This document shows, one piece after another, positions 1 through 64,000 of a stretch of DNA of 64,000 nucleotides; position 1 is the stretch's first letter, and each line of letters opens with the position of its first letter. The position numbers and the translations under genes are program-made. Source of the DNA: Bacteriovorax sp. MedPE-SWde (GTDB lineage: Bacteria > Bdellovibrionota > Bacteriovoracia > Bacteriovoracales > Bacteriovoracaceae). The stretch covers positions 124,001-188,000 of the forward strand of contig MPCU01000008.1 in the NCBI GenBank assembly GCA_001874305.1. Reading direction: 5' to 3'. The notes below the pieces were generated by a model. It ran no database searches. It was not told the DNA's origin and saw nothing but the letters and a program-made list of their open reading frames with translations.

Positions 1-2634
1 AATTCTTACAACTTGATCCATTGAAAGATCTGGAATTTTATCTATAAAAACAAAGTTTAAAGAGTTTCCAGGAACATCAATCCCCTCTCCAAACGACTCC
101 ATTCCAACAAGAATTCCGTTTCCGGCCTCTTTAAACTCTTCTACAACATTTGATCCCATACCCTGAACATAGACAGGTAACTTACCTTCAAACCTTTCCA
201 AGAGGTATTCTACCGCTTTTTCAAATCTAGCTTTAGCAGAAAAGAGAATGAGAGTTCTTCCGTTTATCTCTTCTATAAATGGAGAGAGGTTTTCAAAGAT
301 ATCAGGGATAAATCTTTGTTCATACAGTGAAGGAGTATCATCACAGAGAAAGACCTTAGTCTTATTTCCGTAATCATAAACAGATGGAAGATACATTCCC
401 GCCTTAAATCTTCTCTCAGGTTCAGAGTATAGGTAACCTGTCGCCCACTCCATCCCCTTAGTTCCGGTGTCGCCTTTTGCATTTGCTAATGTCGCAGAAG
501 TATAGACTACAGAAGCGGCACCTTGAAGAAGTTGATCATGAAGAATTCGACCTGTGTTTACTGGGGAAGCGCAAAAAGAGAATCCCTGATCCTGGTGAAA
601 CTTCATTGAAAGACTATATGGAACTGATGGTTTTTCTACTTTTAGTAGATAAGTTAGAGCAGTAAGGAGATCTTCTAAACCTCCTGTAAAGGCCTCAAAC
701 CTTGTCCAAGCTGTTACCTCGCCTTCTCCTGTCATATCTGTCGCTTGCCAGCGAATAGTATGAGGATAGACTTGGTCATATACATTTTTTAAAACGTAGT
801 AAACACTTTCAAGATGATGGAAGACACCTAAACGAATTGGTTCGTTCTCACTTGAAGTTATCATTGGAAGTTCATTCCAATAAAGATCCGTGTAGCGAGG
901 CATCTTCTTAAAAATTAATTCAAGCTTATCTGGAAGCGCATAAATATGATCATTTAACGTAGTTGCTGTTTCAATTGATAATAGTCTTAGGTTTGCAATA
1001 GTCTCTTCAGCATCACCATCAGCATCTTTATTAGAAAGAAGATAGAATAGAGAACCAAGACCTTGAAGGTTCTGCAATTGCTTTTGCATAGATTCGAGAT
1101 CCGTCCCCGTCACTTCATGACTGAAGGCACGAGTTGATTCACCTTCAATTTTATGGGCCTCATCAACAACAACATACGGAGGACGAGGAAAAGATTTTGG
1201 CCAGCTAAACATTAGAGCATGGTTACCAATAATGATATGGGCATCTTTGGCCTCTTTTAACCCTCGAGTATATGTACATTCGTCTTTAAAAGGACATTGA
1301 GAACCTGAGCAAGCTCTAAAGTCAACGGCAAGCTCCTTGTCCTTATCTTTAAAGTCATCAACTTTCATCTTAAACAAATAAGGAAGATCTACTCTCGAAA
1401 TCATCTCTTCCAGAGGGCTTCTCCCATTATGAAAGAATACTGACTCAAAATACATATCGGAGAATTTATCTTTTAACTCTCCCGATGTTGCAAAGAGAGC
1501 GTCTTCGCTTTGAATTTGAGTAAAGAGAAGCTCACAAAGATGGTTACTTGAGCCAATTAATTGCTTAACTCTTAAGTCCTTTGGATCAATTCCAAGAAGT
1601 TTATGTAGACCAGGAACGTCTTTTTTCATGGCCTGGGCCTGAAGAGTCTTTGTTCCTGTAGCAACGAGAACTTGTTTTTGCTCGGTAAGCGCAAATAAGG
1701 CAGAAGGAATGAGATAACCTAGCGTCTTACCTGTCCCAGTTGGAGCTTGTACCATTGAATGTACATGGTTTTTAAAAGACTGCCCTACTCTTAGAGCAAG
1801 TGCTTCTTGAGATTCTCTATAAGAGTAACCTGGAAATAATGTTTGAACTTTATCCTCATCTCTAAAGATAGTTTTAACATTATCTCCATTAAAATTAAGG
1901 TCGAAGTTCTTATTATATGATTCTAAATTTTTTGATGTTTTAGGATAGAGCCAGTCTCTGGCCTTTTCAATGTTTTCAGTTGGATCAAAATCAATTGCTT
2001 CACAGATTTCATTAAGCTCATCTGTATAGAGATTAAAGAATTTGTAATACCAATAATCTTGAAGCTGATACTTATTAAAGAGCGTTGTAACAAAGCCAAG
2101 CTTCTCTTTATCTTCTTTAGTAAGAAGAGTTGCGACGATAATAACTTTAAGAAGATCAAGTGAGTCTTCATAACCTCTGTGTAATTCTTTTTCTGCTATG
2201 CCCATTCCAAGAATGAAATGTTCAAGCTTGAGCGAGCTTAAGTGAGGAAATAAAAGAGATAGAAAGTACAAACTATCTTCCCAGTGATGCCCCTCTTTAT
2301 CTCCAAGTGTATCAAAGTGGCGATCTAAGAAGCCTGCCTCAAAGTCTGAATTGTGCGCAAGGAGATGGTGACCATCTAACTCTAAAACTTCTCCAATAAC
2401 ACTGTCGAACATTGGAGCATTCTTGAGCATTTTATTAGTAATACCTGTCAGCTTTTGAATAAAGTGCGATATTTCAAATGAAGGCCTCGAGAGAGACTGA
2501 TATTTTCGAACAAGTTTCACGCCATCAAATTGTAAATAACCAACATCAATAATTTCATCAACTCCAGCATCTGCCCCAGTTGTTTCAATATCTATGACGG
2601 CCCATTGACCTAGAGTGTTATCATCGTTTGACAT
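1..2634 (-). CDS. dinG: DinG-family DNA helicase with N-terminal DEDDh exonuclease (3' end outside window)
   Basis: I translated this by hand; 878 codons lie in the window and the C-terminus runs off the left edge. Residues 1-165 form a DnaQ-like exonuclease with DIETTG (Asp15, Glu17), HNSDF (Asp97) and HRGYED (His152, Asp157), so the DEDDh set is intact. A superfamily 2 XPD/DinG helicase follows: Walker A TGTGKT near residue 295, Cys spacing C-x4-C-x5-C near 440-452 plus an earlier Cys (the iron-sulfur pattern of E. coli DinG), DEAH near 490. The final helicase motif VI should lie just outside. The ATG is preceded by AGGGAG. Role: DNA unwinding and end trimming in repair or replication, by family knowledge. 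Exonuclease-DinG fusions are known in Firmicutes; combining one with an intact Fe-S set is less usual. Confidence 0.9.
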   Translation of the reverse strand, partial: MSNDDNTLGQWAVIDIETTGADAGVDEIIDVGYLQFDGVKLVRKYQSLSRPSFEISHFIQKLTGITNKMLKNAPMFDSVIGEVLELDGHHLLAHNSDFEAGFLDRHFDTLGDKEGHHWEDSLYFLSLLFPHLSSLKLEHFILGMGIAEKELHRGYEDSLDLLKVIIVATLLTKEDKEKLGFVTTLFNKYQLQDYWYYKFFNLYTDELNEICEAIDFDPTENIEKARDWLYPKTSKNLESYNKNFDLNFNGDNVKTIFRDEDKVQTLFPGYSYRESQEALALRVGQSFKNHVHSMVQAPTGTGKTLGYLIPSALFALTEQKQVLVATGTKTLQAQAMKKDVPGLHKLLGIDPKDLRVKQLIGSSNHLCELLFTQIQSEDALFATSGELKDKFSDMYFESVFFHNGRSPLEEMISRVDLPYLFKMKVDDFKDKDKELAVDFRACSGSQCPFKDECTYTRGLKEAKDAHIIIGNHALMFSWPKSFPRPPYVVVDEAHKIEGESTRAFSHEVTGTDLESMQKQLQNLQGLGSLFYLLSNKDADGDAEETIANLRLLSIETATTLNDHIYALPDKLELIFKKMPRYTDLYWNELPMITSSENEPIRLGVFHHLESVYYVLKNVYDQVYPHTIRWQATDMTGEGEVTAWTRFEAFTGGLEDLLTALTYLLKVEKPSVPYSLSMKFHQDQGFSFCASPVNTGRILHDQLLQGAASVVYTSATLANAKGDTGTKGMEWATGYLYSEPERRFKAGMYLPSVYDYGNKTKVFLCDDTPSLYEQRFIPDIFENLSPFIEEINGRTLILFSAKARFEKAVEYLLERFEGKLPVYVQGMGSNVVEEFKEAGNGILVGMESFGEGIDVPGNSLNFVFIDKIPDLSMDQVVRI

Positions 2635-2782
2635 AGTGCTCCCTTTTTCTGCCCAAATTCATCATATCAATTGTGGTGCGTATTGATAATATCTTCATTT
2701 TAATTTATCTTGATAAGACGTAATTAAATGACTAAATATTAGAGATTATTTCATTCTCAAGGCTTTATTTTAAGGAATTCTT

Positions 2783-3169
2783 ATGTCTACTGCTGTTATT
2801 TTTCAAATTCAATCATTTCTTATTGTAGGACTAATGCTAATTGGTGTTGCAAAGCGTAGAAATAAAACAGTTCATGTTAGAATAATGGGTATGAGTATTC
2901 TTTGGGATATTCTTCTTATTCTTCAAATTGAGGTATCAAGAAGTGCTATCTTAAAGGCCTCTAAAGTAATGACTAATCCACTGATGCTAAAGATCCATTT
3001 GTTCTTTGCAATCTCAAGTGTGATTTTATATGTAATGATGATAGTTACTGGGAGAAAGATGCTTCAAGGTAACTATGATGTGAGACCTACTCATAAGAAA
3101 CTAGGTTGGACGACTTTAGTTTTTAGAATACTCACTCTAGTAACAAGCTTTTGGGCAGCATCTAAATAG
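2783..3169 (+). CDS. small integral membrane protein, DUF420-like
   Basis: A 128-residue protein with four predicted membrane helices (roughly 5-22, 33-50, 70-88, 105-124) and histidines at the helix boundaries (VHVR, KIHL, THKK). The arrangement recalls DUF420/YozB-type membrane proteins linked to respiratory chains, but this is a resemblance from memory and not proven. The ATG has AAGGAA upstream. It sits 8 bases before bolA and probably shares its transcript. Confidence 0.55.
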   Translation: MSTAVIFQIQSFLIVGLMLIGVAKRRNKTVHVRIMGMSILWDILLILQIEVSRSAILKASKVMTNPLMLKIHLFFAISSVILYVMMIVTGRKMLQGNYDVRPTHKKLGWTTLVFRILTLVTSFWAASK

Positions 3170-3177
3170 GAGAAAAT

Positions 3178-3441
3178 GTGTTTCCACTTTTTGACGAAGT
3201 AAAAGATTTAATAACAACAGAATTAAAAGATGCAAAAGTAATTGTATCTGATTTAACTGGTGGTGGTGATCACTTAGGACTTATGATTGTTTCAGATGAG
3301 TTCAAAGGTAAGATGCTACTACAACAACATAGAATGGTTATGGATATTCTTACTAATAAATTTAAAGAAGATCTTCATGCCGTACAATTAAAAACACTAA
3401 CATTTGAACAAGCTGAAAAGCAGGGCATCGCCCTCGACTAA
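3178..3441 (+). CDS. bolA: BolA/IbaG family protein
   Basis: An 87-residue BolA-fold protein. The family core is visible at residues 28-55: GGGDHLGLMIVSDEF, then KMLLQQHRMV, with His31 and the invariant His51 in expected positions for Fe-S binding. The start is GTG at 3178, with AGGAG just upstream. BolA proteins bind [2Fe-2S] clusters together with CGFS glutaredoxins, and the next gene is such a glutaredoxin 12 bases downstream, so the two probably work as a complex in cytosolic iron-sulfur trafficking. Confidence 0.92.
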   Translation: MFPLFDEVKDLITTELKDAKVIVSDLTGGGDHLGLMIVSDEFKGKMLLQQHRMVMDILTNKFKEDLHAVQLKTLTFEQAEKQGIALD

Positions 3442-3453
3442 TAAGGAGTCTTT

Positions 3454-3846
3454 ATGTCTAATGATAATCCATTCAATATCATCGGTAGTGATAAAGTTCC
3501 TGTTCAAGGTGGACAGGCCGTAACAGATATCGATAAATCAAAAGAGTTAAACGCACAAATCGAAGAATTAATTAAGTCTTCAGACCTATTTCTTTTCATG
3601 AAGGGAAGTCCAGAAATGCCACAATGTGGTTTCTCTGCTAACTCAATTGCAATCTTAAACTCTCTTAATGTTAACTACAAAACTTTTAACATTCTTGAAG
3701 ACATGGACATTAGAGAAGGTCTTAAAGTATACGCTAACTGGCCAACTTTCCCTCAACTATACCTAAGAGGTCAATTAGTTGGTGGAAATGATATCATCAC
3801 AGAGATGTATCACTCAGGTGAACTTCAAACATTCATCAACGGTTAG
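3454..3846 (+). CDS. grxD: monothiol glutaredoxin, Grx4/GrxD type
   Basis: A 130-residue protein with the CGFS active site (Cys58) inside MPQCGFSANS, followed by the glutaredoxin features NWPTFPQLYLRGQLVGG. The first ~30 residues are an extra hydrophilic segment compared with the usual ~110-residue family. Monothiol glutaredoxins carry and transfer [2Fe-2S] clusters with BolA, which is encoded immediately upstream; AAGGAG precedes the ATG. A terminator closes the unit. Confidence 0.95.
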   Translation: MSNDNPFNIIGSDKVPVQGGQAVTDIDKSKELNAQIEELIKSSDLFLFMKGSPEMPQCGFSANSIAILNSLNVNYKTFNILEDMDIREGLKVYANWPTFPQLYLRGQLVGGNDIITEMYHSGELQTFING

Positions 3847-3877
3847 TTTAAAAGAATTTTAAATTAGTAATGAGAAT

Positions 3878-3908
3878 GCCCTATCATAATTGATGGGGCT
3901 TTTTTTTT
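3878..3908 (+). terminator. Rho-independent terminator after grxD
   Basis: A nine-base stem (GCCCTATCA with TGATGGGGC, one G-U pair), loop TAAT, followed by nine T residues. It lies between the convergent grxD and the barrel-like gene at 3907-4782. Confidence 0.85.
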
Positions 3909-4782
3909 AGAATCTAAGTTCAAGTCCAATGTGAAACTGACTCTCTTCTAGACTATAGCGAGAAGAATCTCTCTTCGTTTTAGTTATACCGGCCTTAAGT
4001 CTCAATTCAGTATCATAGTTTCCAATTTTGAAGTCTGCAGCTTTTAAGTATGCCCCAAATTCAACAGAACTCTCAACTACATCAGAATTCACATAGGCAT
4101 TATATGAAGTATATAAACCTATTGTATCAAGGTAATTATAATCTGCATCGATAGTAAAATTAACAAAGTTTTGATCATCTAAAATTGAATCTCTAATAAC
4201 AGTAAATCCCGTTGACGCCTTGATAAAGAAGTAATGATCACTTCCATCAAATAAGACACCATAACTCGGACCAATCGTAACTTTCGAGCTTATATGAGAT
4301 TCTTCAACGAACGACTTATCATCACTCACCTCGTCTCGATACATATATGAGATCCTTTCAATCTCAACTTCATTAAGGCCAAAACCGAAGAACTGAGAAT
4401 CAATCTCCTTCATCAGTACTGCCGAGAAGTTGACCTTTGCATTTGTCTGTACTTCATTATTTAATTCAAAGAATTCAACATAGGGATCGGAGTGCTTACC
4501 TAATTGGTATTGTCCCTTTGCTTCTATAAAGAGAAAGAGATTATTTACACTATTAATATCAATTTTCTTCTCGCCTTCTATGCGAATTGTATTAGCACGA
4601 TAAGTATTTGTGTATTGATCAATAGAGCGCAGCTTTGTATTTCCAAGCTCTGTGTTAAAAACAGATGTACTTTCATAGTATCCATAGTTTCCAATACTAA
4701 AAGCTTCAGGGTCAAGTTCGTTCGAAAAAGCAGTAGAGCTCACAGAAAGAAGTATCAATGTTGAAATAATTTTCTTTATCAT
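3907..4782 (-). CDS. exported protein, probable outer-membrane beta-barrel
   Basis: A 291-residue protein with an N-terminal signal peptide (MIKKIISTLILLSVSSTAFS). The rest has alternating polar/hydrophobic strands and ends in LELRF; a terminal Phe after an aromatic/hydrophobic alternation is the usual BAM signal of outer-membrane barrels. No named family recognised. Its ATG overlaps the stop of the upstream gene (4779-5645) by four bases, so the two are translationally coupled, and they look like divergent relatives of similar length. Confidence 0.6.
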   Translation of the reverse strand: MIKKIISTLILLSVSSTAFSNELDPEAFSIGNYGYYESTSVFNTELGNTKLRSIDQYTNTYRANTIRIEGEKKIDINSVNNLFLFIEAKGQYQLGKHSDPYVEFFELNNEVQTNAKVNFSAVLMKEIDSQFFGFGLNEVEIERISYMYRDEVSDDKSFVEESHISSKVTIGPSYGVLFDGSDHYFFIKASTGFTVIRDSILDDQNFVNFTIDADYNYLDTIGLYTSYNAYVNSDVVESSVEFGAYLKAADFKIGNYDTELRLKAGITKTKRDSSRYSLEESQFHIGLELRF

Positions 4783-5645
4783 AGTCTTATTTCAAACCTT
4801 ATACCGAAGCTAAACTCTTCAGCATGAAGGCCACCTCTATTTATCTTTTCATATTCATATTCTGCGCCAATTCTAAAATCATATTTCTTATTCTTATAAA
4901 TACTCTTACTAAACTCGGCCGATAAGTAGTCTCTTTCTTCACCAGAAATTTTACTGGCAAATGAGTTATCGTATTCAATCTCTAGTTCATAATCATCTGC
5001 AAAGCGTGACTTAAGAAAGAGTCCTGATGATAAGTTACTATGATCTCCATAGCGCTCACTCCACTCTAAATTTGCCTGTAAGTTAAGACCTACTAAGAGA
5101 AAGTTCTTTCCATCAAATTTAAATATCATTCCTATTGTTCCCTCAGGAGAGGCACCATATTCATTATTATTCGTTGTCATGAAATGACCGCCATTTCCAT
5201 CGTAGTGAAAACGATCAATCCCTATCAAATATACGATAGCTGTATCTTCATTAAGTTTTTGCATTTTTCCATAGCGATAACTAGCGTCAAACATTGCATT
5301 GACTGTATTTTCACGAGCTCCGTTTGGTCTTTCTTTTGCGACTCCATCAATTATTCCCCAAGAATAACCAGCTCTCACATTAGTGAAGCTAAGGGTCTCA
5401 CCTGATTCGACAATTTTTTCAAAGTCTAAAAATGCAGACATTAAATCTTGGCGATAAGCTAGAGGAGAATTTTCAAGTTCTGATCCTACTTTGCCAGGTC
5501 TGTAGACATCAAAGTCGGTTTGAACTTCTTCTGATCCTAGAAAAGGAGATAAAGAAACACCTACCCATTGATCGGAAATATTTGTTGTTGCTAATGACAA
5601 AGATGCCATAACTATTAATATGGTAGATTTTAAAAATATATTCAC
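4779..5645 (-). CDS. exported protein, probable outer-membrane beta-barrel, GTG start
   Basis: A 288-residue protein with a signal peptide ending near SLSLA and a strand-rich body ending in FGIRFEIRL, compatible with an outer-membrane barrel. No family recognised. The only start that keeps the signal peptide whole is GTG at 5645. That GTG lies inside one arm of a perfect 15-base inverted repeat (5634-5648 with 5683-5697), so the messenger could hide its own start codon. No clear Shine-Dalgarno is visible. It is paired with the downstream barrel-like gene by a four-base overlap. Confidence 0.6.
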   Translation of the reverse strand: MNIFLKSTILIVMASLSLATTNISDQWVGVSLSPFLGSEEVQTDFDVYRPGKVGSELENSPLAYRQDLMSAFLDFEKIVESGETLSFTNVRAGYSWGIIDGVAKERPNGARENTVNAMFDASYRYGKMQKLNEDTAIVYLIGIDRFHYDGNGGHFMTTNNNEYGASPEGTIGMIFKFDGKNFLLVGLNLQANLEWSERYGDHSNLSSGLFLKSRFADDYELEIEYDNSFASKISGEERDYLSAEFSKSIYKNKKYDFRIGAEYEYEKINRGGLHAEEFSFGIRFEIRL

Positions 5646-5697
5646 TCTATTAATTTAGCAAAATCCCAAACTGATTTACATAAGAGTGAATATATTT
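5634..5697. repeat. perfect 15-base inverted repeat over a GTG start codon
   Basis: AAATATATTCACTCT at 5634-5648 is the exact reverse complement of AGAGTGAATATATTT at 5683-5697, separated by 34 bases. The left arm contains the GTG start (5643-5645) and the first codons of the barrel-like gene. In the transcript of that gene the repeat would form a hairpin that covers the start. Confidence 0.7.
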
Positions 5698-5702
5698 AAG
5701 TT

Positions 5703-5723
5703 AGTGTCTAAAATATAGACACT
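5703..5723. repeat. short hairpin upstream of the barrel-like gene pair
   Basis: AGTGTCTA, loop AAATA, TAGACACT: a perfect eight-base stem between the gene ending at 5740 and the gene starting at 5645, both on the minus strand. It could be a weak terminator for the former or an operator; there is no T run on the minus strand to decide. Confidence 0.45.
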
Positions 5724-5739
5724 TTTATTAAGAGCGATC

Positions 5740-6339
5740 TTAATCTAGGATACTATGCGTATTCACCCCTAGAGAGTTAAGAATAGAAATAGTTTCATCT
5801 ATCTCAACAGGACAACTCTCACGGTCCACGACTAAGCTAAATCTATCTAACCATACAAGATATGGGTATATAGACTTAGGCGATCGCTTTATTTCATCTA
5901 GAGAAGGTATCTCCCAAAAAAGAGAGTCGTAGCTTTTCAAAAGCTTTGAGGCACTCACTCCCACCTCCTTTAATTCATCAAAATCTATGAAATCAATACC
6001 TTTATTCGAGCTATAAATATTAATGGCCAATTCCTTAGATCTCTTAAAATCTAGTTCCTCAATAAGGTCATAGTATTCTGCACTCTTGCTATCAAACAGC
6101 CCTCTCCCCACAACTGCAATCTTATGGGACTTGGTAATGGATAGGTTCCCTAAGATATTTAATATTGTAGATAACTTCTTATCAAATATACTAACCGAAG
6201 CTACGCCAAAAGAGCGCTCCCCCTTTTCCATACAGAGAAGAAAAGACCTCGCCATCATGATATTTTGAGCAGTTATTTCAACTCCATTAAATATTGGCGA
6301 CATCTCTTCGATATTATTCTGGTGAACTACTCCTCTCAT
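5740..6339 (-). CDS. conserved-looking hypothetical protein
   Basis: I do not recognise this 199-residue soluble protein. I chose ATG at 6339 because GAGGAT lies 5 bases upstream; longer in-frame starts (6414 or 6579) have no good Shine-Dalgarno and would run into or over the divergent receiver gene at 6454. It has an alternating hydrophobic segment around residues 72-80 (KIAVVGRGLFDS) that resembles the first strand of a Rossmann-like fold, but no nucleotide-binding loop is clear. No membrane segments. Confidence 0.55.
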   Translation of the reverse strand: MRGVVHQNNIEEMSPIFNGVEITAQNIMMARSFLLCMEKGERSFGVASVSIFDKKLSTILNILGNLSITKSHKIAVVGRGLFDSKSAEYYDLIEELDFKRSKELAINIYSSNKGIDFIDFDELKEVGVSASKLLKSYDSLFWEIPSLDEIKRSPKSIYPYLVWLDRFSLVVDRESCPVEIDETISILNSLGVNTHSILD

Positions 6340-6453
6340 ATAATCCTCGCTATTTAGCCTGTTATATCTACTTATACGAAGGATCAAAAAAAATGTTTCT
6401 AAGAAAGTGTTCATAGTATAAAATGAATAAGAACTATTTATACAGGAGAACCC

Positions 6454-6858
6454 ATGTCCAAAGTTATTCACATGGCACTTGTCGATGATGAAATCGACGT
6501 AGAGATTATTTACAAGACCTTTCTTAGAAAGGAGATTAGTAAGGGTATAATGGAGCTCTTCTTCTTTGAAGATGGCCAATCTGTACTAGACTTTCTCAAC
6601 GGAAAGGGATCCAATTGCCAGATTCTCATACTAGTAAGTGATATCAATATGCCAAATATGGATGGGTTAACTCTAGTTGAAATAGTTAATAAAGAGTTCC
6701 CACATATAGACCTCTATCTTTCAAGCGCCTACGATCAAAGTGATGCCAAAGAACAAATGGATCAGGCCAACGTTAAGAACTACCTAGAAAAGCCAGTTGA
6801 CTTTGAAATGGTCAAAAAGATTGTTCACGATAAATATGAAGAAATTAACAAGGACTAA
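6454..6858 (+). CDS. stand-alone response-regulator receiver protein (CheY-like)
   Basis: A 134-residue single receiver domain: acidic pair Asp11-Asp12 (LVDDE), phospho-acceptor Asp63 in VSDINMPNMDG, switch Ser near 90 (LSSAYD) and the conserved Lys in LEKPVD. There is no output domain, so it should act by protein-protein contact, like CheY or Rcp1. CAGGAG precedes the ATG. No kinase is adjacent; the nearest one in the window is the PAS kinase at 31.8 kb. Confidence 0.9.
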   Translation: MSKVIHMALVDDEIDVEIIYKTFLRKEISKGIMELFFFEDGQSVLDFLNGKGSNCQILILVSDINMPNMDGLTLVEIVNKEFPHIDLYLSSAYDQSDAKEQMDQANVKNYLEKPVDFEMVKKIVHDKYEEINKD

Positions 6859-6859
6859 T

Positions 6860-7588
6860 CTACTCTTCTAAGTTGTGATAGACTTTTTGAACATCATCAT
6901 TATCTTCAAGAGCATCTATTAACTTCCAAAATGAAGTTGAATTTTCTTCGCTTATACTTTTATGTGTAATAGCAATTCTTTGTAGTCCTGCTTCAATTGG
7001 CTCAACCTCAAGTTCAGTAAGCTTAGCTTGAGCATTTCCAAAATCTTCCATCGCCGTCGTTACAGAGATATGACCTTCAAAGTGCTCAACATCTTCAGCT
7101 CCTCCATCAATCATCTCCATCGTAAAGTCGTCGATATCCATTCCATTAAGCTGTGACTCTTCGATAAGAAACACACCCTTTCTATTAAAGATAAATTGCA
7201 GACAGCCATCTTTACCTAACGAGCCATGGTATTTATTAAAGTAACTTCTTACCGCAGCTACAGTTCTTGTATTGTTATCAGTGGCACATTCAACAAAGAC
7301 TGCGATTCCATCTGGCCCATAACCCTCAAGTGTAACTTCAGTGTAATCTTCTCCACCAGCTCCGGCCGCCTTATCGATTGCTCTTTGCATGGTATCTTTT
7401 GGAACATTTACACCCTTAGCGTTTTGAACAGCAATTCTTAACCTAGGATTCATATCAAGGTCTGGACCACCACCGGTCTTAACCGCGACAGTGATCTCCT
7501 TGATTACTTTAGTCCATATCTTTCCACGCTTAGCATCTTGTGCAGCTTTACGATGTTTAATATTGGCCCATTTACTATGTCCGGCCAT
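6860..7588 (-). CDS. yebC: YebC/PmpR/TACO1 family protein
   Basis: A 242-residue protein with the invariant start MAGHSKWANIKHRK, typical length, and internal family blocks such as LEGYGPDGIAVFVEC and KDGCLQFIFNRKGVF. Family members were described as transcription regulators and more recently as factors that relieve ribosome stalling; either is by family knowledge. It converges on the receiver gene at 6454 with one base between stops, and lies just downstream of another receiver gene (7615-7977). Confidence 0.95.
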   Translation of the reverse strand: MAGHSKWANIKHRKAAQDAKRGKIWTKVIKEITVAVKTGGGPDLDMNPRLRIAVQNAKGVNVPKDTMQRAIDKAAGAGGEDYTEVTLEGYGPDGIAVFVECATDNNTRTVAAVRSYFNKYHGSLGKDGCLQFIFNRKGVFLIEESQLNGMDIDDFTMEMIDGGAEDVEHFEGHISVTTAMEDFGNAQAKLTELEVEPIEAGLQRIAITHKSISEENSTSFWKLIDALEDNDDVQKVYHNLEE

Positions 7589-7614
7589 AAATATTACTCC
7601 TGTTAAACTAGAAT

Positions 7615-7977
7615 TTAATCGAGATCATTTTTTAGGGCATCAAGAAGTTCATCAAGGTCGAAAGGCTTGTAGAAGAATTTTGTCACACCCTCTTTAAGAG
7701 CGTCTTGAAAAGACATATCGGCCTGGCCAGAAACAAAGTAGAAAACCGGTGAAGATTTACACTCATCGGAATTAACATAGTCTAGAACAACTTTTCCATT
7801 TCCGTTTGGCATTTTATAATCAGAGATAACGGCATCAAAACTTTCTTTTTGTAATATTTCTAGCGCCTGATTTCCAGAGGAGGCCGCAACAGTAGAAAAG
7901 CCCTCAAACTCGAGTTCTTCGACAAGTAGTTCTAAAATATCTGGTTCGTCATCGACTACGAGAATTCTCTTCGCCAT
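7615..7977 (-). CDS. stand-alone response-regulator receiver protein
   Basis: A 120-residue single receiver domain: LVVDDEPD acidic pocket (Asp9, Asp10), phospho-acceptor Asp53 in ISDYKMPNGNG, and Lys in FYKPFD. No output domain. Its ATG lies inside the 3' end of the CFI-box gene (22-base overlap), so the two are translationally coupled; the receiver may therefore act on the same process as that exported protein. Confidence 0.9.
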   Translation of the reverse strand: MAKRILVVDDEPDILELLVEELEFEGFSTVAASSGNQALEILQKESFDAVISDYKMPNGNGKVVLDYVNSDECKSSPVFYFVSGQADMSFQDALKEGVTKFFYKPFDLDELLDALKNDLD

Positions 7978-9182
7978 ACTCTAGATATCCTTATTGCAAG
8001 AAAGGTTAATACAGTTAAAGATAGCACCCAATAAAAGTACTTCAGTAAACCATATACACCGTATGATACAGCTCTTACAATAAAACTCATAACTTTATTT
8101 TCGTAGATAAATGAAGTGTATTTAGGCGCAGTGGCATAGTAAATATTTACTATTGAACGCCCAAAAGAACTCTTTAATAAGTAGCGATCTCTAATAGATC
8201 TAAAGTAATCTAAGACGTAGTGATCTCTTTGAAATCCTGCCGTTACAAAGTAGCAAGCTTTCTCTTCTAATAGGGCCTCAATCTCTTCAGGTGTTACTGA
8301 AACCTTAGTTGAGATATTAGATCTAAACCCAAACTTATCCTTAAAGGCCAGACCTAAAGAATATGTCGTACCATTTGTAAGGTTCTTAACTTGTATTTCA
8401 CCAGACTCGTCTGATCCAGTTTCATACTCATCTAAGAAGGTATCAGAAACACCTTCGTAAACAGCTGATCCGTTTGAATATGTAGTTGAATCAATTGATC
8501 CAGAGTATTCAAGGTATGCACTACCATCTCCCCTGCTTCCAATAAGAGACGTTATACTTGTGGCCCCTGTATTGTAATCTTCAACTGCAGTACTAAAATA
8601 TGTATAAACATAGATACCGTTATCATAAGGAGAAGTTTCGGGGTTGAAAGTTCCACCAGCGCTTAAACCATCATCATAGAAAATATAGAGGTAAACATCG
8701 TCAACAAGGTTATCAGATGCTTCAAGAGCTGCACAATCTATATCCCCACCAGAGTCACAGAGGTCCTTCATAGAAACAAATGGTGTCGACTCACTTATTG
8801 ATCCAACAACGATGTAAGTAGAGTCATCATTATCTTTTCTCATTGCAACAAGAAGCTCTTGATCACTATCATCGTCATCATCAAGATCAAGCTCAAATTG
8901 AAGCCCACCTACAGTTGTGTCCTTATCCGGAAGATCTCCCGAAATAGTTTTATAGTAGAATAGCTCTTGATTTAGCGCTGCACTTGACTCGTATGGAACA
9001 TATAATTTATAGGCTGCAGTCTTTGATTTCCCATCACCACTACTTGTCATAGTTAAGGAGAAGTTACTTGAAGTCGTCGTTCTTCCATACGCAACTGGAT
9101 CACTCGTGTCAGACATCTGAACATCAAGAGAGAAAGCCAGCTGAGAAAATATAAACGTGGTAAGTAACAACAAATTACGCAT
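7956..9182 (-). CDS. exported CFI-box domain protein with C-terminal membrane anchor
   Basis: A 408-residue protein. The start is ATG at 9182, which begins directly with the signal peptide MRNLLLLTTFIFSQLAFS; an upstream TTG would add 25 hydrophilic residues. A long Ser/Thr/Asp-rich region with a fibronectin-like stretch (residues ~225-300) is followed from Cys310 by CYFVTAGF ... RSIRDRYLL ... GRSIVNIYY, which fits the CFI-box domain found at the C-terminus of many exported proteins of unknown role. A membrane helix (about 383-400) and basic tail follow. The acidic run at DLDDDDDSD is notable. It overlaps the downstream receiver gene. Confidence 0.65.
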   Translation of the reverse strand: MRNLLLLTTFIFSQLAFSLDVQMSDTSDPVAYGRTTTSSNFSLTMTSSGDGKSKTAAYKLYVPYESSAALNQELFYYKTISGDLPDKDTTVGGLQFELDLDDDDDSDQELLVAMRKDNDDSTYIVVGSISESTPFVSMKDLCDSGGDIDCAALEASDNLVDDVYLYIFYDDGLSAGGTFNPETSPYDNGIYVYTYFSTAVEDYNTGATSITSLIGSRGDGSAYLEYSGSIDSTTYSNGSAVYEGVSDTFLDEYETGSDESGEIQVKNLTNGTTYSLGLAFKDKFGFRSNISTKVSVTPEEIEALLEEKACYFVTAGFQRDHYVLDYFRSIRDRYLLKSSFGRSIVNIYYATAPKYTSFIYENKVMSFIVRAVSYGVYGLLKYFYWVLSLTVLTFLAIRISRVWRREFS

Positions 9183-9283
9183 ACTTAAATTATGAAGCTC
9201 CTGACTATCATCGTCAATCAATTTAACAAAATCTTTACACGCTACATCTTGCAACAAGGCATATCATTTTAGATAATGGCCAC

Positions 9284-9790
9284 ATGAAAAAACTAATCCC
9301 ACTATCACTATTCATTCTAGTCAGTTGTATTAACCCTCAAAGCTATGAGAACAAGGGCAAGATCGTTGACTCAATGGCAACCGCCGTCACAAATGAGAAT
9401 AAAGATATTCCCTTTGTTGAAGCGAAGGACCTTATGGTTCAAATGCAACAGAAGTCCTATACAGCGATTCTCGTTGACGCAAGAAGCCAATTGGAGCAAG
9501 CGACCAGTATGATTCCAGGTGCTGTTCCAAAGCATATCTTTGAAGAAAATAAGAGAAACTTTAGAGATAAAGAAATCATTACTTACTGCACGATTGGTGG
9601 AAGAAGCTCTGCATATTCTCGAGAACTTATGGCACAAGGTTATAAATCTACAAGTTTAAAAGGTGGTGTTCTTGCTTGGGCCCAGGAAAAAGGAAGCTTC
9701 ACACTAGAAGGCAAAGACACTAAGAAAGTTCACTTCTTAAATGATGCCTGGAATATCCTACCTGAAGAATACGAAGGGGTATCACCATAA
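9284..9790 (+). CDS. rhodanese-domain lipoprotein
   Basis: A 168-residue protein with a lipobox (LVSC, Cys15) and a rhodanese domain: LVDARSQLE, then the active loop YCTIGGRS with Cys102, ending near residue 135. The C-terminal part WNILPEEYEGVSP is outside the domain. It should be a periplasm-facing lipoprotein with sulfurtransferase or thiol-handling activity. Its stop TAA (9788-9790) overlaps the apparent ATA start of the next gene. Confidence 0.85.
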   Translation: MKKLIPLSLFILVSCINPQSYENKGKIVDSMATAVTNENKDIPFVEAKDLMVQMQQKSYTAILVDARSQLEQATSMIPGAVPKHIFEENKRNFRDKEIITYCTIGGRSSAYSRELMAQGYKSTSLKGGVLAWAQEKGSFTLEGKDTKKVHFLNDAWNILPEEYEGVSP

Positions 9791-10647
9791 AAGCAACTAA
9801 AGTAATTAATATTAATGGTGAAATCTTTAATGAGGAAAATGCGAAGATCTCAGTCTTTGACAGAGGCTTTCTCTTTGGCGATTCAGTTTATGAAGTAACT
9901 GATACTAATAATGGAAAACCACTTTTCATGGACGAGCACCTTGATCGGCTTTGGAGATCGGCCAACAAGATTGATATGCCAATTGCATTCACTAAATCAA
10001 AGATTATAGCTGAAGTGCAAAGAACACTCTCCCACCTAAAAGTTAAGCGTGCTTATATTCGAATTGTCGTTACCAGAGGTGAAGGTGAAATTACACTTGA
10101 TCCCCAGGCCGCACACGAAAACAACCTGGTAATAATAGCGAAAGAATTAAATGAGAACCCGTCATGGTGGTATGACGATGGTGTTGAAGTTATTATTGCA
10201 GACATTAAAAGAACATCTAGTGAGTCGATGGACCCAGCTGTAAAATCAGGGAACTACCTTAACAATATCCTCGCATTTAACGAAGCTGTTAAACAAGGTG
10301 CCTTTGACGCTGTCATGCTTAATCATGATGGTTTCATAACAGAGGGAACTACGAGTAATATTTGGATTATTAAAGACGGGGTTATCATTACTCCTCCCCT
10401 CAAGGCCGGACTACTTGGAGGGATCACTAGAGCGAAAATTCTAGAGCTAGCACAAAGGGAAAAACTAAGCTTTAAAGAAGAAAATATTCGAGCGACTGAC
10501 CTAAAAGCTGCCGATGAGGTATTTCTCACCTCCTCAACTAAAAGGGTTGTTCCAATCGTTAAAGTTGATGATCAGCAAATTGGATCAGGTAAGCCAGGTA
10601 AGAAAACACAAGAGCTCTTGAAGAAATACCTATCTAGCCTTAACTAG
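9787..10647 (+). CDS. class IV PLP-dependent aminotransferase (D-amino acid / branched-chain type), apparent ATA start
   Basis: The first ATG in frame is at 9928, but the reading frame is open to 9787 and the upstream residues are the conserved N-terminus of the family (NINGEIFNEENAKISVFDRG, then FLFGDSVYEV). From ATA at 9787 the product is 286 residues, the normal size; from 9928 it would be 239 and lack the first strand and part of the active site. AAGGGG lies 6-7 bases before the ATA, and the ATA overlaps the TAA stop of the rhodanese gene. No ATG, GTG or TTG exists in this stretch. The catalytic Lys is in AVKSGNYLNN (Lys153) and the PLP-contacting Glu in ITEGTTSNIW. Substrate cannot be told. 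Confidence 0.85.
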   Translation: MKATKVININGEIFNEENAKISVFDRGFLFGDSVYEVTDTNNGKPLFMDEHLDRLWRSANKIDMPIAFTKSKIIAEVQRTLSHLKVKRAYIRIVVTRGEGEITLDPQAAHENNLVIIAKELNENPSWWYDDGVEVIIADIKRTSSESMDPAVKSGNYLNNILAFNEAVKQGAFDAVMLNHDGFITEGTTSNIWIIKDGVIITPPLKAGLLGGITRAKILELAQREKLSFKEENIRATDLKAADEVFLTSSTKRVVPIVKVDDQQIGSGKPGKKTQELLKKYLSSLN

Positions 10648-10670
10648 TCCATGTTTTCCTCGTTTTTTCA

Positions 10671-10705
10671 GTGACTTGAAAGAATTACAAAAATCATCAA
10701 GTCAC
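10671..10705. repeat. nine-base inverted repeat upstream of the rpsD promoter
   Basis: GTGACTTGA at 10671-10679 and TCAAGTCAC at 10697-10705 are perfect complements. No T run follows on either strand, so it is a poor terminator; it ends 10 bases before the -35 box of rpsD and could be an operator. Confidence 0.4.
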
Positions 10706-10715
10706 TCTCTCCTAC

Positions 10716-10745
10716 TTGACATAACCCCCTGAAGTCCTGTATATT
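10716..10745 (+). promoter_or_regulatory. sigma70-type promoter of rpsD
   Basis: TTGACA at 10716-10721 and TATATT at 10740-10745 with 18 bases between. Transcription would begin near 10752, at the start of the structured leader. Confidence 0.7.
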
Positions 10746-10751
10746 TCGCAA

Positions 10752-10834
10752 GTTGCATTCAAGAATAATTTTGATTTAAGGGCCCAGTTTTACTGGAGAT
10801 GTGATGCAACCATTGGCCATGTCCCTTATTTCAA
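10752..10834 (+). promoter_or_regulatory. candidate pseudoknotted S4 autoregulatory leader of rpsD
   Basis: Three pairings are visible. Stem A: GTTGCAT (10752-10758) with ATGCAAC (10804-10810). Stem B: TTGATTTAAGGG (10771-10782) with CCCTTATTTCAA (10823-10834), broken only by a 2x2 T/T internal loop. A small hairpin CCAG-TTTTA-CTGG (10784-10796) sits inside B. A and B interlock (A, B, A', B'), which is a pseudoknot. The leader ends 16 bases before the ATG, just ahead of the AGGAG. In E. coli S4 represses its own operon through a pseudoknot in the alpha mRNA; here the same kind of control is inferred. Confidence 0.5.
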
Positions 10835-10850
10835 ATACATAGGAGCTTAT

Positions 10851-11483
10851 ATGGCAAAGAGTACTACAGCACAATCACGTTTTAAGATTCAAAGAGCACT
10901 TGGAGTTGAACTTCCAGGTCTTGGTAAAACAGGTGCACTAGAAAGACGTCCGTACGGACCAGGTGTTCACGGTAACAAGAGAAAGAAAATCTCTGACTAC
11001 GCTGTTCGTCTAAAAGAAAAGCAAAAGCTAATGTTCCATTACGGACTTAGAGAAAAGCAACTTGTAACTTACGTAAAGCAATCAAAGAAGAACACTGCTG
11101 GTAAGCCTTGGATGGAAGTACTTATTGCTACTTTAGAAACAAGACTTAACAACGCAGTATTTAGACTTGGACTAGCTCCATCTATTCTTGCTGCTTCTCA
11201 AATGGTTTCTCACGGACAAGTACTTGTTAACGGTAAGAAACTAGACAGATCTTCTTATGTTGTTAAGAAAGACGATACAATCTCTCTTTCTGAAAAAGGT
11301 TATAACAACCAACTTTATAAGCAAGCTCAAGAGACTCCAAGACTTCCTCATGTTCCAGCATGTTTCAATGTTGAAGGGACTGACAAGAAGAAAGGTACTC
11401 TTATTGATACTCCACTAGCTGCTGACGTTCCATTTGAGTTCGAACCACAACTAGTAATTGAGTACTACTGGAAAGTTAAGTAA
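10851..11483 (+). CDS. rpsD: 30S ribosomal protein S4
   Basis: A 210-residue S4 protein: ALERRPYGPGVHG, KISDYAVRLKEKQKLMFHYG, and the S4 RNA-binding domain (TRLNNAVFRLGLA ... VSHGQVLVNGK) at about residues 98-160. The N-terminus has no zinc-finger cysteines, so it is the Cys-free form. It is transcribed alone from its own promoter and ends in a strong terminator, unlike the alpha-operon arrangement of E. coli, where S4 sits with S13, S11, RpoA and L17. Confidence 0.97.
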   Translation: MAKSTTAQSRFKIQRALGVELPGLGKTGALERRPYGPGVHGNKRKKISDYAVRLKEKQKLMFHYGLREKQLVTYVKQSKKNTAGKPWMEVLIATLETRLNNAVFRLGLAPSILAASQMVSHGQVLVNGKKLDRSSYVVKKDDTISLSEKGYNNQLYKQAQETPRLPHVPACFNVEGTDKKKGTLIDTPLAADVPFEFEPQLVIEYYWKVK

Positions 11484-11506
11484 TTTATATTACATTTTTC
11501 TATATC

Positions 11507-11532
11507 AAAGGCTCCGCAAGGAGCCTTTTTTA
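11507..11532 (+). terminator. Rho-independent terminator of rpsD
   Basis: AAAGGCTCC, loop GCAA (GNRA type), GGAGCCTTT, ending in a run of T. Lies between rpsD and the convergent gene at 11541. Confidence 0.9.
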
Positions 11533-11540
11533 TTTCTGGA

Positions 11541-14099
11541 CTACTTAGTAAGCATTTCTTCCATATCTCTGACACGAAATCTAAAAAATTGCTCTCCATC
11601 TAATTTCACGTCGGTTTCAAAATTATTATAATTCTCTTTAAAGCTTTCCTCTGAGTACTCACCCTCTTTTTCATAAACCTTATCTTCATTAAGCTTAAAG
11701 ACTTTCATAACTTTTAAATCTTCTACAAAAATAACCTTTAGCTTTGGTCTCTCTTCATTGTTAAGAACTTGATTAACATAGGACTTATTTTCTACTTGAT
11801 AAGTTTTGGCCTGTGAAAGAGAGCCTGCTCCAGCACTTGATGAGCCAAGAGTCAGACCACTCCCAGACGAGCGAGATGAGACAGACGCCACCGATCTCCC
11901 ACCGCCAGATGATGAACGTGGAGCTGAACTCATACGAGCTCTGGATTGAGATGGCGAGGCCTTCTTATCATAGTTTCCTTTTGGAAGAAGTTGTGACTGT
12001 GGTCTTGTTGTATCTCTATAAAATTCCTGAGGCGCATCTAGTTTTTCAGGCCTTGAGTAATTTGCAAAGTTCTTCTGATAGTCAGAATATGAAATGTCTT
12101 CGCTAGGATCATCCTTTTTAGATTCAAACTTTCTAAACGAGTTATCACTTTGCGAAGATGAGTTATCATCAAGAAATGTTCCCCTCGTTGTACTAGGAGT
12201 ACTTCTCCCAATATTCATGATTTCACTAGTTGTAGGTATTTTAAAATCTATATTAAAACCGTATTTCTTATGGCCATCTAACTCGCGTTTAATTTTTGTA
12301 AGACGATTTTTAATTTGAACTCTTTCTCTTGGACCAGCTGTTACCGCCTTCTTAGAAAGTACCTTTATTTCCTTTGAAAGTTTCGCTGCTGTCTTTGCAA
12401 CATTATTGTAAACCTTGGTTCCTTCTTCAGTTAGAAGTTGTTTTTTGAGTTCAACAGCTGAGTCATTAAAAACATCAACATTACGCCCTAACATCGCTTC
12501 ATACTCTTTTCCTATTTCACGATAAGCTTGCTTCTTCGAATCTGTTAATGTTCCAGAAACTCTATCCTCTTCAATGTCGTTTTGAACTTCTGCAAACCCT
12601 TGCAAGGCCGTTAATTTCTCAGGTGGTATAAATATTCCAGAGGTAGTTGTTATTGACTCAGCACCTACCCTAGCGTCATATATTCCAGGAATACTTTCAG
12701 CGCCAGGAAGTCGCCATGGTTCTAGTTTTTCTTTTTTATCCAGTGATGACTTCTCTTTACTCTTCTTGGCCGGCCTCTTTTTTGGTGCAGGCTTCGGCTT
12801 TGCTACTTTTAAAGGTTTCTCTATTTTTGCCTCGACCTTAGTACTGCTAACATCTGCGGTACTGAAATTATAAATCCCAGAACTGAAATCTCTCTCATAC
12901 TTAGCTAAATTTGAGATAACATCAGGGGCAATATCAGTTTCGCTTTTTTCTGTCTTTAATAAACAAGCAAGATTAGATATTCGACGATGAATTCCGTCTC
13001 TTTTAGAACCTTCTAAGTCAGAGTGGAAACTTATACCAATTAAGAATTGATTACTACTATGGACATATTTAATCACGTCTATTGGAGACATTTTATCAAT
13101 TTCACATCTAACTTTATTAATCTTCTTTATCTCACCACACTCTCTTTCATAATTTGCTTCTGTATAATCTCTTACAAATTTTTCAATGGGGATATTCTGA
13201 CTAGTATCATCTTTAACACTCGCCTCAATTATTGAAGTAAAGGCATTCTTGTCGCCTGTCTTACAAAAGCTATTATATAAGGCCTTATTACCTAGAACAG
13301 AATAATAGAGATCTTTTTCTTCATCTCTTATTTCTTGATTTTCATCCAAAGTACATCTGTATAGTCCAAAGGCATGAGTATAATTTGGAAACTTCTCTTC
13401 AATATAGGCCTTCACTGAGCCGGCTTCTTTAATATGCTTCCTAAGTCTCTTTAATGATTTTTTAAAGATATCCTTACCTTCTAATTCGATAGTGCTAGCG
13501 AGGAAGTTTTGATGCTTTTGTTCGTCTTCCTTTCTTTTCTTTTCAGAATTAGAATCAATTACAGAAGCCAGATTACTGCAGCCCTCAACCTTATCTAACT
13601 TACAGATTTCTCCATTAACATTAGAAAGACCTGACCTCGTATTGAGGCCTTTAATTTTTTTTGAAATTGCATTTTGAAGAGAGTCTAAAATATAGGACTT
13701 AGTTTCTTCCTGATAAGAAATAGATCTGTCATCTATCCCCTTACAAACCAATTCTTTAGATGTACGTGACATTAGTTTACATGCACAATTGGAGTTTGGT
13801 AATAAGTTCGAATCAAGATCTTCGCCAGTATATATTACTTTCTGCCACTTTGTTCTATGTCTCCTAGAACAAAGTTTCCTAAAGCTATCATCTTTATATT
13901 TAATAAGAATATTCTCAACTCCACCAGAGAGTGGATCGATATTTGTATTTTCGGAAATATCTACGGAACAAGTTCTTACTCTTGCTCTCTTTAGGCTTTC
14001 AGCATTCGAACAATAATACTCATGTGCCTCATTAAGATACATAGACTGTGCAAAACAGCTCAGTGAAAAGATGAATGTAATGAGTGTAGCTAATTTCAT
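11541..14099 (-). CDS. large exported protein of unknown function with Ser/Gly-rich linker
   Basis: An 852-residue protein not assigned to a family. ATG at 14099 opens a clean signal peptide (MKLATLITFIFSLSCFAQS) with AAGAG upstream; ATG 14114 or 14126 are alternatives. The N-terminal half (to about 390) is Cys-rich, with many paired cysteines (CSRRH, CACK, CKTGD) suggesting disulfides. A Lys/Pro-rich linker follows (KPKPAPKKRPAKKSK), then a helical region, a Ser/Gly/Arg low-complexity stretch near 740-775, and a short C-terminal domain. Probably periplasmic or surface-exposed. A trypsin-like protease lies directly upstream on the same strand. Confidence 0.6.
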   Translation of the reverse strand: MKLATLITFIFSLSCFAQSMYLNEAHEYYCSNAESLKRARVRTCSVDISENTNIDPLSGGVENILIKYKDDSFRKLCSRRHRTKWQKVIYTGEDLDSNLLPNSNCACKLMSRTSKELVCKGIDDRSISYQEETKSYILDSLQNAISKKIKGLNTRSGLSNVNGEICKLDKVEGCSNLASVIDSNSEKKRKEDEQKHQNFLASTIELEGKDIFKKSLKRLRKHIKEAGSVKAYIEEKFPNYTHAFGLYRCTLDENQEIRDEEKDLYYSVLGNKALYNSFCKTGDKNAFTSIIEASVKDDTSQNIPIEKFVRDYTEANYERECGEIKKINKVRCEIDKMSPIDVIKYVHSSNQFLIGISFHSDLEGSKRDGIHRRISNLACLLKTEKSETDIAPDVISNLAKYERDFSSGIYNFSTADVSSTKVEAKIEKPLKVAKPKPAPKKRPAKKSKEKSSLDKKEKLEPWRLPGAESIPGIYDARVGAESITTTSGIFIPPEKLTALQGFAEVQNDIEEDRVSGTLTDSKKQAYREIGKEYEAMLGRNVDVFNDSAVELKKQLLTEEGTKVYNNVAKTAAKLSKEIKVLSKKAVTAGPRERVQIKNRLTKIKRELDGHKKYGFNIDFKIPTTSEIMNIGRSTPSTTRGTFLDDNSSSQSDNSFRKFESKKDDPSEDISYSDYQKNFANYSRPEKLDAPQEFYRDTTRPQSQLLPKGNYDKKASPSQSRARMSSAPRSSSGGGRSVASVSSRSSGSGLTLGSSSAGAGSLSQAKTYQVENKSYVNQVLNNEERPKLKVIFVEDLKVMKVFKLNEDKVYEKEGEYSEESFKENYNNFETDVKLDGEQFFRFRVRDMEEMLTK

Positions 14100-14169
14100 A
14101 ATGCTCTTACTCATCGGTAAGAACACAAAAATACTTGAGAGCAGTAATCAACTATATAAACAGCTGTAT

Positions 14170-15177
14170 TTATTCATTTAATGTGAAATATTTTAGGTAT
14201 CCATCATTAAAAAAGTCTTTAAAACCAATAACATTAGTCTCGGGAGCCCCTATATTAGAGTTTGAAATATAGTAAGTACTCTCATCCTGGCCTAAGCCCC
14301 TAACACTACCAGTAACACCTAAAAATATTCTCTGTCCATTATTTTCATAAAGTTCAAGATCTTCATTAGACGTATCACTCAAACTCATTGTTAGAGCTCC
14401 ACCACTAGCACCACCATATGAAGTAGCAGATACTTCAGTAATGCTTCTATTAGCACTGTCTACGCCTCGTTTAAATTTGTCATAAGATAGGTCTTCAGTA
14501 TAAGTTAAATTTCTACCAGATCTTCCTTTATATGAATCCGAACTGAAGCCAGCAAGTGTTGCACTTTCTTCATATAACTCTAAAATGTCACCTATTTCTC
14601 CATCCTCAAAGTCACCTAAAAAAAGAAATGGCTTAATTTTTGAAAAAGGAACTTCCTGATCAAGCTTTAAAAGTGCCGTATCAGATCTTCTTGATGTTTT
14701 TAAAACCTGCGCGCTTCTTCTTATCAACTCTCCATCTTTTGTATAAGTTGACCACGTAATACTCTTAATTTTTACTCTATAGTTTCTTCGACCGCTCTCA
14801 TCCTTATAAACAAAGCAATGCTCAGCAGATGTTAATATTTTTGAAGAACGATTTAAAACTGTATCCGTAAGGTTTCCAGTACATTTCATAGACTTACCAT
14901 TATCAAAAGTAATATAAAGTAAACCAGATGCATCTAAATAGCTTGGGGATTCTGAGTCCTTAACTTTTCTATTATCCCCTTTGGATATTTCTTCTGATTC
15001 AGATAGATAACTTGCATTATCACGATATTTACCAGAAGAGACCTCAGCGATATCTAGATAAGTCGAAATTTCCTTAGGAAGACGAACTTTAGTATCAATA
15101 AAAGAGCAATCTTTTGCCAGTGTACAAAAGTTAATCACTATAAAAAGAATTGATAATCTAAGACACTGTTTTTTCAT
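14170..15177 (-). CDS. exported trypsin-like serine protease
   Basis: A 335-residue protein with a signal peptide (first ~21 residues) and a chymotrypsin-fold protease with a readable triad: His120 in LTSAEHC, Asp166 in RRSDTALLKL, Ser258 in SYGGASGGAL. The ~80 residues before the domain may be a propeptide. Acts outside the cytoplasm. Bdellovibrio-like predators secrete many such proteases, but a predatory role here is only an inference. A 16-base near-palindrome (TAGTTAT-AC-ATAACTA, 15198-15213) lies in its 5' region and could be an operator. Confidence 0.85.
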   Translation of the reverse strand: MKKQCLRLSILFIVINFCTLAKDCSFIDTKVRLPKEISTYLDIAEVSSGKYRDNASYLSESEEISKGDNRKVKDSESPSYLDASGLLYITFDNGKSMKCTGNLTDTVLNRSSKILTSAEHCFVYKDESGRRNYRVKIKSITWSTYTKDGELIRRSAQVLKTSRRSDTALLKLDQEVPFSKIKPFLFLGDFEDGEIGDILELYEESATLAGFSSDSYKGRSGRNLTYTEDLSYDKFKRGVDSANRSITEVSATSYGGASGGALTMSLSDTSNEDLELYENNGQRIFLGVTGSVRGLGQDESTYYISNSNIGAPETNVIGFKDFFNDGYLKYFTLNE

Positions 15178-15238
15178 AAGTTCATCCGACTGTAGTTTAG
15201 TTATACATAACTATATACAAGAAGGATGCCAAAGAGAC

Positions 15239-16012
15239 TTATCTCAGCTTTGTAGAGCTCAGGTCTTGATAGAGATGATTCTTTAAAAAAGTAACCTCAA
15301 GATCTGGAGATAGATCAAGAATATCTTTTTTAACGGCTTTAAGCTCGTCGCTATTGTGATCTCGTGGAACGACATAGATCTTAGACAATTTCGAGGCAAC
15401 TTCTTCAACACTCGTCCACTTCAAAAAATGAAAGAAAGTATCATCACCCATAAGCCAATTTATAGTTGAAAGCTTAACTTGTCCCAACCAGCTTATTGTT
15501 GGATTACGATCTTCTTTAGCCCAAAAGCCTGGATAGATTGGAAACTTATTTTGAACACACTTAGAAAGCTCCAACAAAGTCTTTAGCGGGCCTTTGTTAA
15601 TATTATCTTTCCACGGGCTATAGTCAGGAATAACGACAATCAGATCTTCGAGTTCAGAGCACTGTCTTAAGCACTCTCCATGACCTTCATGCCAAGGATT
15701 AAAACTACCACCAAAGAACGTTATTGAATCACTTAGTTTTGAATCTTTCGGCCAAAACTCTGTTGGAATATATTGTTCAGCATTTACCGCACTAGATGGC
15801 ATAAAAGAAAATAGCTTTCCTATAATATCAAGAAGTGATTTTTCGATTTCAAGGGATGGTATTTTGAGCTCAGAGAAATTAACAAGTCCATCAGTGTTTT
15901 CAACTTCTATCATCGTAATTAAATTATTACTTACGATGGTCTGACCACTTGGAGTGTCTTGTCCAGCTTTGACAAGCTGATACTGATTTTGATGTACTAG
16001 GAAATTCCACAT
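15239..16012 (-). CDS. nadD: nicotinate-nucleotide adenylyltransferase-like protein
   Basis: A 257-residue protein. The nucleotidyltransferase core starts near residue 97 with FFGGSFNPWHEGH (GGSFNPxHxGH ATP-binding motif), continues with WLMGDDTFFHFLKW (substrate pocket typical of NadD) and ends in the LSSTKLR form of the family's SST-x-R motif. It would join ATP and nicotinate mononucleotide in NAD synthesis. The ~95-residue N-terminal extension is not part of NadD and is unassigned. It follows the histone gene by 15 bases and is probably co-transcribed with it. Confidence 0.75.
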   Translation of the reverse strand: MWNFLVHQNQYQLVKAGQDTPSGQTIVSNNLITMIEVENTDGLVNFSELKIPSLEIEKSLLDIIGKLFSFMPSSAVNAEQYIPTEFWPKDSKLSDSITFFGGSFNPWHEGHGECLRQCSELEDLIVVIPDYSPWKDNINKGPLKTLLELSKCVQNKFPIYPGFWAKEDRNPTISWLGQVKLSTINWLMGDDTFFHFLKWTSVEEVASKLSKIYVVPRDHNSDELKAVKKDILDLSPDLEVTFLKNHLYQDLSSTKLR

Positions 16013-16027
16013 AGGGTTTTTATAGCA

Positions 16028-16333
16028 TTAAAAATCGCGTTTCATAAGAGTTTTTCTTCCATCTCTCATGGCGCTCTCCACTGCCCTATCACATGTTACT
16101 CTCATGATGTCTGAGAGAATGTCCATAACATCAGAAGAAGTGTTGAGACCGTGCTTTTCTTTGACATATTTTTTGAGCTTGCTGGCCACAATCAGAATGT
16201 CTTTTGAGTATGCTTCTGCGTGAAGGTTAGTCCTAACTTTAGAGTTTACGAGAATACGCCTAGGGGTATCTTTCTTCTCAGTAGACTCTTCTTTTTTCTC
16301 TTCTTCGTTGTCTGCAACATAGTCGACTTTCAT
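16028..16333 (-). CDS. bacterial histone-fold protein (Bd0055/HBb-like) with N-terminal tail
   Basis: A 101-residue protein. Residues ~44-101 read as a single histone fold: helix 1 KDILIVASKLKKYVKEKH, loop GLNTSS, long helix 2 from DVMDILSD to ESAMRDG, then loop 2 GRKT and a very short end MKRDF. The RKT of loop 2 is the hallmark of archaeal and bacterial histones. Bd0055 of Bdellovibrio bacteriovorus is a histone of about 60 residues; this one adds a charged 43-residue tail rich in Glu and Lys. It should dimerise and bind DNA in the nucleoid. AAGGA precedes the ATG. Identification is from motif memory, without a search. Confidence 0.75.
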   Translation of the reverse strand: MKVDYVADNEEEKKEESTEKKDTPRRILVNSKVRTNLHAEAYSKDILIVASKLKKYVKEKHGLNTSSDVMDILSDIMRVTCDRAVESAMRDGRKTLMKRDF

Positions 16334-16424
16334 TATTTGTCCTTGCTTTTTATCTCTGATAGATTAAATTAATTTTAACATATATCCCCTGTACTAACTC
16401 AGGGCGGCAACAAAGCGCTATAAA

Positions 16425-16787
16425 ATGAAATTTTCATGTGAACACAATGAAATCGAGTACATCATAGAAACAGAAGCTGGTCATCAAACAGATGCCAAGT
16501 ACCACTTCATGCTCTCAAGTGAAGAGAGAAAGAAGTTAGGCTCTGGAGGTATGGGCTACTATCACGTCAATATTACGGCAACGAAAGATGACTCTCAGCT
16601 TGTCTTTATTCTTCAGGGTATTCCGCTCAGTAATGAAGCTGAAGAACAAGTTGAAGACGTAGAAGACTTTTTTGAGAGTCTTACTATTTTTGAAAAAGTT
16701 GAACATATGTTTAGTTTAGAAAATAGAAAAGAAGCATATCCACATTGGGGAACAGAAGATGCAAAGCCTTATTCAGAGACTAAATAA
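16425..16787 (+). CDS. hypothetical acidic cytosolic protein
   Basis: A 120-residue protein I do not recognise. It has no signal or membrane segment and is acidic, especially at residues 70-85 (EAEEQVEDVEDFFES). Strand-like segments alternate in the first 70 residues. It overlaps the TM2 gene by 29 bases and is divergent from the histone gene. Confidence 0.6.
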   Translation: MKFSCEHNEIEYIIETEAGHQTDAKYHFMLSSEERKKLGSGGMGYYHVNITATKDDSQLVFILQGIPLSNEAEEQVEDVEDFFESLTIFEKVEHMFSLENRKEAYPHWGTEDAKPYSETK

Positions 16788-17172
16788 TACTCACAGTAAA
16801 ACTATGGGATACCTACTATGGTTCTTTGGCTTTACTGGAGCACATAGGTTTTACTATGGTAAACCGATTACTGGTACTATCTGGTTTTTTACATTTGGAT
16901 TACTAGGTGTTGGCTGGTTAATAGATCTCTTTCTTATTCCTCAAATGGATGATGAAGCAGATCTTAAGTATCAACAAGGTCTCGTCGACTTTAATATCAC
17001 TTGGGTACTTCTAACTTTCTTAGGAATATTTGGCGTCCACAGACTCTTTATGGGAAGAGTACTTTCTGGACTACTGTACTTTCTAACTGGCGGGTTCTTT
17101 CTCATCGGAGTCATCTATGACTTCTGGACATTGAATGAGCAAATCACTGAAATAAACCAAAGACCAATCTAA
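16759..17172 (+). CDS. membrane protein with two TM2 domains
   Basis: A 137-residue protein. Two copies of the TM2 pattern are visible: FFGFTGAHRFYYGKPITG with a following helix pair and Asp (WLIDLFLIP), then FLGIFGVHRLFMGRVLSG with YDFW. Single TM2 proteins are usually 60-100 residues, so this is a tandem duplication. ATG 16759 has GGGGAA upstream and overlaps the preceding gene; ATG 16804 is the alternative. Function of TM2 proteins in bacteria is unknown. Confidence 0.85.
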   Translation: MQSLIQRLNNTHSKTMGYLLWFFGFTGAHRFYYGKPITGTIWFFTFGLLGVGWLIDLFLIPQMDDEADLKYQQGLVDFNITWVLLTFLGIFGVHRLFMGRVLSGLLYFLTGGFFLIGVIYDFWTLNEQITEINQRPI

Positions 17173-17173
17173 T

Positions 17174-17203
17174 AAAAAAGGCCCTTCTTAGGGCCTTTAG
17201 TTT
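17174..17203. terminator. bidirectional Rho-independent terminator
   Basis: AAAAGGCCC, loop TTCTTA, GGGCCTTTA, between convergent genes. The A/T runs on both sides serve both strands, with the better T run on the minus strand. Confidence 0.85.
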
Positions 17204-17211
17204 ACTCAAAT

Positions 17212-17784
17212 TTATCTACAAGAACCTTGATGCTGATAAACTTTATCATGATAGTTATTTCTTGCTGAATAAGAACCAGCATCTAGACCTCTATCAAATA
17301 GAGTAAGGCTTAGATCTTCAACAGTATGCTTCATTCTATATTCAACTAACCTTTGTCCATTGTAAGTATCATAGACAGTCCAGCAGCGACGGTTTCTTCC
17401 TCCGCCCTCACAGACTTGTCTTGCAACCTGATACGTACACGATTCCCAATCGTGTCTGAGAGGTCCATAAGTCGTGTTATTAACGATTCCACCACAGGCC
17501 TCAAAGCTTTGGTCCCACTGATTTTCCTTTAGGCAAAACTCACCTTCTGAAGGCAATTTAATATTCTTAGCTAACTTAAACTTTATCTTCTTTCCCATGA
17601 CTTCAAATTTACCTTTTCTCTTTGAAGAGAAAGATATCTTTAAAGAATGAGTTCCTGCTGGAACAGTTACCGAGTTTTTCTTATCATTAAAAGTCAGCTT
17701 TGAAGTTGATTCAAGAGTTCCTTTAAAGCTCTTACAACTTGCAAGAGTGATAATTGTGGTCATAACAAATAATAGTTTTTTCAT
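17212..17784 (-). CDS. putative lipoprotein of unknown function
   Basis: A 190-residue protein with a lipobox (TLASC, Cys17). The N-terminal half is basic and strand-rich; the C-terminal half has six further cysteines (FCLKE, EACGG, ESCTY, QVCEG, RCWTV, GSCR) that could form disulfides in the periplasm. No family recognised. Its own terminator is the bidirectional one at 17174-17203. Confidence 0.65.
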   Translation of the reverse strand: MKKLLFVMTTIITLASCKSFKGTLESTSKLTFNDKKNSVTVPAGTHSLKISFSSKRKGKFEVMGKKIKFKLAKNIKLPSEGEFCLKENQWDQSFEACGGIVNNTTYGPLRHDWESCTYQVARQVCEGGGRNRRCWTVYDTYNGQRLVEYRMKHTVEDLSLTLFDRGLDAGSYSARNNYHDKVYQHQGSCR

Positions 17785-18018
17785 ATTTACCTCAAATTCA
17801 ATTTTCCTATTTGTTAATATTTCACAAAAGTAATAATTTTTATAGACGCTTCACATCAAGTTATTGATTAGTCGAAAAATAAAATTTATCTAGCAATAAA
17901 ATACGCCCTGTATTAATTTCAATTACTGACATTCGTCATGTTTTTTTTTCTAATTTGCCTTAAGATGGGATTCATATTACAACAGTAAACGACTAGATTT
18001 ATAACACGGAGAAATTAA

Positions 18019-18246
18019 ATGAGTGCTCAAAACACGAAGGTATTCACATCATCAATCGTTCCAGCTGGAGAGCAAATTGTTCCAGTAAGACCATCAAAGA
18101 ATGTTGCTAGCTCAATGACAATTGAAGTTTTTCACATTGCTTGTTTTATTGGTGTTTTCGCATTCCTATTCGCAGGAATTTGGAAGAAAGCTGTTGCAAT
18201 GGATAGAGCTGAAAAGAAAGCTGCAGCAAATAAAGTAGAAGCTTAA
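18019..18246 (+). CDS. small single-pass membrane protein
   Basis: A 75-residue protein with one membrane helix (about 36-55, EVFHIACFIGVFAFLFAGIW) followed by a charged Ala/Lys tail. ACGGAG is placed well before the ATG, and a strong terminator follows, so it is a real monocistronic gene. No family recognised. The 234 bases upstream hold no other gene; a weak TTGCCT/TACAAC pair near 17956-17984 could be its promoter. Confidence 0.75.
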   Translation: MSAQNTKVFTSSIVPAGEQIVPVRPSKNVASSMTIEVFHIACFIGVFAFLFAGIWKKAVAMDRAEKKAAANKVEA

Positions 18247-18266
18247 GAATAAGATCGATATATAAT

Positions 18267-18297
18267 AAAAAGGACCTTCAATAGGTCCTTTTTTTTT
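18267..18297. terminator. Rho-independent terminator between small membrane gene and dtd
   Basis: AAAAAGGACCT, loop TCAAT, AGGTCCT and a run of nine T. Convergent genes on both sides. Confidence 0.9.
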
Positions 18298-18299
18298 GG

Positions 18300-18734
18300 C
18301 TAAAAATCAAAGCTAAAAGTAACTGGCCCATCATTTACAATCGCTACTTCCATCGTGGCGCCAAAAACACCTTTTTTCACTGGCACTTCCTTAGCGAGCT
18401 CTAAGCAAAGCTCCTCAAATAAGTCATTGGCCTTTGAAGGGTCCATTGAATTATCAAAGCTTGGACGATTACCTTTTTTTCCATTCCACGAAAGTGTAAA
18501 CTGACTAACAAGTAGTAACTCTCCACCAACTTGCAGAATATTTTGATTCATTCTTCCTTCATCGTCTTGAAAGATTCTATAAGCAGGAATCTTCTTAGCT
18601 GCCCTATGTATCGTCTTTATATCATCGTCACTTTCAATGCATACTAAGATATTAAGTCCTCTACCTATAGAAGAAACGACTTTACCTTCGACACTTACTG
18701 ATGACGACTTCACTCTTTGGATTATGATTTTCAT
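18300..18734 (-). CDS. dtd: D-aminoacyl-tRNA deacylase
   Basis: A 144-residue protein, the normal length of Dtd. Family motifs present: start MKIIIQRVKSSSVSVEG, the catalytic-site SQFTL (LLLVSQFTLSW) and the cross-subunit NDGPVTF (usual form NxGPxT). It removes D-amino acids (and glycine) wrongly attached to tRNA. It follows the coiled-coil gene by 19 bases and probably shares its transcript. Confidence 0.95.
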   Translation of the reverse strand: MKIIIQRVKSSSVSVEGKVVSSIGRGLNILVCIESDDDIKTIHRAAKKIPAYRIFQDDEGRMNQNILQVGGELLLVSQFTLSWNGKKGNRPSFDNSMDPSKANDLFEELCLELAKEVPVKKGVFGATMEVAIVNDGPVTFSFDF

Positions 18735-18753
18735 AAGGTTATTTTAACGGAGA

Positions 18754-20679
18754 TTAAGACTGATAGTCTTTAACTTTTTCAAGCTCATATGCACGCTTTA
18801 AATCTTTTATTCTTGTCTCGTAGTTTTCAACCATACGATTCTTTTGATATTCAGCATCTTTCATTACTCTTTCTAATTTTGCATGGGCCTGGTTCATTTT
18901 AGACTTTAGCTCATGCTGATGGTTGAGAATATCTTGTTGCTTTTCACCTTCATACTTTCTGACAAGCTTTGTATTGTGAACATCATTCTCTCTACGGATC
19001 TTAGCAACCTCATTGTCAAAACGACTCTTGAGTTCTTTCTTAGATCTATCAAAATCCTTTTGCATGTCTTGAATTCGTGTTTTATTTTCATTCTTTTGAG
19101 CAGTTTGCATCTCATTATAAAACTTAGATTCTGACTCTTGCTTAATCTGTGAGTTTTTAGAAAGTCTATCTAGCTTAGCTAATGAATAATCCTTTGTTCT
19201 AGCAAGTTCTGCTTCTTGAGCTTTAAATTTCTGCTCATAACTTTCAACAATCTTATCAACCTTACGATTAAACTCTTCTCTTTGATTCTTCATTGTCTGC
19301 TCAACAGACTTTCTCGTCATCTCAGCAATATCTTTCTTTTCAATCGCATACTCACTTTGAAGATCTCTGACATTTTGAAGATTAGAGTTTTCAAGCTTGA
19401 TAACATTGTCGCCAAAGTGTTCTCTCTGTCTGTTTAATAAGTTCTTATAAAACTTACTATCTCTTAGTGAAGACTCTTCATGCATAGTATCTTTATTTCT
19501 AAGTTCTCTATTGTACGACTTCTCAAGTGTTACTTGTTCTTTTCTATTTCTTTCAATATTACGATAAAGGTTATTATTAAAATCTTCCTTCATCCTATCC
19601 ATATTTTGTCTTTCTACAAAGTTTCTTTCTTTGACCTGACCATCAACATGTTTGTCCATCTCTTCAAGGTCTTTTTCAAACTTTATTCGCTGATCAAACA
19701 TCAGTTCTCTCATTCCATCAAGTCTGGCTTCATAACCATCCCTAATTTCCTGCTTTTGAAATTCAACACCTTCTCCACGAAGAGAGCGATCCATAATTTC
19801 GTCTTTTTCTTTATTTAAGAAGTAAACTTGCTCCTGCCCTTCTCTTAGTTGAGTAGCCCTATCTTTTGCAAACTTCTCCTGAAGTGATTTATAATCTCTT
19901 TGACTGGCGTTTTCCATTCTTGTAACTGATCTATTAAAGGTATCAGTCATGTGATCAATTTCACCACGGTCATCACTTCGAGATCGTGCTAGTTCGGTTT
20001 CATATCTTGCATTTGATCTATCAAACTCACTCTTGTGATTAGTTACAACTTTTTCGAATTTATCGTCGTAATAGTCCTTCACTTCCCTAACATTCTTCCC
20101 ATGCTCTTTCATAACAGCATCAGAATCAGCTCGATGTAGCTTTACTAAGCTTTTCTTTTGAGAAGTCATATCATCACGTAACTGCTTTACAGTAACCTTT
20201 GACTTGTCTTGGATTTCGTCGATTAAACCTTGAGAGTTCTTATCTTTGATCTCCATTTTTCTATTTAGGTTCTCTTTCGTATTATCTAACTGCTGCTCAC
20301 TTGTGTACTTATGTTGAGCCAGAGCTTCATCGTATGAGTTCTTTATTCCAAAGAGTTTATTTTGAAAACCTTCAGATAACTTCATTCTATCTTCTCTAAA
20401 GCCATCTCTTTGATCTGCTATTTTACTCTTATAGCCATCTCGACGCTCCTCGAGCAACTTAACTGTCTTCTTATTGATGACTTCTATCTTATCTTGATTT
20501 TCATCTTCTAAGACTTTGCGCTTTGACTGATTATTTTCACGCATCTCATCCATCAAGAGATCATTAGTCTCATTGATATTTTTGATCTGGGATTCATAAC
20601 TCTTTTTTAGCTTAGCTACTGAGTTCTGATGCCCTTCTCGCATTTCGGATAATTGGCCTGAATAATCACTTACTTTCAT
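18754..20679 (-). CDS. giant coiled-coil protein, paralogue of 49226-51172
   Basis: About 641 residues, almost entirely charged heptad-like alpha helix (Lys, Glu, Asp, Arg, Gln, Asn), with no signal peptide or membrane segment. I place the start at ATG 20679 because MKVSDYSGQL then lines up with MEINDYSTRL of the paralogue; ATG 20700 has a better AAAGG and would add seven residues. Homology to the other copy is clear near residue 410 (DSKFYKNLLNRQREHFGD against DSQYSKKLLTSQRQAFGD). It could be a cytoskeletal filament or scaffold in the manner of Ccp of Bdellovibrio; that is an inference only. Confidence 0.8.
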   Translation of the reverse strand: MKVSDYSGQLSEMREGHQNSVAKLKKSYESQIKNINETNDLLMDEMRENNQSKRKVLEDENQDKIEVINKKTVKLLEERRDGYKSKIADQRDGFREDRMKLSEGFQNKLFGIKNSYDEALAQHKYTSEQQLDNTKENLNRKMEIKDKNSQGLIDEIQDKSKVTVKQLRDDMTSQKKSLVKLHRADSDAVMKEHGKNVREVKDYYDDKFEKVVTNHKSEFDRSNARYETELARSRSDDRGEIDHMTDTFNRSVTRMENASQRDYKSLQEKFAKDRATQLREGQEQVYFLNKEKDEIMDRSLRGEGVEFQKQEIRDGYEARLDGMRELMFDQRIKFEKDLEEMDKHVDGQVKERNFVERQNMDRMKEDFNNNLYRNIERNRKEQVTLEKSYNRELRNKDTMHEESSLRDSKFYKNLLNRQREHFGDNVIKLENSNLQNVRDLQSEYAIEKKDIAEMTRKSVEQTMKNQREEFNRKVDKIVESYEQKFKAQEAELARTKDYSLAKLDRLSKNSQIKQESESKFYNEMQTAQKNENKTRIQDMQKDFDRSKKELKSRFDNEVAKIRRENDVHNTKLVRKYEGEKQQDILNHQHELKSKMNQAHAKLERVMKDAEYQKNRMVENYETRIKDLKRAYELEKVKDYQS

Positions 20680-20834
20680 AAACCACACTGTTAAGCGCAT
20701 AATACACGCCTTTAAATTATAGAATAAATAGAGTTTAGTTTTCAGTAGGAAAATCTCCCCTTAAAGACTGAGAATAGAGCTCAGGTTTAATTCTTCCCCT
20801 TATATTTTCGACAACTTATGACTAGAATAAATTC

Positions 20835-21281
20835 ATGATAGGAAATAAAGAAAGTTATTTGAACTTATGGCGTGCCGTAATTGGGCTTACAGCAATTGAT
20901 GGCGTAGTTACTGACCAAGAAAAAGAATGGCTAGACACCTTTCTCGTTAATATTCGACTTGAAGGCGACGAGCTTGAAATTCTAAAAAATGATATGAAGG
21001 ACCCTAAAAACCCTTCTCCATTTATAGATAAAGTAACCGACGCTGCTCACCTCTCACAGCTTCATCACCTTGCGAATATCATTTTCAAGTCAGATAACTT
21101 TGATCATAAAGAAAGTGTTTATCTCGATAAGATCAATAAATTGATTGAGTCGAAGATTGACATGATGAGTGCTATGCGTAAATCACAAGATCATATTGCA
21201 GAGCTAGAGATGATAAAGAAACAAAAGCAAGGTCAGATAAAAGGCTTTTTCTTGCACCTCGTCGATATCTTTAAGAAGTAA
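20835..21281 (+). CDS. TerB-like domain protein
   Basis: A 148-residue all-helical soluble protein. The first ~110 residues resemble TerB-type domains (AIDGVVTDQEKEWLDTFL, then a second acidic helix start at KSDNFDHKESVYLDKI). The rest is a charged helix ending in a hydrophobic tail GFFLHLVDIFKK. Function of stand-alone TerB-like proteins is not settled. Divergent from the coiled-coil gene, with 155 bases between. Confidence 0.5.
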   Translation: MIGNKESYLNLWRAVIGLTAIDGVVTDQEKEWLDTFLVNIRLEGDELEILKNDMKDPKNPSPFIDKVTDAAHLSQLHHLANIIFKSDNFDHKESVYLDKINKLIESKIDMMSAMRKSQDHIAELEMIKKQKQGQIKGFFLHLVDIFKK

Positions 21282-21383
21282 TATAACGCTTCGCTCTTTA
21301 AATTTATCGCTATCCTTTTGAAATTGAAATTTCTATGCTAGATTTGTGCACTAAATTATCTCAATTATCAAAAGGAAGTCATA

Positions 21384-22067
21384 ATGAATGATCTACAAAT
21401 GAATCAACTTCTCAAGATGGCCGGTCACCTATTCCGTCCAAACCCTTGGCACGGTGTTGCTCTTTGGTCTGATGAAGCAAAGAAAGAAATCAATGCATAT
21501 ATTGAAATCGTACCAACAGATAGAGTTAAGTATGAAATCGATAAAGATACAGGATATCTTAAAGTAGATAGACCTCAAAAGTTTTCTAATATTATTCCTG
21601 CACTATACGGTCTTATTCCAAGAACATATTCTGCTGAAAAGTCTGCTGAATATACAATGAAGCAAACTGGTAGAGACGGGCTTTTTGGTGATGCTGACCC
21701 TTTAGATATTTGTGTTCTTACAGAGAAGAGTATTTCTCATGGTGATATTCTTGTAAACTGTGTACCTATTGGTGGATTTAGAATGCTAGACGGTGGTGAA
21801 GTTGATGATAAAATCGTTGCTGTTTTAAAAGACGATGCAATCTATGGTGACATGAAAGATATTTCAGAATGTCCAAAATCTATCCTAGATAAGCTTAAGC
21901 ATTACTTCTTAACTTACAAGCAGATCCCTGCTGATGGTGAAGAAGCAAAAATTGAAATCACTGGTCTTTACGGTAGAGAAGAAGCTCTAAAGATTATCGA
22001 TCTTGGTATTGAAGATTACAATGACAAGTTCAGCACAGAGTGGTTCACGAAGAAAGCAAATGACTAA
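21384..22067 (+). CDS. ppa: family I soluble inorganic pyrophosphatase
   Basis: A 227-residue protein with family blocks: EIVPTDRVKYEIDKDTG, the metal-binding GDADPLDICVL (usual DxDPxD), DDKIVAVLKDD and LKHYFLTYK. It hydrolyses pyrophosphate in the cytosol and pulls biosynthetic reactions forward. It is longer than the E. coli enzyme (about 175), with an N-terminal extension of ~40 residues. GGAAG precedes the ATG. Confidence 0.93.
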   Translation: MNDLQMNQLLKMAGHLFRPNPWHGVALWSDEAKKEINAYIEIVPTDRVKYEIDKDTGYLKVDRPQKFSNIIPALYGLIPRTYSAEKSAEYTMKQTGRDGLFGDADPLDICVLTEKSISHGDILVNCVPIGGFRMLDGGEVDDKIVAVLKDDAIYGDMKDISECPKSILDKLKHYFLTYKQIPADGEEAKIEITGLYGREEALKIIDLGIEDYNDKFSTEWFTKKAND

Positions 22068-22085
22068 TTCATAGTCTTATATATG

Positions 22086-22119
22086 AGCACGTCACTTCAA
22101 AACTGACGTGCTTGATTTC
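22086..22119 (+). terminator. Rho-independent terminator of ppa
   Basis: AGCACGTCA (22086-22094), loop, TGACGTGCT (22104-22112), then a T-rich tract. The hairpin reaches into the last codons of the convergent transporter gene. Confidence 0.65.
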
Positions 22120-23003
22120 TTTTGTTCTTTCAACATAAACATACTCAAAATAATAATTAAAGCTCCCAGACTTTCATACAGACTTAAGCGTCGACCATAG
22201 ATAAGTCCATCAAGAAGAAGAGCAATCGGTGGAACAAAGAATGTTACTGTCGATGCTTTAACTGCTCCAAAAACATCTATTAAACGATAAAATATAATGA
22301 ATGCAAAGCATGTAGAAAATAATGATAAATAAATCACACTCAAATAGTTTTGAGTTTTAACTAATAATGAAAAGTCCGGAACTCCATCAACAATTAGCAA
22401 TATAATACAGAGATATATAAGAGAAACAACTTGTTGAATAATTGTATTAACACTCTTAACGATAATTTTATTATGACTTAATATCTTCTTATTGAGATTT
22501 ATACCTACTGAATAGAATAAGGCCATAACGACAAGCGCTACTAGCCCATATACCTCCTCCATATTTCCAGAGAGGCTAAGCTTTGGTCCAAAGATAAAGG
22601 CCAGACCAGAAACGCCCATTACGAGACCTAATATTTTCTTCTTTGTAATATCTTTCCCTCCATCAAAGAAAAGAATTGAAATAATCAGAGTCCAAAATGG
22701 AACAGTACCATTAAGAATTCCAGCAATACTCGGAGAAACAAATCTTTCGCCCCAAAAAAGAAGACTGAAAGGAATACCAATGGAGCAAAGTCCCGCTACA
22801 GAAGCAAAGAACAACTCTCTTCCCCACCATCCAATAGGAAGAGATAGTTTATTTCTATAAATAATAAATAGAAAGATTATTGCGAAAAATACTCTATAAA
22901 AAGCGGCAGTAAAAGAAGGGATATCTTCTATCAAATATTTAATTGCGACAAATGAGCCACCCCAGAATAAAGATAGCAGTCCGAAAAGTAGGTAGTTTAT
23001 CAT
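22092..23003 (-). CDS. EamA/DMT-superfamily membrane transporter
   Basis: A 303-residue protein with ten predicted membrane helices in two EamA repeats (about 1-140 and 150-290); the family's Pro/Gly-rich helix turns (SLFWGGSFVAIKYL at the start, FFVPPIALLLDGLIYGRRLS near the end) are clear. Probably an exporter of amino acids or other small metabolites at the inner membrane; the substrate cannot be told. Converges on ppa. Confidence 0.88.
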   Translation of the reverse strand: MINYLLFGLLSLFWGGSFVAIKYLIEDIPSFTAAFYRVFFAIIFLFIIYRNKLSLPIGWWGRELFFASVAGLCSIGIPFSLLFWGERFVSPSIAGILNGTVPFWTLIISILFFDGGKDITKKKILGLVMGVSGLAFIFGPKLSLSGNMEEVYGLVALVVMALFYSVGINLNKKILSHNKIIVKSVNTIIQQVVSLIYLCIILLIVDGVPDFSLLVKTQNYLSVIYLSLFSTCFAFIIFYRLIDVFGAVKASTVTFFVPPIALLLDGLIYGRRLSLYESLGALIIILSMFMLKEQKKSSTSVLK

Positions 23004-23046
23004 CTACCTACTTTAATCATAAAAAGATATTAACTCTATATCTATT

Positions 23047-23505
23047 TTACCAAGTCGTTTGTTTCAATCTATTAAGTTCGCAAAAAAGTCGCTTACGAGT
23101 TACCACCCCAAGAAAAATACCTTCCTCATCAACAACTGGATAAATCTGAAAATGATTCTTCATAAATAACTCTGTAATATAAAGAAGAGGCTCATTTTGA
23201 TGAATAGTCATAAGGGTACGTGACATATAATCACCTACCGCCCCTACTCCTTCATTATAGTACTTCATATCCAATAGGAACTTGAGGCAATCCTTTTCAG
23301 AGAGAAGCCCTATCAGCTTACCTTTCTTATTAACAACAGGCGCTCCAGAGAGGCCATGGCTAGCGAGGAGATCGCATGCTTCAACGATACTCATTTCTTC
23401 ATTAAAAGTTAGTGCTGACTTTAGAATAATATCATCTGCGGTCTTGTTTGATTGAATTTCAAGCTCTGTTTCATGCTTCACAAGGTGATGCGTATAATTA
23501 ACCAT
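23047..23505 (-). CDS. tandem CBS-domain protein
   Basis: A 152-residue protein with two CBS domains: first near residues 20-75 (SHGLSGAPVVNKKGKLIGLL), second near 90-145 (FQIYPVVDEEGIFLGVVTR). The start is ATG 23505, with GGAGG four bases upstream; the longer frame to 23595 has no ribosome site. CBS pairs bind adenine nucleotides and act as energy sensors; there is no attached catalytic domain. Confidence 0.88.
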   Translation of the reverse strand: MVNYTHHLVKHETELEIQSNKTADDIILKSALTFNEEMSIVEACDLLASHGLSGAPVVNKKGKLIGLLSEKDCLKFLLDMKYYNEGVGAVGDYMSRTLMTIHQNEPLLYITELFMKNHFQIYPVVDEEGIFLGVVTRKRLFCELNRLKQTTW

Positions 23506-23788
23506 ACTGCCTCCATAGGATCTCCTAACCACTCTATAATGAGGCAAAACTACTAGATTTAAAAATGTCGCATCACTCCAAAATAAAGTAGTCATATTTC
23601 AGCCATTTACATATACATCATAAATATAAACTATCTAGAACAGTATAAAGTAATGTAATTTCAGTATTTTTAGGCGTTTTCTTCTGACTTATCATAAGAT
23701 ATATTCGAAAAACCAAAATATGGTATGCAATATTATTAGGCAGACCTGACTCATCATCTGCCTCATCATAAGTCCAAAAAAGGTTTAT

Positions 23789-24757
23789 ATGAAAAGACTA
23801 ATTACAATCCTATCACTCATTCTGACAGTAAATTTATTTGCTACTAATCTTGCAGTAAATAATGAACACTCACAAATTAAATTTAAAATTCCATACATGG
23901 GATTTTCAACAGTAGAAGGTCGCTTTAAGAAGTTTTCTATTTCCTATGTTATGAAAGACTTAACAATCACTTCTCTTGAAGGAAAGATTGAAGTTAAATC
24001 AATCGATACTCATGATAAGAAACGTGACTCACATTTAAGGAAACCGGATTTCTTCTACACAGAAAGATTCCCACTAATGAAAGTTTCTTTTAAAGGTAGT
24101 GCTAAACTACAAACAAATAAAGCTATCGACTTTCCTGTTAAACTTACGATCAAAGACGTTACAAAAACAGTTAATTTAAAACTGACATACCTAGGTTTAA
24201 AAAAAGATCCATGGACAAAGAAAGAAGGTCACTACTTTAAACTAGGTGGACAACTTAACCGCTATGACTTTGGACTTAAATGGAATAAGAAACTCGACAC
24301 TGGTGATGGATTTGTCATCGGAGATAAAGTCGACTTAGAAATTATAATTGAATCTTACCAGGTTAATGAAAAGCCAGCATTTTCCCGCTTCTACAAGCAT
24401 CGTAGTAAGCGGGCCCACTCAGTGAAAGTTGAAGATCAAGTTGTTACAAAAGAGTATGTCCAACCAACAAAGCCAGTTTCTACAAAACATAATATCGATA
24501 AAAATAGTGAGTACTCTTCTCCGGCTACCGTAGTTGTAACTGTTATAAGTGGATTCGTTATTTTCATCGTAATTATTGTTATTGGAATCTTTGGTCAAAA
24601 ATACCTTACAGAGCTTCTTGAGAAAATGGGTGTGTCAGAGAGATGGACATTCATTATATCAAGTATGATCATTGTAGTAATTCTAGTAGAAATATCAATT
24701 CTCACAGCTCCGTATATGGGCTGGGGAGTTTCCCCACTTATGAAGTTCTTTAAGTAA
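23789..24757 (+). CDS. YceI-domain protein with two C-terminal membrane helices
   Basis: A 322-residue protein with a signal peptide (to about 18), a YceI lipocalin-like barrel at residues ~20-190 (NEHSQIKFKIPYMGFSTVEG; DSHLRKPDFFYTERFP; KDVTKTVNLKLTYLG; YDFGLKW), a Lys-rich linker and two membrane helices (about 248-268 and 288-310). YceI barrels bind polyisoprenoid lipids in the periplasm; ordinary members are soluble and ~190 residues, so the anchor is unusual. The stop TAA shares its last base with the ATG of the MATE gene. An AGGCAGA/TCTGCCT hairpin (23738-23763) lies in its leader. Confidence 0.85.
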   Translation: MKRLITILSLILTVNLFATNLAVNNEHSQIKFKIPYMGFSTVEGRFKKFSISYVMKDLTITSLEGKIEVKSIDTHDKKRDSHLRKPDFFYTERFPLMKVSFKGSAKLQTNKAIDFPVKLTIKDVTKTVNLKLTYLGLKKDPWTKKEGHYFKLGGQLNRYDFGLKWNKKLDTGDGFVIGDKVDLEIIIESYQVNEKPAFSRFYKHRSKRAHSVKVEDQVVTKEYVQPTKPVSTKHNIDKNSEYSSPATVVVTVISGFVIFIVIIVIGIFGQKYLTELLEKMGVSERWTFIISSMIIVVILVEISILTAPYMGWGVSPLMKFFK

Positions 24758-26118
24758 TGAAAGAACGAAAACAACTCAAGGCAAACCTAACTTCGGGGGA
24801 TGTTCTTAAACATCTTGTCTCACTGACGCTACCTATGTCTTTTGGTGTTTTCACAATAATTGGATTTAATCTCGCAGATACATTCTTTGTCGGCCAGCTA
24901 GGAAGCACAGAGCTTGCGGCAATGGCCTTTACTTTTCCAATTCCAATGATTGTTGGATCTATTTCATTTGGAATTGGTGCAGCGACAAGCTCATTTACAT
25001 CTCGCGCTCTAGGAAGTGGAAATGTTGAGAAGGTAAAAGACTATACAAGCTACAGTCTTCTACTTGCGATTATGATTGTTACGGTTGTCGCAATTGTAGG
25101 ATTCCTAACAATTGAGCAACAGTTTCGACTAATGGGTGCTGATGACACAGTTATGCCATTTATAAAAGAGTATATGTCGATATGGTACTTAACAACGCCA
25201 TTCATTGTAATACCGATGGCTGGAAATAGTGTTATTCGCTCTCTAGGTGACACCAAGTCCCCTGCAATAGTAATGGCGGTAGCAGGTCTTGTTAATGTCA
25301 TTATTGATCCACTACTTATATTTGGAATTGGACCATTCCCAGAACTAAGACTTCAAGGTGCCGCAATTGCGACGGCAGTATCAAGAGTTCTAACACTCAT
25401 AGCATCCCTATATATGCTTCATTATAGATATGGTGTTCTTAAGAACCCTTTTAATAATCTTACAAAGCTACTTACAGTGTGGAAGGACATTATCTCTCTT
25501 GCGATTCCTGCAACTCTAACTAATATAGTGACGCCATTCTCAATTGCCATTGTTACTAAGATGGTTTCAAACTATGGTAATAAAGTAGTAGCTGGCTTTG
25601 GAGTTGGTAGCCGTATAGAATCCTTTATGGCAATTTTTCTAATTGGACTCTCTGCTTCGCTTGCTCCTTTTGTAGGTCAAAACTTTGGAGCAAAGAAACT
25701 TCAAAGGATAAATAAGGCGCTAAGGTACGCAAATACATTTCCATTAATTTGGGCAAGTATTTGCTTTATAGTAATCTTCTTTGCATCAGATTATATAAGC
25801 AGTATTTTTAATAGCGATCCTCTCGTTATTGCAGCATCAAGGGACTACTTACTGATTATTACAATTGGTCTAATAGGAAATGGTATTCTTCAAAATGTAG
25901 TAAATGTATTCAACGTTCTTGGAAAACCTAAGATATCATTAGTAGCGAATGTTTTTAAAATGTTCATTATATATCTTCCTTATGCTCTAATCCTTCAAGG
26001 AAGCTATAATCATTACGGTATCTATATGGCCGGTCTTGCGGCCCATCTCATTACAGGGCTTCTCGCATACCTCTACTTGAAAAAGACTTGTTTTATAAAG
26101 AAAGCTGTCGAGGCCTAA
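24757..26118 (+). CDS. MATE-family multidrug/metabolite efflux transporter
   Basis: A 453-residue inner-membrane protein with twelve predicted helices and the MATE repeat structure: SLTLPMSFGVFTIIGFNLADTF at the start, TFPIPMIVGSISFGIGAATS, ALGSGN, and the second-half NFGAKKLQRINKAL. It would export drugs or metabolites in exchange for Na+ or H+. Coupled to the YceI gene by a one-base overlap (TAATG), so the two products probably function together. It converges on the YihY gene with a four-base overlap. Confidence 0.93.
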   Translation: MKERKQLKANLTSGDVLKHLVSLTLPMSFGVFTIIGFNLADTFFVGQLGSTELAAMAFTFPIPMIVGSISFGIGAATSSFTSRALGSGNVEKVKDYTSYSLLLAIMIVTVVAIVGFLTIEQQFRLMGADDTVMPFIKEYMSIWYLTTPFIVIPMAGNSVIRSLGDTKSPAIVMAVAGLVNVIIDPLLIFGIGPFPELRLQGAAIATAVSRVLTLIASLYMLHYRYGVLKNPFNNLTKLLTVWKDIISLAIPATLTNIVTPFSIAIVTKMVSNYGNKVVAGFGVGSRIESFMAIFLIGLSASLAPFVGQNFGAKKLQRINKALRYANTFPLIWASICFIVIFFASDYISSIFNSDPLVIAASRDYLLIITIGLIGNGILQNVVNVFNVLGKPKISLVANVFKMFIIYLPYALILQGSYNHYGIYMAGLAAHLITGLLAYLYLKKTCFIKKAVEA

Positions 26119-27086
26119 GCGGCCTTATCATAAACTTCAGTATTTTCTTCCTGAAGCTCTAGCTTACTACTACCATGTCTTGCAGCATGTAAATCCCTCT
26201 TTCTAACATTTGCCACACTTGCACCGAAGAAGAAAGAACATGTTATAAAATACATCCAAAGAACAGCAACTACGAGTGTATAGAAGTTACCATAGCTCAC
26301 AGCAAGATCGGCCTTTGTCATCTTAATGTAGATCCAGTGAAATGACTTCCCCATCAAGAAGCAGGACACAAAGGTTGAGGCCCCTATAAAGGCATTCTTT
26401 ATCGGTATTTTATGTCCCGCCGTGAACTTATAAAATAAAGTAAAGAAACCTAGTGAGGCAGCAACTGGTAAAATTTGATAGTTAAATATTGGTAACAGCT
26501 CTTGTGGAAATGGTGACCCTTTAGCAAATAAAGTCATCTTTAATAACGTAGGATTGGTTGAAACTAGTAAGAACATAAGAAACGATGAAACTGCTGTTCC
26601 CACAAAGAAAGACCTCAAATCATCGACTAGAAAACCACCATGGGTTTTCTTTTGTGCGATTGTTTTTGTTCCATACATAAATGCCGAAACAAGACCTAAG
26701 AGAGAGTACCCCAAGAACAAGATATTCACGACATTAACACTTGCTTTAGAATTTAGCTGATCCTCAACAATACTTGAAATACTCTTATAGATCCAAGGTG
26801 CCATATGAGGAATATTCTCTTTGATTGAATCAAGAACAATGGCCTTTGAAGAAACCATATCTCCAGTCACATAACCAAGAAGAGATATCATTAACATTAT
26901 AGACGGACAGAAACTGAGGATAGCAAAGAATGTTGTAGCGCCTGCAAGGATCTCACCTTTTCTTTTCTTAAAAAGAAAGAAGCCATTTAATAATCTCGAG
27001 ACTATATTACTTGTCGTAGTATAGCCATATGACTCATAGGCATTTCCAAACTTTTCAAGTGCATTCTTTTTCTCTTTTTCCATCAA
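26115..27086 (-). CDS. YihY/BrkB-family inner-membrane protein
   Basis: A 323-residue protein with six predicted helices. Family blocks: GEILAGATTFFAILSFCPSIM (usual a.al.fy.llslfPl), AVSYGNFYTLVVAVLWMYF near residue 265-285, and SFFFGASVANV. The family was once called ribonuclease BN by mistake; its role remains unclear. The C-terminal tail is hydrophilic. Confidence 0.88.
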   Translation of the reverse strand: MMEKEKKNALEKFGNAYESYGYTTTSNIVSRLLNGFFLFKKRKGEILAGATTFFAILSFCPSIMLMISLLGYVTGDMVSSKAIVLDSIKENIPHMAPWIYKSISSIVEDQLNSKASVNVVNILFLGYSLLGLVSAFMYGTKTIAQKKTHGGFLVDDLRSFFVGTAVSSFLMFLLVSTNPTLLKMTLFAKGSPFPQELLPIFNYQILPVAASLGFFTLFYKFTAGHKIPIKNAFIGASTFVSCFLMGKSFHWIYIKMTKADLAVSYGNFYTLVVAVLWMYFITCSFFFGASVANVRKRDLHAARHGSSKLELQEENTEVYDKAA

Positions 27087-27150
27087 GGAATTATGCCGTA
27101 GATCAGTAACTACAGAGATAATTATAGTAAAACTATAGTAAAATCAGGAC

Positions 27151-27194
27151 ATTGCCAAAGCTTAGCTAAGCAAGCATTGGTAAAGAATTGGCAA
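27151..27194. repeat. nested inverted repeats between two minus-strand genes
   Basis: TTGCCAA (27152-27158) pairs with TTGGCAA (27188-27194), and a perfect 12-base palindrome GCTTAGCTAAGC lies inside. It follows the MipA-like gene on the minus strand and may be a terminator without a strong T run. Confidence 0.4.
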
Positions 27195-27208
27195 CTATCT
27201 GTGTAAAA

Positions 27209-27946
27209 TTAAAGAATATCATAAGAAAGACCTAGAATAAGGCTCTGCTCTTTATCCGTTCTTGTTGTTGGAGAATCTGTAATTTCATCACCCAATGTTG
27301 TGTGCTTAATAATCACTGTAGAGGATAACTTATCCGAAAACTTATATGAGCCAAGTACACTAAGACTATAGGCCCAAGAACTATCTGCCATGTATACACT
27401 ACGAGAAGAAGTTACTTCATGTGATCTAACTCCATAGTAGTAGTTATTATATTGTGAATTACGAAATGAGAAACCGAGCCCAGGTATAATTGTAATCGTT
27501 TTACCAAAACTCATTCTTTTTGAAAGGTCCAAATTTGTAATAGAACCTTCACTACGCGACTGAATATCTTTTATAAACTCAGCCTTAAGAAAAGGTACTC
27601 TTATACCACCACCAAAGAACCAGGACCCCTTTCTCTTGTCCATATCGATTCCATAATACTTATGCCCAGCTCTTTTAAGAATAAGATAAGGACTAACAAA
27701 ACTAACTCTCGCTAGATTTAAACTAATACCACCACCATTTAAAGAGATGGGACCTAGCTTCAAACGAACAAAGGGAATAAAGGAAATATTCGTAGGCTTG
27801 TCTGACTTATCATACTGGTTATCATGTCTATTATTAGTCTTTGCAACGACACCTGGCCCAATGGAAAAAGCAAAGGCCTTTCTCTTTGGTTGGGCAAAAA
27901 CAGTTTTACAAGAAAGTATTAGCGATAGTATTAGTATTTTTTTCAT
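27209..27946 (-). CDS. MipA/OmpV-family outer-membrane protein
   Basis: A 245-residue protein with a signal peptide (MKKILILSLILSCKTVFA). The C-terminal half carries MipA/OmpV blocks: NNYYYGVRSHEVTSSRS, then YKFSDKLSSTVIIKHTTLGD and SPTTRTDKEQSLILGLSYDI. The body is strand-rich, as expected for a barrel. Homologues are scaffold or porin-like proteins; the exact role here is unknown. It starts four bases after the Na/Pi gene ends and is in one operon with it. Confidence 0.75.
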   Translation of the reverse strand: MKKILILSLILSCKTVFAQPKRKAFAFSIGPGVVAKTNNRHDNQYDKSDKPTNISFIPFVRLKLGPISLNGGGISLNLARVSFVSPYLILKRAGHKYYGIDMDKRKGSWFFGGGIRVPFLKAEFIKDIQSRSEGSITNLDLSKRMSFGKTITIIPGLGFSFRNSQYNNYYYGVRSHEVTSSRSVYMADSSWAYSLSVLGSYKFSDKLSSTVIIKHTTLGDEITDSPTTRTDKEQSLILGLSYDIL

Positions 27947-27950
27947 AAGT

Positions 27951-29615
27951 TTAGCTCATTGTATTTTGGGCCACACAAATATTTTCAGTGTGACTTCTAA
28001 TTTTTCTTAAAGCAACGATCATGTCAGAGTAAACAAGAGTAGAAAGTGGTGAAACTTTACCTTCTTTTAATCTTACCACATGTTCTTTTCTTAACTCATC
28101 TGCTTTGTGTTTTAAGTCTGCTGAAACTTTCTTAGAGGCATCTACATCAACAGTAGAATACTTCATCAATTCAACAGTAGTAAATTCGTAGTACTTTTTT
28201 ACACTATTATAGTATTCATTGAAGTCGTTTTCAGATTCTGCGCAAAACAGATCTTTTCTCGAAATCTTTCCCATGTAGCGAGCAAGCTTTTCGACGTAGT
28301 CTGTTACACTTTCAACTTCATCTACAATTTTAATTAAACTCTGTGCCTCACGACTTTCAGCTTCAGTCATTGGAGTCCCCATAAGTTTAACAAGGTACAC
28401 AGTAACTTCTTTTTGAATATTGTCCGCAACTTGTTCATAGTGAGAGATTTTCTCTAAAGCGGCCTTCTCATCTTTAGTCTTTAAATTTACATACTCAGTT
28501 GTTAAAGAATACATTCTATTAACAATATCTAAGAGTTTATCTACTTCCGCCCTAACTTGTGCAAGAGCAGTAGCAGGAACCATATCCTTTACTTCCCCGA
28601 GCATGACAAAGTGATTAACTTCTTTTTCTTCCGTATCAGGTGTTATTTTAACAACAAAGTTTGATAGCTTCTTTAAGAATGGGAGAAAGAGCAGCGTAGC
28701 TGTAACATTAAAGATAGTATGCCCAGTTGCGATGTGGACTGCGACATTAGGAAATTCCCCCGCAGCATTAGCGGCATTAGCAGCTCCAGGAACAACAAAT
28801 TCAATAAACTCGATATAGAACGGGAAGATACTAAATATACAAACAACACCCAAGAGATTAAATATTGCATGTGCCCTAGCGGCACGTTTAGCATTTATAT
28901 TTCCACCAACTGAAGCGAGAAGAGCTGTAATAGTTGTTCCGATATTTTCACCAAGAACAAGAGCAGCTGCCGTATGAAATTGGATAACTCCAGTCATTGC
29001 TAACGCCATTGTAATACCAAGCATTGCTGATGATGATTGAACAATCATCGTAAGGATACAACCAGAAATGATACTCGCAATATAAGAGCCATATGTTTGA
29101 GCTGAAAAATAACTGATCATATCTAAGAATTCAGGCATGCTTCTTAGTGGTTTAAATGCGCCAGACATAATTGAAAGACCAAAGAAGATCATCCCAATAC
29201 CAAAAGCAATACGCCCTAACTGCCTTCTCTTTACTGACTTACCAAAGAGCATAGGAAATATCCCGGCCCCAATGAATAGTAATCCGTACTTCCCTACTTT
29301 AATAGAAATGATCCAACCTGTGATAGTTGTACCAATATTTGCACCAAAGATAACACCAATTGCCTGGGTTAAATTCATTAGACCAGCGTTAACAAAACCA
29401 ATTGTCATTACTGTGGAAACAGAAGAACTCTGTACTAGAATAGTTACAATAGTACCGGCAATAACAGCACTAACTCTATTCTTTGTAATCGTAGCAATTG
29501 ACCTCTTAATTACGTCGCCTGTTACAGATTGAAGAGCTTCTGACATGGACTTCATTCCATAAAAGAATATCCCCAGTCCACCAAGAACAGTGTAAATGAT
29601 TTTAAATGCTTCCAT
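27951..29615 (-). CDS. Na+/phosphate cotransporter with PhoU-like domain
   Basis: A 554-residue protein. Residues 1-300 hold the inverted repeat of the family with both QSSS motifs (LVQSSSVSTVMTIGF and IVQSSSAMLGITMAL) and paired GENIGTT/GANIGTT loops. Residues ~350-550 are helical and PhoU-like. Similar proteins (NptA/YjbB) move phosphate across the inner membrane, either as Na+-driven uptake or as export. GGGGGAAATTA precedes the ATG. Confidence 0.92.
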   Translation of the reverse strand: MEAFKIIYTVLGGLGIFFYGMKSMSEALQSVTGDVIKRSIATITKNRVSAVIAGTIVTILVQSSSVSTVMTIGFVNAGLMNLTQAIGVIFGANIGTTITGWIISIKVGKYGLLFIGAGIFPMLFGKSVKRRQLGRIAFGIGMIFFGLSIMSGAFKPLRSMPEFLDMISYFSAQTYGSYIASIISGCILTMIVQSSSAMLGITMALAMTGVIQFHTAAALVLGENIGTTITALLASVGGNINAKRAARAHAIFNLLGVVCIFSIFPFYIEFIEFVVPGAANAANAAGEFPNVAVHIATGHTIFNVTATLLFLPFLKKLSNFVVKITPDTEEKEVNHFVMLGEVKDMVPATALAQVRAEVDKLLDIVNRMYSLTTEYVNLKTKDEKAALEKISHYEQVADNIQKEVTVYLVKLMGTPMTEAESREAQSLIKIVDEVESVTDYVEKLARYMGKISRKDLFCAESENDFNEYYNSVKKYYEFTTVELMKYSTVDVDASKKVSADLKHKADELRKEHVVRLKEGKVSPLSTLVYSDMIVALRKIRSHTENICVAQNTMS

Positions 29616-29778
29616 TAATTTCCCCCGAATTTAACAATGGCAAAATGCTATAAGAATGGTTAAAGTGTGGCAACAGAATCGCACCGCATCATTGAATATA
29701 ATATATAGCATCCATTGCTTGCCTTCCCAATAAGGCCCTTCTAAAATATCTAAAATTCTAGAAAAAGTTGGAGAAAGT

Positions 29779-30543
29779 ATGAAAACGGCATTGGTTACTG
29801 GTGGAACAAGGGGTATTGGACGCGCTATTGTTGAGCACTTCCTAGACAATGGAATCTCAGTAATTTCAACTTACAATAGTAGTTCCACAGAGGCCGACAA
29901 GTTAATAGAAAGGTATGGACCAGATAAGTTGAGCTTCTTTCAATTTAATCAAGGCGATACTTCTTCTCATAAGCAACTTCTCAAAGAAATAGACCGCCCA
30001 ATTGATATTCTAGTAAATAATGCAGGACTTGGAAGTAAGACTGTTGAGAGATTTTCTGACAATAAGAGAGAACAAGATGAACTCTTATTAAAAGTAAACT
30101 CACTTGGGCCTCTATGGCTTTGTGAAGATATTCTAGAGAGAATGAAAGAAAATGGAAAAGGAAAGATCATAAATATTTCCTCAGTTGGGGGTGGTATTTT
30201 CCATTATCCAGGTTTTAGATTAGCAGATGGAATGAGTAAGGCAGCAGTAACATTTATGACCAAGCAAATTGCTGCAGAAAATACTCAAAACAATATAGAC
30301 ATCTACGCAATTTGTCCGGGGGCAACAGAGACAGATATGTTCAAGGCATCGACACTTGATGACTTATCAGAAAGTGAGCAAGAAACTTTCATAAAGTCTC
30401 TTCCAAAAAATAGACTAATCAATCCTATCGAGATAGCGAAACTCTGTTTATTTCTAACTACTAGTGAAGCTCAAATTATGCATGGTGCGATAATTGACTC
30501 ATCTCTAGGTCTAGGAGTGAACCCTGGCCTTCTAAGTAATTAG
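29779..30543 (+). CDS. SDR-family oxidoreductase lacking the catalytic tyrosine
   Basis: A 254-residue Rossmann protein with the SDR cofactor motif TGGTRGIG (residues ~7-14), NNAG (near 76) and the Ser-containing INISSVGGG. Where the family has Y-x-x-x-K the sequence reads D-G-M-S-K, so the usual Tyr is Asp. The PG motif ICPGATETDMF is normal. Either it is catalytically altered or it acts in binding only. It is 14 bases upstream of an aminotransferase gene and likely in the same operon, pointing to a small biosynthetic step. Confidence 0.85.
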   Translation: MKTALVTGGTRGIGRAIVEHFLDNGISVISTYNSSSTEADKLIERYGPDKLSFFQFNQGDTSSHKQLLKEIDRPIDILVNNAGLGSKTVERFSDNKREQDELLLKVNSLGPLWLCEDILERMKENGKGKIINISSVGGGIFHYPGFRLADGMSKAAVTFMTKQIAAENTQNNIDIYAICPGATETDMFKASTLDDLSESEQETFIKSLPKNRLINPIEIAKLCLFLTTSEAQIMHGAIIDSSLGLGVNPGLLSN

Positions 30544-30557
30544 TTTAAAGGAATATA

Positions 30558-31775
30558 ATGATATCAAAACGCGCAGAGATACTTTTTAAAGAAACACCTC
30601 CTCTAGTGGAAGCACATTTTAAATGTGCGGCCGATCCCTATCATAATGAAACGAATAGAGATGGTTATATCAACTTTGGTACAGCTGAAAATTTTTTGCT
30701 TGAAGAAAAACTTGTAGAAAAGATTTCAACGATACCAAATATAACAGGAAAAACACTTCATTATGACTTTCCTTGGGGCTCAGAGGCATTACGAACTTCA
30801 TATGCTTCTTTTGCTGAAAAATTTCTTGGGATAGAAAATATTAATTCAGATAATATCGCTGTCGGCTGTGGACTTAGCGCTATAATAGAGATCCTAAGTT
30901 TCTCTGTATTTGATGAAGGTGATAAAGTACTAACAATCGCCCCTCTTTATAATGGCTTCTACCATGATTTCGAAACAAGGTTTAAGGCCAAGATAGAACT
31001 CAGCCATTCAATAGATAGAAAGGGCGTAATTAATAGAGAAATACTTTCTAAAGATCTTAAAAATACGGGAGCAAAATTTCTTCTAATCAATAACCCTCAC
31101 AACCCTATTGGTCACTGCTACTCCAAATCTGATATTCGTATGATTATCGAGGTGGCCAAAGAAAACTCTGTTTTTATAATAGCTGATGAAGTTTACGCTA
31201 ACTCTGTGTTTGGAGACTCTGAATTTATAAGTTTCCTCTCTGAAGAATTTAATGACTTAGATTATAAAGAGTCTATCCTTCACCTCTATGGGTTAGCTAA
31301 AGACTTTGCTCTATCTGGCTTCAAGGTTGGTTTTTTCTTATCACATAATGAAAAAGTAACAAAGGCCGTTCAAAGTCTAACTTATTTTCATACTGTATCG
31401 ACTCATACTCAACATATTGTAAATAATATTATTTCTGATCATAAATGGTGTGAAGAACTCTTTAATTATAATAATGAAATACTCAAAGAGACTTTCTCTG
31501 AGCTAACAAATGGACTCGACAGTATCGGAATAGATTATTACCCAAGTAATTCAGGAATATTCACGATGATTGATCTTACTCCTTACATGAAGGAGAAAAC
31601 AGCTCAAGCAGAAATGGAATTATTCAATTTCTTAATAGATGAATTAAAAATAAGTATTACCCCTGGACAATTCTTTGGGGAGAAGAACTATGGATTCTTT
31701 AGAGTTTGTTACGCAAAACCAAATGAAACTCTTAAGTCATTTTTACAAAGACTATCAAAGCTAAAAGAGAAATAA
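30558..31775 (+). CDS. ACC-synthase-like PLP-dependent aminotransferase (fold type I)
   Basis: A 405-residue protein. Fold-type I landmarks: NNPHNPIG (~178), IADEVYA (~209), and the PLP lysine region YGLAKDFALSGFKVGFF, where Lys is in AKDFALSG. The N-terminal DGYINFGTAENFLLEEKL resembles 1-aminocyclopropane-1-carboxylate synthases and related aminotransferases more than AspC. The substrate is unknown. In operon with the SDR gene; AAAGGA precedes the ATG. Confidence 0.85.
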   Translation: MISKRAEILFKETPPLVEAHFKCAADPYHNETNRDGYINFGTAENFLLEEKLVEKISTIPNITGKTLHYDFPWGSEALRTSYASFAEKFLGIENINSDNIAVGCGLSAIIEILSFSVFDEGDKVLTIAPLYNGFYHDFETRFKAKIELSHSIDRKGVINREILSKDLKNTGAKFLLINNPHNPIGHCYSKSDIRMIIEVAKENSVFIIADEVYANSVFGDSEFISFLSEEFNDLDYKESILHLYGLAKDFALSGFKVGFFLSHNEKVTKAVQSLTYFHTVSTHTQHIVNNIISDHKWCEELFNYNNEILKETFSELTNGLDSIGIDYYPSNSGIFTMIDLTPYMKEKTAQAEMELFNFLIDELKISITPGQFFGEKNYGFFRVCYAKPNETLKSFLQRLSKLKEK

Positions 31776-31778
31776 AAA

Positions 31779-32852
31779 TTAGCGGTTAAACCTAGTAGTT
31801 ATAGTGGAGATACCTTCTTGAGAAATCATAAGTTCTCCATTGTGCTGCTTTAAGATCTCTTTTACGATCTGAAGACCCACGCCCATCCCCTTACCAAGCT
31901 TCTTAGTTGACTGTCCTCCCCTTTTAATTTTCTCTTGTACTGCGAGAGGAATTCCATCACCAGAATCACTTACTGCAAAATCAATTTTTGACTCAGTCCA
32001 TGTGATATCTAAAGATACCCATTTCTCCTCTAAATCCTTAACTGCTTCACTAGAGTTCTTCATTATATTATATAGGACCTGTGATACTTGTACCGCTTGG
32101 CACTTTAATTTCAAGCCTTCGTAGACCGTTTCACGTGGAAAGATGAATTCAACTCCATTAGACATTAGAGAATCAGTCACCAGCTCTTGAGTTAAGTCAA
32201 TTATATCTGCTAAATCTACTTCTTTCATACTTCCATGAAAACTATCGTGACCAATATTTCTTACCCAGCCTGAAATATTTGTAAGAGTTTCATGTGTGGC
32301 AAGAAGTTCATTTGTTAAATCAATGAGTTCTTTGTTTTCAAAAGCATTGGCAAGTAATTCTTTCTTTCTCAATAAAGCTTTCATCCTCATAAGTGGTCCA
32401 TTGATCTCATGAACTAAATAAGCGGCATGCTTTCCTAGTTTTTCATAGTGTCCCTTATCAGAAAGTATCTTTGATGATTTCGATGTTCTGTCGAGATCGA
32501 TCATTAAACCAAAAATACCTTCAATATTCCCATTCTCATCAACAACAGCACTTTTTACAAACCTAAACCTTCTTCTCTTTCCATCACTACAAAGAACATC
32601 TGAATCATAGATTTGTTTACCATGTGCCTCCATCAATCTTTCATCTTGATGTTTATATCTCTCCAAGAGATCATGAGGAATTTTAGAATTAAAATCCTCA
32701 ACGTTCTTACCAATGATTTGAGCTTTACTGGCCCCTAAGATTTCGACAGCAAAGATATTATTACATCCATAATACCTAAGATCTGAATCCTTATAGAATG
32801 CAGGAAATGGAAGTGTATCAACTATAGTACTTAGCAGATTTAAGATATTCAT
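31779..32852 (-). CDS. PAS-domain sensor histidine kinase
   Basis: A 357-residue cytosolic kinase without membrane segments. A PAS domain at about 8-125 (PFPAFYKDSDLRYYGCN ... IEGIFGLMIDL), then the phospho-acceptor His148 in AAYLVHEINGPL, the N box IMKNSSEAV, G1 DSGDGIP and G2 GKGMGVGLQIV. No receiver domain is fused and none is adjacent, so it is an orphan kinase; the two stand-alone receivers at 6.5 and 7.6 kb are possible partners only by inference. Confidence 0.92.
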   Translation of the reverse strand: MNILNLLSTIVDTLPFPAFYKDSDLRYYGCNNIFAVEILGASKAQIIGKNVEDFNSKIPHDLLERYKHQDERLMEAHGKQIYDSDVLCSDGKRRRFRFVKSAVVDENGNIEGIFGLMIDLDRTSKSSKILSDKGHYEKLGKHAAYLVHEINGPLMRMKALLRKKELLANAFENKELIDLTNELLATHETLTNISGWVRNIGHDSFHGSMKEVDLADIIDLTQELVTDSLMSNGVEFIFPRETVYEGLKLKCQAVQVSQVLYNIMKNSSEAVKDLEEKWVSLDITWTESKIDFAVSDSGDGIPLAVQEKIKRGGQSTKKLGKGMGVGLQIVKEILKQHNGELMISQEGISTITTRFNR

Positions 32853-33056
32853 CTTTAAAGCCTAGCACAACACAAAAAAATTATTGCAAAGAAAAGAATA
32901 CCTAGAAATAGCTTTAATTTATGACTGTATATGAGATGAACACTTCGACTAGATTGTTAACAATATTTATATACAGAATAGATAACATCTCAATACTACA
33001 TAGAAATTATGGCACAGAACATGCACATAAACATACATACACTTCAGGGGATTAAT

Positions 33057-34583
33057 ATGAGATTTAACTATTCTACAGCTTTAGTATTATTGAGTATCTG
33101 TACATCGTCTTTGGCCAATACCTATAGAGGAACTTTATTCAAAAGAAATGGCGCTCCAATGGCAAAAATATCTCATAACAATAATCAGGTAGAAGTACAT
33201 CTTCAAGCATCTAAGAAGCATCAAAAATACCTCGATAAAGTTCTTCTTAATCGACCAGATTATATTTTTGAACTGGACGGCGAATTAAATAAAACTAACC
33301 TTACTCTTTCAAAGATGCCATCAATTGTTGGAGGCCTTATAGACATCAAAGGACATCTAACTAAGAGTGATGACCAACTTTATATAAATGGAATGAAAGC
33401 AAAATTTGGTAGAACAAAAGTTATATATCGAGATAAGTTTGACGAAAAAAGTGAGCAATACTTTATAAATAAGAAGGTACATATCCAAGGTCAAATGGAA
33501 GAAGATACATTAGTTATTAATGCAATTATTCTTGATGATCTATTAAGTGCCTCGGAAAATAACGAATACCCTCCAGTATCTGAGTTTCAAGAAAATCCAT
33601 TAAAATATGTTCTTAAAGAAATGCCCAAGAATGAAAATTCTCAAAAGAGAATACCATTTAGAGGAGTTCTAAAGAAAAATTCTAATTACACTGCAGCACC
33701 TGGCGACAATTACTTATTTGTTACATATTCAGGTAGACAAGGTGATGACCCTGGAGCAGCAGCAGGTCACTTTGCATTAGGAATGGGAACAGTAAATGAT
33801 GACCTTTCATTAAAGGGCGAAACATTTAACTTTTACTTCACAGGACCAAAAGAAGTACTAGCTAGCAATACTGGTTTAGTAAGTTACTTTGGACATCTTA
33901 TACAAGGACAAGTTAACTATAGACCAACCTACTCTCTTATTGCGTACGGAAAATCAAAGAAAGAACTATTAAAGCTAAGAGATTTATATGAAGACCAACT
34001 TCACAGAGTAAGAACTGAAGAAGGACTTACTATTACACAGGTCTACAATTGTGTTACAACCTCATTAAAAGCACTAAAAAAGGTTGGAATAAAAGGAGCT
34101 AGTCAATATTTCTGGGCACAACTATTTGATATCCAAAATTTAGCACTTCCATTAGCGGTGATTCCAAAACCTAGACCAATTAAGGATGAATCAGTAATAA
34201 GAGTTGCATCATATGCAGCAAGAAAAGACCCACAACTCTATGTGCCGAGACAGGCCTTTGAAGATCTTGCAAAGTCATTAGTTAAAAAGTCTAAGAAGTT
34301 TGGTATAGACCGAGTTGATTATGTTTTCATGCCTCAAACTGAATCTAATAGACCTGTTGGAGGAATTGGATATAACGATGTATTCAAAGAGGCCACAAAG
34401 ATACTTAAGTTTAGAGACAAGAGAGCAAAGAGAATAAAGAGTGAAGAGTGGGCAAAGAAAGTTGTAGCAAACACTAACTCATCGACCTCAGAGCTATCTC
34501 GAGCAAAAGATATTTTGGCAAATGCAATTAGTCAGAAAAAAGATCAAGAACAAATTGATGAAGTATTAGAGATAATTGATTAA
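33057..34583 (+). CDS. exported protein with possible permuted papain-like (NlpC/P60-type) domain
   Basis: A 508-residue protein. I start at ATG 33057, which opens the signal peptide (MRFNYSTALVLLSICTSSLA) with AGGGG upstream. After a strand-rich N-terminal region with two similar ~70-residue segments, a central domain has AAGHFALGMG (His near 240) followed about 100 residues later by VYNCVTTSLKAL (Cys). His before Cys in these contexts is the order seen in circularly permuted NlpC/P60 or YiiX-like hydrolases. This is an inference, and the family is not recognised. The C-terminal ~80 residues are a charged helix. Confidence 0.6.
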   Translation: MRFNYSTALVLLSICTSSLANTYRGTLFKRNGAPMAKISHNNNQVEVHLQASKKHQKYLDKVLLNRPDYIFELDGELNKTNLTLSKMPSIVGGLIDIKGHLTKSDDQLYINGMKAKFGRTKVIYRDKFDEKSEQYFINKKVHIQGQMEEDTLVINAIILDDLLSASENNEYPPVSEFQENPLKYVLKEMPKNENSQKRIPFRGVLKKNSNYTAAPGDNYLFVTYSGRQGDDPGAAAGHFALGMGTVNDDLSLKGETFNFYFTGPKEVLASNTGLVSYFGHLIQGQVNYRPTYSLIAYGKSKKELLKLRDLYEDQLHRVRTEEGLTITQVYNCVTTSLKALKKVGIKGASQYFWAQLFDIQNLALPLAVIPKPRPIKDESVIRVASYAARKDPQLYVPRQAFEDLAKSLVKKSKKFGIDRVDYVFMPQTESNRPVGGIGYNDVFKEATKILKFRDKRAKRIKSEEWAKKVVANTNSSTSELSRAKDILANAISQKKDQEQIDEVLEIID

Positions 34584-34591
34584 ATATCATC

Positions 34592-34628
34592 AGAGACCGA
34601 GGTTCCCCTCCCCGGTCTCTGGTTTTAT
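34592..34628. terminator. bidirectional hairpin terminator
   Basis: AGAGACCG (34592-34599) pairs with CGGTCTCT (34613-34620), with further AGG/CCT pairing inside, followed by GGTTTTATT. Lies between convergent genes. Confidence 0.75.
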
Positions 34629-35263
34629 TATTTAATGAAATCTACGATATCTTCCATCGGAAATCTAACCTTAGCCAACTCACTATACTTATCGTCAGCA
34701 GATCTAAAACCAACTGGGCAGGCCACAAGAGACTTCCATCCGGTTCCCTCAAGACCAAGAACCTTATCATACTCAGCAGGAATAATTCCTTCCATAGGAC
34801 ATGCATCAATTGCTTGATCTGCACAAGAAACAAGGAAGCTACCTAGAGCGATATATACTTGATTTTTCATCCAAGAAATTTTCTGTTCACTATTCATTCT
34901 TGAAAGAAAGCCTTTCATAACATCACCGTATCCAGCGAGACTTTCTAGAGGCGCTCCTCTCGTTTTAGCAGTATCTTCAAGAAACTTTTGAACATCGTCC
35001 TCGTTGAAGTTCTCGTTATAACAAAATACTACCTGATGAGAGCAATCTACAACTTGTCCTTGATTCCAACTATGAGCAAGAAGTTCTTTCTTAGTTTCAT
35101 CATTAGAAATAAAGATAAATTTCCATGGTTGTAGTCCAAAAGAAGAAGCTGAAAGTCTTAAAGATTCTGCAAGAGTGTTTACTTGTTCGTCAGATAACTT
35201 CTTTGAAGAATCAAAGCTCTTTGTTGCATATCGCCAATTTAGTTTTTCTATTAATTGAGTCAT
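34628..35263 (-). CDS. NAD(P)H-dependent nitroreductase-family flavoprotein
   Basis: A 211-residue protein of the NfsB type: LNWRYATKSFDSSKKLSD at the N-terminus, the FMN-binding RLSASSFGLQPWKFIFI, and QVYIALGSFLVSCADQ with ACPMEGI in the second half. It would reduce nitro groups, quinones or related compounds with NAD(P)H. The family is often annotated as nitroreductase or dihydropteridine reductase; the physiological substrate is unknown. Confidence 0.92.
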   Translation of the reverse strand: MTQLIEKLNWRYATKSFDSSKKLSDEQVNTLAESLRLSASSFGLQPWKFIFISNDETKKELLAHSWNQGQVVDCSHQVVFCYNENFNEDDVQKFLEDTAKTRGAPLESLAGYGDVMKGFLSRMNSEQKISWMKNQVYIALGSFLVSCADQAIDACPMEGIIPAEYDKVLGLEGTGWKSLVACPVGFRSADDKYSELAKVRFPMEDIVDFIK

Positions 35264-35336
35264 TTTTATACCTTTGTTGTCTAATATTTACTTTAATAAA
35301 TTAACACAAATATATCATTAGCGGTATAATATTGAA

Positions 35337-36056
35337 ATGAAAGCAATCCTACTCCTTCTTATTACGATTCAATTTGTTTCAGCAAAGACTTACAAGTTTA
35401 GTACATTAGAATGGCCTCCATATATTGGAAGTAAATTAAAAAACCAAGGCGTAGTTGCTCAGATAGTAAGAGAAGCATATAGAGCAGTTGGACATGAAGT
35501 TACCTTTGAATTTCTTCCATGGTCAAGAGCTGTGAAGCTAGCAAAAGAAGGAGATTACGATGGTCTTCTGCCGGAGTATTACTCTAAAGATAATAGTAGT
35601 TCCTTTACTTATTCTAACAGTTTTTTAAGTGGGCCTGTAGGACTATATACAACAAGCTATTCAAATATTAAAAGGGCCTCAAACCTAATTTCAACAATTA
35701 AAGGAAAGAGAGTTGGGCTTGTTAGAGGTTATGTTAATACGAAGGTAATCGACAAAGGAATTGGTTTTACAAAAGATTATGCAAGTTCAGATTTAATTAA
35801 TCTACGCAAACTAAAGTCATCACGAGTAGATTTAATCTTTATTGATCACTTTGTTGCCCAGTACTTGATTGATAATAACTTTAAAAGAGGAGAATTTAAA
35901 TTTCTCACCCCTGCCTATGAGAATAAAAAGCTATATATTTGTTTTTCAAAGAAAAAGAAAGACCATATGGAGAAACGGGATCTATTTAACAAAGGTTTAA
36001 AACTAATAAAGAATAAAATCCCAAGAATCTTAGAGTTACATCAGCTTTCTCAATAA
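35337..36056 (+). CDS. periplasmic solute-binding protein, amino-acid type (SBP_bac_3-like)
   Basis: A 239-residue protein with a signal peptide (to about 16) and the type II binding-protein features FSTLEWPPYIG, GVVAQIVREAYRAVG, FLPWSRAVKLAKEGDYDG and GKRVGLVRGY. No permease or ATPase gene is next to it, so it may serve as an orphan sensor or enzyme-like domain, as many such single proteins do in this group of bacteria. Confidence 0.85.
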   Translation: MKAILLLLITIQFVSAKTYKFSTLEWPPYIGSKLKNQGVVAQIVREAYRAVGHEVTFEFLPWSRAVKLAKEGDYDGLLPEYYSKDNSSSFTYSNSFLSGPVGLYTTSYSNIKRASNLISTIKGKRVGLVRGYVNTKVIDKGIGFTKDYASSDLINLRKLKSSRVDLIFIDHFVAQYLIDNNFKRGEFKFLTPAYENKKLYICFSKKKKDHMEKRDLFNKGLKLIKNKIPRILELHQLSQ

Positions 36057-36072
36057 CTCTCATCATTGGTAT

Positions 36073-37143
36073 TTAGTAAACGTAGCCGACTTTAACCATG
36101 ACTGAAGTTGACTTAATTGTCGTATCTAATTTGCCAAGCATTGCTGAGGTCAATGGGTTTGTTTCTTTAGTCTCAACTTCTGAAAAGCTTGCTGAACCAC
36201 CGACAGAAAAGCCACCACTTGCTCCATAGGCAAAATTAAAAATATGCTCGACACGTGAATCTTCTGACTCATCATCAGGACTTAGTGCTAGTTCATTAAA
36301 AACAAGTTTATCATTATCTTTGAATCCATTTTGATAAAGACGACCTGTATAACCTAAAGCGATTTTCCAAAACTTTATCTCACCTGTTCCAGAGATACGA
36401 GTTGGAGATCCAGAACTTAAAGATTTCTCATACCCTAGTTCTAAATGAAGAGCCTTATTCTCATACCCAATACCAAGACCTACGCCATTAGTTGCCTCTG
36501 TTGTGCTTGATTTATCGTAACCAGTAATAACTTTAAATTCTTCTTTATCAATTGTAAGAGACGCCCTTTCGAAATATCCGGCAAACTTAAAGTTGCTTAG
36601 AGGAAGTACAGCACCAGCTTTTATAATATTAGAAGTAATATCCTCTTTAATATCTTCGCTAAAAGTATTCCCTCCAAATGTGAATGAGAACTTTGAGCTA
36701 AACTCATAACTCTGTCTTGCCAAACTCAGTCCAAAGAACTTTCCAAGACCTACACCAAGCTCCATATGAGAAAAGCTAATATCATTTGATATAGTTGTCG
36801 GATCAGTCGTTGGCGAATCGACAGTAATGACACGTGTCCCGGAGTTCTTTATGAGTGATAATTCAGTCGTTAGAAATCCCCCACTCTTTCCCCCTCTAAA
36901 GAAAGTCAGAGTATCAATATCGATTTCGGTAGTACTCACTTCACCATTAATTTCATCTACTATTTGTTCTTTTTCTATCTTATCTTTACCGCCGACAGCA
37001 CTGTATTGACCAAATTCACGACCACCAATAACAGCAGGATTAATAGATTTCATCTCGGAGAAGAATGAGCTACTTGCCATCTGAGCATAAGTAGATGTGT
37101 AACAAGAAATAACAACAATGATTTTTAGGATTAATTTATTCAC
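36073..37143 (-). CDS. exported protein, probable outer-membrane beta-barrel, GTG start
   Basis: A 356-residue protein with a signal peptide (to about 20, ending STYAQ) and strands alternating to the C-terminus VMVKVGYVY. The segment KSINPAVIGG resembles the N-terminal part of FadL/OmpP1-like barrels, but I cannot assign it. The start must be GTG at 37143, because a stop codon lies in frame two codons upstream. The GTG sits in one arm of a perfect 14-base inverted repeat (37139-37172). No Shine-Dalgarno is visible. Confidence 0.6.
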   Translation of the reverse strand: MNKLILKIIVVISCYTSTYAQMASSSFFSEMKSINPAVIGGREFGQYSAVGGKDKIEKEQIVDEINGEVSTTEIDIDTLTFFRGGKSGGFLTTELSLIKNSGTRVITVDSPTTDPTTISNDISFSHMELGVGLGKFFGLSLARQSYEFSSKFSFTFGGNTFSEDIKEDITSNIIKAGAVLPLSNFKFAGYFERASLTIDKEEFKVITGYDKSSTTEATNGVGLGIGYENKALHLELGYEKSLSSGSPTRISGTGEIKFWKIALGYTGRLYQNGFKDNDKLVFNELALSPDDESEDSRVEHIFNFAYGASGGFSVGGSASFSEVETKETNPLTSAMLGKLDTTIKSTSVMVKVGYVY

Positions 37144-37172
37144 AACTTATTTTATCGGAAATAAGTTGTGAA
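37139..37172. repeat. perfect 14-base hairpin covering a GTG start codon
   Basis: TTCACAACTTATTT (37139-37152), loop TATCGG, AAATAAGTTGTGAA (37159-37172). The left arm holds the GTG (37141-37143). It is also the 3' flank of the KamA-like gene, so it could act as a terminator as well as hide the start. Confidence 0.75.
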
Positions 37173-37191
37173 TTGAACTAGGTAAAAAAGA

Positions 37192-38484
37192 TTAGAGATC
37201 GAAAGGAAACTTTTCAGCAAAGGCAGGTTCTAAATCCCCTAGCCACTCAGCATCAGGATTATACTTAGCAAAGAATGGTGCTTTTACGATCTCTGGGTTA
37301 CGTGCCTGAAGCATATTCAGCATAAATGCCTTTTCTCCATTAATCTCAGTAATACCTTCAATACATACTTTTCCAGGGTGCGCCGACATAGACGGTCCAC
37401 GAACAGTTCTTGCAAGTCCAGAGACCTGTCTTATTGCATCTTGATAGATTGTAAGAGCTCTTTCTAGAGAAAGACCAAAATAGTGTTGTGGTCCAGTATC
37501 TCTTTCAACGAACATATAATAAGGAATAAGCCCAAGTCTTACTTGCTCTTTCCACATTCTCGCCCATACATCTGCATCATCATTAATATGCTTAATAATT
37601 GGAGACTGTGTTCTTATTTGAGCACCTGTTGCCCTAATATTCTTGATTGCTACATGAGCAGTTTCAGTTGTAATTTCTCGCCAGTGATTTAGGTGGGCCA
37701 TAAATGCTAAGTGCTTACCACTATCAACAACCTTCCTAAAAAGACCTAGGATATTTTCAGCATCAGCATCATTAACAAATTTTGAAGGCCAATAACTTAA
37801 AGACTTAGAACCAATTCTTATGTTTTGAATATGCTCCATCCCCTCTTCTAAAAGAGGTTCAATATATAAAGCTAATGCTTTAGAGTTCATTATCATTGGA
37901 TCACCACCAGTGATAAGTACATCAGTAATTTCTTTGTGCTCTCTTAAGTATTTAACAAATGTCTTTGCTTGATCCGTTGCAAACTTTAAAGAAGCATCAC
38001 CAATAAACTGAGGCCATCTAAAACAGAAAGTACAATAACTATGACACTGCTGACCTTGAGAAGGAAAAATCAGTGCCGTCTCTCTATACTTATGTTGCAG
38101 ACCAGGAACTGGCTCATTATCAAGCTTAGGAACATTTGCTTCAAGTTGACCAGCAGGATGAGGATTAAGCTCTTGCCGAACCTCATTTGCAACGGCTTTG
38201 ATATCTGCAGGCGAACTCATTTCAGCATCTAATGCTGACTTCATTTTATTATATTGATCTTCGGATAACATTTTCTTATCCATAAATGTCAGACGAAAAA
38301 TAGGATCCGTTTCGACATTATCCCAATCAATGAGATTCTCAGTTACATAGTTATTCACTCTAAATGGAAGGACACTACCAACAACCTTAAGCCCTTCTTT
38401 CATTTCATCGGAAAGTTTATCGTATTGAGGAAGCTTAGAAATATTCCCAAGCGTGTATAATTTCATTCTTTCGTTAAAGATCAT
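37192..38484 (-). CDS. KamA-family radical SAM protein (lysine 2,3-aminomutase-like)
   Basis: A 430-residue protein from ATG 38484; a TTG two codons upstream is possible. The radical SAM motif is C-x3-C-x2-C at CHSYCTFC (Cys147, 151, 154), followed by ITGGDPMIMN. Length and the N-terminal DP-rich region fit lysine 2,3-aminomutase and relatives, which use a [4Fe-4S] cluster, SAM and PLP. Whether it acts on free lysine or another amino acid cannot be told. It has no link in position to the radical SAM cluster at 56-64 kb. Confidence 0.85.
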   Translation of the reverse strand: MIFNERMKLYTLGNISKLPQYDKLSDEMKEGLKVVGSVLPFRVNNYVTENLIDWDNVETDPIFRLTFMDKKMLSEDQYNKMKSALDAEMSSPADIKAVANEVRQELNPHPAGQLEANVPKLDNEPVPGLQHKYRETALIFPSQGQQCHSYCTFCFRWPQFIGDASLKFATDQAKTFVKYLREHKEITDVLITGGDPMIMNSKALALYIEPLLEEGMEHIQNIRIGSKSLSYWPSKFVNDADAENILGLFRKVVDSGKHLAFMAHLNHWREITTETAHVAIKNIRATGAQIRTQSPIIKHINDDADVWARMWKEQVRLGLIPYYMFVERDTGPQHYFGLSLERALTIYQDAIRQVSGLARTVRGPSMSAHPGKVCIEGITEINGEKAFMLNMLQARNPEIVKAPFFAKYNPDAEWLGDLEPAFAEKFPFDL

Positions 38485-38592
38485 AAACAAAAACTCTCTA
38501 AGTATTAAATATCATTGAAATGAATTACTAACATAAGTAACTTCTAATGGAAACTTCAAATAGCTTATAGGTAAGCATTACAAGGTTTATAA

Positions 38593-38709
38593 ATGATTTT
38601 TAGTAGATTTAATGGGCACTTCAAGCATCAGACTGTCCTGTTTTGTTCACTTTTCTTATTAATCTATTTATATTTCACGCATAAAATTAATCTAAGTACC
38701 TATCTTTGA
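38593..38709 (+). CDS. possible 38-residue membrane peptide
   Basis: A short frame from ATG 38593 to TGA 38709, with AAGG eight bases upstream. It has basic residues followed by one hydrophobic stretch (VLFCSLFLLIYLYF). It lies in the 254-base gap before the CNNM gene. This is weak: short frames of this kind occur by chance in AT-rich DNA. Confidence 0.25.
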   Translation: MIFSRFNGHFKHQTVLFCSLFLLIYLYFTHKINLSTYL

Positions 38710-38738
38710 AAAAAGGAGCTTCAATACTTGGATAATGT

Positions 38739-39734
38739 ATGAAAATTCTCATTCTCTATATCTGCTTAGCAATAGGTATCTCATTCATATGTTCAATACT
38801 TGAAGCTGTAATCTTAAGTGTTACTCCTAACTATTTAGAGTCAATAAGGTCGACAAGGCCAAAAGAATTTCAAGATCTCAACCCTCTCAGAGCAAATATC
38901 GAAAGACCTCTCGCATCAATTTTAACCATTAATACTTTTGCCCATACAATCGGAGCCGCAGGTGCAGGTGCGCAGGCCCAGGAAGTATTTGGAAATAAAT
39001 GGATTACAGTTTTTTCAATTATACTGACACTAGGAATTCTCTTCTTCAGCGAAATTATACCAAAATCTATTGGTGCAAATTACTGGAAGTCCCTTACTCC
39101 CTTTGCATCAAAGATTCTTCCTCCAATGATTATCATCACTTACCCACTTGTTATCACGAGTGAATACTTAACCAAGTTCTTATTCCCTAAAGAGTTAGAA
39201 AAGACTTCAAGAAGTGAAATACAGGCAATTGTCGAATTAGGTTTAAGAGATGGTGCTCTTGAGTTGAGTGAGTATAATCTCTTAAAACAGTTAATGGAAT
39301 TTAAGCACATAACTGCTGTTGAAGTTATGACTAAATCAGAAAATGTTATAGGACTTGAAGCGAATATGACTTCAAAAGAAATTTCTGACAAGGTCGTTAA
39401 GATTCATAACTCACGCCTTCTCGTATTTGGTGTTCATCATGATGATCTAAAAGGTTATGTATTAAAAAGTGAGCTTTTAAATGAGATAGCTCTAAAAAAA
39501 GAAGTCGACCTTCATGAACTTTCAAAACCCATATTAATTGTTCCTACATATGTTCGACTAAAGACATTATTTTTTAGATTACTAGAGCGTAAAGAGCATA
39601 TCTGCGCGGTAGTTGATGACTACGGAACATTTGTAGGAATTGTTACTTTAGAGAATATTATTGAAGCACTACTTGGACTTGATATTATAGATGAGTTTGA
39701 TAAGGACGAGTCCTCAATAAAGAAGGGCCAATAG
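38739..39734 (+). CDS. CNNM/CorC-type (HlyC/CorC) membrane transporter with CBS domains
   Basis: A 331-residue protein. Residues 1-140 form a DUF21 membrane domain with three or four helices (SFICSILEAVILS; NTFAHTIGAAGAGAQA; FFSEIIPKSIGANYW). Two CBS domains follow (about 185-320), with VEVMTKSENVIGL and ICAVVDDYGTFVGIVTLENI. It lacks the CorC_HlyC C-terminal domain, which makes it shorter than the usual ~430. Homologues move Mg2+ or other divalent cations. Confidence 0.88.
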   Translation: MKILILYICLAIGISFICSILEAVILSVTPNYLESIRSTRPKEFQDLNPLRANIERPLASILTINTFAHTIGAAGAGAQAQEVFGNKWITVFSIILTLGILFFSEIIPKSIGANYWKSLTPFASKILPPMIIITYPLVITSEYLTKFLFPKELEKTSRSEIQAIVELGLRDGALELSEYNLLKQLMEFKHITAVEVMTKSENVIGLEANMTSKEISDKVVKIHNSRLLVFGVHHDDLKGYVLKSELLNEIALKKEVDLHELSKPILIVPTYVRLKTLFFRLLERKEHICAVVDDYGTFVGIVTLENIIEALLGLDIIDEFDKDESSIKKGQ

Positions 39735-39762
39735 ATAAGTGCTACTTTATGTAGCACCTATC
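39734..39762. terminator. hairpin between convergent genes
   Basis: GTGCTAC (39739-39745), loop TTTAT, GTAGCAC (39751-39757). There is no good T run, so termination is plausible but weak. Confidence 0.4.
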
Positions 39763-39771
39763 CTATGAACT

Positions 39772-40011
39772 TTATTTTTTCTTGTGATCTTTTTTTTCTT
39801 CGTTCCCGTGACCTTCACACTCACATTGAGTTTCAGGCTTTCCACAATCATGGCACATTTCAACCTTCTTTCTTCTACGTGACTTTACATTAGAGCTCTT
39901 CTTTACTTCTTTCGTTTCAATGATATTGCTTAGAGAGTCATTAGCAAGAGTCGTTGAATTAACTAGAGTTAAACTAAGAACTGCGAATAATAAACTTGTA
40001 ATACTTTTCAT
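39772..40011 (-). CDS. small exported Cys/His-rich protein, last gene of the metal-efflux operon
   Basis: A 79-residue protein with a signal peptide (to about 23), a basic stretch (VKSRRRKK), then CHDCGKPETQCECEGHG: four Cys and two His in 17 residues, a probable metal-binding site. AGGAGG precedes the ATG. It follows the RND transporter gene by 22 bases and is probably a periplasmic metal-binding accessory protein. Confidence 0.75.
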   Translation of the reverse strand: MKSITSLLFAVLSLTLVNSTTLANDSLSNIIETKEVKKSSNVKSRRRKKVEMCHDCGKPETQCECEGHGNEEKKDHKKK

Positions 40012-40033
40012 AATATCCTCCTAATAGATATAT

Positions 40034-43000
40034 TTAAATTCTTTGATCTTTTTTAATAATCCACTTCTCTATACTTGAATAAAGAACAGGTAATACAATT
40101 AATGTTAAAATTGTTGAGGAAATGATTCCTCCAATAATTACCGTCGCTAAGGGTCTTTGGACTTCTGCGCCTAGACCAATTGCCATTGCCATTGGAAGAA
40201 AACCTAAGATATCCGTCAAGGCAGTCATCATAACAGGCCTAAGTCTTAAGAACGCCCCTTTCTTTATGACCTCCGTCCCGTAGATTCCTTTCTTTCTAAG
40301 ATTGTTAAAACAATTCACTAGAACGATCCCATTTAAGACGGCTATCCCTGACAAGGCTATAAAGCCAACACCAGCAGAAATACTAAATGGTATTCCCTTG
40401 ATCACAAGTGCGAAAACACCACCAATCAGGGCCATTGGTACACAGAGAAAAACCAATAACGTTTCATAAATATTTTTAAACGCTGCAAATATCATAATGA
40501 GTACTAAGACAAATGCGAGAGGTGCTAGGATCGCTAAGCGACTCTTTGCCTCTTTAAGATTTTTAAAGTTTCCACCCCATTCTATATAGTAGCCAGGAGG
40601 AAGTTTAATTTTTTCTTCAACAACTCTTTGAGCTTCACTAATAAAGGACTCGGTGTCTCGACCTCTTGGATTAATCAGAACTGCTATTCGCCTCTTAGTT
40701 TCTTCACGACTAAAGGAACTATAGGAGTCCTTAAACTTAATAGTGGCAACATCTTTGAGAGGGAATGTTGCTCCATTTCTCAAAACGACCGGAAGCTTTT
40801 TTATCTCATCTAAATCGTTTCGAATTTCACTATTAATCCTCATGATAATTGGAAAACGCTTCATTCCATCATAGAATATTCCAACCTGTTGCCCACCTAT
40901 TGCAATTCCTACAGTTTCAAGAATTTCACTCGATGACAGTCCCAATTCTTTTAACACCTTTCGCTTAGGCTTAACTTCAAGGACGGTCATTTTCCCCTTG
41001 GCCTCTAGTTCAACATCCCCAGCACCTTCAATCTGCTTTAATACATCAACAATTTTTTGTCCTTGCTCTGTTAGAACATCCTGATCTTCTCCAAATATCT
41101 TTAAAGAGACATCTCCCCTAGTCCCTTCCATCAATTCATTAAACCTTAACTGAATTGGCTGACTAACAAGAAGTCTCTGACCTGGAGTGGTTGCTTCAAG
41201 TTCACTGACAATATTGGCAACAATCTCATCTTTTGTTCTAAGCTTACCATTAACAAGAGGTCTATCCTTCTTGTCTTTTAGCATAATATAACTATCTGAA
41301 ATATTAGGCCCCATTGGATCCATGGATATTTCAGCTGTTCCAACTCTACTAAAGACATGACTAACTTCAGGAATCGCCTTGATAATATTTTGAGATTTTT
41401 CTTCAATTGATATTGAGTGACTAATCCCAACAGAGACCGGTCTAATCATTTGCACAGCAATTGATCCCTCATTTAATGTTGGCAGAAATTCTCCGCCAAG
41501 TCTCATAAAAAGAATTCCACTTAGAACAACAGCTGCAAGAGATAATGAAATGACTAGCCTCTTAGTCTTTAAGCTGAAGTCAAGTAGTGGTGAATAGGCT
41601 TTTTGCATCCATCTCATAAGTAGAGGTTCTTTGTCCTTAACATCTCCAGTTAGAAGAATCGAGGCCAAGGCCGGTACAAATGTAAAAGAAAGAGCAATCG
41701 CTGCTACAATAGCAAAAATAAAAGTTGCCGCCATAGGTATGAACATCTTTCCTTCAATGCCTACAAAAGCAAAAACAGGTAAAAATACAACGACAATAAT
41801 TAACTCACCAAAACCAGCAGACTTTCTAATCTCCATAGTTGCTTCATAGATTGTCTTTTTTAATTCAATAGGATCAAGTCTTCTACCATAGAGCTTGGCC
41901 TTATCTTGTATATGCCTTACACAGTTATCCAGAACAATAACTGCCCCATCCACAATGATACCGAAGTCAAGAGCACCTAAACTAACAAGGTTTCCCGAAA
42001 TCCCATATTTTCTCATTAATATGAAAGTGATTAAGAGAGAAGTCGGTATAACAATCGCGGTAATTAAGGCCGCTCTAATATTTCCAACAAGTAAAAAGAG
42101 AATTATGATAACTAGTGCCGCACCTGTAATCAGGTTTGACTTCACTGTACCAAGTGTCGCATTCACAAGGTCCGAACGATTATACAGAGTCTTCAACTCA
42201 TACCCTTCAGGTAATCCCTTTCGAATTTTCTCCACTTGTTCAGCTACTCTTAGACTTACTTCACGACTATTTTCACCAAGGAGCATAAGTACTGTTCCAA
42301 GTACGACTTCTTCACCATTATAGAGAGCTGCACCGGTCCTAAGCTCTTTTCCAAGACCTACTTTTGCAACGTCACCAATAGTTATACTTTGTAGATTACC
42401 AAGTGTTTTTATATGAACATCACGTATATCATCTAAACTTTCAAATAGTGCAGAAGCTTGAACAACAAATTGATCACCAGTTTGTTCTATATAACCACCA
42501 CCAGCATTTCTATTTACCTTTTTAATTGCATGTTCAAGATCATCAAAATGAAGAGCATACTTCACAAGAAGTTTTGGATCTGGCTCTATATGATACTGCC
42601 TTTCATGGCCTCCAATAGTATTTACTTCAGCAACACCTTTAACAGTTAGTAACCTTGGCTTAACATGCCAATCTTGGAGTGCGCGAATTTCAGATAATTG
42701 AAATAACCTCTTTTCGCCTTCTTCAATTTTCTTAGCTTCAATTACATAGTGAAAGATTTCACCGAGGCCTGTACTGACAGGTCCTAGTTGTGGCCTAACA
42801 AAGCCTGGAAGCTGACCACTAATTGACTGTAGTCTTTCAGATATAAGCTGACGAGCGAGGTAGATATCTGTTCCTTCTTCAAATACAACTGTTACTTGGG
42901 AAAGTCCGTAGCGAGTGATTGATCGAACCTGAGAAACTCCAGGTACACCATTTAGCGCCGCTTCAATTGGAAAAGTTACAGTTCTCTCAATCTCATCTGG

Positions 43001-43171
43001 GCCTCGTCCTTCGACTTGAGTGTTAACCTGAACTTGAGCGTTAGTAATATCTGGTACAGCATCTATTGGAAGCTTCTTAAAGCTCTCCCAACCAGCAAAT
43101 GCCAGTATTGCCACAAATAAAATTACAAGCCATCGATTATTGATGGAAAACTTTACGAGATTAGAAATCAT
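40034..43171 (-). CDS. czcA: heavy-metal efflux RND transporter (CzcA type)
   Basis: A 1045-residue protein with the two RND repeats. The helix-4 motif near residue 402 reads DFGIIVDGAVIVLDN. DFG-x3-DGA marks the CzcA-like group (Zn/Co/Cd or Ni), whereas CusA-type copper pumps lack that pattern; here the usual final EN is DN. It would take divalent cations from the periplasm or inner membrane and push them outward using the proton gradient. Flanked by an adaptor-like fragment upstream and a Cys/His-rich small protein downstream; no complete adaptor or outer-membrane channel gene is present in the window. Confidence 0.95.
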   Translation of the reverse strand: MISNLVKFSINNRWLVILFVAILAFAGWESFKKLPIDAVPDITNAQVQVNTQVEGRGPDEIERTVTFPIEAALNGVPGVSQVRSITRYGLSQVTVVFEEGTDIYLARQLISERLQSISGQLPGFVRPQLGPVSTGLGEIFHYVIEAKKIEEGEKRLFQLSEIRALQDWHVKPRLLTVKGVAEVNTIGGHERQYHIEPDPKLLVKYALHFDDLEHAIKKVNRNAGGGYIEQTGDQFVVQASALFESLDDIRDVHIKTLGNLQSITIGDVAKVGLGKELRTGAALYNGEEVVLGTVLMLLGENSREVSLRVAEQVEKIRKGLPEGYELKTLYNRSDLVNATLGTVKSNLITGAALVIIILFLLVGNIRAALITAIVIPTSLLITFILMRKYGISGNLVSLGALDFGIIVDGAVIVLDNCVRHIQDKAKLYGRRLDPIELKKTIYEATMEIRKSAGFGELIIVVVFLPVFAFVGIEGKMFIPMAATFIFAIVAAIALSFTFVPALASILLTGDVKDKEPLLMRWMQKAYSPLLDFSLKTKRLVISLSLAAVVLSGILFMRLGGEFLPTLNEGSIAVQMIRPVSVGISHSISIEEKSQNIIKAIPEVSHVFSRVGTAEISMDPMGPNISDSYIMLKDKKDRPLVNGKLRTKDEIVANIVSELEATTPGQRLLVSQPIQLRFNELMEGTRGDVSLKIFGEDQDVLTEQGQKIVDVLKQIEGAGDVELEAKGKMTVLEVKPKRKVLKELGLSSSEILETVGIAIGGQQVGIFYDGMKRFPIIMRINSEIRNDLDEIKKLPVVLRNGATFPLKDVATIKFKDSYSSFSREETKRRIAVLINPRGRDTESFISEAQRVVEEKIKLPPGYYIEWGGNFKNLKEAKSRLAILAPLAFVLVLIMIFAAFKNIYETLLVFLCVPMALIGGVFALVIKGIPFSISAGVGFIALSGIAVLNGIVLVNCFNNLRKKGIYGTEVIKKGAFLRLRPVMMTALTDILGFLPMAMAIGLGAEVQRPLATVIIGGIISSTILTLIVLPVLYSSIEKWIIKKDQRI

Positions 43172-43180
43172 GACAATACC

Positions 43181-43627
43181 CTAGTGTGCACACGCATCAA
43201 CAGTATCTGAGTTAAGATCAGCATCAGTTACGCGTAAGAATTTAACACCAGAAATAGCAATGCCATCTCCATTTTGAAGATCAACAGAGTTAATAGTCAC
43301 GGTATCTTTATTCTTTTTGAGAATATTTACAAAGACTAGAGTAATCCAATCGTCATACTGACGATAAACGCCAGTGGCGCTCTTTATTCTTACAATAGAT
43401 GATTTTGGAATATCCCAAGTCTTAGAGTTACCAAGACCTAAAAATTTGACGCCAAGGTTATCTATCGCCTTCTTTGTTAGCTTAAAGCCATCATCCTTTG
43501 AAAAGGCATATACAGCTCCGCCCTTTTTTAAGACAACCTTAGTCTCTTCTTCTTTCTTTTTTATATTAGTATTTGCAGCTACTGTGACACTTATAAGCAT
43601 CGCAAGTATTATAGAAATTACTTTCAT
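43181..43627 (-). CDS. exported protein resembling only the C-terminal part of an RND adaptor (CzcB/CusB)
   Basis: A 148-residue protein with a signal peptide. The part after residue 70 (WDIPKSSIVRIKSATGVYR, then DLQNGDGIAISGVKFLRVTDADL and DACAH) resembles the beta-barrel and membrane-proximal end of RND periplasmic adaptors. The alpha-hairpin and lipoyl domains of a full ~400-residue adaptor are absent. It may be a minimal adaptor, a remnant, or a separate periplasmic partner. GAGGA precedes the ATG. Confidence 0.6.
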   Translation of the reverse strand: MKVISIILAMLISVTVAANTNIKKKEEETKVVLKKGGAVYAFSKDDGFKLTKKAIDNLGVKFLGLGNSKTWDIPKSSIVRIKSATGVYRQYDDWITLVFVNILKKNKDTVTINSVDLQNGDGIAISGVKFLRVTDADLNSDTVDACAH

Positions 43628-43687
43628 AATATCCTCAGTCTAAAATATTAACCATGGTGTATTTCTACACCTTAATTTAAATTTAAA

Positions 43688-44041
43688 CTAAGAATGAAGG
43701 GGCGGTTTTAGCGCAGGATCTATAGATGGGGACGAATATTGCACATAGTAGAACCAGTCACGGCCTTCTATGATTGAGACACTATATTTTATATGCTGAC
43801 TGTTGAAACTAATATAGAGGGAAGCTGGGCAACCGCAATTACCAACACAACACTCATCCGCAGATGAGCAATCATCACCGTCACAGCTAAAGTGTGTTTC
43901 GCTGTGAGAATGTTCCGATTCAGTCTCTGCTAATTGATGAGCATGCTGATCGACATCCTCATGAATCTCAACCGAGGTACCTGAAAAGGCAGTCATTGAA
44001 ATCATAAAGACTATGAATGTAGTTAATATACATCTAATCAT
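43688..44041 (-). CDS. exported His/Cys-rich protein, first gene of the metal-efflux operon
   Basis: A 117-residue protein. ATG 44041 (not 44062) opens a clean signal peptide (MIRCILTTFIVFMISMTAFS). Then comes a stretch of His, Glu and Cys (EIHEDVDQHAHQLAE; CDGDDCSSADECCVGNCGCP), a likely metal site, and an end PALKPPLHS. Small proteins of this look lead many heavy-metal RND operons. A possible -35 TTGACA lies at 44073-44078 between two CTTAAG hexamers, with no clear -10. Confidence 0.7.
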   Translation of the reverse strand: MIRCILTTFIVFMISMTAFSGTSVEIHEDVDQHAHQLAETESEHSHSETHFSCDGDDCSSADECCVGNCGCPASLYISFNSQHIKYSVSIIEGRDWFYYVQYSSPSIDPALKPPLHS

Positions 44042-44162
44042 TAAAGAAAACCTTAAGATCAAACTGGATTTTTGTCAACTTAAGTGAAATTAAGTCCATT
44101 GAGTACTCCACACTTTTCAAGTACTTATGAAAGCATTTTCTTATTTATATATGCTAAGATAT

Positions 44163-44184
44163 AGATACAGGTAAGATACAGGTA
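44163..44184. repeat. tandem 11-base repeat upstream of the metal-efflux operon
   Basis: AGATACAGGTA occurs twice back to back (44163-44173 and 44174-44184), in the gap between the YigZ gene and the metal operon's first gene. It may be a regulator site or a chance duplication. Confidence 0.5.
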
Positions 44185-44212
44185 CGCGCGTCCCTATCGT
44201 GACTTCAATAGT

Positions 44213-44800
44213 TTACGAGTACTGTAGGTTTTCGAAGAACTTCTCTATTTCTATATGTTGTGAGTCTGTTGCTTTAATTTTGAAGACAACTTCTACTCCT
44301 AGAAAGTCTTTCTCTACAATCAGATCATTCAGGCCTTTTAAAAAGTGTTCAACTTTACCAAGGTTTTGGATTTCAACCTTATACTCTACCTCGACTTGCT
44401 TGATGTACTTTTGAATGAGCTGTGATTCTTTTGCCTCTTCTAAGGCCAGGTGGACACTTTTCCCATAGGCCCTAACAAGACCTCCAACACCAAGTTTTAT
44501 ACCTCCGAAATACCGAACGATAATAGCGGCCGTTTCAATAAGCTCCTCTCCTCTTAAAACAGAGAGACTTGGAGGTCCACTACTTCCTTTAGGCTCACCA
44601 TCATCACTTTGGTTTTCAACGACTTGATCAAACTCATTAAGGTGCCGGTAAGCATAGACGAAGTGTCTACCTTTAGGATGTTCCACTTTTAGTTCCTCCA
44701 TAGTTTCCTCAAACATATGGAATGGGCATAGAATACAAATGAATTTCGATTTATTTATTTCGTACGTATGAGAAATGCTAGAGGTAATTATTTTTGTCAT
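44213..44800 (-). CDS. yigZ: YigZ/IMPACT-family protein
   Basis: A 195-residue protein with the family signature region: GRHFVYAYRHLN, QSDDGEPKGSSGPP, and VRYFGGIKLGVGGLVRAYG. The C-terminal half is the ferredoxin-like DUF1949-type domain. The eukaryotic relative regulates Gcn2; the bacterial role is not fixed. Its ATG at 44800 overlaps the TGA of the GNAT gene (TGATG), so the two are coupled. Confidence 0.92.
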   Translation of the reverse strand: MTKIITSSISHTYEINKSKFICILCPFHMFEETMEELKVEHPKGRHFVYAYRHLNEFDQVVENQSDDGEPKGSSGPPSLSVLRGEELIETAAIIVRYFGGIKLGVGGLVRAYGKSVHLALEEAKESQLIQKYIKQVEVEYKVEIQNLGKVEHFLKGLNDLIVEKDFLGVEVVFKIKATDSQHIEIEKFFENLQYS

Positions 44801-45321
44801 CAATTAAGCTTCTGACAAGATATATTGTAGAAACGACTTAGCCTTCCACCTTGATCAACTTTCTTTTCAATCAACTCACCACTATTACTTTCAATTGTTT
44901 TAATCGAACCTAAATTATCATCTGAACATGTTAATAGAAGATCTGTAAGATTTAGCTCCTTATGACAATAAGCCAGGGCCTCTCTCAGGGCAAGAGTTGC
45001 TACCCCCTTTCTTCTCGCAGAAGTCTTTACTTCATAACCAATATGACCGCCATAATTGCGGAGCCAATCATTCAGTTCATGTCTAATAGACATACGTCCA
45101 CAGTATTCACCATCAACAATTATCCAAAAGTTAGTGCAAGGAACTAGTCCATCAAGGTTTCTACCTTCACGCATATCGAGAGCGTCAGAAAAATACTGTT
45201 CAGGAGAACTTTCACCGTCCCAGTTCATTCCCTTAACATCACCTTTCCAATCTATTTCAGGTAGTGAGTTTTGATAACTTTTCCAATATTCATGACAGGG
45301 CATTACGAGCTTTAAATTCAT
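44800..45321 (-). CDS. GNAT-family acetyltransferase
   Basis: A 173-residue protein with the GNAT core: FWIIVDGEYCGRMSIRHEL, HIGYEVKTSARRKGVATLAL (acetyl-CoA loop R-R-K-G-V-A at residues ~109-115) and LLTCSDDNLGSIKTIESNSGE. It would transfer an acetyl group from acetyl-CoA to an amine; the substrate is unknown. Coupled to yigZ. Confidence 0.88.
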   Translation of the reverse strand: MNLKLVMPCHEYWKSYQNSLPEIDWKGDVKGMNWDGESSPEQYFSDALDMREGRNLDGLVPCTNFWIIVDGEYCGRMSIRHELNDWLRNYGGHIGYEVKTSARRKGVATLALREALAYCHKELNLTDLLLTCSDDNLGSIKTIESNSGELIEKKVDQGGRLSRFYNISCQKLN

Positions 45322-45383
45322 TTATAAATGATAACAAATCTATAAGAGAAAAAACAGATTGAGCTTAACTTGGAAAGAAGGCG

Positions 45384-45418
45384 AAAAAAAACCAGAGTGG
45401 GTTAAACTCTGGTTTTTA
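45384..45418 (-). terminator. Rho-independent terminator of the tRNA-Phe transcript
   Basis: On the minus strand AACCAGAGT, loop of seven, ACTCTGGTT, then a run of T. It starts about 13 bases after the tRNA 3' end. Confidence 0.9.
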
Positions 45419-45430
45419 ACAAGAAAAGAA

Positions 45431-45506
45431 TGGTGCCCCGACGCGGATTCGAACCACGGACACAAGGATTTTCAGTCCTTTGCTCTACCAACTGAGCTAT
45501 CAGGGC
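45431..45506 (-). tRNA. tRNA-Phe (anticodon GAA)
   Basis: 76 bases fold into a full cloverleaf: acceptor GCCCTGA with TCGGGGC (one T-G pair), D arm GCTC/GAGC, anticodon stem AAGGA/TCCTT with loop CTGAAAA, T arm CGTGG-TTCGAAT-CCGCG, discriminator A and an encoded CCA. The variable loop is short. The anticodon GAA reads Phe codons. A promoter and terminator flank it, so it is transcribed alone. Confidence 0.98.
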
Positions 45507-45526
45507 GTTCTGTTCAAGTGAGATTA

Positions 45527-45555
45527 AATTTAATGTACTCTTCTAAATTCGTCAA
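45527..45555 (-). promoter_or_regulatory. sigma70-type promoter of tRNA-Phe
   Basis: On the minus strand TTGACG (45555-45550) and TAAATT (45532-45527) with exactly 17 bases between; the mature tRNA begins 21 bases downstream of the -10. Confidence 0.65.
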
Positions 45556-45639
45556 ACGTTTTTTTCGTAATTTCGCATATTTAATTTAACTCATTGTGGC
45601 ATTATTGCCAAAGCTCCCTCTCCCATTTACATTAGGGCG

Positions 45640-46413
45640 ATGGATAGCAAAATAGAAAGAATCACACTAAATATAAAAGGTACGAGTGTAAATGCAATGG
45701 CATTTATTCCACCTACAGAAGAGGCCAAAACAGATCGTTTTGCCATATTCACGCATGGTTTCACTTCTCATAAAGGTAGTATTTTAAATTGGGCGGCCAG
45801 ACTGAGTGAAGAGAATATTCCAACAATCATCTTTGATCAACCAGGTCACTTTCTTGGTTCATACCATGATATTGAAAGCTTCGAGCTCTTTAAAGAGATT
45901 GCTCCAGAGTTCTTTGTTAAGGCCTATGACTATTTAAAATCACACTACCCTAGTGGCGCTACAAAACTTGCAATAGGTGGACACTCATTAGGCGCTCTAA
46001 CGTCTTTAATGGCACTCGAGAAGGATTACTTTTCTGGAATCGATGTAACATGTATCTGTGTCGGTTTTGGGCTTCCTCCAGTTGGTGTGACACATATCTT
46101 TTCAACTCCTTTTTATAAATCTACTTTAAAACTTAGAGGCCAACTTGTTAGTGATAACTTATCACCAGACGTTGTCTTTCCTTGGATTAAAGAAAAGAAA
46201 GAAGAGCTAGAAATATCTCGTGCTCGTATTCACTTTATTACTGGTGATGATGATGTTGTTGTCGGAAAAGATGGATCAGAAAAGCTGGCAGAATTTCTTG
46301 AAGAACAAGGAAATCACGTAACAATTGAAAAGCCAAAGAGATTGGCCCACCATGTTCCAGAACTTGCAGCACCTCATGTTAAGAAATTTTTAAAAGATCA
46401 GTCTTTCTTATAG
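45640..46413 (+). CDS. alpha/beta hydrolase
   Basis: A 257-residue protein. The oxyanion loop is at THGFTSHKG (residues 38-46), the nucleophile elbow GGHSLGA puts Ser at 116, the acid is probably in ITGDDD, and the general base His is one of LAHHVPE near residue 238. It would hydrolyse an ester or related bond in the cytosol; no signal peptide. It overlaps the 3' end of convergent queG by 16 bases. Confidence 0.88.
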   Translation: MDSKIERITLNIKGTSVNAMAFIPPTEEAKTDRFAIFTHGFTSHKGSILNWAARLSEENIPTIIFDQPGHFLGSYHDIESFELFKEIAPEFFVKAYDYLKSHYPSGATKLAIGGHSLGALTSLMALEKDYFSGIDVTCICVGFGLPPVGVTHIFSTPFYKSTLKLRGQLVSDNLSPDVVFPWIKEKKEELEISRARIHFITGDDDVVVGKDGSEKLAEFLEEQGNHVTIEKPKRLAHHVPELAAPHVKKFLKDQSFL

Positions 46414-47411
46414 AACTTTAAGTTTTTTAAAATACCAACTCTTCCTGTCCGAGAGACAGGAGTGTCTTTGGTTACACGACGATATTCCCTATTGGACATA
46501 CCTTCAAGCTTTTCAATAACATCTTCAAGTGGTGGTGTTAAAATCATATCAACAAGAACTCTGTTACGGTTTTTAAAGTCTTCAACCTCTTCACTTGATA
46601 CTTCATCTGATTGTCTGATAATTCTCTTATTCCAAGGACAAACGTCTTGGCAGATATCGCAACCAAATATTTCGCCACGTCCCTTTTCCATACCTTCGGG
46701 TGCCTCGGCCTCTTTAAAAAGCTCTATTGTAAATGTACTAATACACTTATCAGCAATCAAAGTTCTTGAATCTGGACTTATAGCATCTGTAGGACACAGA
46801 TCAATACACTTAGTACAGCTTCCACAGTGATCAACCTCAAGTTTAGGTGTTGGAATTTCAAATTCGGCCTTAGTGATATCCTCGGAGAAAAAAAGCGCCC
46901 CTAATATAAAGTAACTTCCGATATCTTTATTTATGATCATTGAGTTCTTACCAAACCAGCCAAGTCCCGCTCTCATGGCAAGGTCTCTTTCTAAAACAGG
47001 TTGGGTATCAAGGGAGTGTTTAATTTCAACATTAGGTAATATTTCTTTAAAGTCAGCAGCTAGTGCTTCGAGTTTCTCTCTTAGCTCAAAGTGATAATCA
47101 CGACCTTTGAATCCCAGAACATAATTCGCAACTCTAAAACCATTACTCTCACTAGATTCATAGAATTTTTCAGAAACTTTGGAAGTTCGGGAATAGTCAT
47201 AGGCTATAACTAGAGCAGATTTAAAGTCTTCGTAATAGTTTTGAATACTTTCTCTTTTCTCGGCCCTCTCGCCTTCAAGATACTTTAAAACACCATGATT
47301 TCCGTCTTCTACCCATTTCTTATAATGTTCATAAGAATGAGCAAGAGGGTCATTTACGACCCCCCATTTCAGTATTTCATGTTTATCTAATATCTCTTTA
47401 AAGTCTTTCAT
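46398..47411 (-). CDS. queG: epoxyqueuosine reductase
   Basis: A 337-residue protein with the two [4Fe-4S] motifs of QueG: C-x2-C-x2-C-x3-CP at Cys196-206 (CGSCTKCIDLCP) and C-x2-C-x3-CP at Cys251-258 (CDICQDVCPW), plus Cys223 in DKCIST. The N-terminal corrinoid-binding region is present. It reduces epoxyqueuosine to queuosine in the wobble base of GUN-anticodon tRNAs, using cobalamin. Confidence 0.93.
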   Translation of the reverse strand: MKDFKEILDKHEILKWGVVNDPLAHSYEHYKKWVEDGNHGVLKYLEGERAEKRESIQNYYEDFKSALVIAYDYSRTSKVSEKFYESSESNGFRVANYVLGFKGRDYHFELREKLEALAADFKEILPNVEIKHSLDTQPVLERDLAMRAGLGWFGKNSMIINKDIGSYFILGALFFSEDITKAEFEIPTPKLEVDHCGSCTKCIDLCPTDAISPDSRTLIADKCISTFTIELFKEAEAPEGMEKGRGEIFGCDICQDVCPWNKRIIRQSDEVSSEEVEDFKNRNRVLVDMILTPPLEDVIEKLEGMSNREYRRVTKDTPVSRTGRVGILKNLKFYKKD

Positions 47412-47428
47412 TCACAACTTATTGAGAG

Positions 47429-49114
47429 TTAATCGAATTTTGGAATGATTTCGATCGCCCCAGTAGGACAAGTTCTTACACACTCCATATCCATTGAACA
47501 TCTTCCAACGTTATCAGCATTTAGATGTGTCATTTTAGTTTTTGGATCAGATTGCCAAATGTCATGTGGGCAAATTGAAACACAGTTTTGGCAAGTCGCA
47601 CATACACTGTGGTCTAAGTGAATAGACTTCTTCTCGTCTGTAGCATCTTCAATAACTTCTGAAGAACCTAAAACCTTCGGTGAGTCTTTTATAATATCTA
47701 CTTTAACTGAGTTCGAATTACCTTTTGAAAAGAATTTCCCATCTCCCCTAGTAAGAACAATTTTGTCTCCATTATAGAGCTTCATTCTACTCTTAGCTTC
47801 ATCAATTACAGCTCTTTGATATCCAGGCGTATCTTCAGGATACTCATTAACTATAAATGGATAAACACCCCAAAAAAGACATACTCTTCTTGCGGCCCTT
47901 AAAGATGATGTAACAGCAGCAACAGGAGTCTGAGGTCTAAACATTGAAACCTTTAAACAAGAATTTCCACCTTCAGTTAAAGCGAGAATTCTCTTAGCAT
48001 CAACTTTTTCTGCAACCATTGATGATGCCACCATAAGAGCAGAGTTAACTGAAGAAAGATCCTGATGTCTTAGCAGTGGTCTCTCTTTTGGCTTTTTCTC
48101 GGCCTCAAAAATAATATCATTCATCATTTGAACTGACTCTACCGGATACATTCCAGAGGCCGACTCTCCTGATAACATAACTGCGTCCGTTCCATCCCAA
48201 ATTGCATTGGCAACATCACTCGCCTCAGCTCTAGTTGGTGTTGGAGCATCAGTCATACTCTCAAGCATTTGAGTTGCAGTAATAACAGGAATCATCCTCT
48301 CATTACATCTCTCAATCATATCTTTTTGAATAGAAGGAACAAGGTGGTTTCCAACTTCAACACCCATATCTCCTCGGGCAACCATAATAACATCTGTTAC
48401 ATCGAGAATTTCTTCTAAATTATCTACTGCTTGTGGTTTTTCTATTTTTGAGATAATCGGAATATTGGCCTTAAGCCTATGAAGTAAAGATTTTACTTCC
48501 ATGATATCTTCTTTTCTTCTAACAAAAGAAAGTGCGACGTAATCAATATCGTGTTTAAGAGCAAACATAAGGTCTTCACGATCTTTTTCAGTAAACGCTG
48601 GAGCAGAAACATCACAGTCAGGAAGGTTAATACCTTTATTAGACTTAAGCTCTCCACCAACACTAACTTCAATCTTATATACGTCTCTATCTCTTTCTAC
48701 AGCTTTCGCAATTAGTTTTCCGTCATCAAATAATATTCTCGCTCCATCATGACAGTCATCAACAAGCTTGTCGTAGATAGTTGGGATGTAGCAATCTTTA
48801 TATTCGGGATAGTCTTTAGCGTGTTTAGACTGACCAATAACCCAAGTTGAACCATTTTCAAGTTTTAATCCATCAGGGAGTTTATCAGTTCTAATTTTTG
48901 GACCTTGAAGGTCGATCAAAATAGCAATTTCTCTATTAGTATTCTTTGAGGCCTGTCTAATATTAGCGATGAGTTTTGCATGTCCCTCATGAGTACCGTG
49001 ACTCATATTTACTCTAGCGACATTTAGTCCCGCGTGAATTAGTTTCTCTATCATTTCAACAGTATTTGATGCTGGACCAAGGGTACCAACAATCTTTGCT
49101 CTTCTGACTTTCAT
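47429..49114 (-). CDS. pyk: pyruvate kinase with C-terminal ferredoxin domain
   Basis: A 561-residue protein. The start is ATG 49114 with GGAG upstream; the longer frame to 49156 has no support. Residues 1-~480 are a complete pyruvate kinase: GTLGPAS, ARVNMSHG, ISKIEKPQAV, VARGDMGVE, ITATQMLESM, and WDGTDAVMLSGESA. After a ~20-residue linker comes a second domain: C505-x2-C508-x2-C511-x3-C515-P, then C539-x2-D542-x2-C545-x3-C549-P. That is a two-cluster ferredoxin pattern in which the second motif has Asp where Cys is expected, as in Pyrococcus ferredoxin. I know of no common pyruvate kinase with such a tail. Confidence 0.92.
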   Translation of the reverse strand: MKVRRAKIVGTLGPASNTVEMIEKLIHAGLNVARVNMSHGTHEGHAKLIANIRQASKNTNREIAILIDLQGPKIRTDKLPDGLKLENGSTWVIGQSKHAKDYPEYKDCYIPTIYDKLVDDCHDGARILFDDGKLIAKAVERDRDVYKIEVSVGGELKSNKGINLPDCDVSAPAFTEKDREDLMFALKHDIDYVALSFVRRKEDIMEVKSLLHRLKANIPIISKIEKPQAVDNLEEILDVTDVIMVARGDMGVEVGNHLVPSIQKDMIERCNERMIPVITATQMLESMTDAPTPTRAEASDVANAIWDGTDAVMLSGESASGMYPVESVQMMNDIIFEAEKKPKERPLLRHQDLSSVNSALMVASSMVAEKVDAKRILALTEGGNSCLKVSMFRPQTPVAAVTSSLRAARRVCLFWGVYPFIVNEYPEDTPGYQRAVIDEAKSRMKLYNGDKIVLTRGDGKFFSKGNSNSVKVDIIKDSPKVLGSSEVIEDATDEKKSIHLDHSVCATCQNCVSICPHDIWQSDPKTKMTHLNADNVGRCSMDMECVRTCPTGAIEIIPKFD

Positions 49115-49158
49115 AATGCTCCAAAAATTTTCTAATTTGCTTATATATTTTAGCATGC

Positions 49159-49193
49159 AAAAAAAAAGGCTTCTACAAAATTGTGAAGCCTTT
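49159..49193 (-). terminator. Rho-independent terminator of the second coiled-coil gene
   Basis: On the minus strand AAAGGCTTC, loop, GAAGCCTTT, then nine or more T. Lies between the coiled-coil gene and pyk. Confidence 0.88.
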
Positions 49194-49225
49194 CTTATTA
49201 TGTTTTATCAATCTTATACTTTCTA

Positions 49226-51172
49226 TTAGCTGGTCTTGCGATTCTTATATGATTCAGCCTTTTCTTCTAGTGCTTTTGAATTGGCCATTCTTAGTTCTTC
49301 GATTTTATCTTGAAACTGTTGCTGCATAGTGGCCTTTTCTAATTCATTTTGCTGATAGAGCTTAGAATAATCTGACTGCATCTCAGTTATCTTCGTTTTA
49401 AACTTTCTAGAACCATCTTCACGCTCTCTAGTTAGTAACTCTTCATAGTGCTCAACTGTCTGTTCAAGCTGCTTATCAGCTGTATCTTTTGCACGTGATA
49501 GTCGTTTATCATATCCTGTTTTGATTTGAACTTTTTCAAATTCATTCTCTCTATCCTTAGCATTTAATTGACGCCTAACAGAGAGCTTGTTCGCAGTGTT
49601 TTGCTCAGAGTGCATCTCTTTCATCTTTTCTAGCTCTTTATGAGATTTCTTTTCTAAACGTGCCAGCTTTTCTTCGTATTGCCCAATAATCTTTTCTTGA
49701 TTCTTCACTAGCTGATCATTTCTCTCAAGAAGACTCTTCTCTTTCTGTGCCATAGTTCTTTTGAGCTCAAACTTAGTTTCTTCAATTTCGTTATGGTGTT
49801 GTTTACGTGTTTGTTCTATGAACTTAGTCTTCTCTGTTGCATGTTCATTTTGAAGTTGAGATAGAGCTTCTCTATTTTTTTCACTTAAAGAGTTAACAGT
49901 ATCGCCAAAGGCCTGTCTCTGAGAAGTAAGTAGTTTCTTACTATACTGACTATCTTTAATTGATTGAGCTTCCGCACGCATTTCAGTGTTATTTAACTCT
50001 TTCTTAAATTGCCCAATAGCAAGATCAGACTTATCTCTCGTCTTCACTAGTTCATTATTTCTAAAGTCTCTAAACTCTTTATCCTTAACATCAAGATCTT
50101 TTTGAGCTTTAAACTTTTGATTTTTCATATCATTAGAAAAGCTTGTCGCCATTCTTTCTTTATCAATTTGTTGATTAAAGTTATTGTCTTCAACCTTTTC
50201 ATAAATTGATTTAATTCTGTCCTCATAAGATGCAACGGTACGATCTAGTTTCTTTTCTACCAAATCGTTTCTATCACCACCTTTGAGTTTTTCATTCATC
50301 TCTCTCTTAGACTGGTAGAGACTATCAGCAAATTGCTTCTCTAAGTTTTTCTGTCTAAGATCATTCTCTTTTACTTCGTGCTTTCTCTTACGTTGATTTC
50401 TATTAGAGACTTCATTTGTAAGGTTTCTGAAGTTCTCTTGTAAGTCATCTTGCTCACTATTTTTTACTTTTCTTAACTCTTTTGCAGAGAGATTATGGTG
50501 ATCTTTAATTTGTGAAATAGATGTGTCATGAGTATCACGAAGGTTTTGAATATTTTTTTGACCTTCATCAATCATCTTGGTTTTAGAGATATTGGCCTCT
50601 TTAATCAGCCCTCTTTTTTCAACTTCGTTATCTGTTATTATTCTTCTTTTTTCTTTATTTGATTCATTCTGATTAGTCCTTAGACTATTGCTGGCCCTAT
50701 ATGAAACTCCATCCAAATCTTCTTGAAATTGATCATTCAAACGATTTACTTGTTTATCATATCTATCTTTTGTCGTTTTTAATCGATGGTCGTTGTATGC
50801 ATTAGATTCCTCTTCTCTTACACGGTACGTATCAGAGAGCTCACCTAGCCTTTGATCAAAGGTATCTTTAATTCTGTTTCTATCTTCATTAAAAGAGAAC
50901 TTCTCTCTTTCCATATTTTTTTGATAAGCAGAAGTTCTATCTTCAATTGTTTCTTTCGTCTTAGCAGAGTATTCGTTTATGTAATCGGCCTGCTGGTTTT
51001 CAAGCTTTTGTTTTGATTTCGAGTAATTATCAGATTGCTTAGTCTGCTTGGCTTCGTGAAGCTTCTCAAGTCTATCGACATCCCTATTATAAGTATCTCT
51101 TAACTCTACTGTTGAGTCGTTATACTTACCCCTCGCTTGGGCCAATCTTGTACTGTAATCATTTATTTCCAT
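49226..51172 (-). CDS. giant coiled-coil protein, paralogue of 18754-20679
   Basis: A 648-residue protein, nearly all charged alpha helix with no signal or membrane segment. It shares the start motif DYS, the overall length and the block DSQYSKKLLTSQRQAFGD (DSKFYKNLLNRQREHFGD in the other copy), followed by a matching ALSQLQNEHATEKTKF pattern (VRDLQSEYAIEKKDI). AAGG stands before the ATG, and a terminator follows, so it is monocistronic. The pair may build filaments or scaffolds; that is an inference. Confidence 0.85.
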   Translation of the reverse strand: MEINDYSTRLAQARGKYNDSTVELRDTYNRDVDRLEKLHEAKQTKQSDNYSKSKQKLENQQADYINEYSAKTKETIEDRTSAYQKNMEREKFSFNEDRNRIKDTFDQRLGELSDTYRVREEESNAYNDHRLKTTKDRYDKQVNRLNDQFQEDLDGVSYRASNSLRTNQNESNKEKRRIITDNEVEKRGLIKEANISKTKMIDEGQKNIQNLRDTHDTSISQIKDHHNLSAKELRKVKNSEQDDLQENFRNLTNEVSNRNQRKRKHEVKENDLRQKNLEKQFADSLYQSKREMNEKLKGGDRNDLVEKKLDRTVASYEDRIKSIYEKVEDNNFNQQIDKERMATSFSNDMKNQKFKAQKDLDVKDKEFRDFRNNELVKTRDKSDLAIGQFKKELNNTEMRAEAQSIKDSQYSKKLLTSQRQAFGDTVNSLSEKNREALSQLQNEHATEKTKFIEQTRKQHHNEIEETKFELKRTMAQKEKSLLERNDQLVKNQEKIIGQYEEKLARLEKKSHKELEKMKEMHSEQNTANKLSVRRQLNAKDRENEFEKVQIKTGYDKRLSRAKDTADKQLEQTVEHYEELLTREREDGSRKFKTKITEMQSDYSKLYQQNELEKATMQQQFQDKIEELRMANSKALEEKAESYKNRKTS

Positions 51173-51230
51173 AATACCTTACCTTGGGCAGACGCTTCCC
51201 TAGCTTATATTTTATCAATTTCATGGAAAA

Positions 51231-51262
51231 TAAAAAGGCCGGGAAGATATTCCCGGCCTTGT
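51231..51262 (-). terminator. Rho-independent terminator of the DsbA-like gene
   Basis: On the minus strand AAGGCCGGGA, loop ATATCT, TCCCGGCCTT and T run; a ten-base GC-rich stem. Confidence 0.92.
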
Positions 51263-51293
51263 GTCAATCATACTTACAAATACTTGATTTCTT

Positions 51294-52340
51294 TTATTTT
51301 GCTAGCGCTTCGTCAATGATTTCAGAAAAAACTGATAGTGGCTGTGCCCCATTAATCATCTGACCATTTACGAAGAAAGTAGGAGTTGATTTTACTCCAG
51401 TATTCTTACCTTCTTCCATAGTTTCTTTTACCTTAGCTGCATGCTTAGAAGACGAAAGACAAGTCTCAAACTTCTTCATATCTAGCCCAATAGTCTTCGC
51501 TTTTGCCTTAAGACCATCAACTTTTAACTTATCTTGCTCAGCAAACATAATGTCATGCATCTTCCAGAATTTCTTTTGACCCTGATCATTCGCGCAAAGT
51601 GCTGCCTCAGCTGCTTTAAATGCGTCAGTGTGAAAAGGTAGTGGAAAGTTCTTAAATACTACTTTTACTTTCTTTCCATACTTCTTTTTGATTTGTCCTA
51701 CAATCTCTGCTGCTTTTGAACAGTATGGACACTGAAAGTCAGAAAACTCTACTACTGTTACTTTTGCATCAGCAGCACCGTAAAAAGGAGCGTCTCCAAC
51801 TTTAACATTGAATACTGGTCTCTTTGGTTTTGGCATATATACTTCAACTGGAGACTTTGCCATTTGCTCACCTAGCCATGATTCGATTGCTTCTCTCTTC
51901 TTAGAGTCTGCAAGAAACATTTTGATTCTCTTCTTTAGCTCATCATTAAGTTGAGGAATCTTTCTTTCTTTAGCAAATGCCATGATATCTTTTTCAGAAA
52001 CTTTTACTTTAGTAGCAATAAACTTCTCTAAGAACTGATCATTAGTAAGAGCTTTCTTTGATGGATGTGCATCAATATATCTTTGAAGTAAAATAGACTT
52101 TAACTTCGCCATTTTTAGTTCAAAAACTTTCTTTTCTGCTTCATAGATCTCGCTTTCAATACCCTTAAAAACATCACCTTCAGTTAGGATTGTACCGTTA
52201 ACTTTAGCTACAGCTTCTTTAGAAGGTGCCTTTTTAAAAATAAACGAAGGCTTTGAGTCAACCTTATTTGAACAAGCGATAAGTACCATCGCTAAAGCAG
52301 TAGCAGATGTAAGTACTACAGCTCTTCTTGAAATTTTCAT
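51294..52340 (-). CDS. DsbA-like thioredoxin-fold lipoprotein with N-terminal SurA-like helical region
   Basis: A 348-residue protein with a lipobox (LIAC, Cys23). Residues ~40-165 are helical with VAKVNGTILTEGDVF, a pattern seen at the start of SurA/PpiC chaperone-like domains. Residues ~185-345 are a DsbA-type thioredoxin fold with active site CPYC (Cys204, Cys207) and cis-Pro in STPTFFVNG. It probably forms or shuffles disulfides in the periplasm. It lies 48 bases downstream of the exporter genes on the same strand; its own AAGGAG is good. A role in folding the exported product is possible, but position alone does not show it. Confidence 0.85.
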   Translation of the reverse strand: MKISRRAVVLTSATALAMVLIACSNKVDSKPSFIFKKAPSKEAVAKVNGTILTEGDVFKGIESEIYEAEKKVFELKMAKLKSILLQRYIDAHPSKKALTNDQFLEKFIATKVKVSEKDIMAFAKERKIPQLNDELKKRIKMFLADSKKREAIESWLGEQMAKSPVEVYMPKPKRPVFNVKVGDAPFYGAADAKVTVVEFSDFQCPYCSKAAEIVGQIKKKYGKKVKVVFKNFPLPFHTDAFKAAEAALCANDQGQKKFWKMHDIMFAEQDKLKVDGLKAKAKTIGLDMKKFETCLSSSKHAAKVKETMEEGKNTGVKSTPTFFVNGQMINGAQPLSVFSEIIDEALAK

Positions 52341-52388
52341 ATTTTCACTCCTTGAATTATTTAACTTGATAAGAATAATGTATTTTTA

Positions 52389-54152
52389 TCAATTATGCGA
52401 CAATTGTTGCAAAAATTCGTTATACATGTCCGACTCTTTAACTAGCCTATCGTGCTTTCCTTGCGCGATAAGTTGACCATCCTTCATAACTAGAATTTGA
52501 TCTGAATCTACAATAGTCTCGATTCTGTGAGCAACGATAAAAGTCAGTGCATTTTCTTGAACGATTAAAACCATCTGCCTTAGAGCAAATTCTAAATTAG
52601 AATCTAGTGATGATGAAATCTCATCAAACAGAACGATTGGCTTTTTCAAATAGCATGCTCGAATAGCAGCAATTAACTGCTTTTGACCAAGCGATAGTTC
52701 ATTCTGCTTAATTATGGTCTCAGGACCTATTCCCCACTGATCAATATATGCAATTTTCTCTCTTACCCATTCCCAGAACTCAGGAAAGTCACTAGTATCC
52801 ATTTTACCAAGAGTAATATTGAAGAAGATAGACTCTGAGAAAATATGAGAGTCTTGTGAAACAATTCCTATTAGCTCTCGATAGTCATTGAATTTCTCAG
52901 CGTTGTGAAAGTCAAAAACAAACTTCTTATTACCAACAGCACAAATATCAATCTCACCATCATCAGGAATAATATTGGCACAGAGGATATTGAGAAGAGT
53001 TGATTTTCCACTTCCAGACAAACCAACAATACCAATAAGGTCTCCCTTATTCCCTTCAAATTGAACATTCTTTAATTCAAATGGAGTATCATCGTCGCTC
53101 TTACGTGGATAACAAAAGCGATCTATCTTTACTATTATCTTTTCAACTTCTAATGACATTGGCACTTTATTAAGATCAGTACTTCTCTCACCTTCAAGAT
53201 CACCAAGAAATTCGTTGATCCTTTGAACACCTGATGCTGCTCTTTGAATATTAGCAACTTTTGATGAAACATCTTTAATTGGACCAATAGATCTTTGAAT
53301 TAAATCTACAAAAGCAAAAATCAACCCGACTTGTACCATCTCAGCATGTGGAATAATAAATACAGCAAATGCTAAAAATATTGGATAAAGAGATTCTGCT
53401 AATGAGTAGTAAGAAGCATCCCAAATATTAGAAAGTAGAATTTTATCTAAGAAGTTTTCAAATACTACCAATGATCTCTTAGAAGCATAGTTGCCATTCT
53501 TAATATAATAAGACTCTCTAACTCCACCAATAACATCGGCAATTGTTTTATATAGTTCACCTCTGGCCTTTCTTACTTTAAGAAAGATTTCTCTCATGTA
53601 CTTAGAACTCCAAACAAGAAGTAGACATGCACCGATTTGAACAATACCAAGTGATACACCTGCAAACTTATTAAGAGTTATAAAACTAATTAATGAAGAG
53701 AGAACAAAGAAGATATCTATAATGATTCCAAATGTTCCAGATGTCACAAGCTCACGTAGAGACTCAGTATCAGTCATAATCCTTGCGAGGACTTCCCCTT
53801 GAGGATAACGATCAGTTCTATTTTCTTTTGATGTTTGAAGCTCATATGAAAGTAGCCACTTTTCATAACAATAAGAGCGTACAAACTGAACTAGCCCAAC
53901 CACATACTTATTAATAATGATGTTGTAACCAGCACGGTTTACAAAAGTTAACGTGAAGATAACAGCTAAGTACTTAAGCGTTTCTAAGAAAACGACTTTA
54001 TCTTCATATGATGAAGTAAGCTTTGCCATTAGTTGAGGTAAACTTGCTCCTAGTAGTGACGAAAGTACTAAGCATATAAACATCATGGCGAAGAATTTAT
54101 AAGAACCCTTATAGAGAATAAATCTAGATAAGTTGCTTTTTGAAGTGTTCAT
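52389..54152 (-). CDS. ABC exporter half-transporter, catalytic partner
   Basis: A 587-residue membrane-ATPase fusion. I prefer ATG 54152 (AAGGAG ten bases upstream); a GTG at 54161 is possible. Six membrane helices lie in about 20-310. The ATPase has Walker A GLSGSGKST (~379), signature LSLGQKQ (~485), Walker B VLFDE with catalytic Glu (~508), and H-loop AHR. It overlaps the next-upstream transporter gene by 29 bases. No N-terminal C39 peptidase domain. With its neighbour it should form a heterodimeric type IV exporter, a likely exit route for a peptide product. Confidence 0.9.
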   Translation of the reverse strand: MNTSKSNLSRFILYKGSYKFFAMMFICLVLSSLLGASLPQLMAKLTSSYEDKVVFLETLKYLAVIFTLTFVNRAGYNIIINKYVVGLVQFVRSYCYEKWLLSYELQTSKENRTDRYPQGEVLARIMTDTESLRELVTSGTFGIIIDIFFVLSSLISFITLNKFAGVSLGIVQIGACLLLVWSSKYMREIFLKVRKARGELYKTIADVIGGVRESYYIKNGNYASKRSLVVFENFLDKILLSNIWDASYYSLAESLYPIFLAFAVFIIPHAEMVQVGLIFAFVDLIQRSIGPIKDVSSKVANIQRAASGVQRINEFLGDLEGERSTDLNKVPMSLEVEKIIVKIDRFCYPRKSDDDTPFELKNVQFEGNKGDLIGIVGLSGSGKSTLLNILCANIIPDDGEIDICAVGNKKFVFDFHNAEKFNDYRELIGIVSQDSHIFSESIFFNITLGKMDTSDFPEFWEWVREKIAYIDQWGIGPETIIKQNELSLGQKQLIAAIRACYLKKPIVLFDEISSSLDSNLEFALRQMVLIVQENALTFIVAHRIETIVDSDQILVMKDGQLIAQGKHDRLVKESDMYNEFLQQLSHN

Positions 54153-55782
54153 AAACAGCACTCTCCTTATCTAATTTAGAAACATCTAAAGTCTCAACGA
54201 GTCCTTTAGTTTTTTCTATAAGTGTTACAGCATCGCTCAGAAGAACCGTTGTATAACGGTGCCCTGAAATTATTAATGTCTTATCTTTAAGTAAATTCAG
54301 CTCACTTAACTTATCGAGTATTTGCTTTTCTAAAACAACGTCAACTGAGGAGAATGGATCATCCCATAGAATGACCTCTGCATCAGTTAGTAAACTTTTA
54401 ACAAGTGAAACACGTTTGGCCTGTCCACCAGAAAGGCGTTTGCCATCTTCACCTACAACAAGTCCAAACAAAGACTCTCTAGTAGATGCAAGGTAATCAA
54501 GCCCAAAAACATTTAATAGCTCATAAGCAAGATCAAGTTTCTTCTCATCTAACTCATTTCCAAGCTTAAGGTTTTCTAAGATAGATCCGTTATAAAGATA
54601 TGGGTCTTGAGCTACAAAGGAGATATTCTTTCCTTGATTCTGTAGAATTTGAGCAATCTTTAAAATCATCTCAGTCTTACCATGTCCCGTCTCTCCAACG
54701 AGAATAGACATTTTATTTTTTTCAAAAGTTAAATCAAAATCATGATCCCAATATGGAAATGAGAAGTTCATTGAACTATCTGTTTGTGAAAATGACTTGT
54801 CTCTTTTTAAAATCTCTTCCATTTCTGATTCAGTTCTAAGGTCTTTAACTAATTCTCCAACTCTCGACCATGCTCCTGCCGAGCGAGTGAAGACAACCCC
54901 AATCCATGAAAGAAACATTATTGGCTCTAAGAATAGAAATACAAAACCAGAAAATAAAATTAAAGATGTTGCACCAAGGTCTTGTTGAAAAATTATATGT
55001 GCACCCCAAATTAAAGAAAGCCCTACCCCTGTTGGGACTAAAGGTATAGAGATTGCAACTCTCTGCCCGGCCTTATAGAAGTTTATTAGTTCCTTCATTG
55101 AGTGTGACTTAAATAATTTAATGAAAGCACTTTCAGAGTGAAAGTTCTTAATTGTTCTCTTTCCAAGGTAACTTTCTATAATAAAGTTTTGTACTTCCCC
55201 CTGAAGATCTTGTGTGAGTCGATAGAACTTCTTATTCTTTGAAACAATTATAGTAAAAATTATAAATGCTACAAAGACTGGAGTTAGTGCTATGAAGATC
55301 CCTTTATTAAAGCTCATAAGCTTAGGAACTAAAACAGATAGAGCTATAATGATATTGGCGACCTGTAAAAGTGCAAAACCAATTAAGGCCCTAACTTCCT
55401 CGAGGTCACTTCCTATAACCTGAAAGATCTGACCTTTAGAATGATCTTTATAACGATAAGGTGAAGCCTTTTCGAGTAGATCCACTATTTCAAAACGTAG
55501 AAACTTCTGAAGAACTCGAGCCGGGTAAAAGAAAAGTAAACGAGATGATGTTCTAAAAACAACTATCCCTACAGCAAGAAGAAATAACTTAGAAACTGGA
55601 TAAGTAGCTCCTGTAGAAATTTTGTCTGCAAGATCCTTTGCTATGAAAGGAAGTTCACTTTGTATGTAATGAGTAAGGTAGAGGCAAATAAAGGCCCCTA
55701 GGTAAAAATACCAAAACTCAAAGAATTGTTTTACTAGTAGATTAACAAGGCCTAGATGTAGCCTTCTTTTGCTGGTTGTCAT
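54124..55782 (-). CDS. ABC exporter half-transporter with degenerate catalytic site
   Basis: A 552-residue membrane-ATPase fusion, six helices in about 15-310. Walker A GETGHGKT (~362), canonical signature LSGGQAKRVSL (~451), Walker B ILWDDP (~472) with Asp where the catalytic Glu is expected, and H-loop SGHRYT. A canonical signature here and a degenerate one (LSLGQ) in the partner is the usual asymmetry of heterodimeric exporters. No C39 peptidase domain, so leader removal must be done elsewhere. Starts 43 bases after the small unknown gene upstream. Confidence 0.9.
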   Translation of the reverse strand: MTTSKRRLHLGLVNLLVKQFFEFWYFYLGAFICLYLTHYIQSELPFIAKDLADKISTGATYPVSKLFLLAVGIVVFRTSSRLLFFYPARVLQKFLRFEIVDLLEKASPYRYKDHSKGQIFQVIGSDLEEVRALIGFALLQVANIIIALSVLVPKLMSFNKGIFIALTPVFVAFIIFTIIVSKNKKFYRLTQDLQGEVQNFIIESYLGKRTIKNFHSESAFIKLFKSHSMKELINFYKAGQRVAISIPLVPTGVGLSLIWGAHIIFQQDLGATSLILFSGFVFLFLEPIMFLSWIGVVFTRSAGAWSRVGELVKDLRTESEMEEILKRDKSFSQTDSSMNFSFPYWDHDFDLTFEKNKMSILVGETGHGKTEMILKIAQILQNQGKNISFVAQDPYLYNGSILENLKLGNELDEKKLDLAYELLNVFGLDYLASTRESLFGLVVGEDGKRLSGGQAKRVSLVKSLLTDAEVILWDDPFSSVDVVLEKQILDKLSELNLLKDKTLIISGHRYTTVLLSDAVTLIEKTKGLVETLDVSKLDKESAVYEHFKKQLI

Positions 55783-55825
55783 TCGAAAATATTACTAAAG
55801 TATGTATAAGAAGTCACATTTCATT

Positions 55826-56287
55826 TCAGCTATTAACAAGAAACTCGGCCTTAAAGTAACTCACCGTATCCTTCACCTGAGACAGCTTACTCTTTTCAAA
55901 ATCCATGAGATCTTTGGTTTTTAACTGGTCCAATGCCAATTGATAGATTTTATTTATTTCAACACTCGTACCGAAGGGCGAAAAGAACTTGTCTGTCCCC
56001 ATAAATAGGTCCTGATCAGAGAGTGCAGTCATAAAGTCCTCACTAAAGTACTTCTCTAGAAGTTTTGCATAGACGATCGCCACGGAGTACGACTTTGCAG
56101 GGAAGATTATGTCTCCTCCCTCTAATAGAAAATACCCTACAACTGCATCAACAAGCTCACTTTCTCTAAGCTCTATAACGCGATGAGATATATCAGCAAT
56201 GTAGTCAGAGATCTCACTTGTTTTGTGGTAAATCTCTTGGTTAATTTTATAGTCTTTCATGCCATTTAATAAGGTTATAGAAGCCAT
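55826..56287 (-). CDS. small protein of unknown family inside the radical SAM cluster
   Basis: A 153-residue soluble helical protein. ATG 56287 is chosen because GAGAGGA stands 7-8 bases before it; it then overlaps the end of the radical SAM gene by 41 bases. No motif recognised; visible are a hydrophobic core LVDAVVGYFLLEGGDIIFPAK and no cysteine at all, so it is not a radical SAM fragment. Position suggests an accessory protein for the modified peptide, such as a carrier, immunity factor or peptide-binding domain. Confidence 0.65.
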   Translation of the reverse strand: MASITLLNGMKDYKINQEIYHKTSEISDYIADISHRVIELRESELVDAVVGYFLLEGGDIIFPAKSYSVAIVYAKLLEKYFSEDFMTALSDQDLFMGTDKFFSPFGTSVEINKIYQLALDQLKTKDLMDFEKSKLSQVKDTVSYFKAEFLVNS

Positions 56288-57182
56288 TGCAAGAATCCTC
56301 TCTACTAGTAACAACTCTCAAGTGCTCACTTAGGCAACGGCCAAGGTATTCACAATCGTTACAAAAAGAGTTTCCCCCTACTTTAAGCTTCTCATTATTA
56401 CTCCACTCTATATATTCTTCTATTTTATCTATCTTAAGAAATAGCTCTCGATCTAATTCGTCAAAGTCTAATACCGCGAGACTTCCATCGGGCGTAATAT
56501 AAATATGGTCATCAGAAAAAGAGTTAGTAATCCCTGACGACACTCCTTTTAGATTTTCTTCATTTACAAAGATATAATCTTTATCAATTTCAAAAACCTT
56601 TTTAACAAAGTCTTCGTATTCGCTAAATTTGATTTTATAATGATTTGCCTGATTAAAAGAATATGGCTTTATCTCAAGACTCTTAATATTTTCTAGACGA
56701 GAGATATTGCTAAACACACTCTTTATTTCGTTCAAAGACCAGTTAACAACCTCAACCCCTGCGAGCATTAAGAGGTTAATGTCTCGACCAATATCTTCCA
56801 TATTCTTTAAAACTTCTTGGGATTTTCTCCTAACATTTCCTTCCCAGCTAACTGATAGAGAAATGTCTTTTCGCTTAAAGAAAGGATTAACTTTACTCAA
56901 GTTTGTAATAGCATTGAAATCAACACTCTCCAGATCAAAGAGGTCTGCGATCTGATTAAGATAAGATTCTTCGAGAAGAGCTATTTCTCCTCCATACAGA
57001 TCAACACAATCAATATTAAAGAACTTCTCTATCTCAGCAATTCGTTCCCTAAGGGTACTAAGAGATATTGTCTTTCTATCAGAAAGCTCTTCTTTCGTTA
57101 AATAGCAAAAGTTACAATCAAAATTACAGAAGTAAGTCGGGTTTATAGATAGAGTAATCGACGGCTTATTTTTAGTGCTCAT
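56247..57182 (-). CDS. radical SAM protein with reduced SPASM-like C-terminus
   Basis: A 311-residue protein from ATG 57182, which lies inside the end of the upstream radical SAM gene (11-base overlap). The catalytic motif C-x3-C-x2-C is CNFDCNFC (Cys19, 23, 26); the GGE motif follows in VDLYGGEIALL. The C-terminus has C-x2-C-x5-C (CNDCEYLGRC) and a later Cys (SCNGFY), a short form of the SPASM/twitch cluster site. It should modify a peptide with SAM-derived radical chemistry. Part of a five-gene minus-strand run ending in the exporter. Confidence 0.88.
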   Translation of the reverse strand: MSTKNKPSITLSINPTYFCNFDCNFCYLTKEELSDRKTISLSTLRERIAEIEKFFNIDCVDLYGGEIALLEESYLNQIADLFDLESVDFNAITNLSKVNPFFKRKDISLSVSWEGNVRRKSQEVLKNMEDIGRDINLLMLAGVEVVNWSLNEIKSVFSNISRLENIKSLEIKPYSFNQANHYKIKFSEYEDFVKKVFEIDKDYIFVNEENLKGVSSGITNSFSDDHIYITPDGSLAVLDFDELDRELFLKIDKIEEYIEWSNNEKLKVGGNSFCNDCEYLGRCLSEHLRVVTSREDSCNGFYNLIKWHERL

Positions 57183-58170
57183 TGAGATCAACAATTCTAT
57201 TTGCTAATGTTTTCATTAGAGAGCAATGGTCATCAATCATTTCATGTCTCTTAAGGTCTTGAATCGTTTTCTTACATCCATTACAAATGGAGAACATTGG
57301 ACATGTATAACACTCATCTTTAAGAGAGTTTATTTCATAGACCTGACTAAGAGGAAGAGTAACTTCTTTTGAGGCCATTTCTTTATCAAAGTCAATTGGG
57401 TATTCATCATCGTCACCAAAGGCACCACAACTATAATAGTCCCCTTCAGGTTGAAGACATCGAATGTTTTTGTCACAGTCTCTATTTTGAGGACAGACAG
57501 TATTACTCCCACGAAGCCTCTTAATCATCTGCTTGGAATTAAACTCCCAATCCAGAAGGCCTTCATCGATTACTTTTAAATATAGTTCATAAATTTTTGA
57601 CAATTGATATGGGCGACTTTGATCCCCTGAGGCCATTGCATAATTAAGCTTACACTCAACACCCATTCGCTTTGCAAGCCTCACATTATCTATTGCAGTA
57701 TCTTCATTTTCTTCTGCAACAACGGAGATAAAGTCTGGTCGATATCCAATCTTCTCTAGGAACAAGTTAGATACTTTCCAAAAAATATCTTCTGTAAAAA
57801 CTTTAGACTTAGTAATACGTCTTGTTTCACCATAATTAAATGAAGTCGTAACCCCTACTCTTTCATTCTTAAATATATCAACCCACTTATCTGGTCGCTG
57901 ATAGAAATCCCAAAGGTTAGAAGTTAAACTAATCGTAGTAGGCATCTCCCTCTGGTCTAAGAAATTAATGAGTTTATCATAGTACGAAGGGCTCATTATT
58001 AGTGGGTCACCACCATTAACTATAATTGTGTTTGTATCAGGGAACCTATCAAGAAACTCAAAGACCTTGTCTAAACTTAAGACACTCTTTTTACTCTGAG
58101 AAATATTTGTCGAGCTACAAAAAGTACATGCAAAGTTACATATCTCTGTTGGCTTAATAATGAGTTCCAA
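57172..58170 (-). CDS. radical SAM/SPASM protein
   Basis: A 332-residue protein. The start is probably TTG 58170, five bases after AAGGGG; GTG 58176 is the alternative and would overlap the ribosome site. Radical SAM motif CNFACTFC (Cys11, 15, 18) and VNGGDPLIM. The C-terminal half has a full SPASM pattern: early cysteines (VCPQNRDC, RCLQPEG, YSCGAFG), then CYTCPMFSICNGCKK and a last Cys (HCSLMK). SPASM enzymes carry auxiliary Fe-S clusters and modify peptides. First gene of the minus-strand run, divergent from the radical SAM gene at 58254. Confidence 0.9.
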   Translation of the reverse strand: MELIIKPTEICNFACTFCSSTNISQSKKSVLSLDKVFEFLDRFPDTNTIIVNGGDPLIMSPSYYDKLINFLDQREMPTTISLTSNLWDFYQRPDKWVDIFKNERVGVTTSFNYGETRRITKSKVFTEDIFWKVSNLFLEKIGYRPDFISVVAEENEDTAIDNVRLAKRMGVECKLNYAMASGDQSRPYQLSKIYELYLKVIDEGLLDWEFNSKQMIKRLRGSNTVCPQNRDCDKNIRCLQPEGDYYSCGAFGDDDEYPIDFDKEMASKEVTLPLSQVYEINSLKDECYTCPMFSICNGCKKTIQDLKRHEMIDDHCSLMKTLANRIVDLNEH

Positions 58171-58197
58171 TAACACCCCTTGTCATATTTAATAAAA

Positions 58198-58226
58198 TTG
58201 TTATTCCTAAATAGATAATATAATAT
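58198..58226 (+). promoter_or_regulatory. possible promoter for the plus-strand radical SAM gene
   Basis: TTGTTA (58198-58203), 17 bases, TAATAT (58221-58226), in the 83-base gap between divergent radical SAM genes. The region is so AT-rich that chance matches are likely. Confidence 0.35.
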
Positions 58227-58253
58227 TTTATATAGAAATCATAATGGAGTCAC

Positions 58254-59336
58254 ATGTCGAATGATCTAATGGTCTATTTAAAGACAACTGATACTTGTCA
58301 GCTGAACTGTAATCACTGTTTTACTAATGGAAGTAATGGTAAGAAAGGTTTTTTTGACCCGAAGGCCACTATTGATTTCTTCAGAAGATTAAAACATCTC
58401 AATATATATTCAGGTCGTGGAAATATCTCTCTACATGGAGGAGAACCACTTCTATGTCCAAAAGAGACTATTTTTGAAGCTTGGAATGGTATCAAAGAGA
58501 TCTTTCCTGAAATGTGGTGGTCTATGCAAACCAACCTCACATACAAAATCACAGACGATAAATACGAAATCTTCGACAAAGTATGTGAGAAGTCCTGGGG
58601 AACATCTTGGGACTATAAAATTCGCTGGACTGATGAAAAGCAAGAGAACCTGTGGCGTACCAATGTTAAGAATATGGCCGAAGCTGGTCACAATATAACA
58701 GTTATGGTTAGCCTTTCAGGAAATGTTATTAGAAATAAAGAACCTATTGAAATCATAGATGATATGGCATCTCTTGGTGTAAAGCATATTAACTTTGAAA
58801 GAGTAACTGCAAATGGAAATGCACTGCAGTTTATAGATCAAGGAATTATGCCTTCTAATATTGAGCTTGATAAATGGCTTCACAGAATGTGGGAGCAAAC
58901 TAAGCTTCACCAGACATGGAAGTATATTGATAATATGTTTTTAGACTCGATATTATCTTCATTTGTTTATCAAACATATTCTGGATGTCGATCAAGATCA
59001 TGCGAGCAAAAGATCTTCACATTAAATGCAGATGGAACAGTTGGTGGCTGTCCAAACAATGCAGTAGAGAAAACCTATGGTCGAATAACTGATGAAGTTG
59101 CCACTCTTCTTTCAAGTCCGAATAGACTTTGTAATATTAGCTCTGAAATGAATAGAGATCTTCCATGTATGACGTGTCCCGTTTTTGATATCTGTAACGG
59201 AGACTGTTACCAGCTTTCTTGGCAAGATGATATTTGTGCGGCCCCAAAATCTCTAATGACTGACTTAAAACTCAACTCACAAAGAGACCTAGGGCTATAT
59301 AAAGAAGTACTAGATGGTTTTATGGGGCAGGAATAG
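58254..59336 (+). CDS. radical SAM/SPASM protein
   Basis: A 360-residue protein. Radical SAM motif CQLNCNHC (Cys15, 19, 22), GGE motif in LHGGEPLLC, and a SPASM C-terminus: CRSRSC, GTVGGCPNN, then CMTCPVFDICNGDCYQ and DDICAAPK. The pattern resembles peptide-modifying enzymes of the anSME type. TGGAG stands before the ATG. It overlaps the unknown gene 59320-60102 tail-to-tail by 17 bases, which places it right against the precursor operon. Confidence 0.92.
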   Translation: MSNDLMVYLKTTDTCQLNCNHCFTNGSNGKKGFFDPKATIDFFRRLKHLNIYSGRGNISLHGGEPLLCPKETIFEAWNGIKEIFPEMWWSMQTNLTYKITDDKYEIFDKVCEKSWGTSWDYKIRWTDEKQENLWRTNVKNMAEAGHNITVMVSLSGNVIRNKEPIEIIDDMASLGVKHINFERVTANGNALQFIDQGIMPSNIELDKWLHRMWEQTKLHQTWKYIDNMFLDSILSSFVYQTYSGCRSRSCEQKIFTLNADGTVGGCPNNAVEKTYGRITDEVATLLSSPNRLCNISSEMNRDLPCMTCPVFDICNGDCYQLSWQDDICAAPKSLMTDLKLNSQRDLGLYKEVLDGFMGQE

Positions 59337-60102
59337 TTTCTAAGTAGTTTCCAACCTTAACTAACTCGTCCATGCTGACAGTACCAGTGGCATGGGCAGC
59401 GAACATTTGAAAAACCTCATTTTCATCACAGAAAAAGAACTCAAAAAGGTTCTTCCCTCTAAAGATATATTCATCAAATTGCTGCTTAAAGTACTTTAAC
59501 TCTGTTCTTGGTTGTACAAGAAAGAATAGCTCCATAAATGATGGAATGGAAAACATCTTAACAACATTTGCCCCAATATAGAGAACATCATCAATAATTT
59601 CAAAATTGTGCTCAAATTCAATTTCATTGAGTGGAATGTCATCGCTATCTTCGATTTTCTTTTTTAAACATTTTTGAGAAAAGATCATTGTACTCTCAAT
59701 GAACTGCTCCCAACGATAACAGAGACCTTCATTTCTTTTAAAGAATTCTTTTCTCTCATCTTCAGTAAAGATCAGGTTACCAAAAACCTCGTCGACATTG
59801 ATTCCTCTGATATAGAGAATTAACGCCGCGACATTTATTCTAAGAGAGTCTGCTGTAACGATATTTCGCGTTTCCATAAATGACTTTATCGCCTCTTCTT
59901 TTTCTTCAAAAGAGCAATTTGAAAAATCAAATTCAACAGGCAGTTCAAGATTAGAAACATAGTTATAAAGAACAGTTCCCTTAATCTCTATTTTTGAATA
60001 GTCTGCAATATAGACATTATCTTTATTTTCAATAAACTCTTTAAGTTCTTCAACTTTTAGAGGTAGTGAAACTTCTTTTAAAGTTTTATTATTCTCGCTC
60101 AC
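59320..60102 (-). CDS. unknown protein coupled to the putative precursor gene
   Basis: A 260-residue acidic soluble protein, not recognised. It starts at GTG 60102, which shares a base with the TAG stop of the precursor gene (TAGTG), with GGGAGAAGA upstream, so translation is coupled. The first ~90 residues alternate Lys/Glu-rich strands and helices; the rest is rich in Phe and Glu (LFEFFFCDENEVFQMF). Three cysteines, with no metal-type spacing. It could be a peptide-binding chaperone, a recognition element or an immunity protein; nothing in the sequence settles this. Confidence 0.7.
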   Translation of the reverse strand: MSENNKTLKEVSLPLKVEELKEFIENKDNVYIADYSKIEIKGTVLYNYVSNLELPVEFDFSNCSFEEKEEAIKSFMETRNIVTADSLRINVAALILYIRGINVDEVFGNLIFTEDERKEFFKRNEGLCYRWEQFIESTMIFSQKCLKKKIEDSDDIPLNEIEFEHNFEIIDDVLYIGANVVKMFSIPSFMELFFLVQPRTELKYFKQQFDEYIFRGKNLFEFFFCDENEVFQMFAAHATGTVSMDELVKVGNYLETIPAP

Positions 60103-60722
60103 TATCTTCTCCCTCTAGAGCTGTGACAATTATCATGACAAGCACTATGACAAACCTGAATAGCAACAGTACTGCTCGTCATATGATCAATGACAATTGC
60201 TCTAAGTCTTTCAATAAGAGCGTTTACATCCGCTTCCGTTGCAACATTTCCAGAAGTAAATGGTGTTAATACATCTGTTCCATAGCTTCCGCCTCCAGCG
60301 ACGTAACTTCTAAACGTTGCTATATTCATACGATAAGAGTCGTTTAAAGCGGAGATTGTATTCGAGTATATATTTGTCCAAGAACTTGGAGAATCTGCAT
60401 AATCACCTCCAGAGTTTGAATACCCTATTGGTGTATTTGCTCTTGTCATAGTTGCACTACGGATTGATGTTAGATTGTAGGCATAGAACTGAAAGAGATC
60501 CACCATCGCAGAAACTGTTAGCTTTCCACCAGCGACAGAAACCTGAGTAAAGTTAGATGGGTCAACAGCATAATCAGAAGAATAAACTAAAGGACTTGTT
60601 CCTTTCAATGCCGGAATAGCGTAGTTCTTATCTCTATCGATATAAGTTCTTGCGGCCTCAATTACTCTCGTATTGAAGTAAGCTATCTTACTATTCTTAT
60701 CTACCGGATCACCTGCCGACAT
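60102..60722 (-). CDS. putative RiPP precursor with C-terminal (CHxx)3-RGRR
   Basis: A 206-residue protein with AGGAGG before its ATG. Residues 1-~185 are cysteine-free and rich in Ser, Thr, Tyr, Ala, Gly and Asn (for example GYSNSGGDYADSPSSW), with a helical stretch EADVNALIERLRAIVIDHM. The only cysteines are in the last 17 residues, VCHSACHDNCHSSRGRR: three Cys-His pairs spaced exactly four residues apart, then a basic end. It is flanked by a radical SAM-like gene 14 bases upstream and the coupled unknown gene downstream. A long leader with a short Cys-containing core at the very end is the usual layout of modified peptide precursors. The core limits and the modification are not known. Confidence 0.7.
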   Translation of the reverse strand: MSAGDPVDKNSKIAYFNTRVIEAARTYIDRDKNYAIPALKGTSPLVYSSDYAVDPSNFTQVSVAGGKLTVSAMVDLFQFYAYNLTSIRSATMTRANTPIGYSNSGGDYADSPSSWTNIYSNTISALNDSYRMNIATFRSYVAGGGSYGTDVLTPFTSGNVATEADVNALIERLRAIVIDHMTSSTVAIQVCHSACHDNCHSSRGRR

Positions 60723-60736
60723 TAGTCCTCCTAGAC

Positions 60737-61636
60737 TTAAAGCTGTTCTAAAAATTCTACCAGTTTACTAGAGAATGGACAATCTTTGAGTTTAATATCA
60801 TTCAAAACGCTAAGGACATTCCTATCCGTACAGATATTTAAATTACGACAAGTTTTGCATGGCATCAGCCCGGCAACTTCAAACTGACTCATCATTAAGC
60901 TATTAATTTTCCCCACAATACTACTAATACTGAGATTCTCCAGTTCCAAAGATTTAAAATCAAGAGATAGTGGCTCATAAAGCGTAGGAATAACGAAAGT
61001 ACCATTCTCTCCAACCCTTACACGCGCCCTAGAAAAGAGATTACGGTTTCTCTCACCAAGAGAAACGAGAAAGTTCTGGTAGCCAGTACTCCTTCCAAGC
61101 TCTTCAAAGAAGTTTTTCCAAAATTGAAGATCTGCAACTAGCTCGGTGTAGTTCTTTACTTCTATATGCCTAATAAGTATTTCAAACTCTTTATTCGAAA
61201 GAGTTGTAAACTTCTCTTCTATTTCTAAGTTGATCAGAGGGATATCATTCACGTCTCTCTTATTAACAAAGAAAGAAAATCGAGGGGTCCTAGAAAGTAC
61301 AGCGCTAACACTTGACACAAACTCCTTCACATTAAGTAGAGAGTTCATACTTATATCAACATTAAAGTAAGTTTGGGTTTCTTCTATCTGTGAAAGTATC
61401 TCCAAGCTATTGGAAGAAATTGGCAAATCTCCTAATCTAATATTAATACCTAGACAAATCTTAGGGTTATTTTTTAAGAAATTAGTAATTTGAGTCATAC
61501 TTTCGCGACAGCGAGGTATTTCGAAGAGCTCTAGCTCTTCAATCCTATGATCAGGGCCAGGGATCTCACCTAAAGAAGCAAAAACCTCAGAATATCTCTC
61601 GCTAGAAAGAGAATCTATATGAAAACTTAAATCCAT
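60737..61636 (-). CDS. radical-SAM-like protein without the catalytic CxxxCxxC motif
   Basis: A 299-residue protein. The C-terminus has C-x2-C-x5-C-x16-C (CKTCRNLNIC ... KDC), the same spacing as in the two radical SAM proteins at 61721 and 62821. The N-terminal part has only one cysteine (IPRCRES) and no C-x3-C-x2-C, so it cannot bind the usual catalytic cluster. The strand/helix alternation is compatible with a decayed radical SAM barrel. It probably serves as a substrate-binding partner. It ends 14 bases before the precursor gene and is divergent from the radical SAM gene at 61721. Confidence 0.7.
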   Translation of the reverse strand: MDLSFHIDSLSSERYSEVFASLGEIPGPDHRIEELELFEIPRCRESMTQITNFLKNNPKICLGINIRLGDLPISSNSLEILSQIEETQTYFNVDISMNSLLNVKEFVSSVSAVLSRTPRFSFFVNKRDVNDIPLINLEIEEKFTTLSNKEFEILIRHIEVKNYTELVADLQFWKNFFEELGRSTGYQNFLVSLGERNRNLFSRARVRVGENGTFVIPTLYEPLSLDFKSLELENLSISSIVGKINSLMMSQFEVAGLMPCKTCRNLNICTDRNVLSVLNDIKLKDCPFSSKLVEFLEQL

Positions 61637-61720
61637 ACTAAAGTTTTATCCTTTCTTAAGATAATTAACAACTCTGATTAAAAATATTTTATAATTAAAG
61701 AACTTAACAAGGGTTAGTGC

Positions 61721-62824
61721 ATGCCGATCATAAGTAGAAATTTTGAAGCTATGTCTATAGCGAAGAGTACAAAGAAGTCAGTGAGTGAACTGGGTGATTA
61801 TACAATTAGAATAAACCTAGAATTTCTAAAAGGGTGTGAATTTACATGTCCAGGCTGCTACGTAAATAGAAGTAATGACTTTACCGTTGATGACTTAAGT
61901 ATGGTGGAAGATGCAGTAACTAGCTTTCAAGAGAGTGGTTTTAACTTTGATGAAATAATCTTAGGTCCGACAGACTTCTTCTCTGCCCTTAACTGTGACC
62001 AAGTTCTTAAGAATGCTAAATTTAGAAGTATTTTTAAGTCTTCTGATATAACTCTAATATTAATTTCTACTCTTCAAACTAAAGAAGAAGAAATAATTAG
62101 AAGAATAAAGCTTCTAAACGACAGTATTAATAGTGAATGTGATATTGAGTTTCTCATTGTATTTGATCTAGAAAAGATTCTAAGTAAAGATCAAGACTAT
62201 ATAGAAGAGATCAAAAGAAAGATTAAGCTATTGGATAACGTTAAAGCAGATGTCGATTATGCGTTCCAAATTAATATCAGAGATATTAATGGCCTCGAGA
62301 ATTTTAATCTGTTGGAATTAACAAGCTATGTTCGAGATGAGTTTGATACGATTGTTGAGTTTAATCCATCTTTTCTAAGGTCTTCCAATGAAAAGAATAT
62401 TCATGAAACTCTTCATAAGTGGAACAACTTATTAGCTCACAACTATTCTAAGATAGAAGCTAAAGATGTTAAGAATGTTCTCTTTACTATGGGGAATAAA
62501 AATCATGCAAGTCTTAGTGAAGTAACCTACAACTATAAGAATGGTACTTTCTATACATGTCCATTTGTTTACGAAAATATTTTCAATACAGGTGAGCGCT
62601 TTAAAATCAATGCCACAGGAGACAATGGTAGGTACAAATTAAGCGACTTTCATGATCATAGAAATAGAACAACGGTTGAACAATTGCAATATAGTGAAAA
62701 GACTCGAGAATGCTCAAGCTGTAATCACCTACTCTCTTGTGTAGGTAAGCAAGTTCTCCAGTTCATGGAAGAATATAAGATAAAGACATGTCCACTCGCT
62801 AAAGAAGTAATGGACCTCTACTAA
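61721..62824 (+). CDS. radical SAM protein, ILGPTDFFSA subgroup
   Basis: A 367-residue protein. Radical SAM motif CEFTCPGC (Cys39, 43, 46), then EIILGPTDFFSALN where most family members have a GGEP loop, and the C-terminal C-x2-C-x5-C-x16-C (CSSCNHLLSC ... KTC). It is clearly paralogous to the gene at 62821-63897 (ELILGPTDFFSARN, same Cys spacing). AAGGG stands before the ATG. Its stop overlaps the convergent paralogue's stop by four bases. Confidence 0.88.
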   Translation: MPIISRNFEAMSIAKSTKKSVSELGDYTIRINLEFLKGCEFTCPGCYVNRSNDFTVDDLSMVEDAVTSFQESGFNFDEIILGPTDFFSALNCDQVLKNAKFRSIFKSSDITLILISTLQTKEEEIIRRIKLLNDSINSECDIEFLIVFDLEKILSKDQDYIEEIKRKIKLLDNVKADVDYAFQINIRDINGLENFNLLELTSYVRDEFDTIVEFNPSFLRSSNEKNIHETLHKWNNLLAHNYSKIEAKDVKNVLFTMGNKNHASLSEVTYNYKNGTFYTCPFVYENIFNTGERFKINATGDNGRYKLSDFHDHRNRTTVEQLQYSEKTRECSSCNHLLSCVGKQVLQFMEEYKIKTCPLAKEVMDLY

Positions 62825-63897
62825 AAGATTTCTTTAAACTCTTCGGGAAAGATACAGTCAGTCTTACCACGAACTTCCATAAAGTTAAGAACATTTCTCC
62901 CCACACATGGAGTTAGATATGAGCATTGCTCACAATTACTAGTTTGTCCTGCGTACTGATAACCTTTTGTTTGAAGTCCTGTATGCATTGCAAGAATCGA
63001 ATCCGCACTAAGATCATCAACAAGAAATAAATCACTCTTATCAATTATCTGCTCATAGATAAACGGACTAAAGAAAACTTTATCATCGAGAATATTAAGA
63101 CATATTGTATTAGCTGTATTGTGATGCTTATCAACACTTGTAAGACATAGATCACGATGATCACTCTTACTAAGAACATCTTGAAGAAAACCTTTCCAAT
63201 ATGATAGTTTTCCATCAATTAGCTTGTTGTTATTTGTTCTAAAAAATCCTGGGTTAAACTCTAAGATAGTATTAAATTCTGTTTTTATAAATTCAACAGT
63301 TTCAGCATACTTCTCTCTAAGTACTTCATTATTTCCAATATTAACAACATATGACCAGTCGATAACCTTAGGTGAGTTATTTTCAAAATGATTTAATGCC
63401 CACTTATTCTCATCTAAATACACCTGATCTCTATCAAGCATTTTATTAGAATTTAAAGGTACAAGAAATTCTAAAATCATGTCTTTTCTATAAAAGCTTT
63501 CGTTATCTAAAATATTAAATATTTCAAGGAAGTTCTCCCTATCCATATTACTAAATACACAAGAAGCAGTAATTCTAGTTTTCTCGTTAAAACTAAGAAG
63601 CTTTTGAAAGTAAGGATCTTTTAAAATTTCTATTGTATTTCTTGCACTAAAGAAGTCTGTTGGACCTAGAATAAGTTCTCTAAACCTAAGGCCCTTTCCT
63701 GTAAGATCCTCTGCGATCTTACATGCGTTCTTTAGAACCTCTGACCAATCACCTTTACGTTCTTTTTGAATGAAGCAGCCATCACAGAAGTGAACACAGC
63801 CGTTTAAGATATCAAGGTTTAAGACAAAGTCCATGCTGTTAATATTATCAACATTTGTCTTACACATTTTTCCTAAAAAACCAGTCTCAATAACCAT
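62821..63897 (-). CDS. radical SAM protein, ILGPTDFFSA subgroup, paralogue of 61721-62824
   Basis: A 358-residue protein. Radical SAM motif CVHFCDGC (Cys34, 38, 41), ELILGPTDFFSARN, the block EFNPGFFRTNNNK (EFNPSFLRSSNEK in the paralogue), and C-terminal CEQCSYLTPC ... TDC with the same C-x2-C-x5-C-x16-C. AGAGG precedes the ATG. It lies tail-to-tail with its paralogue. Confidence 0.88.
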   Translation of the reverse strand: MVIETGFLGKMCKTNVDNINSMDFVLNLDILNGCVHFCDGCFIQKERKGDWSEVLKNACKIAEDLTGKGLRFRELILGPTDFFSARNTIEILKDPYFQKLLSFNEKTRITASCVFSNMDRENFLEIFNILDNESFYRKDMILEFLVPLNSNKMLDRDQVYLDENKWALNHFENNSPKVIDWSYVVNIGNNEVLREKYAETVEFIKTEFNTILEFNPGFFRTNNNKLIDGKLSYWKGFLQDVLSKSDHRDLCLTSVDKHHNTANTICLNILDDKVFFSPFIYEQIIDKSDLFLVDDLSADSILAMHTGLQTKGYQYAGQTSNCEQCSYLTPCVGRNVLNFMEVRGKTDCIFPEEFKEIF

Positions 63898-64000
63898 TTT
63901 GCTGCCTCTATTTATAATTTTTAGATACTTATAATTTTAAGTGACAAAGCTATCCATGTAAAGAAATTCATAGGATAATGAAGCTAACTTATGTATCATA
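63898..64000. other. upstream region of the last radical SAM gene
   Basis: 103 AT-rich bases to the window edge. On the minus strand TTGTCA and several TATAA-like boxes occur, but none makes a convincing promoter, and no gene is visible. Confidence 0.3.

Follow-up and report, generated by a model that had tools for sequence, protein, structure and literature searches.

A putative radical-SAM cassette for modifying the Cys/His tail of a fibre-associated protein in phages and Bdellovibrionota

The radical-SAM (rSAM) gene cluster at the end of the window (the whole stretch of 64,000 nucleotides analysed here) is probably the cellular form of a phage-borne cassette, a dedicated system that would modify the C-terminal tail of a fibre-associated protein. 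The system is apparently widespread and undescribed; the literature searched, which covered few subscription journals and preprints, yielded no description of such a phage or Bdellovibrio rSAM system. With somewhat less confidence we favour the wider reading that this is a post-translational modification system of a new class: a phage cassette would remodel a (CHxS)3RGRR tail, and predators would display the modified tail on pilin-like fibres of phage origin in order to attach to prey. What would be new is the complete system; its enzyme superfamilies are already known.

The eleven open reading frames listed by an earlier sequence-only reading of the window were all present at the positions given there. 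The window end cuts the cluster, and the next 1.7 kb of the genome (L009:1979-3576) encodes two further proteins, one Cys-rich and 177 aa long, the other an intact rSAM enzyme, the sixth of the cluster. The genes of the cluster and of its continuation are as follows.

52389..54161, minus strand: ABC half-transporter, a local neighbour not conserved with the system
54124..55782, minus strand: ABC half-transporter, likewise a local neighbour not conserved with the system
55826..56314, minus strand: H protein, a 162-aa ORF (phrog_20737), recurrent in phage cassettes
56247..57194, minus strand: rSAM D
57172..58176, minus strand: rSAM C (phrog_1802)
58254..59336, plus strand: rSAM A (phrog_1802)
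59320..60102, minus strand: K protein, 260 aa (phrog_20767), the unnamed constant partner of the CH-tail protein
60102..60722, minus strand: CH-tail protein, 206 aa, the proposed substrate, with the tail motif CHSACHDNCHSSRGRR at 60105-60152
60737..61636, minus strand: B-family relative without CxxxCxxC, probably non-catalytic
61721..62824, plus strand: rSAM B1 (phrog_31457)
62821..63897, minus strand: rSAM B2 (phrog_31457)
L009:1979-2512, plus strand: Cys-rich secreted-looking protein, 177 aa, between rSAM B2 and rSAM F; none was seen in related loci
L009:2515-3576, beyond the window end: rSAM F, 353 aa (phrog_1802), with an intact CNIVCDFC
L009:3956-5143, beyond the window, after rSAM F: S74 pilin-like protein
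L009:5151-5705, beyond the window, after rSAM F: G2

Elsewhere in the window, a pyruvate kinase (47429-49156, minus strand) has a C-terminal ferredoxin-like extension (CATCQNCVSICP...CVRTCPTGA), as judged by eye.

The proteins at 56247, 57172, 58254, 61721 and 62821 have an intact C-x3-C-x2-C motif, which is missing from the one at 60737, as had been read from the sequence before; counting rSAM F past the window end, six proteins carry it. A C-terminal CxxC-x5-C motif is common to all six window proteins (the five rSAM enzymes and the protein at 60737), and the SPASM/twitch auxiliary Cys region was matched by TIGR04085 with 28.3 bits (cut-off 27) for the enzyme at 58254 and 24.1 bits for that at 57172. 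No NCBIfam equivalog or subfamily model of a named rSAM maturase reached its cut-off with the window enzymes (best model: 52 bits; cut-off: 300), no sequence match to rSAM A or rSAM C was found among solved structures, and the NCBIfam and Pfam family searches returned no class for the 206-, 260-, 162- and 299-aa proteins. The cluster matches no named class, in line with the earlier reading, which knew of no class with this exact set. The PHROGs search assigned nearly the whole set to phage families listed as function unknown or generically as 'radical SAM', with phrog_35144 corresponding to the tail part of the protein at 60102. Overall, the sequences support the earlier view of a multi-rSAM cluster for polypeptide modification, with a Cys/His-rich C-terminus as its putative target.

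In homologues of the CH-tail protein from five other Bdellovibrionota genomes every C-terminus reads CHxxCHxxCHxxRGRR. This tail was converted to a DNA pattern without the stop codon for exact scans. Nine of 369 Bdellovibrionota genomes matched, with one match each, and none of the 369 matched the reversed control pattern, so the tail pattern is not a product of chance. Most of the 87 tail-pattern matches in genome contigs were set aside as chance matches in repetitive DNA, in which the frame does not stop at the motif. In IMG/VR at least 120 matches were found, and in 116 of the 120 listed the motif forms the very end of an ORF. With the codons of the pattern restricted, 21 contigs matched, 12 of which were already in the first IMG/VR list, an overlap from which roughly 200 viral contigs in total are estimated. 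The Gly of RGRR was kept in 123 of 138 sequences although the pattern did not require that position, and at the positions just ahead of each following Cys or Arg, likewise left free, 107-125 of 138 had Ser; the resulting consensus tail is CHxSCHxSCHxSRGRR-COOH.

Outside the tail the family diverges widely (about 20% identity, lengths of 126-364 aa), with one Arg (R88) almost invariant. The AlphaFold2 model of the 206-aa protein is folded over residues 1-190, with a confident domain at approximately 10-190, and has a loose 16-residue tail (end mean pLDDT 54-58), and the protein is predicted to be a folded domain with a flexible tail and not a small-peptide precursor; at this length and with this fold it does not have the layout of a short leader plus core. 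What the sequence-only reading called a 'small Cys-tailed protein' is this 206-aa protein with its predicted fold. Neither the CH-tail protein nor K, for which a confident AlphaFold2 model was also obtained, had a useful PDB match in Foldseek or VIA searches.

The linkage of the CH-tail protein with K was examined in the reverse direction, using K as sole query. The sequence-only reading had held that rSAM homologues occurring routinely without the 206-aa protein would take away the novelty. For marker K this was not the case: the CH-tail protein was found in 78 of the 80 viral loci retrieved, and in 16 of the 17 K-bearing Bdellovibrionota genomes a Cys/His-tailed protein ending in R[GS]RR is encoded near K on the same contig. 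The two viral exceptions are a locus with a two-repeat tail (L335, CHSNCHINRSRR) and one whose sequence breaks off just before the expected position of the tail gene (L311), and in the seventeenth genome (G204) K and the tail protein lie on separate contigs. These 17 genomes, out of 369, include all nine with the tail pattern (P 8e-14), and the divergent tails near cellular K include CHGNFPPPCHGSRGRR and CHSSHSSHSSHSSRGRR. The anticipated co-occurrence of the 206-aa protein with rSAM enzymes was likewise borne out.

Genes in 142 loci were labelled using local HMMs. The recurring order is a tail-fibre-like gene called TF (assigned to tail fiber PHROG 19602 or, in the jumbo phages, to PHROGs for virion structural or tail proteins), cupin, rSAM A, CH-tail protein, K, M, rSAM F, sometimes a B12-rSAM, 2OG-oxygenases, rSAM C, rSAM D and H. 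In the 85 viral loci flanked on one side by 4 kb or more, rSAM genes were present 83 times and K 72 times; TF lay upstream in 38 of 51 viral loci in which the upstream flank reached 4 kb. This adjacency to tail-fibre genes is no more than suggestive, TF being a common phage family that is present also in the cassette-less Campylobacter phage CP220. That phage served as negative control: neither K nor a CH tail was found in the first 150 of its 177.5 kb, and it was rejected as a member of the system on these grounds. CP220 (FN667788) has a different multi-rSAM block at 70690-77721, with an amidinotransferase and sugar-nucleotide transferases and with neither CH tail nor K.

Cultured carriers of the CH-tail cassette are Agrobacterium phage Atu_ph07, Sinorhizobium phage Phosso, Burkholderia phages SURPRISE13, FLC6 and FLC8, and Pseudomonas phage pPa_SNUABM_DT01. 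Cultured phages were found with K and rSAM A as queries; tblastn with two CH-tail proteins gave no match among them, probably because of the fast divergence of these proteins and the active low-complexity filtering. The cultured jumbo phages keep the same gene order, and the four CH-tail proteins read all end in the motif. In Atu_ph07 the CH-tail protein is gp170 (C-terminal peptide CHSSCHASCHNSRSRR), and a 296-aa Atu_ph07 protein of the same length as gp170 is among the viral matches of the CH-protein model. ESI-MS/MS of Atu_ph07 virions defined a cluster 'CDS 170-215' (PMC6102473), the numbering of which agrees with RefSeq, gp215 being the capsid protein in both; from the boundary of this cluster at CDS 170, gp170 is probably present in the virions.

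Some phages have a second type, in which the fibre gene is directly followed by a tandem pair of CH-tail proteins, each about 130 aa long (125-140 aa), and then mainly by B-family enzymes, with a very divergent K (L108, L132, L141, L161, L177, L193 and others). A divergent K of this type had no match among cultured phages. One 151-kb viral contig (IMGVR_UViG_3300025138_000014; L186 and L202) contains both a tandem and a canonical cassette, each behind its own fibre gene.

The cassette has been exchanged repeatedly between viruses and cells, including phages and predators, as at least four virus/cell changes lie on strongly supported branches of the rSAM A tree. The nearest relative of the window rSAM A is an enzyme of another Bdellovibrionota family (62% identity), and its counterpart in the jumbo phages Atu_ph07 and Phosso is 46% identical.

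The sequence-only reading had further assigned the cluster to a RiPP pathway that makes a small peptide, with the ABC pair as its exporter. The proposed modification and the novelty held up, and the small exported peptide did not: the putative substrate is folded and has about 200 aa, and exporter and protease are not conserved in relatives. The half-transporters matched only general MsbA/SmdA-type models, far below cut-offs, and an ABC exporter pair was found in the window locus only and in none of the other cellular or viral loci compared, for which reason it is regarded as a local neighbour and was rejected as a part of the system. No peptidase family recurs in the cellular or viral loci. 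A classical RiPP, in which the ABC pair would export the cleaved tail as a small modified peptide, perhaps a bacteriocin or a metallophore, agrees with the rSAM enzymes, the Cys/His-rich C-terminus and the adjacent transporter genes of the window; it is nonetheless unlikely, as exporter and protease lack conservation, the carrier part would be a folded domain of about 190 aa according to the model, and an exported peptide would be of little use to lytic phages, in which the same cassette adjoins tail-fibre genes.

We give a similarly low probability to the possibility that the tail is a carrier for a small molecule or cofactor that is later released, or that the rSAM enzymes are phage auxiliary metabolic genes. 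Scaffold-peptide pathways exist, and the literature reads phage rSAM genes as metabolic or heme-related; yet the genes co-occur tightly with one tail protein and with tail-fibre genes, and the cassette lacks matching metabolic pathway genes. It is very improbable that the tail stays unmodified and forms a metal or heme site which the enzymes mature: the variants CHSSHSSHSSHSSRGRR and CHGNFPPPCHGSRGRR keep the enzymes yet lose the Cx3CH and multi-Cys spacing, and among the cassette genes none for cytochrome maturation was seen, even though the Cys/His spacing of the tail would suit such a site and CHxSCH contains the heme-c-like Cx3CH.

The proposed modification of a fibre-associated tail gains a cellular counterpart from two genes which most cellular clusters adjoin, encoding the S74 pilin-like protein and its partner G2 (about 190 aa). 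The pilin-like neighbour begins with an N-methylation motif (PF07963) and ends in an S74 chaperone domain (PF13884; 59.9 bits in L009:3956-5143), which is a domain of this neighbour and not of the CH-tail protein, and it matches phage tail-fibre PHROGs with E-values down to 1e-25. G2 occurs in 20 of the 369 Bdellovibrionota genomes, 15 of which carry K (P 1e-20). Among the five without K, three have a different rSAM cluster and another Cys-tailed protein (ending, for example, in CICNSDCNCNAVCNCHNNCGCHY), one is truncated at a contig end, and one has rSAM genes nearby, where such a Cys tail was looked for and not found. By eye, G2 (L009:5151-5705) resembles the C-termini of TF proteins (AD..Y..G....V.GI.S; L228:5614-7437, L039:1218-2519); a profile comparison of the two was negative (probability 1-9%), and homology is therefore not claimed.

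The second class of Cys tail (CxCNxDCxCN...) was found in G2-bearing Bdellovibrionota (L355:15365-15928, L356:6806-7315, L358:9386-9838) and in viral loci (L361, L365, L370, L374, L375). In phages it directly precedes an S74-like C-terminal part (GVMAQDLL...KVDYKKLPI; read by eye). Since S74 domains cleave themselves off fibres (PMC10769870), such a tail would become the new C-terminus, which by analogy supports a display of the modified tails at fibre ends.

As a mechanism for the preferred reading, in which the tail of a fibre-associated protein is modified, we propose that the CH-tail protein folds and leaves its flexible C-terminal (CHxS)3-RGRR free, as predicted by the model. K, in many loci together with M and H, would act as a recognition or scaffold protein, a role to which the constant linkage points. 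Several rSAM enzymes with SPASM/twitch-like Cys motifs would then put several different modifications on the tail, helped in relatives by a cupin/JmjC-like protein, 2OG-Fe(II) oxygenases and a B12-radical-SAM enzyme. This mix of enzymes suggests more than one kind of modification, on Cys, His, Ser or Arg, and the enzyme families make Cys/His/Ser cross-links, hydroxylations and methylations the candidate chemistry. From the gene context, the modified protein would be incorporated into the tail fibre in phages and into a surface fibre, probably based on the S74 pilin-like neighbour and G2, in predators, where the modified tail would serve attachment to host or prey. If this is true, phages and bacterial predators use radical chemistry to tailor their attachment apparatus, RiPP-like chemistry would act, unusually, on a structural protein that is folded, and the 'metabolic' rSAM genes of cassette phages may really serve attachment. 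A putative function is hereby offered for PHROGs 1802, 4992, 20767, 20737, 31457, 35144 and 36207, so far listed as 'unknown function' or generically.

Among known systems, rSAM/SPASM maturation of RiPPs (DynA/DarE, YhhB, TIGR04083; NCBIfam) is similar in its CxxxCxxC and SPASM-like Cys motifs and in a Cys-containing C-terminus encoded next door, here the target by inference. It differs in that the present target is folded and about 200 aa long, exporter and protease are not conserved, the best model scores far below its cut-off, the unnamed families K, M and H are involved and the carriers found are mostly phages. The His-Xaa-Ser (Hxs) system also pairs rSAM enzymes with short His/Ser repeats at the target, comparable to the variant tail CHSSHSSHSSHSSRGRR; here, however, HxsB (18.4 bits, cut-off 370) and HxsC (27.3 bits, cut-off 267.9) stayed below their cut-offs, the tail has Cys and an invariant RGRR end, and K, M and H are not part of Hxs. 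The MAT fibres with which Bdellovibrio recognises its prey have the S74 chaperone domain of phage fibres in a predator as well (PMC10769870), whereas the neighbour described here starts with the pilin N-methylation motif instead, and MAT fibres have no described modification system. Many rSAM genes have been reported from Campylobacter phages CP220/CPt10 (PMC2853527) and from a TARA T4-like genome with 12 of them (PMC5332604), and the rSAM cassettes of pelagimyophages are variable within a region near the tail fibres (PMC7029224); the TARA and pelagimyophage genomes are likened to the present system from their descriptions, whereas the jumbo phages FLC6 and SURPRISE13 (PMC8066314, PMC11898562) carry this very cassette. 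None of these five papers ties the rSAM genes to a substrate, and such genes have been a puzzle since the report of Campylobacter phages with 11-12 of them, and they have been interpreted as auxiliary metabolism. A dedicated substrate with an invariant tail, encoded beside tail-fibre genes, makes this puzzle directly testable in the present phage group.
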